Positions 1 through 50,545 of a stretch of DNA of 50,545 bases are shown here, in pieces. Numbering within the stretch: the first letter of the stretch is position 1; each line of letters starts with the position of its first letter. Source of the stretch: Gemmatimonadota bacterium (GTDB lineage: Bacteria; Gemmatimonadota; Gemmatimonadetes; Gemmatimonadales; Gemmatimonadaceae); assembly GCA_023249305.1 (NCBI GenBank), contig JAHFCU010000013.1:1-50545 (forward strand), read 5' to 3'. A model generated the notes under the pieces. That model worked only from the letters and a program-made list of their open reading frames with translations. It ran no database searches and was not told the DNA's origin. The position numbers and the translations under genes are program-made.

Positions 1-1586
1 ACGGCAACGCGCGTCGGCTCCTTGAGCTTCTTCAGATAGTCAATGGTCGCGTCGCCGGCGTACAGCTTCGACGCCGGCGGTGAAAACATCCAGTACTGCT
101 TCTCGACGGTCAATAGGTCCGTGGCGACGATGAGCGGCAGCGCGAAGGCCGCGTGCTTCGCAGAGACCACGCCGCGCGCCAGCGCGATCAGGACACCCGC
201 GGCGAGCGCGACGAAGGCGAATGAGCGCCACGCGCCCAGCGTCACGCTGGCAGCGTTCGACTCGACCATGTCAATGAGACTCGCGTCGATCACGAGGCCC
301 TTTGCCAGACCGGCAAAAGCGCCGGCTGATGCCAGCAGCGCCACCGCGGCGGCGCCGACGATCCACCCGACGGTGTACCTCGTCGAGCTCTTTCCATCGA
401 GCACGCGTTCCGCGCCGAGCGCCGCGAGCATCGCGATGGCGAAGGCGCAGACGAACATCATGGTGCTCGGAGCGCGGAAGAACTTGGTGCCGGGCACGAT
501 GGCGTAGACGAGCTGGAAGAACGGCGTCGAACCGCCGAGCGCCCAGAGCAGCGCGACGACGCCGGCGCCGAGCCAGAACCGGCGGAAGGCGCGGCGCGCC
601 TCGCCCCCTGCCCCGAACGCGAGCGGCGCGAGCAGCAGCACGACGGCACCCAGATACTCGCTGTGCAAGTGAATGCCGTTGCGGCCCCAGTACTTGTCGA
701 GAATGCCGGAGAACTGCGGCAGGTAGACGTTGATCAGTTCTTCAATCGGCCACGAGTACGACGCAGCATGCGCATAGTCGAGGCCATCGGCACGTGGCGA
801 CCATGGTGTGTATTCGCTGAGCGGCAGGTACTGGATGGTGCCGATCGCAAGGCCAAGCACGACGGCGCCGAGCGTGAGCCCGAGGCGCTTGACCGCCGTC
901 GCGCGGTCGAGTCCGGGCGTCGAGAACGCGAGCATCAGCGCCCACGCGCCAGCCACCAGCAGATGGTACTGCAGGAGCTGCGGATGCGGTGAGAGCACGG
1001 CGAGGCCGATGACGATAGCCAGTGTTCCCCAGGCCCAGCGGCGCGCGTCGCGGATGCCCTTCGTGATGAGAATCAGAGAGAGAGGCAGCAACGCGCTGAC
1101 GAACAACTTGCCGTCGTGGCCGGGTGAGGCGTATGCGGCAATCGGTCCCCCCAATTGGTACGCGAGCGCGCCGACGAGTGACGGCGCGACGCCCAGTCCG
1201 TAGACGCGCAGGAAGAGGAACGTGCCGAAGCCGGCGAGCCAGAGGTGACTGATGAAGCCCCACGTCATGCCGGCGTCGGTGCCCAGCAGCAGGCGAAGCC
1301 AAAACGTCGGATAGAAAATGTCGCCGTGCATCGCGGCGACGAATGGCAGGCCGCCGAAGAGATAGGGATTCCACTGCGGGATCGAACCCGTCGCGCGCCA
1401 CTGCTGCACGGCGAAGTCGCGAAATGCGAACCCAGCAATGTACTGGTCGCTCATCGGGTTCACGAGGAACTGTCCTCCGAGCGCGGGATACCCGAGCGCC
1501 AGCGCAGCCACGCCGCAGGCGAGTGCCGCCCACAGCAGGGCGACGCGTGGCGACAGGTCTGTGGAACCGGGGTCGGAGTTCGTCAT
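1..1586 (-). CDS. YfhO-like multi-pass membrane protein (3' end outside window)
   Basis: The reading frame opens at an ATG at 1586 and stays open to base 3, giving 528 codons with the C-terminus cut by the window edge. The ATG overlaps the stop of the upstream gene (ATGA, 1583-1586). The product is rich in hydrophobic helices from about residue 15. A typical YfhO-family stretch (ALGGSTPFFQLVYAIVPGTK) sits about residue 350, followed by an FRAP motif before the next helix. YfhO-type proteins are predicted membrane glycosyltransferases or glycan-modifying proteins; the exact substrate is unknown. Its place behind two glycosyltransferases and a flippase-like protein suggests decoration of a cell-surface glycan. 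Family call fairly sure, function inferred. Confidence 0.75.
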   Translation of the reverse strand, partial: MTNSDPGSTDLSPRVALLWAALACGVAALALGYPALGGQFLVNPMSDQYIAGFAFRDFAVQQWRATGSIPQWNPYLFGGLPFVAAMHGDIFYPTFWLRLLLGTDAGMTWGFISHLWLAGFGTFLFLRVYGLGVAPSLVGALAYQLGGPIAAYASPGHDGKLFVSALLPLSLILITKGIRDARRWAWGTLAIVIGLAVLSPHPQLLQYHLLVAGAWALMLAFSTPGLDRATAVKRLGLTLGAVVLGLAIGTIQYLPLSEYTPWSPRADGLDYAHAASYSWPIEELINVYLPQFSGILDKYWGRNGIHLHSEYLGAVVLLLAPLAFGAGGEARRAFRRFWLGAGVVALLWALGGSTPFFQLVYAIVPGTKFFRAPSTMMFVCAFAIAMLAALGAERVLDGKSSTRYTVGWIVGAAAVALLASAGAFAGLAKGLVIDASLIDMVESNAASVTLGAWRSFAFVALAAGVLIALARGVVSAKHAAFALPLIVATDLLTVEKQYWMFSPPASKLYAGDATIDYLKKLKEPTRVA

Positions 1587-2512
1587 CTCTTGTCGGCAGA
1601 AGGAGCAACGCGGTGCTTCGGCTGGAGAAGCAGCAGGAGCACGCCCGGGATGATTTCTAGAATGGTGAGCCACACGCGTGACGCGGCGACGAGCAGGCCT
1701 GCCACGGCCCCCACCGCCAAGCCGGTGCGCTGCAGCGCCTCGGCCATGGCGACCTCGCGCACGCCAATGCCGCCTGGAGCGAAGACCGCAATGAAACCTA
1801 GCAAATAGGGCCCGATGAAGATGGCCGTCCAGCCGCCGAGGGAACCGTTCATGCTGCCGGCGGTGATGCCCGCTGCGAAGTACTGAAACGCAACGCCGTA
1901 AAACGCCCAAGCGAGCGTCGTGCCGGCCACCGCCCACCAGATGGCACGCCGCGGAAGGTGTGGCAATGCGAACTCTCGGCCAGCCATCCGATTCACCATG
2001 CGCACCGCCGTCGGCAGCAGTTGCGGCGCGCCGAGAAGTCCAACGCCGACCGCGACGATCGCGAGCGCGGCGGGAAGCGGAACGTCCATTGCGCGCGCAC
2101 CGGCAATGAAGAAGACCGCAAAACCCGTGACGAGGTTTACGAGCTGAACCACGAGCGACGAACCTATGGCGGCGACCGGCGAGACGCCCTGCTCCTGCGC
2201 CAACGTGCCCATCGCGGCAATCGCCCACACTTTGCCCGGGACGTACTTGCCAAGGTTGCTCACGAACCAGATGCGCGTGGCGCTGGAGAAATCGAGCCGC
2301 TCGCCCCAGGCGACGACGACCTGCCGCCAGGTCTGGATCAGCACGACGTACGCCACGAAGACGAGGAACGACGAGAGAAGCAGTGCGCCCCAGTCGGGCG
2401 CGACTTGCTGGAATACGTGTTCGTAGTCGCTCCAGTGGACGTACACATACCAGCTGACGAAGCCGAGCAGAGCTGCCTGGAGCGCGGCACGCATCGCACG
2501 GCGGGCGGTCAT
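1583..2512 (-). CDS. Lysylphosphatidylglycerol synthase TM-domain (UPF0104-like) membrane protein
   Basis: A 309-residue integral membrane protein with about eight predicted helices and an early SWYVYVHWSDYEHVF segment. A GIGVREVAMAEAL motif near residue 250 is characteristic of the LPG_synthase_TM/AglD flippase-like family. There is no C-terminal aminoacyl-transferase domain, so it is not a full MprF. Stand-alone members often sit beside glycosyltransferases and are thought to act in lipid-linked glycan handling. The ATG at 2512 overlaps the stop of the upstream GT4 gene, and its own stop overlaps the next start, so it is translationally coupled on both sides. The transport role is inference. 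Confidence 0.75.
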   Translation of the reverse strand: MTARRAMRAALQAALLGFVSWYVYVHWSDYEHVFQQVAPDWGALLLSSFLVFVAYVVLIQTWRQVVVAWGERLDFSSATRIWFVSNLGKYVPGKVWAIAAMGTLAQEQGVSPVAAIGSSLVVQLVNLVTGFAVFFIAGARAMDVPLPAALAIVAVGVGLLGAPQLLPTAVRMVNRMAGREFALPHLPRRAIWWAVAGTTLAWAFYGVAFQYFAAGITAGSMNGSLGGWTAIFIGPYLLGFIAVFAPGGIGVREVAMAEALQRTGLAVGAVAGLLVAASRVWLTILEIIPGVLLLLLQPKHRVAPSADKR

Positions 2513-3675
2513 GCATTCCTCAGGGCGGCGTCGTAGGCGGCACGGTAGCGCGCCCCGACGGCTGCGGGAGAGAACGTGGCGAGGGCGCGTTCGCGCGCGG
2601 CCGCACCATACGTGCGCGACTTGTGCGGGCGATCAACGGCGTCATCAATGGCGTGGGCGAGCGCGGCTACGTCGCCCGCTGGCACGAGCCAACCGGTGCG
2701 CCCGTCAATGACAACGTCGGCGAGACCGCCGCTCGCGTACGCGATGGACGGCGTCTCGCAGAGCGCGGCCTCGACGCCGACGAGTCCGAGGCCTTCGTCG
2801 GTGGACGGAATCACCAGCGCGGCGCTACGCGAATAGAGCGCGGGCAGTTCGGTCTGCGGGAGGTGGCCGAACCATGTGATGCGGTCTTCAATGCCCAGGT
2901 CGCGCGCTCGTCGAGACAGCAATTCGCGGTCGGGGCCGTCACCGACGATGTCGAGCGTCCATGCGCGACGGGCGCGGGCCATCGCCTGCAGCAAGTCGTC
3001 GAGTCCCTTCTGTGCGTTGAGTCGGCCGACGAAGAGCATGCGATCGTCGCGGCGGGCGGTGTCATCCGACGGAACGAAGAGCGCCGTGGCGGCGGGCATG
3101 GGTGCCGTTTCCACCGTCCGACCATCGAGCGCCTCGCGCGCCAATCGGGCGAGCCAGCCCGACACGGCGTAGAGCGCGGTCGCTTGACCGGCGACGCGCC
3201 GGAACAGCGCGCGGGCGATCGCGCCGCCGGCAAGCCGCACATCCGAGCCGTGCAAGGTGACGAGCATCGGTACGCGCTGACCGCCGGCCATCAGCGCCGA
3301 CGGGAACCACCAGTGTGCGTGCATTACGTGCGGCTTGAACGCCGCGAGCGTGGCGTGCACCGCGCGCCGTCCGCGAACGAGCATCAGCGCAAGGGCGAGC
3401 TTGCCGCGCGGGGAACCGCTCACCTGCTCCGCCATCGTGCCCGCGTACGCGAGTGTCTCCCACGCGCGCGGTGCGTAGCGGTAGCGCTGCACGGCAACGC
3501 CCGCGATAACGTCAGTAGGCGCGAGGCCCGTCGCGGACGGCGCGAGCACCAGCACCTCGACGCCCTGCGACTGCACGGCCTGCGCCAGCGCCAGCACGAA
3601 CGCGCCCGCAGCATCGCCCGCATGCCGGGGAAAGGCATGCGTGACGAAGAGGACGCGCAACGGAGGCTGGATCAC
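2509..3675 (-). CDS. Glycosyltransferase family 4 (GT-B fold)
   Basis: A 388-residue two-domain GT-B glycosyltransferase. The N-terminal Rossmann domain starts with RVLFVTHAFPRHAGD and includes HAHWWFPSAL. The C-terminal nucleotide-sugar domain has FVGRLNAQKGLDDLL and the retaining-GT4 EX7E element in STDEGLGLVGVEAAL, followed by SGGLADVV. It probably transfers a sugar from an NDP- or GDP-sugar to a membrane-associated glycan at the cytoplasmic face; donor and acceptor cannot be read from sequence. The start is a GTG at 3675 overlapping the GT2 stop (GTGA). It belongs to the four-gene surface-glycan tail of the kds-lpt-rpoN operon. Confidence 0.82.
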   Translation of the reverse strand: MIQPPLRVLFVTHAFPRHAGDAAGAFVLALAQAVQSQGVEVLVLAPSATGLAPTDVIAGVAVQRYRYAPRAWETLAYAGTMAEQVSGSPRGKLALALMLVRGRRAVHATLAAFKPHVMHAHWWFPSALMAGGQRVPMLVTLHGSDVRLAGGAIARALFRRVAGQATALYAVSGWLARLAREALDGRTVETAPMPAATALFVPSDDTARRDDRMLFVGRLNAQKGLDDLLQAMARARRAWTLDIVGDGPDRELLSRRARDLGIEDRITWFGHLPQTELPALYSRSAALVIPSTDEGLGLVGVEAALCETPSIAYASGGLADVVIDGRTGWLVPAGDVAALAHAIDDAVDRPHKSRTYGAAARERALATFSPAAVGARYRAAYDAALRNA

Positions 3676-4664
3676 TCCGCCGGCGGTTGCGCGCCTTCGT
3701 CAATGCGACGGCGCAGTTCGCGCAGTTCGGCGCGCTGCACCGCAATCTGCTCACCGAGAAGGCCCGTTGCGAAAAAGATGCCGCCGAGGATCAGGCAGGT
3801 CTGAATGACAGTCCAGACCGATCGCACGCCGACGTTCTCAGTAAACAGCAAGTAGAGCGCGATGAGGCCGGCCACGAAACCGGCCGCGAAGAGCAGCGCG
3901 CCGAGCATGCCGAACAGGAGCAGCGGCTTCTGGCCGAACCGCAGTTCAAACCAGACGGACAGCATGTCGAGCACGCCAATCGGGATGCGTCCTATGCCGA
4001 ACTTCGACTTGCCGGCATGCCGCGGGTACAGCGGCACCGGGATCTCGCTCACCGTGAACCCCTGCTGGGCGGCGAGGACGATCATGTAGCGGTGCCAATC
4101 CGGGCGAGACGGCTGCAGGTCCATAATCTCGCGGCGGTACGCCTTCACGTTGTTCAGGTCCTTCACGCGCACGTCGAAGAGTGCACGGCTGAGCCAATTG
4201 TAGATGCGTGAGACGAACGCCTTCTCGTACTTCCCCATCTTATAGCCGGTCACCATGTCGCTCTCGTTCGCGAGAATCGGGGCGACGAGCCGTGGAATGT
4301 CCTCGGGCTTGAACTGCAAGTCGGCGGGAAAGAAGACGAGGATGTCACTCCGCGCCTGCAGGTATCCCGTGCGCAGAGCGTCGGCGATGCCGCGGCGCGC
4401 GCGATGCCGCGCGTAGCGCAAGAACGGGTGGGTGGCGCGCAGCTTCTGCAACAAGTCCCACGACCCGTCGGCGGAGCCGTCGTCCACCACGATGACCTCA
4501 TACCGCTCGGGCCGGTCACGGAATGTCTGCGCGCACAGCTCGAGGAAGAGCGGCAGGTTTTCCGCTTCGTCCTTGGCTGGAACCAACACCGAAACATCTA
4601 CCGGGTGTGAGGAAACGGGCACGGCGTGCTCACGGAAGAGGGGAAGCGGCGCGAAGCCGCGCAT
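3672..4664 (-). CDS. Family 2 glycosyltransferase, polyprenyl-phosphate hexosyltransferase type (DPM1/GtrB-like)
   Basis: 330 residues. The GT-A domain starts VSVLVPAKDEAEN (about 25-37), with a donor-binding VIVVDDGSADGS (58-69) and a DXD-like ADLQFKPEDIP (114-124). Two hydrophobic segments lie near the C-terminus (about 243-270 and 282-303), ending in a charged tail. This layout matches enzymes that move a sugar from an NDP donor onto polyprenyl phosphate, making the lipid-linked donor used by membrane glycosyltransferases such as the YfhO-like protein downstream. It begins 33 bases after rpoN. The first 20 residues are not conserved-looking, so a later start is possible. Confidence 0.83.
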   Translation of the reverse strand: MRGFAPLPLFREHAVPVSSHPVDVSVLVPAKDEAENLPLFLELCAQTFRDRPERYEVIVVDDGSADGSWDLLQKLRATHPFLRYARHRARRGIADALRTGYLQARSDILVFFPADLQFKPEDIPRLVAPILANESDMVTGYKMGKYEKAFVSRIYNWLSRALFDVRVKDLNNVKAYRREIMDLQPSRPDWHRYMIVLAAQQGFTVSEIPVPLYPRHAGKSKFGIGRIPIGVLDMLSVWFELRFGQKPLLLFGMLGALLFAAGFVAGLIALYLLFTENVGVRSVWTVIQTCLILGGIFFATGLLGEQIAVQRAELRELRRRIDEGAQPPAE

Positions 4665-4697
4665 GAAGCCGAAGTGCGATGCGGCTCCTGGGCATGA

Positions 4698-6212
4698 CTA
4701 GACCCGCTTGCGCATGCGCGCCGAAAGGACGTGCAACTGGTCGCGGTACTTGGCGACGGTGCGCCGGGCGATGCGAATGCCCTCGCGTTCGAGAATCTCG
4801 ACAATCGCCTGGTCGGTGAGCGGCTCCTTCGAGTCTTCGTCCTGCACCAGCCGGTCGATCTTGTCGCGGATACCGCGGGCCGACACGTCTTCACCGCCGG
4901 CCGTGGCGATGCCCGACGAAAAGAAGAACTTCAGGGGCAGCACGCCGCGCGGTGTCTGTACGTACTTGTCGCTCGTCACGCGGCTCACGGTGGACTCGTG
5001 CATGCCGATCACGTCGGCCACCTCGCGGAGCGTGAGCGGCCGAAGGTGCTGCACGCCCTTTTCGAAGAAGTCGCGCTGCCGGTCCACAATGAAGTGCATC
5101 ACCTTGAGCATCGTGTGCCGCCGCTGCTCGATGGCCTGAATCAGCCACTGCGCGGCGTTGAGCTTGCTGGCGATAAATTCCTTGTGCTCGGGCGTGAACT
5201 TCTTGCGGTCGCGCGCGATCTCCTGGTAGATGCGGCTGAGGCGCAGGCGCGGAATGTTGGTGTCGTTGAGGAAGACGAGGTACTGGCCGTCCACCTTCTC
5301 CACCACGAGGTCCGGCATCACGTAGTTGTCCAGGCTCGCGCTCTTTGCGAGTCCGGGCTTGGGATTCAGCTTGGCGATCAGGTCGGCGGCCTCCTGCACC
5401 TCGGCGGCCGTCGTGCCGGTACGTCTGGCAATCTCCACCCAGCGGTGGGCGATCAGCTCATCGAAGTGCTCGGCGAGAATGCGCCGCGAGAGCGTCGCGT
5501 CGGCGGCCGACTCGCGCAATTGCAACTGCAGGCACTCGCGCAAGTCACGTGCGCCCACACCCGGCGGCTCGAGCCCGTGGATGACGGCGAGCATCGCGTC
5601 CGCCTCGGCCATCGTGAAGTACGGCAACGCGTCGGTATCCCGCCCGGCCGATTCCGCGCTGCGCTCGACCTCGGCGTTGATGCCGCGAAGGATCTCGTCG
5701 AGGTCGCAGGCGAGGTAGCCGTCGTCGCTGATGTTACCGATGAACTCCTCGGCGAGCACGAGTTGCCGCGGCGTCAGGTCGAGCAGCGCGAGCTGATCAC
5801 GCAGGTCGCCGTCGAGTCCACTGCGTGATACGCCGACGGGTTCGATGTACTCCCGCTCCTCGTGCTCCTCACGCGGTCCACCGGAGACATCGAATCCGTC
5901 GAGGAGGATCTCCTCCCAGTCGGTCTCTTGCTCGCGCGGATCAGTTTCCGGCGCCGGCGTGACGGCTTCGAGCGACACCTCCAACGCGGCGCTCTCCGCA
6001 GGCGTCTCCTCCTCGGCTTCATCGGCTGATCCAGTCTCATCGTCGTCCTCGTCCTCGACCAGCTCGAGGAACGGATTGACGAGCAGCTCCTGCTTCAGGT
6101 GCTGCTGCAGGTCGAGCAGGGGCATCGTGAGCATGTCCATCGCCTGGTACAGGCGAGGATTGATCTTCATCTCCTGCCCCAACCGGACGGACTGGCTCAG
6201 CCCCGCCTTCAT
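4698..6212 (-). CDS. rpoN: RNA polymerase sigma-54 factor
   Basis: 504 residues. Region I is the Gln/Leu-rich start ([20 protein letters not shown]). Region II is a strongly acidic linker (about 52-130). Region III holds the core-binding domain and a helix-turn-helix ([18 protein letters not shown]). The RpoN box [10 protein letters not shown] is at 482-491, one residue away from the usual [10 protein letters not shown]. Sigma-54 directs RNA polymerase to -24/-12 promoters and needs AAA+ activators. The rpoN-after-lptB order is the same as in many proteobacteria. The ATG overlaps the lptB stop (6209-6212), so it is cotranscribed with LPS transport genes. Confidence 0.96.
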
Positions 6213-7546
6213 GGCGACGAGACCTCGGAGCCGGGGTCCGGCGGCGCGATTGATTCGGCCGGAACGTCGACCGCGCCGTGCTCGCGCTGAAAGCGTTCGC
6301 GCAAGCGCGCGGTCATGGTGGGGCCGAGGTAGACGCGCGACACCGTGTCGTCGAACACGAGCTCGCGCACCGTCCCCGAGACCTTGACCTGTCCGTCGAA
6401 CATGATGTACGCGCGGTCCACGATGTCGAGCGTCTGCTCGACGTTGTGATCCGAGATCAGCACCCCGATGCCGCGATGGCGCAGGCTGGCGACGATTACC
6501 TGGATGTCGTGCACCGCAATCGGATCAACGCCGGCAAACGGCTCGTCGAGCATCATGAACTTCGGCTGCGTCACGAGCGCGCGCGTGATCTCGAGGCGCC
6601 GGCGCTCGCCGCCGGAGAGCTGGAACGCCTTGCTCTGTCGCAGGTGCTTGAGTCCGAGCTCATCGAGCAGGGCTTCGAGCCGCGCGGCGCGATCGGCTTT
6701 CGAGAGGTCGAGTTCCTCGAGAATCGCGAGGATGTTCTCCTCGACCGTCAGCTTGCGGAAGATAGACGGTTCCTGCGAGAGGTAGCCGATGCCCATCCGC
6801 GCGCGCAGGTACATGGGCATCTGCGTGATGTCCACACCATCCAGCAGGATGCGGCCGGCCGCCGGCGGAATGAGGCCGGTGATCATGTAGAAGCTCGTCG
6901 TCTTCCCCGCCCCGTTCGGGCCAAGCAACCCGACGATCTCCCCTTGCTGCAGTTCCAGCGCCACGTTGTTGACCACGTTGCGGCGCCGGTACGTCTTGAC
7001 CAGCCCCTCCGCGCGCAGCACACTGCGGCCGGCGACGCGCGGCAGCGTGACCGCTGAAACGCGCGGCGCGGCATGCTCACCGGTTTGCCGCAGGGCGTCC
7101 GTGAAGTCGTCTCGACCGTCGCGCACCGTGGCCCAGAGTGCCGGCGCCATGTTGATGCGGCAGTCGGGATCGTCCAGGTCGCCGGCGGTGAGCGATCCGT
7201 TGTTCACCAGGCGCGGCAGGGCTACGGTGGCAAGGTGCGTGCGCACCTCGTCCAGACTCAGGCGCCCGGCCTCGCGGTCCACGTCGCGGCCTTCGGCGCG
7301 CAGCGCGGCGAGATAGTCGTCGCGATAATGCACGGCGACGTCGTTGAACGTCGCGCCTCCCGACTCGTCCGCGACGCCGATGAGCGCGATGAGCGCGAGC
7401 GATACAGAGCGGTCGCCGCCGGCGAGTCGGTCAGCGATGCCCTGCACCGCGACGCGAGTGTCGGGCGCATCCGCCGCGGCCTTTGATGTCGCGTCAGCGG
7501 CACGGGCGTCGAACCCGTCGGTGGAATCAGCGGGAGGCGTGGTCAC
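6209..7546 (-). CDS. lptB: LPS export ABC transporter ATPase LptB with ~170-residue N-terminal extension
   Basis: 445 residues; a usual LptB is about 240. The ABC domain spans about 175-415, with Walker A GPNGAGKT (209-216), signature LSGGERRR, Walker [10 protein letters not shown] and switch SDHN. The C-terminal VSRVYLGP matches LptB. LptB hydrolyses ATP to drive LPS extraction with LptFG. Residues 1-170 are extra: a polar Ala/Asp-rich start, then about 45-140 predicted helical with alternating hydrophobics ([30 protein letters not shown]), which looks like a small winged-helix domain. The GTG start overlaps the lptA stop (GTGA, 7543-7546) and no ATG/GTG/TTG lies near the ABC boundary, so the extension is probably translated. 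Confidence 0.92.
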
Positions 7547-8970
7547 GGCTTCTTTGCTGGAGTGGATGCGGGCGTCGTCGTCCCCTTTGGCGGAGGCGCC
7601 TTGCCCCCTGGCGCGGCGGGTTTCACCGCGGCGCCCTTCGCGTCGGTCTTTGCCTTGCCCGCGGTGGAGTCGGGCTTGAGCGAATCAATGGGCTCGCGCT
7701 CGAGATACACACCCGTCGCCTTCTCATGCACGGCGACGCTGCTGACCGCGCGATCGGCACCGAAATTCACGGTGACGCTTCGACCCTTCACATAGTTGAG
7801 GTTCGGTCCGGCCTTCGGGCCCTGCGACGAGGCGACCTGATAGAATGACGACGCGTTCCCCGACGCGAGGATCTTCTTGATGACAGGCTTCACCGCGGAG
7901 TCTGCCGCCGCACGGGAACTGTCGAACGAGGCGACGATCGTGTCGCCGCGCAGCCAGTCCTCCTCCGCGGACACGAACTTCGTGCTGTCAGTGCGGCTCT
8001 TGGCGAACGCGGAACGTAGGGCGCGCAGCTCGCGCAGCACCTGTCCCGGCATGTCCACGTCAATCGAGTCGGCCACGATATCGCGGTCGGTGGCGCGGGC
8101 GCGGGCTCGTGAACGTCCCCACGCATAGGCGCGCGACAGTTTCTGCCCAGCGAGTCGCATGTCAATCGTGTCTGAAACCAGCGTGACGTCCTCGCTCGTC
8201 CCCTTCGCGCTGTCCGCCGAGAGCACCCGCTCCAGGCGACGCTGACGCGACCAGAGGTCAATCTGCTTTCCGACGAGCGTGAACTTCGACTCCCCGCGGC
8301 CTTCGATGCGCGGCCGGCCGTTCAGCCGCGACCACTCGCGCCCGGCGTCCATCGTCGCGCTGTCGGAGGTGGCGATGAGATCCGGGCGCGTAATCACGAC
8401 CGAGCCGCCGGCGTACACGAGCGAGTCGGCCATGTCGGTTACCTGATCGGCAATGACGTCCACCGTGTCGGTGTCGCCGCCGCCGGCGTCGGCCGGGCTG
8501 AGTCTCGTCACCGGGCGTCCCGTCGCGACCAGTCGCGATTCGGCGCGCATTCCCGGCGCGGCACGGTAATACTCCGCGCGCGGCCCTCGCATCACGGTGC
8601 CTTTCTCAGTGACGGCGACCACGTTGCCTTCGGCGAGGACGCGCTCCTCAAGTTGGAAGTAGTTGATGCGATCCGCGTCGAGCCGGATGCGCTTCTCCTC
8701 GTAATGCGCGTGGCCGATGATGGTATACGCCTTGACGTCGCCGATCGCCTCGAGAGAATCACCGGCGAGCCGCTGGTCGGTGTTGGTGCACTTGCCGCGC
8801 ACGCCACGGCCGTACCAGCTGTTGTACTGGCCGCTCGGCAGCTTCATCGCGAGCGTCGTGGTGGAGTCGTAGTTGAAGAGCTCGAGATTGCATGAGCGCT
8901 CCCGCCCCGGCTGCTGAGCGGCCAGCAGCACGGGCGCGGCCAGCACGCCGGCAACGCGCCAAGCGTGCAT
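7543..8970 (-). CDS. lptA: LptA/OstA-like periplasmic LPS transport protein
   Basis: 475 residues. There is a short signal peptide (about 1-19, ending AAQQ) and then repeated beta-strand-rich OstA units, for example [27 protein letters not shown]-type strands around 75-105 and [22 protein letters not shown] further on. It is longer than classical LptA (about 180), closer to a multi-repeat OstA protein. The last 50 residues are a Lys/Ala/Pro/Thr-rich, low-complexity tail with no fold expected. LptA forms the periplasmic bridge carrying LPS from LptC to LptD. The ATG shares a base with the lptC stop (TGATG). It could also be called a stand-alone OstA-like protein. Confidence 0.8.
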
Positions 8971-9590
8971 CAGGACCCCGGCACCTTCACGCCCTTCGCT
9001 TTGGCGCGAGACGCACGAAGGACCCGCAGGTTGTTCATGTCCGGGTCGGAGATGAAACCGATGCCGCTTGCTTCGCGGCCTTCCTCCGTAAGCACGAACG
9101 CGCTGTCGGAGGAGATCTGGTTGACGCGCGAGTCGAACTTGATCTGCTCAGTGACGAGCCGCCGTCCATCCACCGAGGTGACGACGACGCTCCCGGTCGC
9201 CTCGAGCACATTGTCGCGCGTCAGGTAGCGTCCGTTGCGGGAGGTGAGCACCGCATCCTTGGTGCCCGACGAGTTGTAGAAGATGGCGCGAACGATGCGC
9301 ATGTCCATGCGCGTGTTGTCGTCGTAGAACAGCGCGGTGTCGCTGAAGACCTCCGCACGACGAAGACCGCCGTCCGTGACGAGCGTGCGAGAGCCGAACA
9401 CGACCTGGTCGGCGAGTGGATCAATGCCGCGGGCCGTCTCTCCTGTCTTGGGCGGTTGCGTCTTCTGGCAGGCGGCTGCCGCGACGACGGCGACCGCGAT
9501 CGCCGCACGGCATAAGCGCGGCGGGAGCGCACGGAGTGCGCGCCGCCCCTCCGAGCGCGGACTTCGGTTCTCTGCGCGAGGCCCCCTCAC
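8970..9590 (-). CDS. lptC: LPS export protein LptC, apparently a lipoprotein
   Basis: 206 residues from a GTG overlapping the kdsD stop (GTGA). Arg-rich residues 1-29 precede a hydrophobic stretch (30-40) ending AAAAC at Cys41, a lipobox-like site. The remainder is beta-rich, with ADQVVFGSRTLVTDGG and DNVLEATGSVVVTSVDGRRL, matching the LptC/OstA-like jellyroll. Classical LptC keeps an uncleaved transmembrane helix, so a lipid anchor would be an alternative way to stay at the inner membrane. It receives LPS from LptB2FG and hands it to LptA, the next gene. Family call good, lipoprotein call inferred. Confidence 0.82.
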   Translation of the reverse strand: MRGPRAENRSPRSEGRRALRALPPRLCRAAIAVAVVAAAACQKTQPPKTGETARGIDPLADQVVFGSRTLVTDGGLRRAEVFSDTALFYDDNTRMDMRIVRAIFYNSSGTKDAVLTSRNGRYLTRDNVLEATGSVVVTSVDGRRLVTEQIKFDSRVNQISSDSAFVLTEEGREASGIGFISDPDMNNLRVLRASRAKAKGVKVPGS

Positions 9591-10555
9591 GCGGCCCCTG
9601 CGCGCATCAGGTCGTGCAGATGCACAACGCCGATAATCCGGCCGTCCGCTTCCAAGACGGGCATCGCCATGATGCCGTGCTGCTCCATGCGATACACCAC
9701 GGCGCTGCCAAGCTCGTCGGCGCGTGCCGTCTTTGGCGCGCGCACCATTACGCTGTCCACGCGCACTGGAAAGACGTCCTGCACTCGCTCCATGAGGCGT
9801 GTCAGGTCACCGGTGGTGAGCAGGCCCAGCATCCGTCCCGCGCCATCAGCCACAAGCACGATGCCACGCCGCTCCGCGAGCACCACAACCGCCTCACGCA
9901 TCGTCGCCGTCGCCGGCAGGATCGGCAGTTTCTCGGTCAGCATCACGTCTCGCACTTTGGTGAGCAGTTTGCGCCCCAGCGAACCGCCCGGGTGCAGGCG
10001 GGCGAAGTCCTCGCGGCGGAAGCCCTTCACCTCGAGCAGGGCCACGGCGAGCGCGTCACCAAGTGCCACCGTGACGGTGGTGCTCGTCGTTGGTGCCAAG
10101 TCGTGCGGACACGCCTCCTCCTCGACCGAAGCATCCAGCGCGACGTCCGCTTCACGCGCCAGCGACGAGTCCATGTCGCCGGTGATGGCGATGACACCTA
10201 CCCCGAGCCGCTTGAGCTGTTCCAGCAGCGGGAGCAGCTCGTCCGTCTCGCCGCTCTTGGAAATAAGGATGGCGACGTCGTTGGTGCCCACGATGCCGAG
10301 GTCGCCATGTACACTCTCCGTCGGGTGCAAGAACGTGGCCGGTGTCCCGGTGGACGTGAGCGTCGCGGCAATCTTGCGGCCGATGAGCCCCGACTTGCCG
10401 ATGCCCGCGACGATCGTGCGACCCTTGGCCGTGGCGATACACTCCACCGCGGCGGCGAACGCCGGGCCCACGCGCTCCGCTGCACGCGCGAGCGCCGCCT
10501 GTTCGATTTCGATGACGCGCCGGCCGCGCGCGATGATGTCCGCAGACGTGGTCAC
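9587..10555 (-). CDS. kdsD: Arabinose-5-phosphate isomerase (SIS-CBS)
   Basis: 322 residues. An N-terminal SIS sugar-isomerase domain (about 30-180) has GIGKSGLIGRK (51-61) and ISKSGETDELLPLL, followed by HDLAPTTSTT. A CBS pair follows (from about 200 to the end), with MLGLLTTGDLTRLM and IIGVVHLHDLMRAGA. It converts ribulose 5-phosphate to arabinose 5-phosphate, the first step to Kdo. The frame is open further upstream to 10609, but the GTG at 10555 overlaps the kdsC stop (GTGA) as at the neighbouring junctions and gives the normal family N-terminus, so I chose it. Confidence 0.94.
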   Translation of the reverse strand: MTTSADIIARGRRVIEIEQAALARAAERVGPAFAAAVECIATAKGRTIVAGIGKSGLIGRKIAATLTSTGTPATFLHPTESVHGDLGIVGTNDVAILISKSGETDELLPLLEQLKRLGVGVIAITGDMDSSLAREADVALDASVEEEACPHDLAPTTSTTVTVALGDALAVALLEVKGFRREDFARLHPGGSLGRKLLTKVRDVMLTEKLPILPATATMREAVVVLAERRGIVLVADGAGRMLGLLTTGDLTRLMERVQDVFPVRVDSVMVRAPKTARADELGSAVVYRMEQHGIMAMPVLEADGRIIGVVHLHDLMRAGAA

Positions 10556-11124
10556 TTGACGGGTCCCTCCACTCGACTGTGGACGTAGCGCTCGACCAAT
10601 GCGTCCCACTCGCCGCGCGCGCGCAGCAGCAACTCGCAGAACTCGCGCACCGCGCCGGCCCCGCCAGGTCGGGTGAGCGTCACCTTCGCTGCCTTCACGG
10701 CGTCGTCTGTTGCGTTCGCCACCACGACCGGCAAGCCGACGACGCGCAGAACCCCGACGTCGGGCAAGTCGTCGCCGACGAAGGCCACTTCCTGGAGGTC
10801 GATGTTGTGCTTCTGGCAGATCTTCTTGAGCGAGAGAAGCTTCCGCGCCTGATCGTCTTGCACGAGGTCGTCGACCTTGAGCTCGGCGGCGCGCAACGCG
10901 ACGCTCTCCGACACGCGTCCCGTGATAATGCCTACGCGGAGGCCGGCCCAGCGCAACAGGAGAATCCCGAGCCCATCCTGGATGTCGTACTTCTTGAACT
11001 CGAGCCGGCGCCCGTCCACGTCACCGAGGAAAACGCCGCCATCCGTCATGACGCCGTCCACGTCGAACACGACGTACTTGACGCGCCGCGCGGAGTCCGC
11101 GTCGAGGATCGGCGGCGCGGTCAT
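10552..11124 (-). CDS. kdsC: 3-deoxy-D-manno-octulosonate 8-phosphate phosphatase (HAD)
   Basis: 190 residues, normal for KdsC. HAD motif I is FDVDGVMTDGG with nucleophile Asp21 and Asp23. GIITGRVS provides motif II, and VAFVGDDLPDVGVL provides the metal-binding motif III/IV. The C1-type small cap is typical of KdsC tetramers. It removes phosphate from Kdo-8-phosphate in the cytoplasm. It lies between kdsA and kdsD with 4-base overlaps on both sides, so the three Kdo enzymes should be made in step. Confidence 0.95.
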   Translation of the reverse strand: MTAPPILDADSARRVKYVVFDVDGVMTDGGVFLGDVDGRRLEFKKYDIQDGLGILLLRWAGLRVGIITGRVSESVALRAAELKVDDLVQDDQARKLLSLKKICQKHNIDLQEVAFVGDDLPDVGVLRVVGLPVVVANATDDAVKAAKVTLTRPGGAGAVREFCELLLRARGEWDALVERYVHSRVEGPVK

Positions 11125-11954
11125 CGGCGGCCCCGCGCGGCCGACCAGACGTCAACGGCGCGATAGATCAACTCGTCGAGCTCGTGCAGCGGGACCATGT
11201 TCGGCCCGTCGCTGGGCGCGTGATCGGGATCCGGATGCGTCTCCATGAACAGGCCATCGGCGCCCGCGGCGCACGCGGCGAGCGCCAAGTGCGGAATCAT
11301 GCTGCGCACGCCACCCGAGGCGCCGCCCGCACCCTTGCCGGGTTGCTGCACCGAGTGCGTGGCGTCAAAGATCACGGGGCAGTCGCACGCTGCGCGCATG
11401 CGTGGAATCGAGCGCATGTCCACCACGAGATCGCCGTAGCCGAAGAACGATCCGCGCTCCGTCACCGCGACGTCAATGTCGTTCGCGCCGCGTGCACCGA
11501 CGGGGTCCATCGAGCGCACTTTCGCGACGGCTCCCTTCATTCCTTCGGGGTGCAGGAACTGCCCCTTCTTGATGTTCACCGGCTTCCCCGCCGCGCCGGC
11601 CGCCTCGAGCAAGTCCGTCTGCCGGCAGAGAAAGGCGGGGATCTGCAGCGCGTCGGCAACCAGCGCGACGATTGCGCACTGTTCCGGCAGATGCACGTCG
11701 GTAATAACGGGCAATCCGGTGGCCGTCCGCACACGGTCAAGAGCGGCGAGCCCTTCTTCCAAGCCAGGTCCGCGGGCTGCCCCGGCGTTCGAGCGGTTCG
11801 CCTTATCGAAACTTGCTTTGTAGATGATGCCGCCCGGCACGCGCTCCGCGAGGCGCGCGAGGTGCTCACCGACGCGCAGCATCACGTCGTCGGCCTCCAC
11901 CACGCAAGGGCCGGCGATCAGGAACAGCTGGTCACGCGGGAACGAGGCGGGCAT
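11121..11954 (-). CDS. kdsA: 3-deoxy-8-phosphooctulonate synthase (Kdo-8-P synthase)
   Basis: 277 residues, family length. It shows LIAGPCVVEADDV at the start, KASFDKANRSN (PEP and substrate binding), LPVITDVHLPEQC, and an end segment with DATHSVQQPGK and METHPDPDHAPSDGPN. It condenses arabinose 5-phosphate with PEP to give Kdo-8-phosphate. At the position after IIY the KASFDKANRSN loop is standard. It begins 3 bases after pyrG, as in many Gram-negative genomes, and overlaps kdsC by 4 bases. Confidence 0.97.
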   Translation of the reverse strand: MPASFPRDQLFLIAGPCVVEADDVMLRVGEHLARLAERVPGGIIYKASFDKANRSNAGAARGPGLEEGLAALDRVRTATGLPVITDVHLPEQCAIVALVADALQIPAFLCRQTDLLEAAGAAGKPVNIKKGQFLHPEGMKGAVAKVRSMDPVGARGANDIDVAVTERGSFFGYGDLVVDMRSIPRMRAACDCPVIFDATHSVQQPGKGAGGASGGVRSMIPHLALAACAAGADGLFMETHPDPDHAPSDGPNMVPLHELDELIYRAVDVWSAARGRR

Positions 11955-11957
11955 GGG

Positions 11958-14389
<2,432 letters not shown>

Positions 14390-14437
14390 GTGGCACCCCC
14401 AGAATGCGAGTCCGCAGATGCAAAATCCACGCCACCC

Positions 14438-14466
14438 AATATAGGTACGTGGCGCGAGATGGTCAA
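14438..14466 (-). promoter_or_regulatory. Sigma70-type promoter of the kdsB operon
   Basis: On the minus strand, TTGACC (14466-14461) is followed by a 17-base spacer and TATATT (14443-14438). This is a near-consensus -35/-10 pair at ideal spacing. A start about 14431 would leave a leader of about 40-55 bases before kdsB. It lies in a gene-free stretch directly upstream of the operon. Confidence 0.75.
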
Positions 14467-14827
14467 AAACGGGCCTCCCGCTGAGGGCTAGGCGCGACGG
14501 TCCCCCTCGTGAGGCTGTTTGGCGCAGCTTCTTTTCGTGTCATGGGCTGATCTGATCGCGAGATCGCTATCGTGGCGTGTGTGGCCGGTGTGCGCCCGCA
14601 TCGCATACTGTGATGTGATGGATCCGGTCACAGCATGTAAACCCGCTGGACCGAAAGAGTTCCGCATCACGGTACGGCTCATGGTCGGCTGCCCGGCGCA
14701 CGATGCTCTGGACAGTCTACTGCCGTCTCAGAGCTGGTACGTCGGGCGCGTCTTGTCATGGCTTTGCAGTCGCTCGGCGCCCCACGTTCTCGCGATTTCG
14801 GCTATCTACGAACGCTACACAGCGCCG
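14467..14827. other. Gene-free spacer between trpG and the kdsB promoter
   Basis: With the promoter and leader, the stretch without a gene runs from 14390 to 14827. I see no tRNA, no recognisable RNA and no convincing coding frame. A 64-codon minus-strand frame at 14488-14682 has no recognisable family. An extended imperfect hairpin lies at 14705-14734. The rest looks like a 3' trailer of the trpG transcript plus upstream promoter DNA. Confidence 0.5.
14705..14734 (-). terminator. Candidate hairpin downstream of trpG
   Basis: GCTCTG (14705-14710) pairs with CAGAGC (14729-14734), and inner bases GACAGT and GCCGTC partly continue the stem. It lies about 95 bases past the trpG stop and has no U-rich tail, so it is only a possible terminator or processing site. 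Confidence 0.3.
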
Positions 14828-15421
14828 TCACGCGGACGCCCACGCGCGCGCGAGCCGCAAGAAGTTGGCGAGAATACGCTTCCCATCCTGCGTGAGGATG
14901 GACTCGGGGTGGAACTGGACCCCCCACGCCGGATGCGTCCGATGCCGCACCGCATGGATTTCGGTCGGGTCATCGCTCGCGTGCGCGGTGATCTCGAGGC
15001 ACGTGGGAAGGGTGTCGTGATCGATGAGCAGCGAATGGTAGCGCATGACGCGCAACGGCGACGGAAGTCCTTCGAACAGTCCCGTGCCGTCATGCAGCAC
15101 CTCCGAGGTCTTGCCATGCATCACGCCGCGCGGTGCGCGAATCACGCAGCCGCCGTAGGCCTCGCCGATCGCCTGATGGCCGAGGCAGACGCCAAGCATC
15201 GGGATGCGCGCACCGCAGCGCCGGATCACCGGTACGGTAATCCCGGCGTTCGCGGGAGTGCCCGGCCCCGGCGAGAGCACGATAGCTTCGGGGGCGAGCG
15301 CGGCCACGTCGTCCACGGCCACAACGTCGTTGCGCACCACCCGCAGCGACTCCCCCAACTCGCCGAGATATTGAACGAGGTTGTAGGTGAAGGAGTCGTA
15401 GTTGTCGATAACGAGGATCAC
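14828..15421 (-). CDS. trpG: Glutamine amidotransferase, anthranilate/aminodeoxychorismate synthase component II
   Basis: 197 residues. A class I amidotransferase with VIDNYDSFTYNLVQYLGELG, LSPGPGTPANAG, nucleophile Cys79 in GVCLGHQAIGEAYGG, and His171/Glu173 in QFHPESILT. It supplies ammonia to TrpE or PabB acting on chorismate. No partner subunit is in the window, so it may serve both pathways, as in Bacillus. The GTG at 15421 gives the family N-terminus; the frame runs further upstream but into xerD. It begins 50 bases after xerD and ends the fab-mqn transcription unit. Confidence 0.93.
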   Translation of the reverse strand: MILVIDNYDSFTYNLVQYLGELGESLRVVRNDVVAVDDVAALAPEAIVLSPGPGTPANAGITVPVIRRCGARIPMLGVCLGHQAIGEAYGGCVIRAPRGVMHGKTSEVLHDGTGLFEGLPSPLRVMRYHSLLIDHDTLPTCLEITAHASDDPTEIHAVRHRTHPAWGVQFHPESILTQDGKRILANFLRLARAWASA

Positions 15422-15471
15422 GCTTCGGAAGTTAGTCGCAAGCGGAGTTCTCCGCCTCCGTCCTCGCCCCT

Positions 15472-16383
15472 CTACCCGCGCGGATGGAACTGCCGATGCA
15501 CCGATCGCAGATACTCGCGATCCACGTGAGTGTACACCTGCGTGGTGCTGATGTCGGCGTGGCCGAGCATCTCCTGCACCGAGCGCAGGTCGGCGCCGCC
15601 CTCGAGCAGGTGCGTGGCGAACGAGTGGCGCAGCGTGTGCGGCGTCACTTGCTTCGTGATGCCTGCGAGCGTCACGTACTTCCGCAGAATCTTCCACGCC
15701 CCCATGCGGCTCAGCGGTTGGCCGCGGGCACTGAGGAACAAGACCCCGGCACCCTTGCCGCGCTCGAGCTGCGGCCGGATCTCGCGCAGGTAGATGGCCA
15801 CGGCGCCGGTCGCTTTGCGTCCCACGGGCACGAGCCGTTCCTTGCTTCCCTTGCCGAAGACGCGGACTACGCCTTCTTCGAGCACCACGTCGGCGACCTT
15901 CAGCGTGATCCACTCCCCAACGCGCAACCCCGCGCCATACGCGAGTTCGAGCATGGCACGGTCACGGAACGCGAGCGGTTCCTCCAGGGCCACTGCGTTG
16001 ATGAGCCGGTCCACTTCGACGCTCGTCAGCACTTCGGGGAGCGTGCGCCACTTGCGCGGCGTCTCCAGACGCTCGCTCGGATCGGCCTTCACCGCTCCCT
16101 CGGCGAGCAGGAACCGGTACCACGTGCGAATGGCCGAGACGCCGCGACGAATGGATGCCGGCGACAGTCCCAGATCCTTCAGGTAGTAGACGAACTCGCG
16201 CAAGTGCGCGGCCGTCAACGTCTCTGGCGAACGCGCTCCATGCGCCACAGCCCACTCCGCCAGCCGCTGCAGGTCACGCCCGTAGCTCTCGTTGGTGCGG
16301 ACCGAGCTTCCCTGCTCGAGCGTCAGGTACTCGGCAAACCGCTCGAGAAGAAACGGCCGGGTGCGGTCCTCGGGTCTGTTCAC
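15472..16383 (-). CDS. xerD: Tyrosine recombinase XerC/XerD type
   Basis: 303 residues, the usual Xer length. The N-terminal SAM-like DNA-binding domain covers about 10-100. The catalytic domain has Arg154 (YGAGLRVGEW), His249-x-x-Arg252 (HTLRHSFATHLLEGGAD), His275 (LGHADIST) and nucleophile Tyr284. Xer recombinases resolve chromosome dimers at dif. The gene lies among housekeeping genes with no phage or integron features, which supports a Xer role; XerC and XerD cannot be told apart securely here. The GTG start overlaps the dedA stop (GTGA, 16380-16383), and the frame further upstream is only the shadow of dedA. Confidence 0.88.
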   Translation of the reverse strand: MNRPEDRTRPFLLERFAEYLTLEQGSSVRTNESYGRDLQRLAEWAVAHGARSPETLTAAHLREFVYYLKDLGLSPASIRRGVSAIRTWYRFLLAEGAVKADPSERLETPRKWRTLPEVLTSVEVDRLINAVALEEPLAFRDRAMLELAYGAGLRVGEWITLKVADVVLEEGVVRVFGKGSKERLVPVGRKATGAVAIYLREIRPQLERGKGAGVLFLSARGQPLSRMGAWKILRKYVTLAGITKQVTPHTLRHSFATHLLEGGADLRSVQEMLGHADISTTQVYTHVDREYLRSVHRQFHPRG

Positions 16384-17006
16384 TCCGCCTTGTGGTGCTT
16401 GGCTCGGTGGCGAACCCACAACCGCCAGCCAATGAAGGCCAGGACGAGTATGGCTACTCCGGCGCTGGCGCCGACGCGGCGACCCACGACGAGCAGCGTC
16501 CCTCGCACGTCCTCCCAGTCCGAGCCGACGCGGAATGAAAGCCAGATGATCAGCCCGTACCAGATGGTGCTCGCCACGGCAATCACGGCGATGTAGCGCA
16601 GCAGCTTTACCCGCAAGGCGCCAGCCATCGGCGGCACGACGGCGCGCAGCCCCGGCACAAAGCGGCTGACGAAGAGCGCAGCAAGGCCGTAGTGCGCGTA
16701 TAACCCCTCGAGACGCTCTTCGGCGTTGAGCATGTGCAACCGCCGGAGCTTGGTGTGCATCCAGTCCGCGCCAAACCGTCGCGCCACGCCGTAGATCACC
16801 AGCGCGCCGATGCTGCTGCCGGTGACGATGGCGGCAGTGACCGCGGGAAATTCTGCGCCGCGCCGCGCCGCGAGAAAGGCACCGAATGCCACCACGACAT
16901 CGGCGGGCGCCGGCGGAAAAATGCTCTCGGCAAACGCCACAAGACCCAGCAGCGCATACAGAGTGCGCAAGTCGAGGGCACTCACCCAGTCCAGCAGCGC
17001 CGTCAA
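16380..17006 (-). CDS. DedA/VTT-domain membrane protein
   Basis: 208 residues with four to five hydrophobic segments. It carries the DedA (SNARE-associated/VTT) hallmarks: FAESIFPPAPADVVVAFGAF early, a GSSIGALVIYGVARRFG loop, and FVSRFVPGLRAVVPPMAGAL. The Arg and Pro residues of the last motif are the conserved ones. DedA members are linked to undecaprenyl phosphate or phospholipid flipping and membrane homeostasis. A TTG at 17006 overlaps the ispF stop (TTGA). It gives a start with the short amphipathic lead usual for the family; the longer upstream frame is Arg-rich and lies inside ispF. Confidence 0.85.
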   Translation of the reverse strand: MTALLDWVSALDLRTLYALLGLVAFAESIFPPAPADVVVAFGAFLAARRGAEFPAVTAAIVTGSSIGALVIYGVARRFGADWMHTKLRRLHMLNAEERLEGLYAHYGLAALFVSRFVPGLRAVVPPMAGALRVKLLRYIAVIAVASTIWYGLIIWLSFRVGSDWEDVRGTLLVVGRRVGASAGVAILVLAFIGWRLWVRHRAKHHKAE

Positions 17007-17953
17007 CTCCGCTCCGCCTCGAACGCGTTGAGCGTGGCGATCGCAATCGCGGCGAGCCCCTCGCCACGGCCGATCCAGCCCATGCCCTCGTTGCTCTTTC
17101 CCTTGACCATGACGTCCGCGACGCTGACGTGGAGGGCATGCGCCAGCCGCTCGCGCATCGCGGCCCGGTACGGTCCGATGCGCGGCGACTCCGCGATGAC
17201 GGTCACGTCCACCTGGACCGGAGTCCAACCCGCCAACCGCACACGTTCGACGGCGAGGTGCAGCATCTCGATGGAATCGCGTCCCTTGTTCGCCGCATCC
17301 GCGTCCGAGAACATCTCGCCGACGTCGCCGACGCCGGCGCCGCCGAGAATCGCGTCGGTGACCGCGTGCGCCACGGCGTCTCCATCACTGTGGCCAAGCA
17401 GCTTCTGCGGCGACGGAATCAACACACCGCCGAGGACCATGCCGTCGCCCGGACCAAATTGGTGCGAGTCGTAGCCGACTCCCGTTCTCACTCGAAGTGC
17501 CGGGCGCGGAGCGGCAACCACGGGGACGTCGGTGTTGCGTTCGAACGGGATCTGGTCAAGGCGATCGCCAGAGATTCCTGCTTCGAGCAGCACGCGGCCC
17601 GCTCCGCTCTCGGGACTGTGGCCCATCGCCCGCAGAATGTCGCCCTCGGTCACGACACCGCCGCCACGGCGCTCGGCCTCTTCACCCGCCGTGCGCAGTA
17701 TGCCTTCGGCCGCGTCCTCGCTCTCGGCCATGGCGGCCGCCCCGGCGCCCGAGAGCCTAGACTCGACGGCGCGCAACAGCAGGTCCACCGGCATTCCCAG
17801 CATCGCGAGGGCCTGCGCCGCCGCGCCGTGCGGCGCGCGCAGCATGCCGAGCAGGAGGTGCAACGAGTTCGGCAGGTCGAGGCCATGTCGCTCGGCCTCC
17901 ACCATCGCGGCGTCAATCGCCTTGCGCGCACCTGATCCGAACCGGACACTCAT
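17003..17953 (-). CDS. ispF: IspF (MECDP synthase) fused to an N-terminal double Clp N-domain-like repeat
   Basis: 316 residues; ordinary IspF is about 160. The IspF domain is residues 154-312, with metal ligands in GVGYDSHQF (Asp162, His164) and HAVTDA (His196), GHSDGDAVAHA, and GKSNEGMGWIGRGEG. It makes 2-C-methyl-D-erythritol 2,4-cyclodiphosphate in the MEP isoprenoid pathway. Residues 4-69 and 78-136 look like two Clp_N repeats: ARKAIDAAMVEAERHGLDLP then HLLLGMLRAPHGAAAQAL, and a second copy with EEAERRGGGVVTEGDILRAM. The ATG at 17953 has GAGGG 9-13 bases upstream and lies 13 bases after mqnC. The fusion is read continuously without frameshift. Confidence 0.9.
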   Translation of the reverse strand: MSVRFGSGARKAIDAAMVEAERHGLDLPNSLHLLLGMLRAPHGAAAQALAMLGMPVDLLLRAVESRLSGAGAAAMAESEDAAEGILRTAGEEAERRGGGVVTEGDILRAMGHSPESGAGRVLLEAGISGDRLDQIPFERNTDVPVVAAPRPALRVRTGVGYDSHQFGPGDGMVLGGVLIPSPQKLLGHSDGDAVAHAVTDAILGGAGVGDVGEMFSDADAANKGRDSIEMLHLAVERVRLAGWTPVQVDVTVIAESPRIGPYRAAMRERLAHALHVSVADVMVKGKSNEGMGWIGRGEGLAAIAIATLNAFEAERS

Positions 17954-17966
17954 GCGGGCATTCCCT

Positions 17967-19007
17967 CTACGCCGCGGCGTTGGCGATGAGTTGGTAGTCC
18001 TGCCGCCGACGGCGGGGCGTGAAGCCCGCGTCGGTGATGAGCCGCTCCATCTCGTCCGTCGTGGTGTGATACGTGGTGTTCGCCGCGGACACGACATTCT
18101 CCTCGATCATCAGCGAGCCGAAGTCATTGCAGCCATAGGATAATGCAATTTGCCCAATCTTCATGCCCATTGTCACCCAGCTGGCCTGGATGTTGGGAAT
18201 GTTGTCGAGCACAAGCCGCGAAAAGGCCACGGTGCGGAGATACTCTACGGCGTCGGTCTTGGGTTGCCGGCTCATCTGCGGTGTGTTCTCCGGCTGGAGC
18301 GGCCACGTGATGAACGCCGTGAATCCGCCGGTGCGCGCCTGCACGTCGCGCAGCCGCACGAGGTGCTCCATCCGCTCCTCGAGCGTCTCGCCAATGCCGA
18401 ACATCATCGTGCACGATGTTTTCAGCCCTTCCTCGTGCGCGATCTCCATGATCTCGAGCCAGCGGTCGGCGCCGGCTTTCCTGCGCGCGACGATGTCGCG
18501 CACGCGCTGCACGAGAATCTCGCCGCCGCCGCCGGGAATCGAGTCCAGCCCCGCGGCGATGAGTTGCCGCACCACCTCGCGTGCATCCATGCGGTACAGC
18601 GTGGACCAGAAATCCACTTCACTCGGGGAGAAGCCGTGCACGTGGATCGGGTGGTTGCGCTTGATGTAGCGGATGAGCTCCAGGTACCACTCGAACGGGA
18701 TATACGGGTTGTGCCCGCCCTGGATCAGGATCTGCACTCCGCCCAGCGCCTTCGTCTCCTCGATCTTCTCGCCGATCTGCTCGTACGACAGCGTGTAGCC
18801 TTCGCCGTGCTTCGGGCGCCGATAGAAGGCGCAAAATCCGCAATCGGCCACGCAGACATTCGTGTAGTTGATGTTGCGGTCCACGATGTACGTGACCACC
18901 CCCTCGGGGTGCAGCTCGCGGCGCCGGGCGTCGGCGAGCGCGCCCAGCTCGAGGAGAGGCGCGTGCTTGTAGAGGTCGAGGAAGTTGGAGAGCTCAGACA
19001 TGGTCAC
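17967..19007 (-). CDS. mqnC: Cyclic dehypoxanthinylfutalosine synthase (radical SAM)
   Basis: 346 residues. The radical SAM cluster motif CX3CX2C lies in NYTNVCVADCGFCAFYRRP. GGVQILIQGGHNP, FSPSEVDFWS and SIPGGGGEIL are typical of MqnC. It cyclises dehypoxanthine futalosine in the futalosine route to menaquinone. The start is a GTG at 19007 or an in-frame ATG two codons later (19001); neither has a strong ribosome site. It follows mqnA by 57 bases and lies in the same unit as mqnE. Confidence 0.94.
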   Translation of the reverse strand: MTMSELSNFLDLYKHAPLLELGALADARRRELHPEGVVTYIVDRNINYTNVCVADCGFCAFYRRPKHGEGYTLSYEQIGEKIEETKALGGVQILIQGGHNPYIPFEWYLELIRYIKRNHPIHVHGFSPSEVDFWSTLYRMDAREVVRQLIAAGLDSIPGGGGEILVQRVRDIVARRKAGADRWLEIMEIAHEEGLKTSCTMMFGIGETLEERMEHLVRLRDVQARTGGFTAFITWPLQPENTPQMSRQPKTDAVEYLRTVAFSRLVLDNIPNIQASWVTMGMKIGQIALSYGCNDFGSLMIEENVVSAANTTYHTTTDEMERLITDAGFTPRRRRQDYQLIANAAA

Positions 19008-19064
19008 ATCGAGAGAAGGGGGCGAAGGGCGACCGCTCCGTTGCGGGCCGACCGTGAAACAACA

Positions 19065-19910
19065 TCAGGCCGCCGGAAGGAAGACGAGTCGTCCCTGCGG
19101 CACCTTGCCCGCGAGCTCAAGTCGTCGGAAGAACTCCGAGAGTCCCTCCAGGTACTCGAGCCCCAGTCCATAATCGAGTCCCGCGAGATACTCGTGCACG
19201 ACGGCCGCCGGAAGTTGGCAAACAGGCGAGGCGTCCTCCGAAATCCGCCTCAGATTCGCGAGCCCCCAATTTCGACTCTCAATCAGCGCGCCGTGCACCG
19301 CGAGCGCGTCGCGAGCGCTCACTTCGCGCCGTGCCACCCAGACCGCGAAGACGAACGGAAGCCCGGTCCATTGTTTCCACTCCGCACCGAGGTCGTAGAC
19401 GAACGGGTATTTGCGCCCGTGCGCCGCAGCCACCGGATGCTCCGGATGACGAAGCATGAGGGCCGCGTCGCCGATGACGAGCCGCGCCGCCACGGGCGAC
19501 TGGTCGCGCTGCAGATCGTCCGCCTCGGTATCACCCGGTGTGAAGATCGGCTTCACCTTCCAGACATGTTCGAAGAGCAGGTCGAGCAGCGCGACGGAGG
19601 TCATCGAACTGCGGCTCACGAGCACCTGTTCACCCGCCAGCTCCGTGGCCGGTCGCGTCGAGAAGAGCATCACGCTCCGCACGGGGCCGTCGCACGAAAT
19701 CGCGAGGTCTGGGAGCAGCAGGTACCTCGACGCGTCACGCGCATACTCAACCGCCGACACCACCGACACGTCAATGCGACCCTCGGCAACACCGCGGTTG
19801 AGCGCCGACGGCACGCCGCTCACCAGCTCGGCGTCAAGCGTCACGATACCGCGATCCACCGCGCCGTAGACCGGCGCACAGTTGAGGTACGGAATACGGC
19901 CGACGCGCAT
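19065..19910 (-). CDS. mqnA: Chorismate dehydratase
   Basis: 281 residues, a periplasmic-binding-protein-like fold used as a soluble enzyme. The N-terminus is RVGRIPYLNCAPVYGAVD. Conserved segments include VSVVSAVEYARD, SRSSMTSVALLDLLFE, LVIGDAALMLR and a GLPFVFAVWVARRE segment. It converts chorismate to 3-enolpyruvylbenzoate, the first step of the futalosine pathway. The ATG shares one base with the mqnE stop (TGATG at 19910), so MqnE and MqnA, which act consecutively, are translationally coupled. Confidence 0.93.
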   Translation of the reverse strand: MRVGRIPYLNCAPVYGAVDRGIVTLDAELVSGVPSALNRGVAEGRIDVSVVSAVEYARDASRYLLLPDLAISCDGPVRSVMLFSTRPATELAGEQVLVSRSSMTSVALLDLLFEHVWKVKPIFTPGDTEADDLQRDQSPVAARLVIGDAALMLRHPEHPVAAAHGRKYPFVYDLGAEWKQWTGLPFVFAVWVARREVSARDALAVHGALIESRNWGLANLRRISEDASPVCQLPAAVVHEYLAGLDYGLGLEYLEGLSEFFRRLELAGKVPQGRLVFLPAA

Positions 19911-21079
19911 CAGGACGCTCCGACCGGTACCGGGGTGGCGTCGAACTCCGTGCGCAGGATGCGATAGAAGGAATCACGCTCGGATGGGGTCTTCCCGGCG
20001 CCCCGAATGAGCCTGAGGATCTCGGCGAGCGACATCGCCTGCGGCGTCTGCGCGCCGACGGCGTGGTAGATCTTCTCGCGCACGACGGTGCCTTCGAGGT
20101 CGTTAACGCCGTAGTGCAGCGCCACCTGCGACAGTTGCGGCGTGACCATGATCCAATGCGACTTGACGTGCTGGAAGTTGTCGAGGAACAACCGGCCGAC
20201 GGCGAGCTGCTTGAGGTCGTCCCAGCCCGTGGTCGCGGTGCCCTGCCGGCCCAGCTCCTTGCCGAGCGCGTTGTCGTCCGGATGGTACGCGAGCGGGATG
20301 TAGGCGAGGAAGCCGCCGGTCTCATCCTGCAGGTCGCGCAACATCTGCAGGTGCTGTAGGCGGTCGTCAGGCGTCTCGACGTGGCCGTACAGCATCGTGC
20401 AGTTCGTGCGGATGCCGACTATGTGCGCGGTGCGGTGCACGCCGATGTACTCGGCGCCAGCGAGCTTCTTGTCCGAAATGCGCTCGCGCACCGCGGCGCT
20501 GAACGTCTCGGCGCCGCCGCCGGGCATGGTGTCGAGCCCCGCCTCCTTCAGCGCCACGAGCACGTCCCGCCACGGCATCTTCTCGATGCGGGCGATATGC
20601 GCGATCTCCACCGCGGTAAGCGCCTTGATGTGCACGTGCGGGAAGTTCGCCTTCAGCGCGCGGAACATCTCGGCGTAGTAGGCGAGCCCCGCCTTCATGT
20701 CGAGCCCGCCGACGATGTGGAACTCGCGAGTCATGCCGTCGGCCGCCTGCGCCGCCTCGGCCAGCACCTGATCCAGCGTGTACCGGTACGCACCGTTCTC
20801 CTTGGGGAGTCGGGCGTACCCGCAGAAGACGCACGTCTTCCGCAGTACGCAGATGTTGGTCGGGTTGATGTGCTGGTTCGACGCAAAGGTCACCACGTCG
20901 CCGTTCTTGGCCCTGTTCACGGCGTCGGCCAGCGCGCCGAGCCCCGCCAGATCCCGCGTGCGGAAGAGCGCGAGGCCGTCCGCGATGCTCAGGCGCTGGC
21001 TCGCCGCGACGCGCTCGCCGATGCGGCGCAGGACCGGGTCGTGGATGCGGTCAAACGGAACCTGCGGTGCCGCGGCCAT
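19910..21079 (-). CDS. mqnE: Aminofutalosine synthase (radical SAM), with CX5CX2C cluster motif
   Basis: 389 residues. The N-terminus has LFRTRDLAGLGALADAVN and a GDVVTFASNQHINPTNIC lead-in typical of MqnE. The radical SAM cysteines fall in CVLRKTCVFCGY, i.e. CX5CX2C rather than the CX3CX2C seen in MqnC here. GGLDMKAGLAYYAEMF, MPGGGAETFS and LAYIPLAYHPDDNAL follow. It joins 3-enolpyruvylbenzoate and SAM-derived 5'-deoxyadenosine to give aminofutalosine. It begins 4 bases after fabF and overlaps mqnA. Confidence 0.92.
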   Translation of the reverse strand: MAAAPQVPFDRIHDPVLRRIGERVAASQRLSIADGLALFRTRDLAGLGALADAVNRAKNGDVVTFASNQHINPTNICVLRKTCVFCGYARLPKENGAYRYTLDQVLAEAAQAADGMTREFHIVGGLDMKAGLAYYAEMFRALKANFPHVHIKALTAVEIAHIARIEKMPWRDVLVALKEAGLDTMPGGGAETFSAAVRERISDKKLAGAEYIGVHRTAHIVGIRTNCTMLYGHVETPDDRLQHLQMLRDLQDETGGFLAYIPLAYHPDDNALGKELGRQGTATTGWDDLKQLAVGRLFLDNFQHVKSHWIMVTPQLSQVALHYGVNDLEGTVVREKIYHAVGAQTPQAMSLAEILRLIRGAGKTPSERDSFYRILRTEFDATPVPVGAS

Positions 21080-21083
21080 CCGC

Positions 21084-22328
21084 TCAGTCCCGGAACCGGA
21101 CGAGCGCGAGCGAAGTGTTGTGCCCGCCGAAGCCGGAGGAGTTGTTCAACGCCGCGCTGACGGTGCGCTTCACGGGCTCGTTGGCCGTGCAGTCGAGATC
21201 GCACTCGGGATCCGGCGACTGCAGGTTGATGGTCGGCGGCACCGTGCCGTGCTGGATCGCGAGGGTGGTGACGATCGTCTCCACGGCGCCTGCCGCGCCA
21301 AGCATGTGTCCGGTGGCTGACTTCGTGGAGCTGACGTTCACGCCCGATGCATGCGCCCCAAGCACCGCCCTGATGGCGCGGATCTCATTGACGTCGTTCA
21401 TCGGTGTGGACGTGCCATGCGCGTTCACATAGTGCAGCTCGGCCGGCGAGAGGCCGCCGTCCTCGAGCGCGCGACGCATCGCCCGCTGCAGCCCCTCGTG
21501 ATTCTCGGGCTGCCCCGTGAGGTGATACGCGTCCCCGGTCATGCCAAAGCCCGCGATCTCACCGTAGATCCGCGCATCGCGCCGCCTGGCATGCTCGAGT
21601 TCCTCGAGGATCACCACGCCGCTCCCCTCGCCGAGCACGAAGCCATCGCGTGTGGCGTCGAAAGGGCGCGACGCCCGCGCCGGGTCATCGTTGCGCGTCG
21701 AGAGCGCCTGCATGTTGGCAAATCCGGCCATCGAGAGGGCCGTCACCGAGGCCTCGGCGCCGCCCGCGATCATCACGTCGGCGTCACCGTATTGCACTGC
21801 GCGGAACGAGAGGCCAATGCCGTGTCCCGACGACGCACAGGCCGACACCGTGCAGAAATTCGGCCCCTTGGCGCCGAATCGCATTGAGACGACTCCCGAT
21901 GCGATGTCGCTGATGAACATCGGGATGAAGAACGCCGAGATGCGCCCCGGCCCCGATTCCAGGAGCACGCTATGCTGGTGCTCGAACGTATTGATCCCGC
22001 CAATGCCGCTGGCGATCACCACGCCCGTGCGCAGCGGGTCGTAGCCCTGCCCGTCCCCGAATCCCGCGTCCGTCATTGCCTGCACGGCCGCGGCCATCGC
22101 GTACTGCGTGTACACGTCGGACCGCTTCACCTCCTTGCGGTCCATGTACAACGCCGGGTCGAAGCCCTTCACTTCCGCGGCGAAGCGCACCTTGTGGTTC
22201 GTCGCGTCGAAGTGCGTGATCGGCGCGCCCCCCGACTTCCCGTCGAGCAGCGCTTGCCACGTACTGCCCACGTCGTTGCCGACGGGAGTGACGCACCCGA
22301 GGCCCGTGATGACGACCCGGCGCTTCAT
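21084..22328 (-). CDS. fabF: 3-oxoacyl-ACP synthase II
   Basis: 414 residues. Thiolase-fold condensing enzyme with N-terminal RRVVITGLGCVTPVGNDVG, the active cysteine in VSACASSGHGIG, and the two histidines in NAHGTSTPMND and STKSATGHMLGAAGAVE. It extends acyl-ACP with malonyl-ACP in type II fatty acid synthesis. Around the cysteine the usual TACATG reads SACASS, a mild variant. It begins 4 bases after acpP. Confidence 0.97.
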   Translation of the reverse strand: MKRRVVITGLGCVTPVGNDVGSTWQALLDGKSGGAPITHFDATNHKVRFAAEVKGFDPALYMDRKEVKRSDVYTQYAMAAAVQAMTDAGFGDGQGYDPLRTGVVIASGIGGINTFEHQHSVLLESGPGRISAFFIPMFISDIASGVVSMRFGAKGPNFCTVSACASSGHGIGLSFRAVQYGDADVMIAGGAEASVTALSMAGFANMQALSTRNDDPARASRPFDATRDGFVLGEGSGVVILEELEHARRRDARIYGEIAGFGMTGDAYHLTGQPENHEGLQRAMRRALEDGGLSPAELHYVNAHGTSTPMNDVNEIRAIRAVLGAHASGVNVSSTKSATGHMLGAAGAVETIVTTLAIQHGTVPPTINLQSPDPECDLDCTANEPVKRTVSAALNNSSGFGGHNTSLALVRFRD

Positions 22329-22332
22329 CTCC

Positions 22333-22569
22333 TCAGCCGATCTTCTGGTTCAGGTATGCGATCGCGTCGCCGACGGTCCGGAGCTTCTCGGCATCCTCGT
22401 CCGGGATGTCGATGTTGAATTCCTTCTCGAACTCCATCACCAGTTCGACAATGTCGAGACTGTCGGCCCCGAGGTCTTCGATGAAGCTCGCTTCTGCCGT
22501 CAGCTTCTCGCGCTCGACGCCGAGTTCCTTCTCGATGATGTCCTTCACCTTGTCGCCATAGTCGGCCAT
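22333..22569 (-). CDS. acpP: Acyl carrier protein
   Basis: 78 residues, acidic, with the phosphopantetheine attachment Ser37 in [16 protein letters not shown]. It carries growing acyl chains for FabD, FabH, FabG and FabF, all encoded around it. AGGA lies upstream of the ATG at suitable spacing. The 63-base gap before it is larger than other junctions and holds a TATATT element, so acpP may also have its own promoter. Confidence 0.98.
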
Positions 22570-22609
22570 ACCGCGATCCTCGCGAACGTTGGATGTGGAG
22601 GGAAGACTT

Positions 22610-22615
22610 AATATA
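22610..22615 (-). promoter_or_regulatory. Possible -10 element before acpP
   Basis: TATATT on the minus strand (22615-22610), about 40 bases before acpP. No good -35 hexamer lies 16-18 bases upstream (best TGTAGC), so this is a weak call. acpP often needs extra expression, which fits an internal promoter. Confidence 0.3.
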
Positions 22616-22632
22616 GTGGTTGTCGCGTTCCG

Positions 22633-23364
22633 CTACATCACCATGCCGCCGTCCACCACCAGGACCTGTCCGGTGATGTAGGAGGCCATATCCGAGGCCA
22701 AAAAGGCCACCGCGTTGGCGATGTCCTTGGGCTCGCCCAGCCGAGCGAGCGGGATCTGCGCTGCAAGCGCCGCGCGGGCCTCGTCTGACAGCTTTTCGGT
22801 CATGGCGGTCTGGATGAAACCGGGGGCGATGGCGTTCACGAGGATGTTACGAGACGCCAGTTCCTTGGCCGCCGTCTTCGTGAGGGCAATGAGCCCCGCC
22901 TTCGATGCCGCGTAGTTGGCCTGCCCCTTGTTCCCCATGATACCAACAACGCTGGCAATGTTGATGATGCGCCCCCAGCGCCGCTTCATCATCCCGCGCT
23001 GGGCCGCGCGAATGGCCACGAAGGCCGATCGCAGGTTGACTGCCATCACCGCGTCCCAGTCCTCGTCCTTCATGCGGGCCATAAGGTTGTCCCGCGTTAT
23101 GCCGGCGTTGTTTACGAGGATGTCAAGCGAACCGAAGGAGTCCTCGACGGTCTGGATAAGCATCGTGACCGCAGTTGGGTCCGACACGTCGCAGGCGAAT
23201 CCGCGCGACTCGCCGATCTCCGCCGCCGTCTTCTCGGCGGTGGCCAGGTCCAGGTCGGCGATCGCTACGCGAGCGCCGCTGGCCACGAGCGATTCGGCAA
23301 TCGCGCGGCCGATGCCGCGGGATGCGCCGGTCACGAGCGCGGTTCTTCCGGAGAGTGAGATCAT
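22633..23364 (-). CDS. fabG: 3-oxoacyl-ACP reductase
   Basis: 243 residues. Classical short-chain dehydrogenase with the NADPH site TGASRGIGRAIAE, NNAG (about 85-88), and the catalytic Ser138, Tyr151 and Lys155 in INIASVVGIMGNKGQANYAA and SKAG. It reduces 3-oxoacyl-ACP to 3-hydroxyacyl-ACP. The C-terminus (YITGQVLVVDGGMVM) is typical of FabG. It lies between fabD and acpP in the standard order, 39 bases after fabD. Confidence 0.97.
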   Translation of the reverse strand: MISLSGRTALVTGASRGIGRAIAESLVASGARVAIADLDLATAEKTAAEIGESRGFACDVSDPTAVTMLIQTVEDSFGSLDILVNNAGITRDNLMARMKDEDWDAVMAVNLRSAFVAIRAAQRGMMKRRWGRIINIASVVGIMGNKGQANYAASKAGLIALTKTAAKELASRNILVNAIAPGFIQTAMTEKLSDEARAALAAQIPLARLGEPKDIANAVAFLASDMASYITGQVLVVDGGMVM

Positions 23365-23403
23365 GGGAGCACAGGGTAGATGGGGGACGAAAGAATAGAA
23401 CCG

Positions 23404-24336
23404 CTAGAGCGCGGACAGGAGGGCTTCCACTTCCGCCACCGTGCCGCACGTCTTCGCGGCGTGGTTGGGCGCCAATCGCTTGAGCAGTCCGGTGAGCACA
23501 TTACCCGGACCCATTTCGACGAAAGTAGCGTCGGGATGCGCGGTCGCCATCGCTTGAATGACCCCGACCCACCGCACCGGTGATGTGAGTTGTCGCAGCA
23601 AGAGAGAGCGCGCGTCGGCCGCCGTGGTCACGGGTGCCGCCGTGACGTTCGAGTAGACCGGCCAGCGCGGCCCGCTCCAAGCCGCCGACTCGAGCGCCTC
23701 GCGCAGTCCGCCTTCGGCGGGCTGCATCAACGGTGAATGGAATGCGCCGCTCACCTGCAGCCGCATCGTGCGCTTGGCGCCCGCGGCCTTGGCCAGCTCC
23801 ATACCGCGCTCAACGCCCGCTACTTCGCCGGAAATCACGATCTGTTCGAGCGCGTTGTAGTTGGCCGGCACGACCACCCCTGCCGCGCTGGCTTCCGCGC
23901 AGATGTCCTCAATCGGACGCCGCAGTTCGCCGAGCACCGCGGCCATCGCACCCGGCCGCTGCACACCCGTTTCGTACATCAGCTCGCCGCGGCGTCGTAC
24001 GAGGCGCACAGCGTCGGCGAGCGGCAACGCGCCCGCCGCGTGGTACGCGGAAAACTCGCCGAGGGAGTGCCCGGCAGCGGCCGCGATATGTGCGGCGGCA
24101 CGCTCCCTCACCACGGCCCACACGGCGGCACCGTGCGCGAGCAGCGCCGGTTGCGCGTTGTGCGTGCGGGTCAACTCCTCGGCTGGCCCCTCGAAGCAGA
24201 GCGTCGAGAGGGGTGCGCTCAGTGCGGCATCCGCCTCAGCGAACACCGCGCGAGCCACCGCAAATCGCTCGGCAAGGTCCATTGCCATGCCGGGCTTCTG
24301 CGAGCCCTGCCCGGGAAACAGGAGAAGAAGTTGCAT
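23404..24336 (-). CDS. fabD: Malonyl-CoA:ACP transacylase
   Basis: 310 residues. It opens with LLLFPGQGSQKPGM. The nucleophile is Ser91 in GHSLGEFSAYHAAGAL, followed by RRRGELMYE (the conserved Arg), VSGAFHSPLMQPA (the conserved His) and EMGPGNVLTGLLKR near the end. It loads malonyl groups onto ACP. It is 51 bases after fabH. Confidence 0.97.
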   Translation of the reverse strand: MQLLLLFPGQGSQKPGMAMDLAERFAVARAVFAEADAALSAPLSTLCFEGPAEELTRTHNAQPALLAHGAAVWAVVRERAAAHIAAAAGHSLGEFSAYHAAGALPLADAVRLVRRRGELMYETGVQRPGAMAAVLGELRRPIEDICAEASAAGVVVPANYNALEQIVISGEVAGVERGMELAKAAGAKRTMRLQVSGAFHSPLMQPAEGGLREALESAAWSGPRWPVYSNVTAAPVTTAADARSLLLRQLTSPVRWVGVIQAMATAHPDATFVEMGPGNVLTGLLKRLAPNHAAKTCGTVAEVEALLSAL

Positions 24337-24387
24337 GAACGCTGGATGAGGGCCGGCGCCACACAGGGCTATCCGGCCGCGGTCAAC

Positions 24388-25377
24388 TCAGAAGCGCACC
24401 ACGAGGCTGCCCCACGTGAATCCGGCACCGAAGGCGACGAACATCACCGTCATTCCCTCCTTGATGCGTCCGGCGCGCAGCGCCTCGTCGAGCGCAATCG
24501 GGATGGAAGCCGCCGACGTATTCCCGTAGCGGTCCACGTTGACATACACCTTCTCCATCGGCATGCCGGCATGCTTCGCCGTCGCCTCGATGATGCGGAT
24601 GTTGGCTTGGTGCGGAATCAGCAGGTCAATATCGCTCGCGGCAAGCTTGGCGCCGTCCAGCGCGCGGTCACAGGCGTCGGCCATCGAGCGCACCGCGTTC
24701 TTGAACACTTCGCGCCCCGCCATGGCGATGCAGTTGCTCCCGTCGGCGAGCACTTCGGGCGTGACGGGGCGAAGCGCTCCGCCCGCTGGCCGATGCAGGA
24801 GGTCGGCCAGCGTGCCGTCGCTGCGCGTGTACGCCGACAGGATGCCACGCCCCTTTGTCGAGCGCTTCACCACCGTCGCGCCGGCGCCGTCTCCAAAGAG
24901 CACGCACGTGTTGCGGTCCTTCCAGTTCGTGATGCGTGTCAACGTCTCGGCGCCCAGCACAAGGACCGTCTCGGCGCCGCCCAGTGCCATGAGCCCTTCG
25001 GCAATCTGCATACCGTACACCCAGCCACTGCACGCCGCCGAAATGTCGAACGCCGCGGCCCGCGTCGCGCCGATCGCTGCCTGCACCTCGACCGCCGTGG
25101 AGGGCAGCAGGCGATCTGGTGAGGCAGTGCCGAGCACGATGATGTCGAGCTCGGGCGCCGTGACGCCCGCGACCTTCATTGCCGCGCGCGCTGCCTCGGC
25201 GGAGAGCGACGTGAGCGACTCGCCTTCGCCGGCAACGTATCGCTGGCGAATGCCAGTGCGCTCGACGATCCACTCGTCGGTCGTCTCGATCCCCATTGCG
25301 GCGATGTCGCTGTTGGTGAGGATCTTCTTCGGCACCGCGTGACCAGTGCCGACAATCATCGCGAGGGGGCGTTTCAT
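24388..25377 (-). CDS. fabH: 3-oxoacyl-ACP synthase III
   Basis: 329 residues. It begins IVGTGHAVPKKILTNSD and carries TDEWIVERTGIRQRY. The active Cys is in DISAACSGWVYG, His in LIPHQANIRIIEA and Asn in YGNTSAASIP. It starts fatty acid synthesis by condensing acyl-CoA with malonyl-ACP. The ATG at 25377 overlaps the plsX stop (ATGA, 25374-25377); a longer open frame upstream is Arg-rich shadow of plsX. Confidence 0.97.
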   Translation of the reverse strand: MKRPLAMIVGTGHAVPKKILTNSDIAAMGIETTDEWIVERTGIRQRYVAGEGESLTSLSAEAARAAMKVAGVTAPELDIIVLGTASPDRLLPSTAVEVQAAIGATRAAAFDISAACSGWVYGMQIAEGLMALGGAETVLVLGAETLTRITNWKDRNTCVLFGDGAGATVVKRSTKGRGILSAYTRSDGTLADLLHRPAGGALRPVTPEVLADGSNCIAMAGREVFKNAVRSMADACDRALDGAKLAASDIDLLIPHQANIRIIEATAKHAGMPMEKVYVNVDRYGNTSAASIPIALDEALRAGRIKEGMTVMFVAFGAGFTWGSLVVRF

Positions 25378-26399
25378 GCAGTTGCTCCTGAAGCCGTGGA
25401 CGCGAGGCGCTGGCCGATGTGGTCGCTCATGCGCGAAGACGCCGCGCGCAGTCCGACGAGAATCCCGTTCTTGATGGCCTCGGGCGACGACTTGCCATGG
25501 CAGATGATCGACACACCCTTCACGCCAAGCAGCGGCGCGCCACCATGCGCGGCGTAGTCGAGGTTCTCTAGCGCGCCAGAGAGCTGCTCCTTCGGCACGC
25601 CGCTCTTGGTAATCAGGCCGACGATGAGCTTCGGCACCGCCTCGTAGAACTTGAGGAGCACGTTTCCGACGAAGCCGTCGCAGACCACCACGTCCACGGG
25701 TCCGCGATCGCACGTGCCCATCGGGAGGTCACGGCCCTCGACGTTGCCGATGAAGTTGATCCCTCCAGCCGCCGCGAGTGCCTTGTGCGCATCCTTCACT
25801 GCGGCGTTGCCCTTTTCCGGCTCCTCGCCCACTGAAAGCAGGGCGACGCTGGGAGTCGTGCGGCCAAGGATGTCCTCGGCGTAGACGGCGCCAAGCCGCG
25901 CGAACTGCACGAGTTCCTCCGCCGAACAGTCGACGTTCGCGCCGCTGTCGAGGACGACGACTGGCACGCGCGCGCTCGGGAACAGCGTCGCAATCGCCGG
26001 GCGATTGAGCCCCTCGTGCAGGCGGAGAATGAACGTGGACGCCGCCATCTGTGCGCCCGTGTTGCCGGCGCTGACGAACGCGTCAGAGTCACCGTCCACC
26101 TGCAGGCGAAGGCCGACCGCCATCGAGCTCTTGGGCTTGCCTCGAATCGCCACCGACGGCTTGTCGGTCATCTCGATCACTTCGGCGGCCTCGACCATCG
26201 ATACACGGTGGGCCTGCGCGCGCAAAGCGGGCGCGGCCGCGGCCAACTGCGCGTCAAGCTCGGCGCGGATGGCCTCGGTGCGTCCCACCAACTGGATGCT
26301 GTGTTCGGGCGCGAGTTCCTGCAGGGCCAGCAACGCACCCGCGATCGTCGCCGCAGGGGCGTGATCGCCGCCCATGGCGTCCAGCGCGATGCGTGCCAA
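25374..26399 (-). CDS. plsX: Phosphate acyltransferase PlsX
   Basis: 341 residues from a TTG at 26399, two bases after the rpmF stop, giving LARIALDAMGGDHAP, the standard N-terminus. AGAAGG lies upstream inside the end of rpmF. Further motifs are ALVRGKPKSSM-type IRGKPKSSMAVGLRL, VSAGNTGAQMA, LLSVGEEPEKGN and VVCDGFVGNVLLKFYE. It forms acyl-phosphate from acyl-ACP for phospholipid synthesis. The rpmF-plsX-fabH-fabD-fabG-acpP order is widespread. Confidence 0.95.
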   Translation of the reverse strand: MARIALDAMGGDHAPAATIAGALLALQELAPEHSIQLVGRTEAIRAELDAQLAAAAPALRAQAHRVSMVEAAEVIEMTDKPSVAIRGKPKSSMAVGLRLQVDGDSDAFVSAGNTGAQMAASTFILRLHEGLNRPAIATLFPSARVPVVVLDSGANVDCSAEELVQFARLGAVYAEDILGRTTPSVALLSVGEEPEKGNAAVKDAHKALAAAGGINFIGNVEGRDLPMGTCDRGPVDVVVCDGFVGNVLLKFYEAVPKLIVGLITKSGVPKEQLSGALENLDYAAHGGAPLLGVKGVSIICHGKSSPEAIKNGILVGLRAASSRMSDHIGQRLASTASGATA

Positions 26400-26401
26400 T
26401 G

Positions 26402-26584
26402 TCAGCTGACCTTCTTCGTGACCCGCTGCTCGCCGGCGTAGTAACCGCAGTCCGGGCAGACACGATGCGGGCGCTTCTGAGCGCCGCATTTCGGGCAAGC
26501 CTGGATGTTGATTGCCGGAGCTTTCTTGTGCGTGTTGCGGGCCCGCTTCTTACGCTTGGAAGTTTTTCTCTTCGGGACGGCCAT
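26402..26584 (-). CDS. rpmF: 50S ribosomal protein L32
   Basis: 60 residues, very basic start (AVPKRKTSKRKKRARNTH) and a four-cysteine zinc ribbon: Cys30, Cys33, Cys43 and Cys46. It is the classic neighbour of yceD and plsX. The ATG is 23 bases after the yceD stop. Confidence 0.98.
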   Translation of the reverse strand: MAVPKRKTSKRKKRARNTHKKAPAINIQACPKCGAQKRPHRVCPDCGYYAGEQRVTKKVS

Positions 26585-26607
26585 CGTCGTCTCGTGACAG
26601 GGTCAGG

Positions 26608-27132
26608 TTATTCGGGTGTGTCGCGGGGTTTCCGCAGCGCATCCCATCGGGCATCGGTGTCCGGGGCGCAACCGCATGCCCCGTCATTCAAGTCGGCGCC
26701 GCACTTCGGGCACAGCCCCTTACAATCAGGGCGGCACACCGAGAACGGCGGCACCTCTAGCAGCCACTGCTCCCGCATAGCGGTACGCAGGTCAATCATG
26801 TCCCCTTTGGCGCCTTCCACGCGGAAGACATCCGGATCGTCATCGTCCTCGCCGCCAGCAGCCGCAAACAACACGTGGACGTCAGCTTCGACGGCCGACT
26901 CAACCGGCGAAAGACACCGTCGGCACTCCTGGAGCACGGCGCCTGCGTAGTGGCCGCTGAAATAGTACCGCCCCGTGCCTGCTGCCGAGAGCCGTCCGGT
27001 TACCAGGATGCCCTCGCGAAGGGGCCGGGATTCGTCCCCTTCCGCCCACACGCTGTCATCAGGAGGCAGCACGGCCTTGACCGTGGCTGCTTCGTGCTCC
27101 AGCGACCGGATGTCAAACGACAGCATAACCAC
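26608..27132 (-). CDS. yceD: YceD/DUF177 family protein with a cysteine-rich end
   Basis: 174 residues from the GTG at 27132 or 172 from the ATG at 27126 (MLSFDIRSLEHE). The body is the DUF177 fold with QECRRCLSPVESAV. The C-terminal third adds CRPDCKGLCPKCGADLND and GACGC, a probable zinc site seen in many bacterial members. In plants and bacteria, DUF177 proteins are tied to 23S rRNA accumulation, fitting the rpmF link. A -10 element ends only three bases before the GTG, so translation from the ATG of a leaderless mRNA is likely (see findings). Confidence 0.9.
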   Translation of the reverse strand: MVMLSFDIRSLEHEAATVKAVLPPDDSVWAEGDESRPLREGILVTGRLSAAGTGRYYFSGHYAGAVLQECRRCLSPVESAVEADVHVLFAAAGGEDDDDPDVFRVEGAKGDMIDLRTAMREQWLLEVPPFSVCRPDCKGLCPKCGADLNDGACGCAPDTDARWDALRKPRDTPE

Positions 27133-27134
27133 GT

Positions 27135-27163
27135 AAACTATTCCGCGTCCGGCGATGGGTCAA
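27135..27163 (-). promoter_or_regulatory. Sigma70-type promoter of the yceD-rpmF-fab-mqn operon
   Basis: On the minus strand TTGACC (27163-27158), a 17-base spacer, and TAGTTT (27140-27135). The expected start point falls at about 27128-27126, at or next to the yceD ATG. The same -10 sequence TAGTTT appears in the nuoA promoter candidate. Confidence 0.6.
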
Positions 27164-27195
27164 GTGCTGGAATGGCTGATACTTAGGCTTGTTTC

Positions 27196-27242
27196 TCCGC
27201 TGGAGCTCGGGTAAGGGGCCGGCACGCCCCCGGTGTAGCGGA
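27196..27242 (-). terminator. Candidate structured terminator after ndk
   Basis: TCCGCT (27196-27201) pairs with AGCGGA (27237-27242), and inside it GGGGC (27215-27219) pairs with GCCCC (27226-27230) around a six-base loop. It lies 7 bases after the ndk stop on the minus strand. There is no strong U tract, so the function is tentative. Confidence 0.4.
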
Positions 27243-27248
27243 AGCGCC

Positions 27249-27668
27249 TCATACCAGCGCGGCCACGCCGAAGAAGAACGTGCCTTCGACGCGGGCGTTC
27301 TCGTCGGAATCGGACCCATGCACCGCGTTTCGCCCCTTCGACTCGGCGTAGAGCTTGCGCACGGTTCCCTGAGCCGCCTCGGCTGGATCCGTGGCGCCGA
27401 TGGCCGTGCGATACGCCGCCACCGCGTCGTCCTTCTGCAGCACCATCGGCATGCAGGGTCCCGAGCTCATGAACTCCACGAGTTCAGCATAGAACGGGCG
27501 TCCTCTGTGCACCTCGTAGAACGCGCCGGCCTCGGCCATCGTCATGTGAATGACGCGCGCGCAAATGATCTTGAAGCCTTGGGCCTCGAGATGGGCGATG
27601 ATCTTCCCTGCCTTCCCCGAGCCAAGCGCGTCGGGCTTGATGATTGCGAGCGTGCGGTTGCCAGCCAT
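27249..27668 (-). CDS. ndk: Nucleoside diphosphate kinase
   Basis: 139 residues. It begins [20 protein letters not shown] with the nucleotide-binding Lys11, and the phosphohistidine is His117 in [13 protein letters not shown]. It balances NTP pools with a ping-pong mechanism. The ATG at 27668 matches the family start, although the frame is open 12 codons further up. AGGA lies upstream. It follows sucD by 131 bases across a structured spacer, so it is either the end of the suc unit or a separate unit. Confidence 0.97.
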
Positions 27669-27714
27669 GAGGTGAAGTCCTGGGGTTCGGTTGGAGACTG
27701 CCACAACAAAGATA

Positions 27715-27781
27715 GAAGGGCGCGAAGGGCAGCGAAGGAGTGGCCGACGAACCCTTCGCGATTCTTCGCGTCCTTCGCCCT
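27715..27781. repeat. Imperfect long inverted repeat of CCTTCGC/GCGAAGG units
   Basis: Left arm 27715-27739 (GAAGGGCGCGAAGGGCAGCG then AAGGA) and right arm 27752-27781 (CCCTTCGCG, TTCTTCGCG, TCCTTCGCCCT) pair in at least two blocks of six and seven bases around a 12-base loop. It sits between sucD and ndk. It could be a transcription terminator for sucCD or a small dispersed intergenic repeat; a related segment lies before mqnC. Confidence 0.5.
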
Positions 27782-27799
27782 CCGTGTCGCCGCTATGTA

Positions 27800-28672
27800 C
27801 TAGTGCAGCTTCGCCCTGATCAACTCCACGAAGTCCATCGGGCGTACGGCCACGCCGATGCCGGCGGCCTTGAACGCCTCGACCTTTTCCGCGGCGGTGC
27901 CCGCCGAACCTGAAATGATCGCGCCCGCGTGTCCCATGCGACGCCCCGGGGGCGCCGTCTGGCCAGCGATGAAGCCCACGACGGGCTTGGTCATGTGGTT
28001 CTTGACGAAGTCCGCGGCTTCTTGCTCGTCCGTGCCACCGATCTCACCCATCAACGCCACGGCCTTCGTGCTTGGGTCCTTCTCGAACGCCGAGAGGCAA
28101 TCGATGAAGTTGGTGCCGTTGATCGGATCGCCGCCGATGCCGACGCACGTCGTCTGGCCGATTCCCGCGCGCGTGAGCTGATAAACAACTTCATAGGTCA
28201 GCGTGCCTGAGCGGCTGACGACGCCGACGGGTCCGGGGATGCAGATGCGCCCCGGGATGATGCCGACCTTGGCCTGCGCCGGTGAGATGACGCCCGGGCA
28301 GTTCGGTCCGACGAGACGGGCGCCGCGCTCCTTCACGAAGGGATAGACCTTCGTCATGTCGAGCACCGGCACGCCCTCGGTGATGCAGACGACGAGCGCA
28401 ATGCCCGCATCTACCGCTTCCATGATGGCATCGGCCGCGCCCATCGGCGGCACGTAGATGACCGACGTGTTCGCTCCCGTCTTGGCGACGGCGTCGTACA
28501 CGTTGTTGAATATCGGCACCGCACCTTCAAACGTCTGCCTGCCTTTTCCGGGGGTGACGCCGGCGACGACGTTCGTGCCGTACTCGATGGCCTGCTTGGT
28601 GTGGAACGAGCCGTCGCGGCCCGTGATTCCCTGCACCACCAGCTTCGTGTCCTTGTTGATGAAGATGCTCAC
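27800..28672 (-). CDS. sucD: Succinate-CoA ligase, ADP-forming, alpha subunit
   Basis: 290 residues. CoA-binding domain with [31 protein letters not shown], and the phosphohistidine His248 in [20 protein letters not shown]. It works with SucC in the TCA cycle, making ATP or GTP from succinyl-CoA. The GTG start overlaps the sucC stop (GTGA). Confidence 0.98.
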
Positions 28673-29814
28673 GCGGCCTTCCCTCCCTTCGCCGTCGCGA
28701 CGGCCTTCTTCACAGCCTCGTCCATGTCCGCCGACGCTGAGAAGCCGTTATCGGTGAGGATCTTCATGGCGATCTCTTCGTTCGTGCCCGTGAGGCGGAT
28801 GACGATCGGCACCTTCAGCGGGTTCGCCTTGGTAGCCGTGACGATACCGTTGGCCACGTCATCGGTGCGCGTGATGCCGCCGAAGATGTTGAACAGGATG
28901 CATTTCACGTTCGCGTCGGCGGTGATGATGCGCAGCGCGTTCACGACCTTCTCGGGGTTCGACGACCCACCGATGTCGAGGAAGTTGGCCGGTTCGCCGC
29001 CGTAGTACTTCACCAAGTCCATTGTCGCCATTGCGAGACCGGCGCCGTTGACGACGCAGCCCACGTTGCCGTCGAGCTTAATGAACGTGAGGTTGCAGTT
29101 GCGCGCGTCCACTTCCGACGCGGCCTCGGACGACACGTCGCGCAACGCTTCGATCTCCGCGTGGCGGTCAAGCTCGTTGTCGTCGATCACCATCTTGCCG
29201 TCGACGGCAATCAGCTCGCCGGCCGGCGTGGCCACGAGCGGGTTGATCTCCGCCAGCGAACAGCCACTTGCCATGAAGGCGGAGTAGAGCTGCTGCATGA
29301 TCTTGGCTGCCTGCTTGGCAAGCTTCACGTCGCGGTAGAGGAAGAAGCCCATGCGCATGGCTTCGTAGCCACGCAGGCCATAGCGCGTGTCCACCGGCAG
29401 GTAGAGGATCTTCTCGGGTGTCTGCGCGGCCACTTGCTCGATGTCGATGCCACCGGCCGCGGACACCATGAAGACCGGCTTCTTGCGCTGGCGGTCGACG
29501 ATGATGCCGACGTATGCCTCGCTGCCGATGTCGGCGGCGACGGTGACGAGCACCTTCTCGACAGTCAGTCCTTTAATCTGCATGCCGAGAATCGCGGTCG
29601 CCTTCTCCCTCGCGTCCGCCGGCGTTTTGCAGAACTTCACGCCGCCCGCCTTGCCACGGCCGCCAGCATGCACCTGCGCCTTCACCATCACGGCGACGCC
29701 GAACTCCTTGGCGATCGCCTCCGCTTCAGCAGGCGTCGTCGCGATCTTGCCGTTCGGAATCGGCACACCGAATCCATGCAGGAGCTCCTTCGCCTGGTAT
29801 TCGTGAATATTCAC
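28669..29814 (-). CDS. sucC: Succinate-CoA ligase, beta subunit
   Basis: 381 residues. ATP-grasp fold, start [37 protein letters not shown] for nucleotide binding; [19 protein letters not shown]; and [18 protein letters not shown] near the C-terminal SucD interface. I chose the GTG at 29814 because it matches the family N-terminus and has GGAG at the correct spacing. The upstream ATG/GTG frame adds only eight unlikely residues. An inverted repeat lies about 55 bases upstream. Confidence 0.96.
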
Positions 29815-29867
29815 AGAAACTCCGAGGGATATGTACACGGCGCCGAGCGGCGCCAGTCAGAATCAAC

Positions 29868-29894
29868 GCGTGAAATTTATCGCGTAATTCACGC
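29868..29894. promoter_or_regulatory. Inverted repeat upstream of sucC, candidate operator
   Basis: GCGTGAA (29868-29874) and TTCACGC (29888-29894) form perfect 7-bp arms 13 bases apart, in an AT-rich pocket of otherwise GC-rich DNA. The spacing of arm centres is about two helical turns, as for dimeric regulators. No factor can be named. Confidence 0.4.
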
Positions 29895-30008
29895 TGATGG
29901 GAGATGGATGCACGAGATTCTCGAACTGAGCGACGCATTCGATCGCGTCGAATCGCAGTCCGACTGCTGCTCCGGATACGTCGACGGCCCGTGCTTCAGG
30001 GAACGCCC

Positions 30009-30026
30009 GATGCTGATGTCAGCATC
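30009..30026. terminator. 18-bp palindrome downstream of the UPF0182 gene
   Basis: GATGCTGA-TG-TCAGCATC is a perfect 8-bp inverted repeat about 32 bases beyond the stop at 30058. In RNA it would form a 7-bp stem with a four-base loop. There is no U tract. It may be a weak terminator or a protein-binding palindrome. Confidence 0.35.
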
Positions 30027-30057
30027 TCCCCCCACGCAGCGAATCGTGAGGCAGTCC

Positions 30058-32505
30058 TTACTTTCGTTCGGTTGATAGTCGCCGAAGCTCCGCCATCGCC
30101 CGGCCGAACGCCACCCAATCGGCGTGACGCAGCGCATCCTGCATCGCGGCGTATACGCGGGCCATACGCAGACGGAGTCGAGCGTCGGTTTCTCCTGCGC
30201 GCGAGGGGGCGCCGAACGCAGACGCCAGCGACGCCGCGGCGCGCGCCTCGCCACGGTGCCACGCCACGGTGCCGGCGAGAGTGGGTGGGCGATCGGGACT
30301 CCACTCGTAGAAGGACTGAATGGCGAGCATCCCGTCCTGCAGCGGCACCGCCTGTACGCGCCCGCGCCGCGGATGCCGGCGTGTGCGACTGATCCGGGCG
30401 GAGTCGGCCGTGCGCTGCAGACGATCGAGCACGGACGACCAGCGCAGTGTGTCAGCCTGTTCCACCAGCACCGTCCGTGGATCGCGACCGCCCACGGCCA
30501 CGAAGACACCGCGCAGATGGTCCAGTCCGTCCACAGCTGGCACACCCCACGCGAGCGGGCTGCCGTCTGCTCCGCTCACGTACGGCGTCGGTGCGCCCGG
30601 GAGGAGCTCGACGTCGGCGTCATCCGCCATGAAGAGCGGCCGCGTTGACAGCGTGTCGTTGCGGAATCCAGTGCGAGCGAGCGCGCTTCCCTGTAACACC
30701 GCGCGGTCGACGGGGGGCGGAAGCGCCTTGAGCAGGTCATCGTCCAGGGCGCGACGCGTCACGAAAAGATCCGGGAGGTGGTCGCGCCACCACCGGGTCA
30801 TCTTGTCCGCCCGATTGGGCAGAACGATGAGCGCGCGTCCGCTGTGTGCGTTCACGAGCGCGACCCCGGCGGAGACGGCGAAGCGCAGCGTTTCGCCAGC
30901 GACGACGAGCGGCTCGGTGAGCGGGTGGTCCGCGCTCGCGTTGAACAGCTCGACGCTCCACCAGAGTGAATCGTGTGCCACGAACGCCTGCGGCGTGGCG
31001 CCCGTCGTGAAGAAGGGAACCAGTGCGTGCACCCTCGCGCGCACCTCTCGGCGCGTCAGCAGTCGGGCATAGCGCGGATCTTCGTCGCGGAACGCGAGGC
31101 GTAGGCTCCGGACGCCCCATGCGAGCCCAATGCGTTGCCACGTTGCGCCGAACGCGGGCGCCAGGATGCGGCCAAGCGTGTCCTCAATCACACGCGATGA
31201 AAGGGCGCCCATTCCCACGGCGATAGCCGGCAGCGAGAGCGGCGATCGAACGGCCGCCGGCCACGGACCGCCCCTTTCGTCAGCGTCGCTCGGATCTAGC
31301 TCCTCGACGAGCGTCGCGCCCCGTGCGACGTCCGCACCCTCGCTGGCATACGACACTAGCGCGCGCAGGGAATCACCGGTCGCCACCCGCCAGGCGCCCG
31401 CCCCGGCCGCGGCGGTCATTCCGGGCTCGTCGGCCGCGGCGCGCGTCAGTGCCGAAGGATCCCATCCGCTGACCCGCTGCGCGATGTCCGTCGCGGAGAT
31501 GCGCAAGCTGTCGGCCGCGGCCCCGCGGATGATCTCATCCACTCGAAATGCGCGCTGTGTATAGAGCGAACGCACGTGGGTGTACGGCCGTTCCAGCGAT
31601 GCGCGTTCGCGCTCGGTCGCCGCGCGTCGGTTGAGCAGCGGCAGGCCCAGCCGGCCGAGCGGTCCGGCGATGAGCACAATCAGCAGTGCGCCAAGCATGG
31701 CGCGCCGGTGTCCGATCCATCCGGTCCACGCGACAAGCACCGCGACTGCGGCCGTGCCGAATCCGAGGGCGATGACATACGGAAAGAGCACGCGGTGATC
31801 GAACGCGGTGAACGTCTCACGCACGCCGCTGCCATGGAGAAGCAGGCTATACGCGTCGAGTCGGTATCCCCACGCGACAACCAGGAGCAGCACGGACGTG
31901 TAGAGCGCGAGGTGGCGACGGACCCAGGTCGAGATGTGCACGCGCCCGCGCTCCACATGCACCGATGGCGTCAACGCATACAGCCCGACCACGGTCACGC
32001 CCACGACAACAGCGAGCAGCACCGCCCACTCGTGCAGCCCGCGCTCAAACGGCAGCCAGCCCATCCAGAACGCCAAGTCGCGGTTCAGGTATGGATCGCT
32101 CTCGCCGAGTGGCGTCGCCCATCGCGCCCGTACGAACCCCACCCAGTCGTTCTGCGGCAGCGCGACCGCCGCCGCGATGACGGCGCTCGCAATCGCCGCC
32201 GTGAGCGTGAGCGCGCTGCCGGGCACCGCCTCGCCGATCACGAGATTAGCCACGCGCCGTGGCAGCACGAGCGATACGATGGATCGGCGCATCGCCAGCA
32301 GGTTGGCGAAGGTGAAGACGAACGCCACTGCGAACAGTCCGGCGCGGAGCGTGGTAAGTGCCAGGAAACGAGCGCGCCACACCGATGATGCGCCGAGCGC
32401 GTCGAACCAGGCCCATTCCGCATAGGCGCCGGCTACGACGCGGCCCGCGACCAGCGCGAGCGCCAGCGCCAGGCCGGCCAACGCGAGCGCGCGCCGCACA
32501 GTCAT
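30058..32505 (-). CDS. UPF0182 family large membrane protein
   Basis: 815 residues. The first 300 or so hold about seven transmembrane helices with the family segments AEWAWFDALGASSVWRARF, YLNRDLAFWMGWLPFERGLH and GSGVRETFTAFDH. The remaining 500 are a large, probably extracytoplasmic domain (RAFRVDEIIRGAAADSLRIS, FYEWSPDRPPTLAGTVAWH). UPF0182 (COG1615) has no established biochemical role. The usual acidic C-terminal tail of actinobacterial members is absent. It starts one base after the phosphohexomutase gene, so the two are cotranscribed. Confidence 0.9.
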   Translation of the reverse strand: MTVRRALALAGLALALALVAGRVVAGAYAEWAWFDALGASSVWRARFLALTTLRAGLFAVAFVFTFANLLAMRRSIVSLVLPRRVANLVIGEAVPGSALTLTAAIASAVIAAAVALPQNDWVGFVRARWATPLGESDPYLNRDLAFWMGWLPFERGLHEWAVLLAVVVGVTVVGLYALTPSVHVERGRVHISTWVRRHLALYTSVLLLVVAWGYRLDAYSLLLHGSGVRETFTAFDHRVLFPYVIALGFGTAAVAVLVAWTGWIGHRRAMLGALLIVLIAGPLGRLGLPLLNRRAATERERASLERPYTHVRSLYTQRAFRVDEIIRGAAADSLRISATDIAQRVSGWDPSALTRAAADEPGMTAAAGAGAWRVATGDSLRALVSYASEGADVARGATLVEELDPSDADERGGPWPAAVRSPLSLPAIAVGMGALSSRVIEDTLGRILAPAFGATWQRIGLAWGVRSLRLAFRDEDPRYARLLTRREVRARVHALVPFFTTGATPQAFVAHDSLWWSVELFNASADHPLTEPLVVAGETLRFAVSAGVALVNAHSGRALIVLPNRADKMTRWWRDHLPDLFVTRRALDDDLLKALPPPVDRAVLQGSALARTGFRNDTLSTRPLFMADDADVELLPGAPTPYVSGADGSPLAWGVPAVDGLDHLRGVFVAVGGRDPRTVLVEQADTLRWSSVLDRLQRTADSARISRTRRHPRRGRVQAVPLQDGMLAIQSFYEWSPDRPPTLAGTVAWHRGEARAAASLASAFGAPSRAGETDARLRLRMARVYAAMQDALRHADWVAFGRAMAELRRLSTERK

Positions 32506-32506
32506 G

Positions 32507-33871
32507 CTACGCGCCGACCCCCTGCGTCTTCAGCCAGCCCTCCACCTCCGCGCGGATCTCCTTGAGACGCGCGTCTGACAGCGCCTCGAACCGCAGCACG
32601 AGAATCGGCTGAGTGTTCGACGCACGAATCAGCCCCCAGCCGTCGCCGAAGAGAATGCGCGCGCCGTCCACGGCGATCACCTCACGATGTTTCGCAAAGT
32701 GCTCCTGGGCGGCTACTACAACGGCGAACTTCTTGTCGTCGGCGCAGTTCACCCGCAACTCCGGCGTGCTCACAAAACGCGGCACATCGGCGAGGAGCTC
32801 GTCCACGCGCTTGCCGCTGTCTCCGAGGATGCGCATCAGACGCGCGGCGGCGTAGATGGCGTCGTCGTGCCCGTAAAATCCCTCGGTGAAGAACATGTGG
32901 CCCGACATCTCGCCGGCGATCGGCGCGTGGAGTTCCTTCATCTTCGCCTTGATCAGCGAGTGCCCGGTCTTCCACATCAGCGGCTCGCCGCCCGCTTTGC
33001 GGATGGCGTCAGGCAACGCCTGCGAACACTTCACGTCGAAGATGATGGACTGTCCCTTCCCCGTGCGCGCCAGCACGTCGCGGGCGTAGAGCAGCAGCAG
33101 GTAGTCTCCCCAGATGATCGTGCCCTTGCCATCCACGATGCCAATGCGGTCCGCGTCGCCGTCGAAGCCGATACCGAGCTCGGACCCCGTGCGCTTCACC
33201 GCGGCGATGAGGTCTTGCAGGTTCTCGACGACCGTCGGATCGGGATGGTGATTGGGAAACGTGCCGTCGCTCTCCGCAAAGAGTAGTTCCGCATTTACTC
33301 CCAGCGCGGCGCATACCTGAGGCGCGGTGAGCGCACCCACGCCGTTGCCGCAGTCCACCACGACCTTGAGCGGCCGCTTGATCCTACCGATCCGCTTGAT
33401 GATGTCGGCCACGTAGTCGTCAATCACCGCCGCCGTCCGAACCGCGCCCTTCTGCAACGCGTTCTTGCTGCCCGCGATCAGCTGGTACAGTCGCTGAATG
33501 CTGTCGCCGTGGAGCGATGTGGAGCCGACGCTCAGCTTGAATCCGTTGAACTCGGGCGGGTTGTGCGAGCCCGTGATCTGAATGCCGCCAATGACGCCGC
33601 AATGGTGCAGGCTCCAGTACAGGACGGGTGTCGGTGCGACGCCGATGTCCACCACGTCGACGCCGCAGTCCGTCAGCCCCTGCACCAGCGCGTCGCGAAG
33701 CGCGCCGCCGCTGTGCCGGTTGTCGCGCCCGATAGCCACCGCGCCGGCGAGGCCGCGCTCGGCGAGAATGGCCGCATAACCGCGGCCAATTCCCTCCGCC
33801 GCCTCGGTGGTGAGGTCGTCGCCGACCACACCGCGAATGTCGTACTGGCGAAAGATCCCTGCGCTGATCAT
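32507..33871 (-). CDS. manB: Phosphomannomutase/phosphoglucomutase
   Basis: 454 residues, alpha-D-phosphohexomutase family in the AlgC/ManB class. The phosphoserine is Ser102 in ITGSHNPPEFNGFK. The metal-binding loop is GIGFDGDADRIGI, the sugar loop is GEMSGHMFF, and the phosphate-binding loop is LIRASNTQPILVLRFE. It interconverts hexose 1- and 6-phosphates, feeding GDP-mannose or UDP-glucose and so the surface glycans. Dual specificity is typical of this class but is not shown by sequence. It follows the nuoN terminator by about 50 bases. Confidence 0.92.
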   Translation of the reverse strand: MISAGIFRQYDIRGVVGDDLTTEAAEGIGRGYAAILAERGLAGAVAIGRDNRHSGGALRDALVQGLTDCGVDVVDIGVAPTPVLYWSLHHCGVIGGIQITGSHNPPEFNGFKLSVGSTSLHGDSIQRLYQLIAGSKNALQKGAVRTAAVIDDYVADIIKRIGRIKRPLKVVVDCGNGVGALTAPQVCAALGVNAELLFAESDGTFPNHHPDPTVVENLQDLIAAVKRTGSELGIGFDGDADRIGIVDGKGTIIWGDYLLLLYARDVLARTGKGQSIIFDVKCSQALPDAIRKAGGEPLMWKTGHSLIKAKMKELHAPIAGEMSGHMFFTEGFYGHDDAIYAAARLMRILGDSGKRVDELLADVPRFVSTPELRVNCADDKKFAVVVAAQEHFAKHREVIAVDGARILFGDGWGLIRASNTQPILVLRFEALSDARLKEIRAEVEGWLKTQGVGA

Positions 33872-33920
33872 AAGTCTCGAGGTACGGGGTGGAGCACGAA
33901 ACTTAGCGCCTCGGAGACGA

Positions 33921-33946
33921 CGACGCCTCGCGAGTGCGAGGCGTCG
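33921..33946 (-). terminator. Perfect hairpin terminating the nuo operon
   Basis: CGACGCCTCGC (33921-33931) and GCGAGGCGTCG (33936-33946) form a perfect 11-bp stem with a four-base loop. It starts 8 bases after the nuoN stop on the minus strand. It lacks a long U tract, as is common in high-GC genomes. Confidence 0.7.
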
Positions 33947-33953
33947 AGGGAGA

Positions 33954-35468
33954 TCACTTTGGTGCGACGGTTGTCGTCACCTGGGCCTGCGGTGCTCGCG
34001 GCAGGCTCGCTCGGCTCCACGCGATGAGCCGGCTCGGCACAAGCCCGAGGGCGAGAACCGCGATCGCGGCAGTGAAGACGACGCCTCGCGTCAGCGCACC
34101 CGACGGTTCGATCTCTGCCGCTCCCTCGGGACGAGGTTTCATGAACATCAGACGCACCACGTTGACGTAGTAGCCCGCCGACATCACCGATGTCAGGACG
34201 AGCACCACGGCCAAGGTGACCAGCGATCGTGGCGCTTCGATGGCTGCCATCAGCAGATACCACTTGCCGAAAAACCCGACACCGCCGAAGACCGGAAAGC
34301 CCATCAGCGAGAGCATGAACACGGCCATTGCGATGGCAAGGCCGGGGCGCACATGCCACAACCCCTCATAGTCCGACAGCTCGCCATTCGTGTCGCCCGT
34401 GCGTGCCACGGTGATGACGACAGCGAACGCGCCGAACGAGGCCAGCGTGTACGCGACGAGATAGAACAGGAACGCGGACGAGCCGGCAAGTGAACCCGCG
34501 GCCACCGCCACCAGCAGGTACCCCGAGTGCGCGATCGACGAATACGCGAGCAGTCGCTTCAGGTTGCGCTGGGACAGTGCCACCGCGTTGCCGACGAACA
34601 TCGCGACGGCAGCCAGCCACCAGACCGGCGCGAACCAGGCGCCTCCCATGCCGGGGAGCGCCTCCATCCAGACGCGCACGAAGGTCGTGAACGCCGCCGC
34701 CTTGACCGCCGTCGCCATGAACGCGGTGATCGGCGTGGGCGCACCCTCGTACACGTCAGGCGCCCACATGTGGAATGGCGCGGCCGCGACCTTGAAGCCA
34801 AAGCCGACTAGGAGCAGGCCGGTACCGACGGCCATCATCGGTCGCGCCGGGAAAGTCCACTCGGCAACCTTGCGCGAGATATCCCAAAGGTTCGTGGTGC
34901 CGGTCGCGCCGTAGATCAACGCGATGCCGTAGAGAAGGAACCCGGTCGCGAATGCGCCAAGCAAGAAGTACTTGAGCGAACCTTCAGCCGATTTCGGGCT
35001 TCGCCGGTTCATGCCGGCTAGCACGTACACCGCCACCGACATCAGTTCGATGCCGAGGAATACGATCATCAGGTCGCGCGCGGCGGCCAGCACCATCATA
35101 CCAGACGTTGCGAACAAAACCAGCACATGTGATTCCGCCGGGAGGATGCGCTCGCGCGCATTGTACTCCATTCCCAGTGCGATCGCGCCAAATGCGCCGA
35201 GCAGGAAGATGAGGTCCGCCGCCCAGCGGAAGTTGTCCACGGCGATCACGCCATTGGTGGACGAGAAGCCGCGAGAGGCATACCAGAACAGCGCGCCCAT
35301 GGTGACGGCGATGAGTGCCAGCGACGCGGCGCCGACGGCGCGTTGGTGCTTGTCCGAATCGGGCCGCCAAGCCGCCCACAGCATCAGCACCATGGCGCCG
35401 GCCATAAGTAGCAGGTCGGGACCGAGGGCCCGCGTCAGTTGCGACGGAATCGCGAGATCGAAATTCAT
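33954..35468 (-). CDS. nuoN: NADH-quinone oxidoreductase subunit N
   Basis: 504 residues, antiporter-like membrane subunit with about 14 helices. Conserved charged residues of the proton channel are visible, for example GIELMSVAVYVLAGMNRR (TM5 Glu) and a lysine in FKVAAAPFHMWAPDVYEGAP. It is one of three Mrp-like pumps of complex I. It starts directly after the nuoM stop and is the last nuo gene. Confidence 0.97.
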   Translation of the reverse strand: MNFDLAIPSQLTRALGPDLLLMAGAMVLMLWAAWRPDSDKHQRAVGAASLALIAVTMGALFWYASRGFSSTNGVIAVDNFRWAADLIFLLGAFGAIALGMEYNARERILPAESHVLVLFATSGMMVLAAARDLMIVFLGIELMSVAVYVLAGMNRRSPKSAEGSLKYFLLGAFATGFLLYGIALIYGATGTTNLWDISRKVAEWTFPARPMMAVGTGLLLVGFGFKVAAAPFHMWAPDVYEGAPTPITAFMATAVKAAAFTTFVRVWMEALPGMGGAWFAPVWWLAAVAMFVGNAVALSQRNLKRLLAYSSIAHSGYLLVAVAAGSLAGSSAFLFYLVAYTLASFGAFAVVITVARTGDTNGELSDYEGLWHVRPGLAIAMAVFMLSLMGFPVFGGVGFFGKWYLLMAAIEAPRSLVTLAVVLVLTSVMSAGYYVNVVRLMFMKPRPEGAAEIEPSGALTRGVVFTAAIAVLALGLVPSRLIAWSRASLPRAPQAQVTTTVAPK

Positions 35469-37052
35469 TTATCGCGCCGAGTTGGAAGCGGTCTGCGGCG
35501 TGTTAGCCGAGGTGGCCTCGACGTACGTCACGAGGCGCCGCGCCGCCATTTCTGTCTTTTCGAGCACGGGCTTGGGATAGACACCCATCCAGACGATGGC
35601 GGCGAGGATCGGCACGAGCAGGCCGATTTCGCGCCAATTGAGGTCCTTGATTCCCTCGTTCTCCGGCTTCGACAGCTTGTTGTAGATGATGCGCTGCAGC
35701 GCCCACAGCAGGTACGCCGCGGCGAAAATGACGGCTGTCGCCGAGATCACCGCGGCGACCGGCTGCGTCTTGTACGAGCCGACGAGCACGAGGAACTCGC
35801 CGATGAAGCCGTTGGTGCCTGGCACGCCGATGCTGCTCAGCGAGACGATCGTGAGCACTGTGGCGAAGATCGGCACGACCTTGGCGATGCCGCCGTAGTC
35901 CTCGATCATGCGCGTGTGCCGCCGCTCGTAGAGCATGCCGACGAGAAGGAAGAGGGCGCCCGTCGAGACGCCGTGGTTGATGTTCACCATGAGCGCGCCC
36001 TGCACCGACTCGGTGGTCAGTGCGAAGATGCCCAGCATCACGAAGCCCAGATGGCTCACCGACGAATACGCGACGAGCTTCTTGAAGTCGGGTTGCACGA
36101 GGGCAACGAGCGCGCCGTACACGATGCCGATGACGGCCAGCGCGATGATGAGGCTGCGCACGGTGGGATTCATCGCGGCGCTCGGGAACAGCGGCAGCGC
36201 GAATCGCACAAAGCCAAACGTGCCCATCTTCAGCATGATGGACGCCAGGATCACCGAACCCGCCGTGGGCGCCTCGACATGCGCGTCGGGCAGCCACGTG
36301 TGGAACGGGAACATCGGCACCTTCACCGCGAACGCCAGCGCGAACGCCCCGAACAGCCACAGCGTGGTCGTCGGGTCGAGTCGCACGTTGTTCAGGATGT
36401 AGTCGTAGCTGAACGTCGGAACGCCACCCGCCTGCGACGCCGCGGATCCGAGGTACAGGATGGCGACGAGCATCAGCAGCGAGCCCAGCATGGTGTAGAT
36501 GAAGAACTTGATCGCCGCGTACAGCCGCCGTTCCCCGCCCCAGACGCCGATGACGAGATACATCGGCACGAGCATGATCTCCCACATCACATAGAAGAGC
36601 ACGAGGTCGAGCGACACAAACACGCCTAGCATGCCGACGGTGAGCAGCATCAGGAGCGTGTAGTACGCGTGGGGCTTCGTGCGGATGCTCGTCCAGCTGC
36701 CGAGCACCGCCAGCGGCATCATCAGCGTGGTCAGCAGGATCAGCGTGAGCGCGATGCCATCAATGCCGACGGAGAACCGGACACCCCACTGCGGAATCCA
36801 CGGGAGGTCCACCGCCGCCTGCCAGCCGGCCGCGGCTGGATCAAACGACCACCAGAGCCCCAGCGAGATCAGGGCCTCCACCACAAAGAAGGCGAAGGCA
36901 AGGACGCGCACTTCACGCCAACGTTTGTCGGCCGGATCCTTGGCCGACAGCAGCGCATGGACCCACAGCCCGAGCGCGCCGACAATCGGCAGCAGCAGCA
37001 GGGCCGGGAGGATCCAGGCGTTGTAATTGATCGACGACAGGAACGCGGTCAT
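35469..37052 (-). CDS. nuoM: NADH-quinone oxidoreductase subunit M
   Basis: 527 residues, about 14 helices. The TM5 Glu lies in VMWEIMLVPMYLVIGVWGG, and the TM7/TM8 motif AVKVPMFPFHTWLPDAHVEA is the family signature with its key Lys. KKLVAYSSVSHLGFVMLG holds the broken helix Lys. It pumps protons. It begins 3 bases after nuoL. Confidence 0.98.
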   Translation of the reverse strand: MTAFLSSINYNAWILPALLLLPIVGALGLWVHALLSAKDPADKRWREVRVLAFAFFVVEALISLGLWWSFDPAAAGWQAAVDLPWIPQWGVRFSVGIDGIALTLILLTTLMMPLAVLGSWTSIRTKPHAYYTLLMLLTVGMLGVFVSLDLVLFYVMWEIMLVPMYLVIGVWGGERRLYAAIKFFIYTMLGSLLMLVAILYLGSAASQAGGVPTFSYDYILNNVRLDPTTTLWLFGAFALAFAVKVPMFPFHTWLPDAHVEAPTAGSVILASIMLKMGTFGFVRFALPLFPSAAMNPTVRSLIIALAVIGIVYGALVALVQPDFKKLVAYSSVSHLGFVMLGIFALTTESVQGALMVNINHGVSTGALFLLVGMLYERRHTRMIEDYGGIAKVVPIFATVLTIVSLSSIGVPGTNGFIGEFLVLVGSYKTQPVAAVISATAVIFAAAYLLWALQRIIYNKLSKPENEGIKDLNWREIGLLVPILAAIVWMGVYPKPVLEKTEMAARRLVTYVEATSANTPQTASNSAR

Positions 37053-37055
37053 GGT

Positions 37056-39266
37056 TTACCGGAGGGTGAAGGCGCCGAGGAGGGTGATGACGCCGATCAG
37101 TAGGACCCAGGCGTACGTTCCCACCTGGCCCGTCTGGAGCTGTGATCCAAGCCAACCGAAAGCGCGCGCCAGCAGGGCGCTGCCGTTGACGAACAGTCCG
37201 TCGATGATGCCCGCGTCGAACCCCTTCCACAGCACCGCGCGCGACACGCTAACTGTCGGCTGGACGAAGGCGGCGTCGTAGCCCTCGTCCACGAAGTACT
37301 TGTTCTCCAGCACGCGCGAGATGCCCGTCGACGCCGGCGCCTCCTTCTTCGGCACCAGCGCTGCGGGCTTCAGTCGCCAGACGGCGATGGCAATGCCGGT
37401 AATCGCGATGGCGATGGCCGCACCAACGAGCAGTAGTTCAGTCTGATGCGCGACGTGGGGTGGCGCGCCGAGTGTCGTACGGAGGCTCGCCTGCCCGACC
37501 ACGGGCTCGAGGAAATGCTCGAGCCCGCCCACCGGGCCGATGGCGCCGAGCAGTTCCGGCACGTTGATCCAGCCACCGATCGCCGCCAACACACCGAGCA
37601 CGACCAGCGGGCCAGTCATGACCCACGGCGCCTCCGTCAAGTGCGGCCGCTCGCCCTCACCGGTGCGGTTCGGACCGTGGAACGTGTACAGCATCATGCG
37701 CGTCATGTAGATCGCCGTCAGCAAGGCCACCGCGAGGCCGATCCCGTAGACGATGAGCAGCACGGTGCTCCCCGGGATGCCGAGCAACGAGGACTCGGCG
37801 AGCGTCGAATGGCTCACGCGGGCGAAGACGGACGCGAGGATCTCGTCCTTCGAGAAGAACCCCGAGAAGAGCGGAATGCCGGCGATGGCCAGCGTCGCGA
37901 TCCACATCAGGTAGAACGTGATCGGCATGTACTGCTTCAGGCCGCCCATGTTGCGCATGTCCTGCGCGTCGTCGTGGTTGTGCGTGTGGTGATACGCCGC
38001 GTGCATGGCGAAGATCACCGAACCCGATCCAAGGAACAGGAGCGCCTTGAAGAAGGCGTGCGTCACGAGATGGAAGATCCCCGCCGTGTACGCGCCGACG
38101 CCAACGCCCACGAACATGTAGCCGAGCTGCGAGACGGTGGAATACGCGAGCACCTTCTTGATGTCCCACTGCTTGAGGCCGATGGTCGCGGCCACGAGCG
38201 CCGTCAGCGCGCCAACGCTCGCCACGGTCAATTGCGCCACCGGCGCCATCGAGAAGATCCCCGACGCACGTGCGACGAGATAGACGCCCGCCGTCACCAT
38301 CGTTGCCGCATGGATCAGCGCGGAAACCGGCGTCGGACCCGCCATCGCGTCCGGAAGCCAGACGTGCAACGGAATCTGCGCGCTCTTGCCCGTGCACCCG
38401 AGGAAGAGGAACAGGGCCATCGCCGTGATCACGACGCCGCCGAACGGCAACTCCGCCGCCTTCGCCGCCACCCTACCGATGTCGAGCGTGCCGAGGTTGG
38501 CGAACATCAGGAACATCGCGACCAGGAAGCCGAAGTCGCCGATGCGATTGACAATGAACGCCTTCTTCCCGGCGTCCGCGTTCGCCTTCTCCGAGAACCA
38601 GAAGCCGATCAGCAGGTACGAGCAGAGCCCCACGCCTTCCCAGCCCACGAACAGCAGCGGATAGCTGGCGCCGAGCACAAGCGTGAGCATGAAAAAGACG
38701 AACAGGTTGAGGTACGCGAAGTACCGCGGATACCCCGGATCGTCCTGCATGTAGCCGACGCTGAACACGTGGATCAGCATGCCCACACCAGTGACGACGA
38801 GCACCATCGTCATCGACAGCGGGTCGAGCAGCAGCGACGCGTCGAGGTGCAGGTCGCCGACCGGCATCCACTGGAACAGCGTGACGACATACGGGTGTTC
38901 CATCTCGACACCGCGCATCGCCAGGAAGCACGCGACCGCGAGGCCGAACGCGGCCAGGAGCACGCCGGGGCCGATGAGGCTCACAATCCCCGCGAACTTA
39001 TGGCGGGGCGGCGGATGGTGGTCGTCGTGCGCGCCGTGTCCGTTCACGCCGTGTCCGTGGGCGTCGTCCTGGGCGTGCGCGTCGCCGTGTCCATGGCCGT
39101 GGTCCGCGGAAGGATCAGCAGGGCCCACCTTGGCCGCGCCGAGCATCGCGAGGGTTCCATTGATCAGGAACCCAAGCAGCGGCAGCAGCGGGAGCAGCCA
39201 CACGAAGCGCGCGACGGTCGCCGCGAGCGGGTGCGCCCCCTCGGGAATCAAGGCCGGGTTCATCAT
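37056..39266 (-). CDS. nuoL: NADH-quinone oxidoreductase subunit L with a histidine-rich insertion
   Basis: 736 residues. Antiporter core with [17 protein letters not shown] (TM5 Glu), [20 protein letters not shown] and [20 protein letters not shown]. It ends with the long lateral helix that spans NuoM and NuoN. Residues 56-89, between TM1 and TM2, hold 11 histidines among Gly, Ala and Asp, which is not standard. The ATG at 39266 overlaps the nuoK stop (ATGA); a second ATG follows immediately. The longer frame above 39266 is a shadow of nuoK. Confidence 0.97.
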
Positions 39267-39556
39267 CCCTTGAGGAGGTTGATGTTCTGGAGGTTGACGG
39301 TCTTCACGTGGCGGAAGATGGCAATGATGATCGCCAACCCCACCGCAGCTTCGGCCGCCGCGACGGTCATCGTGAAGACCACGAACACCTGGCCGGCTGC
39401 GCCGTACAGCTTGCTCAGCGCCACGAAGGACAGGTTCACGGCGTTGAGCATGAGCTCGACGCACATGAAGATGATGATCGCGTTCCGTCGGGTCAGAACG
39501 CCGATGACGCCGATCGAGAACAGGACCGCGGAAAGGGCGAGGGCCTCAACGAGCAT
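39263..39556 (-). CDS. nuoK: NADH-quinone oxidoreductase subunit K
   Basis: 97 residues, three helices. It shows [23 protein letters not shown], with the conserved membrane Glu, and [19 protein letters not shown] with the second Glu. The ATG at 39556 overlaps the end of nuoJ by 11 bases; an 11-codon longer frame starting inside nuoJ is less likely. Confidence 0.96.
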
Positions 39557-40115
39557 CGGTCCTCCGCCTGCCAAGCACCACCGCGCCAACGATCGCCGTG
39601 AGCAGCAACACGCTCGTCAGCTCGAAGGCCAGCAGGTACTCCTTGAAGAGCGGCGCCGCGACCGGGCCGATGATGCCGCCGGCGATCGGGGCGGCCGCCG
39701 CGGCGGCCGCCTTCGCGGCGAGGTCCGGCGGAACTAGGCGCTCAATCGTGTTGCCACGGTTCAGCGCCATGACTTCCGACAGCAGCGCGAGGCCAACGAA
39801 GAGTGCGAGGATGGTTGGCCACTTGCCGCGGGCATCGGCCAGGTCCGACGGATGCCCGAGATTCAGCAGCATGATCACGAAGAGGAAGACCACCATGATG
39901 GCGCCGGTGTAGACCAGCACCTGCATGGTGGCCATGAACTGCGCGTCGAGCATCAGGTACAGCCCAGCCAGCGCGAACATCACGTTCACCAGCCACATCG
40001 CCGCTGCCACCGGGCTCTTGCGCGTCACAAACGCAATCGCGCTAGCCAGCGCAATTAGCCCGAAGAGGTAGAAGCTGAACGAGTAGGCCAGCGAGTGGAA
40101 TTGATTGGCTTGCAT
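39546..40115 (-). CDS. nuoJ: NADH-quinone oxidoreductase subunit J
   Basis: 189 residues with five helices and the conserved TM3 segment [18 protein letters not shown] including the Tyr and Gly of the pi-bulge. An Ala-rich loop (about residues 130-145) precedes the last helix. The ATG at 40115 shares one base with the nuoI stop (TGATG). Confidence 0.95.
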
Positions 40116-40612
40116 CACTCGCCTCTGGGGTCGGCCGGATCCCACATCTCGCACACCGCGTGCGTCTGGGACGTCAGCCGCGTGAGGTCGTAGACAAAAT
40201 CCTTGCGATCGTACTCCGCGTTCTCATAATGCCGGCCGAGGTGGATCGCCTCCTCCGGACATACTTCCTGACAGTAGCCGCAGAAGATGCAGCGGAACTC
40301 GTCGATGTCGAACACGGCGGGATAGCGATTCCCCTCCGCGTCCACGCCCGGCACCAGCTTGATGCAGTTCGCCGGGCACACCGTCGGGCAGAGACCGCAC
40401 GCCACGCACTTCGCCTTGCCGTCTTCGGTGGTCAGCATGCGGTGCGTGCCGCGCCACCGCGGCCCGATGTCCCATTTCTCCTCTGGGTACTGCACCGTCA
40501 CCTTGTGCGGGTCCACGAGATGCTTGAACGTCAGCGCGAGCCCCTGGAACGTCGCCCGCACGTAGCTCGCCTCATTCACGGGCCGTTCGACGACCCTCGT
40601 CGTGATCGCCAT
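40115..40612 (-). CDS. nuoI: NADH-quinone oxidoreductase subunit I
   Basis: 165 residues. Two 8Fe-ferredoxin-type motifs bind clusters N6a and N6b: Cys69, 72, 75, 79 (CVACGLCPTVCP) and Cys108, 111, 114, 118 (CIFCGYCQEVCP). It passes electrons from NuoG to NuoB. The start overlaps the nuoH stop by one base. Confidence 0.98.
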   Translation of the reverse strand: MAITTRVVERPVNEASYVRATFQGLALTFKHLVDPHKVTVQYPEEKWDIGPRWRGTHRMLTTEDGKAKCVACGLCPTVCPANCIKLVPGVDAEGNRYPAVFDIDEFRCIFCGYCQEVCPEEAIHLGRHYENAEYDRKDFVYDLTRLTSQTHAVCEMWDPADPRGE

Positions 40613-41898
40613 CAGGCCCCCTTCCCCGTCAGGAGATCGCTGCGCGCCGCCGCCGTCTGCAATCGCGTAATCCGGTCACGCTCGAGCCGCGAAAAGGCCG
40701 GGCTCACGATGCGGCCGCGGTCGAGTACCCAGAACACCAGCACCACGAATACGAGGTTCATCCCGAGGAACGCACCGCGGTAGGCATAGCTCGTGCGCGC
40801 CAGTCCCGCGGCGTCAAGCCCGAGCACCAGCGAGGCGACGACCGTGATGTATACCAGCGCCATTGGCAGCAGCACCTTCCACCCCAGCGACATGAGCTGG
40901 TCATAACGAAAGCGCGGCAGGGTCCAACGCAGCCAGATGAACGCGAACACGAAGAACATCACCTTGAAGACGTAGAGCCCCATCGTGAGCAGTGTCTTCG
41001 TCACCGTCCACGGCGGCAGGTTGTCCCACTGCGTGAACGGGATGTCCCAGCCGCCGAAGAACAGCGTGATCATCAATGAACTCGACGTAATGATGTTTGC
41101 GTACTCGGCCAGCGGGAACATCGAGTAGCGCATCGAGCTGTACTCGGCGTGGTAACCCGCGATCAGCTCCGACTCGGCTTCGGGGAGGTCGAACGGCACG
41201 CGGTTCGTCTCGGCGAGGCCGGCGACCGCGAAGATGAAGAACGCGAGCGTCAGCAGCACAACGTTCCATCCCTGCGACGCCTGCTGCGCGACGACCGCGT
41301 TCAGGTTTACGTTGCCGGCCAGCAACAACACGCACACGGTGCTCATCCCCATGGCGATCTCGTACGAGATCATCTGGGCCGATGCCCGCAGGCCGCCGAG
41401 CAGCGCGTACTTGTTGTTCGACGACCAGCCCGCGATCGTGATGCCGTACACGCCGAGCGAGCTGATCGCGAGCGTGAACAGGAAGCCCACGGGCAAGTCG
41501 GCCACTACCATATCAACGAGGCCGACGCCCGGCACCGGCAAAGGCGAACCAAACGGAATCACCGCCCACGTAATCATCGCGGGCACGAAGGCCATCGCTG
41601 GCGCGAGAATGAACAGCACGGTGTTCCCGCTGCCAGGGAGCGCCTCCTCCTTCATGAAGTTCTTCACGCCGTCAGCGATCGGCTGCAGGAAACCCTCCCA
41701 GCCTACGCGGTTCGGGCCGAGGCGATCCTGAATCCACCCGGCGACGCGGCGCTCGGCGAGTGTCGTGTACGCCACGCAGAGCATGTAGATGCCAAACGCG
41801 GCCACCGCCTTGATGAGCCCGAAGAGGATGAACATCCCGTCCGTGGGCGAACGCTGCGGGTCGGCGACTTGAAGGAGGGCAAAGAGCGCGTGCGTCAT
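40612..41898 (-). CDS. nuoH: NADH-quinone oxidoreductase subunit H
   Basis: 428 residues, eight or more helices. It has AERRVAGWIQDRLGPNRVGW at the quinone-site loop, FDLPEAESELIAGYHAEYSS with the acidic cluster, and FIWLRWTLPRFRYDQLMSLGW. It connects the quinone site to the proton-pumping arm. The N-terminus is about 20 residues longer than minimal versions. It overlaps nuoG by 4 bases. Confidence 0.98.
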   Translation of the reverse strand: MTHALFALLQVADPQRSPTDGMFILFGLIKAVAAFGIYMLCVAYTTLAERRVAGWIQDRLGPNRVGWEGFLQPIADGVKNFMKEEALPGSGNTVLFILAPAMAFVPAMITWAVIPFGSPLPVPGVGLVDMVVADLPVGFLFTLAISSLGVYGITIAGWSSNNKYALLGGLRASAQMISYEIAMGMSTVCVLLLAGNVNLNAVVAQQASQGWNVVLLTLAFFIFAVAGLAETNRVPFDLPEAESELIAGYHAEYSSMRYSMFPLAEYANIITSSSLMITLFFGGWDIPFTQWDNLPPWTVTKTLLTMGLYVFKVMFFVFAFIWLRWTLPRFRYDQLMSLGWKVLLPMALVYITVVASLVLGLDAAGLARTSYAYRGAFLGMNLVFVVLVFWVLDRGRIVSPAFSRLERDRITRLQTAAARSDLLTGKGA

Positions 41899-43424
41899 GC
41901 CGTCACCCCCGCCCCAGCCGCCATCTGGCCCTTAAGTCCGACCGAGTCATAGCTCATTCCGTTGAATGCGCTTTCGGTTTTCGCCATCGCGATGAAGACC
42001 GCCTCAGCCGACAGAAATGCGCCGTTCTTCCCGGCCGCGGCGGCCAATCCAGCGAGCGCCATCCAGCTCGGCCGCGCGAGACCTTGAGCCGGGCGCGCCT
42101 GCAGGAACCGCTGCACGCGGCCCCGCAGGTTGGTGAACGTGCCTTCTTCCTCCGCGAAGTTCGCGATGGGCAGGAGGATGCTGTTGGCTGGCAGTCCCTT
42201 CGGGATCACCGTGCAAATGGCGATGACCGTACTCGCGCCCGCGAGGGCAGACGTGTCGAGGTCCGTGCAGTCGTCGCCGGCGATCAGCACGATCTTGCCC
42301 GCCGTTGCGAGTGGATTGTCGGCGCGCGAGAAGCCCATCAACTCTGCGCCCGTCGCGTTTGCCGCACGATCGGCACGCAGGGCGAGGTCCTTCACGCCCG
42401 GCAGCGGCGCCTCACCGCCCTTCGCGACACGGAATTTGCCCACGCCAGCGGCCTGCTTGAGCAGCCACAGCGCCTCGTTGCTAAGGGACGCGCCGGCCAC
42501 GACGTGCGCCGAACCACCCTTGAGCGCCGCGCCCGCGGCAGCGAGCGCCGCGTCCCATGAGGCCGGCTTACCCGTCACCATCGGCGTCTCCAGCCGATCG
42601 TCACGGTTGATCCACTGATAGTTCAGCCGGCCTTCGTCGCACAGATAGAAGTGATTGACCGCGTCGTTCGACCGCGGCTTCATGCGCACGACGGCCTCGT
42701 CGCGCGTCTCCAGCGTGATGTTGCACCCCTGCGAGCAGTTCGGGCAGACCGACGCGGTGCGGTCGAGTTCCCAGGCCCGCGCCTTGTTCAGGAAGTCCTT
42801 GCTGACGAGCGCACCCACCGGGCAGAGGTCAACAACGTTGGCCGCCCACGGATGCGAAAGGTCATGGTCGGGTGCGATGCCGATGTGCGCGCGGTCGCCG
42901 CGCTCCTCGACGCAGAGCGCGCGGTCGCCGGCCACGTCGCCCATGTAGCGCACACAGCGCGTGCAGAGGATGCAGCGGTTGGTGACGTAGAGGACGTCGC
43001 CGCCGAAGTCCTCAGCCGGATTGAAGCGCTTCGGCTCGCGATAGCGCGAATCGGCGCGCCCTTCCTGGAACGTGTAATCCTGAAGCTCGCACTCCCCTGC
43101 TTGGTCGCAGATCGGGCAGTCGAGCGGGTGGTTGATCAGGAGCAGTTCAAGCACGCCCTTACGGGCGTCAAGCGCCTTCTGCGTGTAGACGTTGACCACC
43201 TGCCCCTCGGCGACCGTCGTGGCGCACGACGGAGCCAGCTTGGGCTGCTTCTCCACTTCGACGAGGCACATGCGGCAGACGCCCGCAATTTTGAGCCCCG
43301 AGTGGTAGCAGTAGTGCGGGATGAGCACCCCGGCGGTCTTCGCCGCCTCGAGAATGGTCGTTCCCTCGGGAACGCTTACTTGGCGTCCTTCGATGGTCAG
43401 GTTGACGAACTTCTGATCGGACAT
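41895..43424 (-). CDS. nuoG: NADH-quinone oxidoreductase subunit G, short form with N7 motif
   Basis: 509 residues; E. coli NuoG is about 900. The N-terminal 2Fe-2S domain (YCYHSGLKIAGVCRMCLVEV), the N5 region (HPLDCPICDQAGECELQD), the N4 motif (CILCTRCVRYMGDVAGDRA) and the N7 motif CPNCSQGC plus a fourth Cys 27 residues later are all present. The molybdopterin-like C-terminal domain is cut down and no cofactor site is expected. It carries electrons from NuoF to NuoI. The start overlaps the nuoF stop by one base. Confidence 0.95.
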   Translation of the reverse strand: MSDQKFVNLTIEGRQVSVPEGTTILEAAKTAGVLIPHYCYHSGLKIAGVCRMCLVEVEKQPKLAPSCATTVAEGQVVNVYTQKALDARKGVLELLLINHPLDCPICDQAGECELQDYTFQEGRADSRYREPKRFNPAEDFGGDVLYVTNRCILCTRCVRYMGDVAGDRALCVEERGDRAHIGIAPDHDLSHPWAANVVDLCPVGALVSKDFLNKARAWELDRTASVCPNCSQGCNITLETRDEAVVRMKPRSNDAVNHFYLCDEGRLNYQWINRDDRLETPMVTGKPASWDAALAAAGAALKGGSAHVVAGASLSNEALWLLKQAAGVGKFRVAKGGEAPLPGVKDLALRADRAANATGAELMGFSRADNPLATAGKIVLIAGDDCTDLDTSALAGASTVIAICTVIPKGLPANSILLPIANFAEEEGTFTNLRGRVQRFLQARPAQGLARPSWMALAGLAAAAGKNGAFLSAEAVFIAMAKTESAFNGMSYDSVGLKGQMAAGAGVTA

Positions 43425-44731
43425 CAGCCCACCGCCACTGTCGAAGAACGCCTGCCGGTGATCAGCGCCTCAAACTCGCCGCGGAACCGCGTGATCCCGC
43501 TGGTCACGGGCGCGCCGCACGAGTCGCTGAGCACGCAGATCGTCTTGCCGGTCATGTTCTCGGTCAGTTCGAAGATCGTGTCGAGGTCCTCAAACGTCCC
43601 ATGACCCGCCACGATGCGCTCGAGGATCTTGGTCATCCACGCCGTGCCTTCGCGGCACTGCGTGCACTGCGCGCAGCTCTCGTGCGCGTAGAACCGCGCC
43701 AGACGCGCGAGCTGCTTCGGCATGGACTGCGCGTCGTCGAAGATGATGACGCCGCCGGAGCCCAGCATCGTGCCGAACTCCATGAAACCCTCATAGTCCA
43801 TCTTGACCTGCTCGGCTTCCTCGATCGTGATCACCGGCACCGACGAGCCGCCCGGGATGATGGCCTTAAACTTCCGCCCGGGAGGCGGTCCGCCGCAGAG
43901 ATCGTACAGGAACTCCTTGAACGAGAAGCCCATCACCACTTCGTAGTTGCCGGGCCGCGCCACATTGCCGCAGACCGAGAACAGCTTGCTGCCCGTGCTC
44001 TTCGGGTTGCCGAGGCACATCGCCTTGTACCACTCGGCGCCATTGTTGAGGATGTGCGGTACCGCCGTCAGCGTCTCGACGTTGTTGACCGTCGTCGGCA
44101 TCCCGAAAACGCCCGATACCGCCGGGAAGGGCGGCTTGATGCGCGGGTTGCCGCGGCGTCCCTCGATGGAGTTCATCAGGGCCGTCTCTTCGCCGCAGAT
44201 GTACGCGCCGGCCCCGCGATGCACCCACATGTTGATGGTCTTGCCTGACCCGCACGCGTTCGCGCCGATCATGCCGGCGGCGCGCGCCTCCGCGAGCGCC
44301 TGCTCCATGATCGCGATCGGTTCGGTAAACTCGCCGCGGATGTAGATGTAGCAGGTCTCCGCTCCGATGGCGTGCGCGGCGATCGCGCATCCCTCGATGA
44401 GGGCGTGGGGCGTCCACCGCATGATCTCGCGGTCCTTGAACGTCCCCGGTTCTGATTCGTCGGCGTTGCAACACAGGTAATGTGGCTTGCCGTCGCCGAT
44501 CTTCATGAACGACCACTTGAGGCCGCAAGGGAAGCCGGCGCCGCCGCGCCCGCGCAGCCCAGACTCCTTGACGATGTTCTGGATCGCGACCGGATCAGTA
44601 TCCAGCGCCTGCGGCAGCGCCCGATAGCCGCCACGCGCCTGCCATCCCTCCAGCGTGCGCGCTTCGGGGTCACCGAAGTACTTGCTGAGGATCGGTGTCT
44701 CGCGCGGATGGCTCTTGTATGGGTAGCCCAT
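43424..44731 (-). CDS. nuoF: NADH-quinone oxidoreductase subunit F
   Basis: 435 residues. NADH and FMN sites are in GLRGRGGAGFPCGLKWSFMK and CNADESEPGTFKDREIM, with YIYIRGEF. Cluster N3 ligands lie in ESCAQCTQCREGTAWM plus a distal Cys. It takes hydride from NADH. Unlike every other nuo junction, it is separated from its upstream neighbour nuoE by 185 bases, which are largely a tandem repeat array. Confidence 0.98.
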   Translation of the reverse strand: MGYPYKSHPRETPILSKYFGDPEARTLEGWQARGGYRALPQALDTDPVAIQNIVKESGLRGRGGAGFPCGLKWSFMKIGDGKPHYLCCNADESEPGTFKDREIMRWTPHALIEGCAIAAHAIGAETCYIYIRGEFTEPIAIMEQALAEARAAGMIGANACGSGKTINMWVHRGAGAYICGEETALMNSIEGRRGNPRIKPPFPAVSGVFGMPTTVNNVETLTAVPHILNNGAEWYKAMCLGNPKSTGSKLFSVCGNVARPGNYEVVMGFSFKEFLYDLCGGPPPGRKFKAIIPGGSSVPVITIEEAEQVKMDYEGFMEFGTMLGSGGVIIFDDAQSMPKQLARLARFYAHESCAQCTQCREGTAWMTKILERIVAGHGTFEDLDTIFELTENMTGKTICVLSDSCGAPVTSGITRFRGEFEALITGRRSSTVAVG

Positions 44732-44790
44732 TGCTCAATCAGTGACGGTAGACTTTAGATGCTCGACGGTGGATCCGTCCGTCCCTCGCT

Positions 44791-44914
44791 TCTGTCGTAC
44801 TCCGTTCCAGTCTGTTGGTCTCTGTCGTTCTCTGTCGTTCTCTGTTGTTCTCTGTTGTTCTCTGTTGTTCTCTGTTGTTCTCTGTTGTTCTCTGTTGTTC
44901 TCTGTTTCACTCTG
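44791..44914. repeat. 10-bp tandem repeat array between nuoE and nuoF
   Basis: Units of ten bases: two TCTGTCGTTC and six TCTGTTGTTC are perfect and consecutive (44821-44900). They are flanked by decayed copies (44791-44820 and 44901-44914), about 12 units in all. The array ends at the nuoE stop codon. On the transcribed strand the unit reads GAACAACAGA and contains no stop codon in any frame. Confidence 0.95.
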
Positions 44915-44916
44915 CG

Positions 44917-45468
44917 CTAGCTGTACTTCCGCAAGATCTCCGACACCTTCTCGACGCTCACACTGTCGATGAAGTCGTTGTTCACCATGATCGGCGTGGC
45001 GAAACCGCACGCGCCGAGGCACTCCACTTCGATCACTGTGTACTTTCCGTCCGCGGACGTGAGGCCGAGTTCGCCGCAGCCGGTCTTCTCGAGAAACGCC
45101 TTCACCACGTCCTCCGCGCCCATGCAGTTGCAGCACGACGTCGTGCAGACCTGGATGAAGAACTTCCCCACCGGATGCTGGTGGTACATGGTGTAGAACG
45201 TCACCACGCCCTTCACGTACGCGGCGGTGAGTCCGAGCACGTCGCCTACTTCCTTCATGACCTGCTCGCTGATCCAGCCGCGCTCGTCCTGCACGATCCA
45301 CAGCGCCGGGAGCAGCCCGGCCTGCTTCGTGGGATAGCGCGAGAGGATGTCATCGAGCTTCGCGCGCGGCGCCGAGCCGGCTGCAAAGACCGGCACGTAG
45401 GGCTCGTCGTGGTGGCCGTGCGTGGGCTTCGCGACTGCCCCGCCGGCGGCGGATGCACCGTGGCTCAT
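44917..45468 (-). CDS. nuoE: NADH-quinone oxidoreductase subunit E
   Basis: 183 residues. Thioredoxin-like fold with cluster N1a ligands Cys108, Cys113, Cys150 and Cys154 (CX4C and CX3C). The N-terminal 30 residues are His/Ala/Gly-rich and poorly conserved. It overlaps the nuoD stop by 4 bases. The stop codon is the edge of the tandem repeat array. Confidence 0.97.
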   Translation of the reverse strand: MSHGASAAGGAVAKPTHGHHDEPYVPVFAAGSAPRAKLDDILSRYPTKQAGLLPALWIVQDERGWISEQVMKEVGDVLGLTAAYVKGVVTFYTMYHQHPVGKFFIQVCTTSCCNCMGAEDVVKAFLEKTGCGELGLTSADGKYTVIEVECLGACGFATPIMVNNDFIDSVSVEKVSEILRKYS

Positions 45469-46772
45469 CTATCTATCTCTCCCATCACGATGTCGATGGA
45501 CGCATTGATCGCGATGACGTCGGACAGCAGGTGCCCTTCGACCATCTTCGGGATCGCCGACAGGTTCACGAACGAGGGCGGCCGGATGCGCCAGCGCACC
45601 GGCTTGGCCGACCCGTCGGACACCATGTAGTAGCCCTTCTCTCCCTTCGGCGCCTCGACGGCGACGTACGACTCGCCGATCGCCGGGCGCGGCCCTTCCA
45701 TCACGTTCTTGAAGTGATGGATCATGCTCTCCATCTCGCTGGTCGCCTTGTGCTTCGGCGGCAGGATGACGCGCGGATCGTCCACGTTCACCGGGCCATC
45801 GGGAAGGCGTGCCATGGCCTGCTCAACGATCCGGACAGACTGCCGCATCTCTTCCATGCGCACCAGGTAACGGTCATACACGTCACCGTGCACGCCGACC
45901 GGGACTTCCCAGTCGTACGTCTCGTAATCGAGATATGGGAAGTCCTTGCGCACGTCGTAATCCACCCCTGAAGCACGCAGCATCGGTCCCGACAGCCCGT
46001 AGTTCAGCGCTTCTTCCGGCGACATGACGCCGAGGCCGACGGTGCGGCCGACCCACACCGCATTCTTCGTCAGCATGCGGTCACACTCGTCGAGCGTCTT
46101 CGGGAACGCGCGCACGAACGCCTTCAGGCCGTCGAGCCACCCGTCGGGGATATCGGCGGCCATGCCGCCCACGCGTGAGGCGCTCGTCGTGAGCCGTGCG
46201 CCCACCCATCCCTCCAACAGGTTGTAGACGTTCTCGCGCTCCTGGAATGACCAGAGGAACGGCGTAAACGCGCCGATGTCGATCGCGGTCGTCCCCATCC
46301 ACACCAAGTGCGAGATGATGCGCGATAGCTCCATGCCGATCACGCGCAGCACGGTGCACCGCGGCGTGATCTCGATGCCAAACAGCATCTCCGCACCGAG
46401 CGAGAAGGCGATGTTGTTGCCGACGCAGTTCAGGTAGTCATCGCGATCGGTCCACGGAATGATCTGGTTGTACTGGCGGTACTCGCCGATCTTCTCGAAG
46501 CCGCAGTGTAGGTAGCCGATGTGCGGGATGCAGCGGACGACGGTTTCCCCGTCGAGCTCAAGCACGAGGCGGAGCACGCCGTGCGTCGCCGGGTGCTGCG
46601 GCCCGATGTTGATGAGCATGTGCTCGCCTTCGAGCTCCGGCTCGAGGGCCGGCGGCGCCTGCAAGGCGAGGCCGCCGGTGTCTCCAGCCACGAGCGGCAC
46701 GCGCTGCGGCCGGCCATCGGCGCCAATGCCCGTGGTCGAGAGTTCGACTTCAACCGTTCGCTTGGCGGCCAT
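45465..46772 (-). CDS. nuoD: NADH-quinone oxidoreductase subunit D
   Basis: 435 residues. A hydrogenase-like 49-kDa subunit with NIGPQHPATHGVLRLVLELDG (quinone-site His), HIGYLHCGFEKIGEYRQYNQ and the C-terminal LLSDVIAINASIDIVMGEIDR. It begins 5 bases after nuoC. About 45 extra N-terminal residues precede the conserved start. Confidence 0.98.
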   Translation of the reverse strand: MAAKRTVEVELSTTGIGADGRPQRVPLVAGDTGGLALQAPPALEPELEGEHMLINIGPQHPATHGVLRLVLELDGETVVRCIPHIGYLHCGFEKIGEYRQYNQIIPWTDRDDYLNCVGNNIAFSLGAEMLFGIEITPRCTVLRVIGMELSRIISHLVWMGTTAIDIGAFTPFLWSFQERENVYNLLEGWVGARLTTSASRVGGMAADIPDGWLDGLKAFVRAFPKTLDECDRMLTKNAVWVGRTVGLGVMSPEEALNYGLSGPMLRASGVDYDVRKDFPYLDYETYDWEVPVGVHGDVYDRYLVRMEEMRQSVRIVEQAMARLPDGPVNVDDPRVILPPKHKATSEMESMIHHFKNVMEGPRPAIGESYVAVEAPKGEKGYYMVSDGSAKPVRWRIRPPSFVNLSAIPKMVEGHLLSDVIAINASIDIVMGEIDR

Positions 46773-46777
46773 GTCGC

Positions 46778-47473
46778 CTATTCTCCCGTCGACTCGCCGT
46801 GCTTGATGCGCTCGCGCATGTCGAGCGGAAGTTCCGCAAAGGCGTCGGCGATGGAGAGTTCCTCCATCGAGTACCGAGCCTCAGGATTGGCGGAGAGCGC
46901 TTGCCTCAGTTGCTCCGCGCGGCTGAAACGCCCGCGCAACGGGAAGTCCTTGCGCAGCGGAAAGCCCTCGGCGTACTGCTCCCAGAGCAGGATGCGGCGC
47001 AGGTCCGGGTGCCCCGTGAAGGTGATGCCGAACATGTCGTAGCACTCGCGCTCGAGCCAATCGGCGCCTTTGTAGACCGCCCAAACCGATGGCACCGACA
47101 GCGGGTTCCCCTTCTCGATGAGCCCCTTGAGGCGCAGGAACCGGCGGTACTTGATCGACCGGAGGTGCCAGATGACTTCGATCGGGAGCGCGCGGTCGCG
47201 GAATTCCACGGCCGTCACGTCCACGAGGTACTCGTAGCTCTGTGACGTGTCGTCGTGCAGCCAGCGCACGATGTCGAGCACCTTTGCCGCGTCAATCGTG
47301 ACGCTCGTCTCGCCCCACACCACGTCGACGCGCCTGATCGCGTCGCCAAACCGCGCCTTGAGCGCCTCGGCCGACGGATTCGCCGCACCGCCGCGATGCG
47401 GCACGCGCTTCGGGGTGGCGGGCGTCGGAAGGTCGGGGGCTGTGCCCGCCCGGATCACGGTGAAGCCGCTCAC
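46778..47473 (-). CDS. nuoC: NADH-quinone oxidoreductase subunit C
   Basis: 231 residues. The 30-kDa subunit signature is [20 protein letters not shown], followed by [11 protein letters not shown]. It is separate from NuoD, unlike the enterobacterial NuoCD fusion. The GTG at 47473 overlaps the nuoB stop (GTGA). About 35 N-terminal residues are extra. Confidence 0.97.
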
Positions 47474-48096
47474 TGTCCGCTCCGCGTCTGGGGGATCGAG
47501 TTCCCGAACTGCTGCGACAGCGCGTCGATGCGCGACGGCGGGATGTACAACTGACTCTCGGGATCCGGTTCCATCTCCATGCGCGCGGCGGTATCGGACA
47601 TCCGGTCCTTCATCACCTTCTTCTGCAGCATCATGATCGCGTGAATCAACGCCTCCGGGCGCGGCGGGCAGCCCGGCACGTAGACATCCACGGGGATGAT
47701 CGTATCGATGCCCTGCACGACGGCGTAATTGTCAAACATGCCGCCCGTGGACGCGCAGGCGCCCATTGAGATGGCCCATTTGGGCTGCGGCATCTGCTGC
47801 CAAATGCGTCGGAGTACCGGTGCCAGTTTGAACGGCACGCGCCCCGCGCAGATCAAGACGTCAGCCTGGCGGGGCGAGTATCCCATGCGCTCCATGCCGA
47901 AGCGCGCAAGGTCGAACTTTGAGGCCGCGGTCGCCATGAACTCGATGGCACAGCACGCCGTGCCGAACGGCATCGGCCAGAGCGAGTTGGCGCGACCCCA
48001 GTTGACGAGGAAGTCGAGCCGGGTGGTGATCCACCCCTCGCTGTGCGCTGGCTCCACGGAGACGACGTTGGGTGCGGGCGCGTCAATCAATCCCAT
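47470..48096 (-). CDS. nuoB: NADH-quinone oxidoreductase subunit B
   Basis: 208 residues. Cluster N2 ligands Cys48, Cys49, Cys114 and Cys143 appear in [23 protein letters not shown] and [12 protein letters not shown]. It reduces quinone at the NuoB-NuoD-NuoH interface. I chose the ATG at 48096, which overlaps the nuoA end by 10 bases. The frame stays open to 48522 but the upstream part is Arg-rich shadow of nuoA. Confidence 0.98.
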
Positions 48097-48491
48097 TGGA
48101 GGGCTCCCTTCTTCCAGACGTAGGCAAAGCCGGCGAAGAGGATGAGCATGAAGACGAGCATCTCGCCGAGCCCGAAAAACGAAATCTGACCCGCGGGGCA
48201 GGCGCCGCCGACGAGAGGCACGGCGCACGAGAGCTGGCGATAGTAGGCCGCCCACGGGATCATGAACACGGTTTCGATGTCGAACACGATGAACAGCATC
48301 GCGACCATGTAGAACTTCACCGAAAACCGCTCGCGGGCATCGCCCAGCGGAGGCATGCCGGACTCGTACGCTTGCTTCTTCACCGGCGTCGGTCGGCTGC
48401 GCATCACAAGTTGCGAGAGCGCGATGATGGCGACCGCGGTGAGCACGGCGATGCCGAGCAGGAAGAGAACGGGAATGTAGTTGCGATCCAT
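48087..48491 (-). CDS. nuoA: NADH-quinone oxidoreductase subunit A
   Basis: 134 residues, three helices. The conserved loop is [20 protein letters not shown], and TM2 contains [15 protein letters not shown] with its acidic residues. It is the first gene of the nuo operon, 50 bases downstream of the proposed -10 element. Confidence 0.97.
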
Positions 48492-48541
48492 GCCGGTAGT
48501 CCGACTTCGTGAAAGAACTCACGAGCGCTCAATAAGAGGGA

Positions 48542-48571
48542 AAACTAGGTATCGTGCGCGGAGAGTGTCAA
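48542..48571 (-). promoter_or_regulatory. Sigma70-type promoter of the nuo operon
   Basis: On the minus strand a consensus TTGACA (48571-48566), an 18-base spacer and TAGTTT (48547-48542). A start near 48535 would give a leader of about 44 bases before nuoA. The leader holds a small CGTGA/TCACG hairpin next to the start codon. Confidence 0.6.
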
Positions 48572-48709
48572 CGCATAGCTATGGATGGCAGATAGGGCAT
48601 TACCCGAAGAATTGTCAGGGTTTCTGGCGGCGGGGAAAATGCGTTTTCGCGTGCAGCAATTCGTGCGATAATTCGGCAGGTGGACTTCGTCAGCGGTCAC
48701 TGTCACGAG

Positions 48710-48737
48710 GCACCGGCGACCAGCGACATCCCGGTGC
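48710..48737 (-). terminator. Candidate hairpin after the DUF3857 gene
   Basis: GCACCGG (48710-48716) pairs with CCGGTGC (48731-48737) around a 14-base loop, about 57 bases after the stop at 48794. No U tract is present; a weak call. Confidence 0.3.
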
Positions 48738-48793
48738 ACGGTTGGATGTTCCGCGTCGGGTGGCGGATTGAACCGTAGCCAACGTCTCGGGCG

Positions 48794-50545
48794 CTACTTG
48801 GCGGGTCGGTCAATGACGATGGTGCGGTTCTCTTCGTCGGCACTGATCGCCTTGAAGAAGGCGATGACATCGAGATACCGCGACGGAGGGTAAACGCCGT
48901 TCGCTGAACTCTCGCGCCGCACCACCGTGAGCACGCGGCCGTCTTGGCGATACTCCGTGGAGTAGCTGCCGAAGTCGCCCGTGACCACGACGCTCGACGG
49001 TAGCCGCGCACGCCAACCCTCCGGCAGGGTCAGCTGCATCGTGACTTCCATCGTGGACGGCGGCGGAGATCGCAAGATCGCCTCCGCATTGATGGACGTC
49101 TTGCGGAACGGTAGGCGTTCGAGCGCGCTTGCCCGTGCCGAACCTGGGAAGACACCCCACGGAAAACTGAAGAGGGCCAACCCGCCCGCGCTGGTGATGC
49201 CTCGCGCGCGAGAGAAATAGATGCGGAAGTTCGGCACTGCCGTGAGATCGCGCCCGTCGAACGCCGCAATGCTGTCGCCTTCCGCGCCTGGCAAGATCGC
49301 CAGCAGACCGCGCATCACCAGCGCCTTGCGCGCTGAGTCGAGCGGCACACTGAACACCGCGCGGCGCGCTTCAAAACCCGAACCGTCATTGCGTTCGTCG
49401 AAATAGCCGGACATCAGACCGGCGTCCGACAGCGTTGCGATGACACGCACCGCGATCCGTCGCGAGTCCCGCGCCACACGCGGCAGTGTCACTTCCTCGC
49501 CCCGTCCGTCGGGAAGCACCGCCAACCCAAAACCACCCTGCTCCGACCAAGGCAGCTCACCGTACGGCGTATACGCCGACGTGAGGTCTGTGAAGACGTA
49601 TCCCCGTCCGTCAACCACGCCGGCGATTGCGTGATTGAACTGCTGAATGGACGGATGTGTCCTTTGCATCCCGGAAGCAGAGACACGCGTCAGCACCGGC
49701 ACGGCCGGGATGCCCAAGTGCCGGAGCGCCGCCACGAAGAGCGTTGTCTTGTCCTTGCAGTCGCCAACTCCGCTGCTCGCAATCGAATCAGCCCATCGCG
49801 GTTGATAAGTGCCCATCCCGAGCAGGATCGCCACGTATCGAACGTCCTGCGCCACCCAACGATGGACCGCACGAATAGTGTCCACTCGCGTGGCGGCGTT
49901 GACCACGAGCTTCGACACCTTCGCCGCTGCTTCGGTGCCGAGCGAATAGCGATCGCGGCTGAGCTCGGCGTACCACTTGCCCACGTCGCTCCAAGCGGCT
50001 GGGAGCGACAGCGAGATTCGCATCTGCACCGAGTTCGTATCGGGCGAGAACGGTTCCGGGTTGAACTTCGGGGGATCGGTGCGCAGCCAGGCGTAGGTCG
50101 TGCGGGCATCGCCCGTCGTGTGGACAGAGGCGAAGTCGAGATTCGCCTCGGTGATCGTGGGTCGGACGCCGGTCGGAACGTCAACGAGGAGCCGGGAGCG
50201 CCGGACGCGAACCGCCGCGGGGTTCACAGTCCAATCAATGAATCGGTCGCCGGGGCGGTACGGAGTGAGATCCTCAATCGTGAAGCTGAGGTCCACGATC
50301 GCGCCAACTTCGACGCCGGCGAGCGAGAGTCGCACGTTCTTCGTTGTCAGGTAGACCGGATTGGTCATGGCCGCCGGAGGATCCGACTCCTGAACATGCG
50401 CCGGCTTTTCGCTGATGACCTCGCCCGTCGGGCGAACGACCCGTGCCCAGTTCAGCGTGAAACGCTGGCGATCCGGTTGGTATCCGACGCTGCGCTCCGC
50501 GAAGCCGTTCACCGCCGGCTGCTTGAGCACCTGGATGACTTGTCG
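48794..50545 (-). CDS. DUF3857/transglutaminase-like protein (5' end outside window)
   Basis: 583 codons in the window, open to the right edge, so the N-terminus lies outside; an internal GTG at 50530 is not convincing as a start. The first part is a DUF3857 beta-sandwich (FTLNWARVVRPTGEVI, VDLSFTIEDLTPYRPGDRFI). A transglutaminase core follows with Cys in GVGDCKDKTTLFVAAL, His in FNHAIAGVVDGR and Asp in YVFTDLTSAYTP, a complete triad. The C-terminal beta region resembles DUF3858. Such proteins are predicted secreted or periplasmic and their substrates are unknown. It is probably transcribed separately from nuo. Confidence 0.88.
   Translation of the reverse strand, partial: RQVIQVLKQPAVNGFAERSVGYQPDRQRFTLNWARVVRPTGEVISEKPAHVQESDPPAAMTNPVYLTTKNVRLSLAGVEVGAIVDLSFTIEDLTPYRPGDRFIDWTVNPAAVRVRRSRLLVDVPTGVRPTITEANLDFASVHTTGDARTTYAWLRTDPPKFNPEPFSPDTNSVQMRISLSLPAAWSDVGKWYAELSRDRYSLGTEAAAKVSKLVVNAATRVDTIRAVHRWVAQDVRYVAILLGMGTYQPRWADSIASSGVGDCKDKTTLFVAALRHLGIPAVPVLTRVSASGMQRTHPSIQQFNHAIAGVVDGRGYVFTDLTSAYTPYGELPWSEQGGFGLAVLPDGRGEEVTLPRVARDSRRIAVRVIATLSDAGLMSGYFDERNDGSGFEARRAVFSVPLDSARKALVMRGLLAILPGAEGDSIAAFDGRDLTAVPNFRIYFSRARGITSAGGLALFSFPWGVFPGSARASALERLPFRKTSINAEAILRSPPPSTMEVTMQLTLPEGWRARLPSSVVVTGDFGSYSTEYRQDGRVLTVVRRESSANGVYPPSRYLDVIAFFKAISADEENRTIVIDRPAK

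Follow-up and report, generated by a model that had tools for sequence, protein, structure and literature searches.

A Clp N-domain fused to the isoprenoid enzyme IspF in two genera of a Gemmatimonad family

A gene on the minus strand of the window, which is the whole 50,545-nucleotide stretch of DNA that was analyzed, joins a Clp N-domain to the isoprenoid enzyme IspF. This Clp_N-IspF fusion is a genuine two-domain protein and not an artefact. The best reading of its N-domain is that it may have a docking role in general. The gene and its surroundings have these features:

17003-17953 (minus strand): Clp_N-IspF fusion gene, 316 amino acids; open frame and translation, Pfam, same fusion in 12 further genomes
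17558-17953 (minus strand): Clp N-domain, residues 1-132; Pfam, PDB profile search, AF2 with Foldseek
17750-17953 (minus strand): N-domain repeat 1, residues 1-68; canonical by sequence, hhalign 95.8%
17558-17749 (minus strand): N-domain repeat 2, residues 69-132; degenerate in sequence, fold kept in the model
17489-17557 (minus strand): variable linker, residues 133-155; median dN/dS 0.64
17030-17488 (minus strand): IspF (MEcDP synthase) domain, residues 156-308; Pfam, TIGR00151, polar residues
17962-17969 (minus strand): ribosome-binding region, which overlaps the mqnC stop and reads TAGAGGG in the window
17967-19007 (minus strand): mqnC, directly upstream of the fusion; TIGR03699 at 463 bits (cut-off, 428); the neighbour used for dating the insertion

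The two domains and their reading frame

Translation of positions 17003 to 17953 gave a 316-residue frame that starts with ATG, ends with TGA, and has no internal stops. This bears out the coordinates and the single uninterrupted frame that an earlier note on this DNA had given. The C-terminal part matched the Pfam YgbB/IspF family (PF02542) over residues 156 to 308 (182.1 bits against a cut-off of 26.7; E value, 1.2e-53), and the NCBIfam ispF model TIGR00151 scored 171.3 bits, above its cut-off of 116.45. It is the sole IspF match in the window's genome, which is 79% complete. The IspF domain was aligned to 4c8e, and all 12 polar residues tested in it were identical across 11 of 11 fused proteins. 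Among these are D162, H164, H188, and E289, which, with others, we take to be active-site or presumed metal-ligand residues of IspF. The enzyme half would be a standard IspF, or MEcDP synthase, that is probably active and should form a trimer. An IspD domain was absent N-terminal to IspF: the NF006899 model reached 199.8 bits, below its cut-off of 417, and covered only residues 150 to 313, which is the IspF half. Furthermore, a Pfam scan of the whole protein gave no AAA+ match, the sole related signal being a Cdc6 lid at 13.4 bits (cut-off, 27).

The earlier note had described the N-terminal extension as two Clp_N-like helical repeats. In the window protein, the Pfam Clp_N family (PF02861) did match above its cut-off, at residues 31 to 67 (26.7 versus 20.7 bits; E value, 6.5e-6). 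In eight fused relatives, five scored above this cut-off and three below it (19.9, 17.3, and 18.4 bits). The NCBIfam ClpB model matched weakly (E value, 0.012), yet it aligned residues 9 to 134 to ClpB residues 5 to 133. When a profile built from 13 fused N-domain sequences was searched against the PDB, it found ClpC N-domain chains 2k77, 2y1r, and 5hbn at an E value of 2e-13, and 37 distinct sequences at E values of 0.01 or less.

AF2 predicted residues 1 to 136 to fold into four plus four main helices (mean pLDDT, 87.6; pTM, 0.85), using 11 alignment rows and with one good model of five (pLDDT of the other four, 60.5 to 52.7). The predicted helices are 7-22, 30-39, 44-51, and 56-67 in repeat 1, followed by a short extra helix at 69-74, and 81-95, 103-111, 117-124, and 129-133 in repeat 2. 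All 42 Foldseek matches of this model in the PDB at E values of 0.001 or less were Clp/Hsp100 chains, nearly all of them ClpC and three ClpB. Their TM scores, normalised by the query, were about 0.71 to 0.80 along the whole domain.

We also compared each repeat alone with ClpC-type N-domains, using 11 of the 13 fused rows. The hhalign probability was 95.8% for repeat 1 and 2.6% for repeat 2. The best PDB match of repeat 2 was a ClpC chain, 3fes, in register, but it had an E value of 0.029 and stood among unrelated chains. Therefore, the fold of both repeats stands on the AF2 model and the Foldseek matches, and repeat 1 stands by sequence as well, whereas repeat 2 does not stand by sequence alone. 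With a canonical first repeat and a sub-significant second one that keeps the fold, this is a double Clp N-domain that has diverged strongly in its second half. A full-length AF2 model (mean pLDDT, 57.5) had IspF and ClpC as its Foldseek matches, and its linker was without secondary structure except for the last helix end. The IspF part of that model, again built from 11 rows, was poor and hence was excluded from any reading of the domain arrangement.

In 45 species pairs drawn from 10 of the 11 species in the window's genus (g1), the N-domain had a median dN/dS of 0.096 and IspF one of 0.116, against 0.64 in the linker; the linker was taken as residues 133 to 151, with finite values in 42 of the 45 pairs. 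Purifying selection on the N-domain is as strong as on the catalytic domain, and the difference between its dN/dS and that of the linker indicates that some function is being maintained.

Could the true product be a short IspF made from an internal start, with the extension untranslated or an artefact? The earlier note had pointed to a GTG near residue 155, and codon 155 of the window protein is indeed GTG. However, it has a start-like counterpart in only 5 of 10 g1 species, and another of the 10, at locus L034, has no start-like codon among the 25 codons before GYDS. No internal start is therefore conserved. Upstream, TAGGAG overlaps the mqnC stop ahead of the ATG in 8 of 10 g1 species (the window has TAGAGGG and L094 has TAAGGA). 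Because of this sequence, and because the internal start is not conserved, these loci should yield the full-length protein. The low dN/dS of the N-domain and the agreement of 13 assemblies also speak against a short product, which we regard as highly improbable. With a Clp_N match present and a short start not conserved, the two conditions that the earlier note had named as refuting did not refute it.

Distribution of the fusion

The N-domain was present in 13 of 179 genomes of the window's family at E values below 1e-13. These were 10 of the 11 genomes of g1 and all three genomes of a second genus, g18. All 13 N-domains share one frame with IspF (in G353 and G354, this was seen via loci L092 and L094). 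In G175, the 11th g1 genome, the contig ends where the IspF part begins. An assembly chimera is ruled out, because 13 genomes carry the same fusion and the sole exception is this contig end.

A profile search of the phylum (395 genomes; E values of 1e-9 or less) returned the same 13 plus three weaker matches. Two of these, in G289 and G091, are open frames of 903 and 921 amino acids, which is ClpB-type size, and they run off their loci. The third, in G214, is Clp_N fused to a calcium/proton exchanger. This 569-amino-acid ORF (L196:199-1908, minus strand) is a Clp_N graft onto a non-ATPase and was seen in one genome, which belongs to another family of the same order. It scored 340 bits with TIGR00378 (cut-off, 211) and 65.9 bits with PF02861, in two stretches. 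Free-standing Clp_N proteins of 187 to 225 amino acids, without ATPase domains, are encoded in three genera of the window's family (L074:1357-2034, minus strand; L079:1390-1953, plus strand; L081:1372-1977, minus strand).

A scan with two N-domain peptide patterns yielded 184 stretches and 10 confirmed loci, all in Gemmatimonad MAGs (named Gemmatimonadetes or Gemmatimonadota bacterium, Gemmatimonas sp., or Gemmatimonadaceae bacterium). Other phyla were covered by this two-pattern scan alone, so that a diverged Clp_N-IspF elsewhere could escape it. The earlier note knew of no described Clp_N-IspF protein, and we likewise found none in the literature searched, which consisted of open-licence papers.

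ClpC ligand positions, Clp machinery, and possible roles of the N-domain

The Clp N-domain has been studied as a control and drug-binding part of ClpC. E32 and E106 of ClpC are in its two phospho-arginine pockets (E32 in pArg2 and E106 in pArg1), MecA binds both, and K85 and T7 make resting-state contacts, according to the relevant parts of PMC12583610. In the fused N-domains, E32 has become Leu and K85 has become Glu in 13 of 13, and T7 is Gly (10 proteins) or Gln (3 proteins). The place of E106 is taken by Gly, Ala, or Ser in an ungapped register, or by Glu or Asp once the register is moved one residue, to where the helix is predicted to begin; for both K85 and E106, the register rests on the repeat 2 alignment of 2.6% probability. 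The four positions are T, E, K, and E in all 13 reference rows, which comprise 12 ClpC-type proteins and a single free-standing Clp_N protein. At the same time, R4, H32, RKAID, and SLHLLLG are invariant across g1 and g18, in a domain that is otherwise 37 to 41% identical. Changed ClpC ligand positions together with these invariant ones suggest a rebuilt, specific surface. A phospho-arginine receptor of the ClpC kind is disfavoured on its residues (E32 is Leu in all 13), with the register in doubt in repeat 2.

We searched 14 genomes for Clp partners. ClpS was found in none of them (the same search was positive in 5 of 14 control genomes), and MecA was found in none of them (positive in 2 of 14 controls). 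Docking through ClpS or MecA was rejected because neither was found in the 14 genomes searched. The earlier note pointed out that Clp_N domains normally recruit adaptors or substrates to ClpA, ClpB, or ClpC, and that on an enzyme they could mark it for regulated proteolysis or act as a docking module. Recruitment of adaptors in the ClpC manner is not supported, given these two negative searches and the changes at E32, K85, and T7 in 13 of 13.

ClpP was present in 14 of 14 genomes (controls, 12 of 14). So was an McsB-type ATP:guanido-phosphotransferase gene, which in 13 of them is at most about 1.5 kb from a ClpC-type gene, a label assigned by size, neighbour, and N-domain, with no ClpC model used. 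We call the kinase McsB-like because the one in the window's own genome falls short of both McsB equivalog cut-offs, with 339 bits against 500 and 358 against 385. The control value is lowered for two of the searches: the PF00217 kinase search was positive in 0 of 14 control genomes, including Bacillus subtilis, and PF02861 was positive in 9 of 14 but not in B. subtilis, a species that would be expected to have both families. Six non-fused relatives among the 14 genomes share these ClpP and kinase genes. Therefore, this gene set does not track the fusion. In the window's genome, the McsB-type arginine-kinase gene (contig C70, L187:1728-2807, minus strand) is directly upstream of a ClpC-type gene.

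With middling confidence, we propose that the N-domain may be a repurposed docking module, with a dedicated partner of its own, on an active IspF. Each IspF subunit would carry a Clp N-domain via the variable linker. The N-domain would bind its partner by a surface other than the phospho-arginine and MecA sites of ClpC, and this binding would localise or control IspF. A Clp-linked partner would be possible but not required. The proposal draws on the docking-domain fold, the selection on it, the identity of the active-site-type residues of IspF in 11 of 11 proteins, and the rebuilt surface. It also draws on the other detached Clp_N domains of the phylum, namely, the free-standing proteins and the exchanger fusion. 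Against it, purifying selection on the N-domain also fits a purely structural domain, a shifted register would keep an acid at E106, and the AF2 model came from 11 rows, with one good model of five.

Alternatively, the N-domain might link IspF to ClpC-ClpP (or ClpB), with the amount of IspF being set by regulated proteolysis or refolding. Such a link would suit genomes that all have ClpP and an McsB-like kinase, the latter near a ClpC-type gene in 13 of 14. It would also have a precedent, since the MEP-pathway enzyme DXS is degraded via ClpC in Arabidopsis plastids (PMC4729485, in the part concerned). ClpC N-domains touch ClpC's other domains, as a part of PMC12583610 describes, so a free N-domain could bind ClpC. 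However, E32, K85, and T7 are changed, as is E106 in the ungapped register, neither ClpS nor MecA turned up in any of the 14 genomes, and the ClpP and kinase set is equally present in the six relatives without an N-domain match. We consider control of IspF by Clp turnover possible but unlikely. The N-domain could also be purely structural and aid the folding, stability, or higher assembly of IspF without any outside partner. Strong selection on the N-domain is compatible with this, and the bifunctional IspDF (1w55, 8xhu) also bears an N-terminal partner domain on IspF, which indicates that the IspF N-terminus tolerates domains. However, the linker is under little constraint (dN/dS, 0.64), a sign that the domain may move independently, and other IspF proteins of the family lack the domain: of 102 genomes, 91 could be compared, and 9 of these have it. 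A purely structural role therefore seems improbable to us.

Several known systems resemble the fusion in part. The ClpC N-domain, the PF02861 double repeat of 2k77, 2y1r, and 5hbn, is alike in its whole fold (TM score, about 0.71 to 0.80) and in the sequence of repeat 1, but the fusion is without AAA+ domains, has changes at E32, K85, T7, and probably E106, and forms its own clade. IspDF is also an IspF with an extra N-terminal domain, although the extra domain of the fusion is not IspD; it is the only IspF fusion named in the relevant parts of two MEP papers (PMC10663253, PMC13001223). Mycobacterial ClpC2 likewise carries a ClpC-N-like domain although it is not itself a Clp ATPase, and it binds cyclomarin A in competition with ClpC1; however, it has no fused enzyme, binds DNA, and represses itself (part of PMC10030653). 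Plant DXS, under ClpC/ClpB3 control, also belongs to the MEP pathway, and Clp chaperones decide its fate. It differs in being another enzyme with J20/Hsp70 delivery, and the part of PMC4729485 concerned does not mention any Clp_N domain fused to it. ClpN repeats also occur on vWA proteins of bacterial conflict systems, but these are not metabolic enzymes and are rare variants of another system (PMC7159879, in part). The conservation of a Clp N-domain on a core biosynthetic enzyme indicates that this fold can be detached and reused. It also raises a testable question: are bacterial MEP enzymes under Clp control, like plastid DXS, or is the fold a general docking part?

Gene neighbourhood and evolutionary history

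Directly upstream of the ispF fusion, at positions 17967 to 21079, the window has futalosine-route menaquinone genes in a row: mqnC (over the TIGR03699 cut-off), an mqnA-like gene (PF02621), and mqnE (over the TIGR03700 cut-off). Thus, IspF, which contributes to the tail of the quinone, is encoded next to genes for its head. Among the 102 family genomes in which IspF was matched, 91 have mqnC beside ispF on the same contig and strand (the survey omits G083 and G360, in which the only MqnC match is a distant paralogue). The median gap between the mqnC and ispF matches in those 91 was 61 nucleotides, and it exceeded 200 nucleotides in 11 genomes: six of g1, three of g18, and two of genus g14.

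In a tree of 21 rows, 7 of the 13 fused proteins among them, the g1 and g18 N-domains group as a single clade (support, 98/95), apart from the ClpC-type, ClpB-like, and free-standing Clp_N proteins of the same family. In trees of MqnC (45 of the 96 matches, excluding L159 and the genomes that lacked a locus) and IspF (54 rows, of which 50 were from the family and 4 were outgroup; L040, L058, L105, L112, L116, L121, L125, L128, and L129 omitted), g1 groups with g2, g9, and g26, and g18 groups, with modest support, with g10 and g16. By the AU test, a single clade of the fused genera was not rejected by MqnC (p-AU, 0.166) or by IspF (p-AU, 0.139) but was rejected by the two joined (p-AU, 0.0017; 33 genomes). 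Whole-gene transfer between g1 and g18 is therefore rejected by the joined genes, although by neither alone. On these trees, g1 and g18 are not sister genera. Three histories would fit this pattern: the N-terminal part moved laterally, there were repeated losses, or two fusions drew on the same unsampled source.

More tentatively, and with considerable doubt, the N-domain could be a dedicated receptor that couples IspF, and hence the isoprenoid tail of the menaquinone that the adjoining mqn genes produce, to a Clp chaperone or protease or to another control partner. A module that moved between non-sister genera at the same junction would then be a portable regulatory graft on an enzyme of core metabolism, in a phylum where Clp_N is also grafted onto a calcium/proton exchanger. 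An N-domain common to two such genera is in any event a case for studying the movement of regulatory domains between lineages at one junction.

Genus g14 was a candidate for a third fused genus on account of its gap of 427 to 436 nucleotides between mqnC and ispF, but it was rejected because the gap holds a separate purE gene instead. An Rfam search of one g14 locus gave no match. The purE gene (AIR carboxylase, PF00731) lies between mqnC and ispF at L119:1968-2387 (minus strand) and at the matching place in L115. Its presence there indicates that the mqnC-ispF junction took insertions in a third genus.
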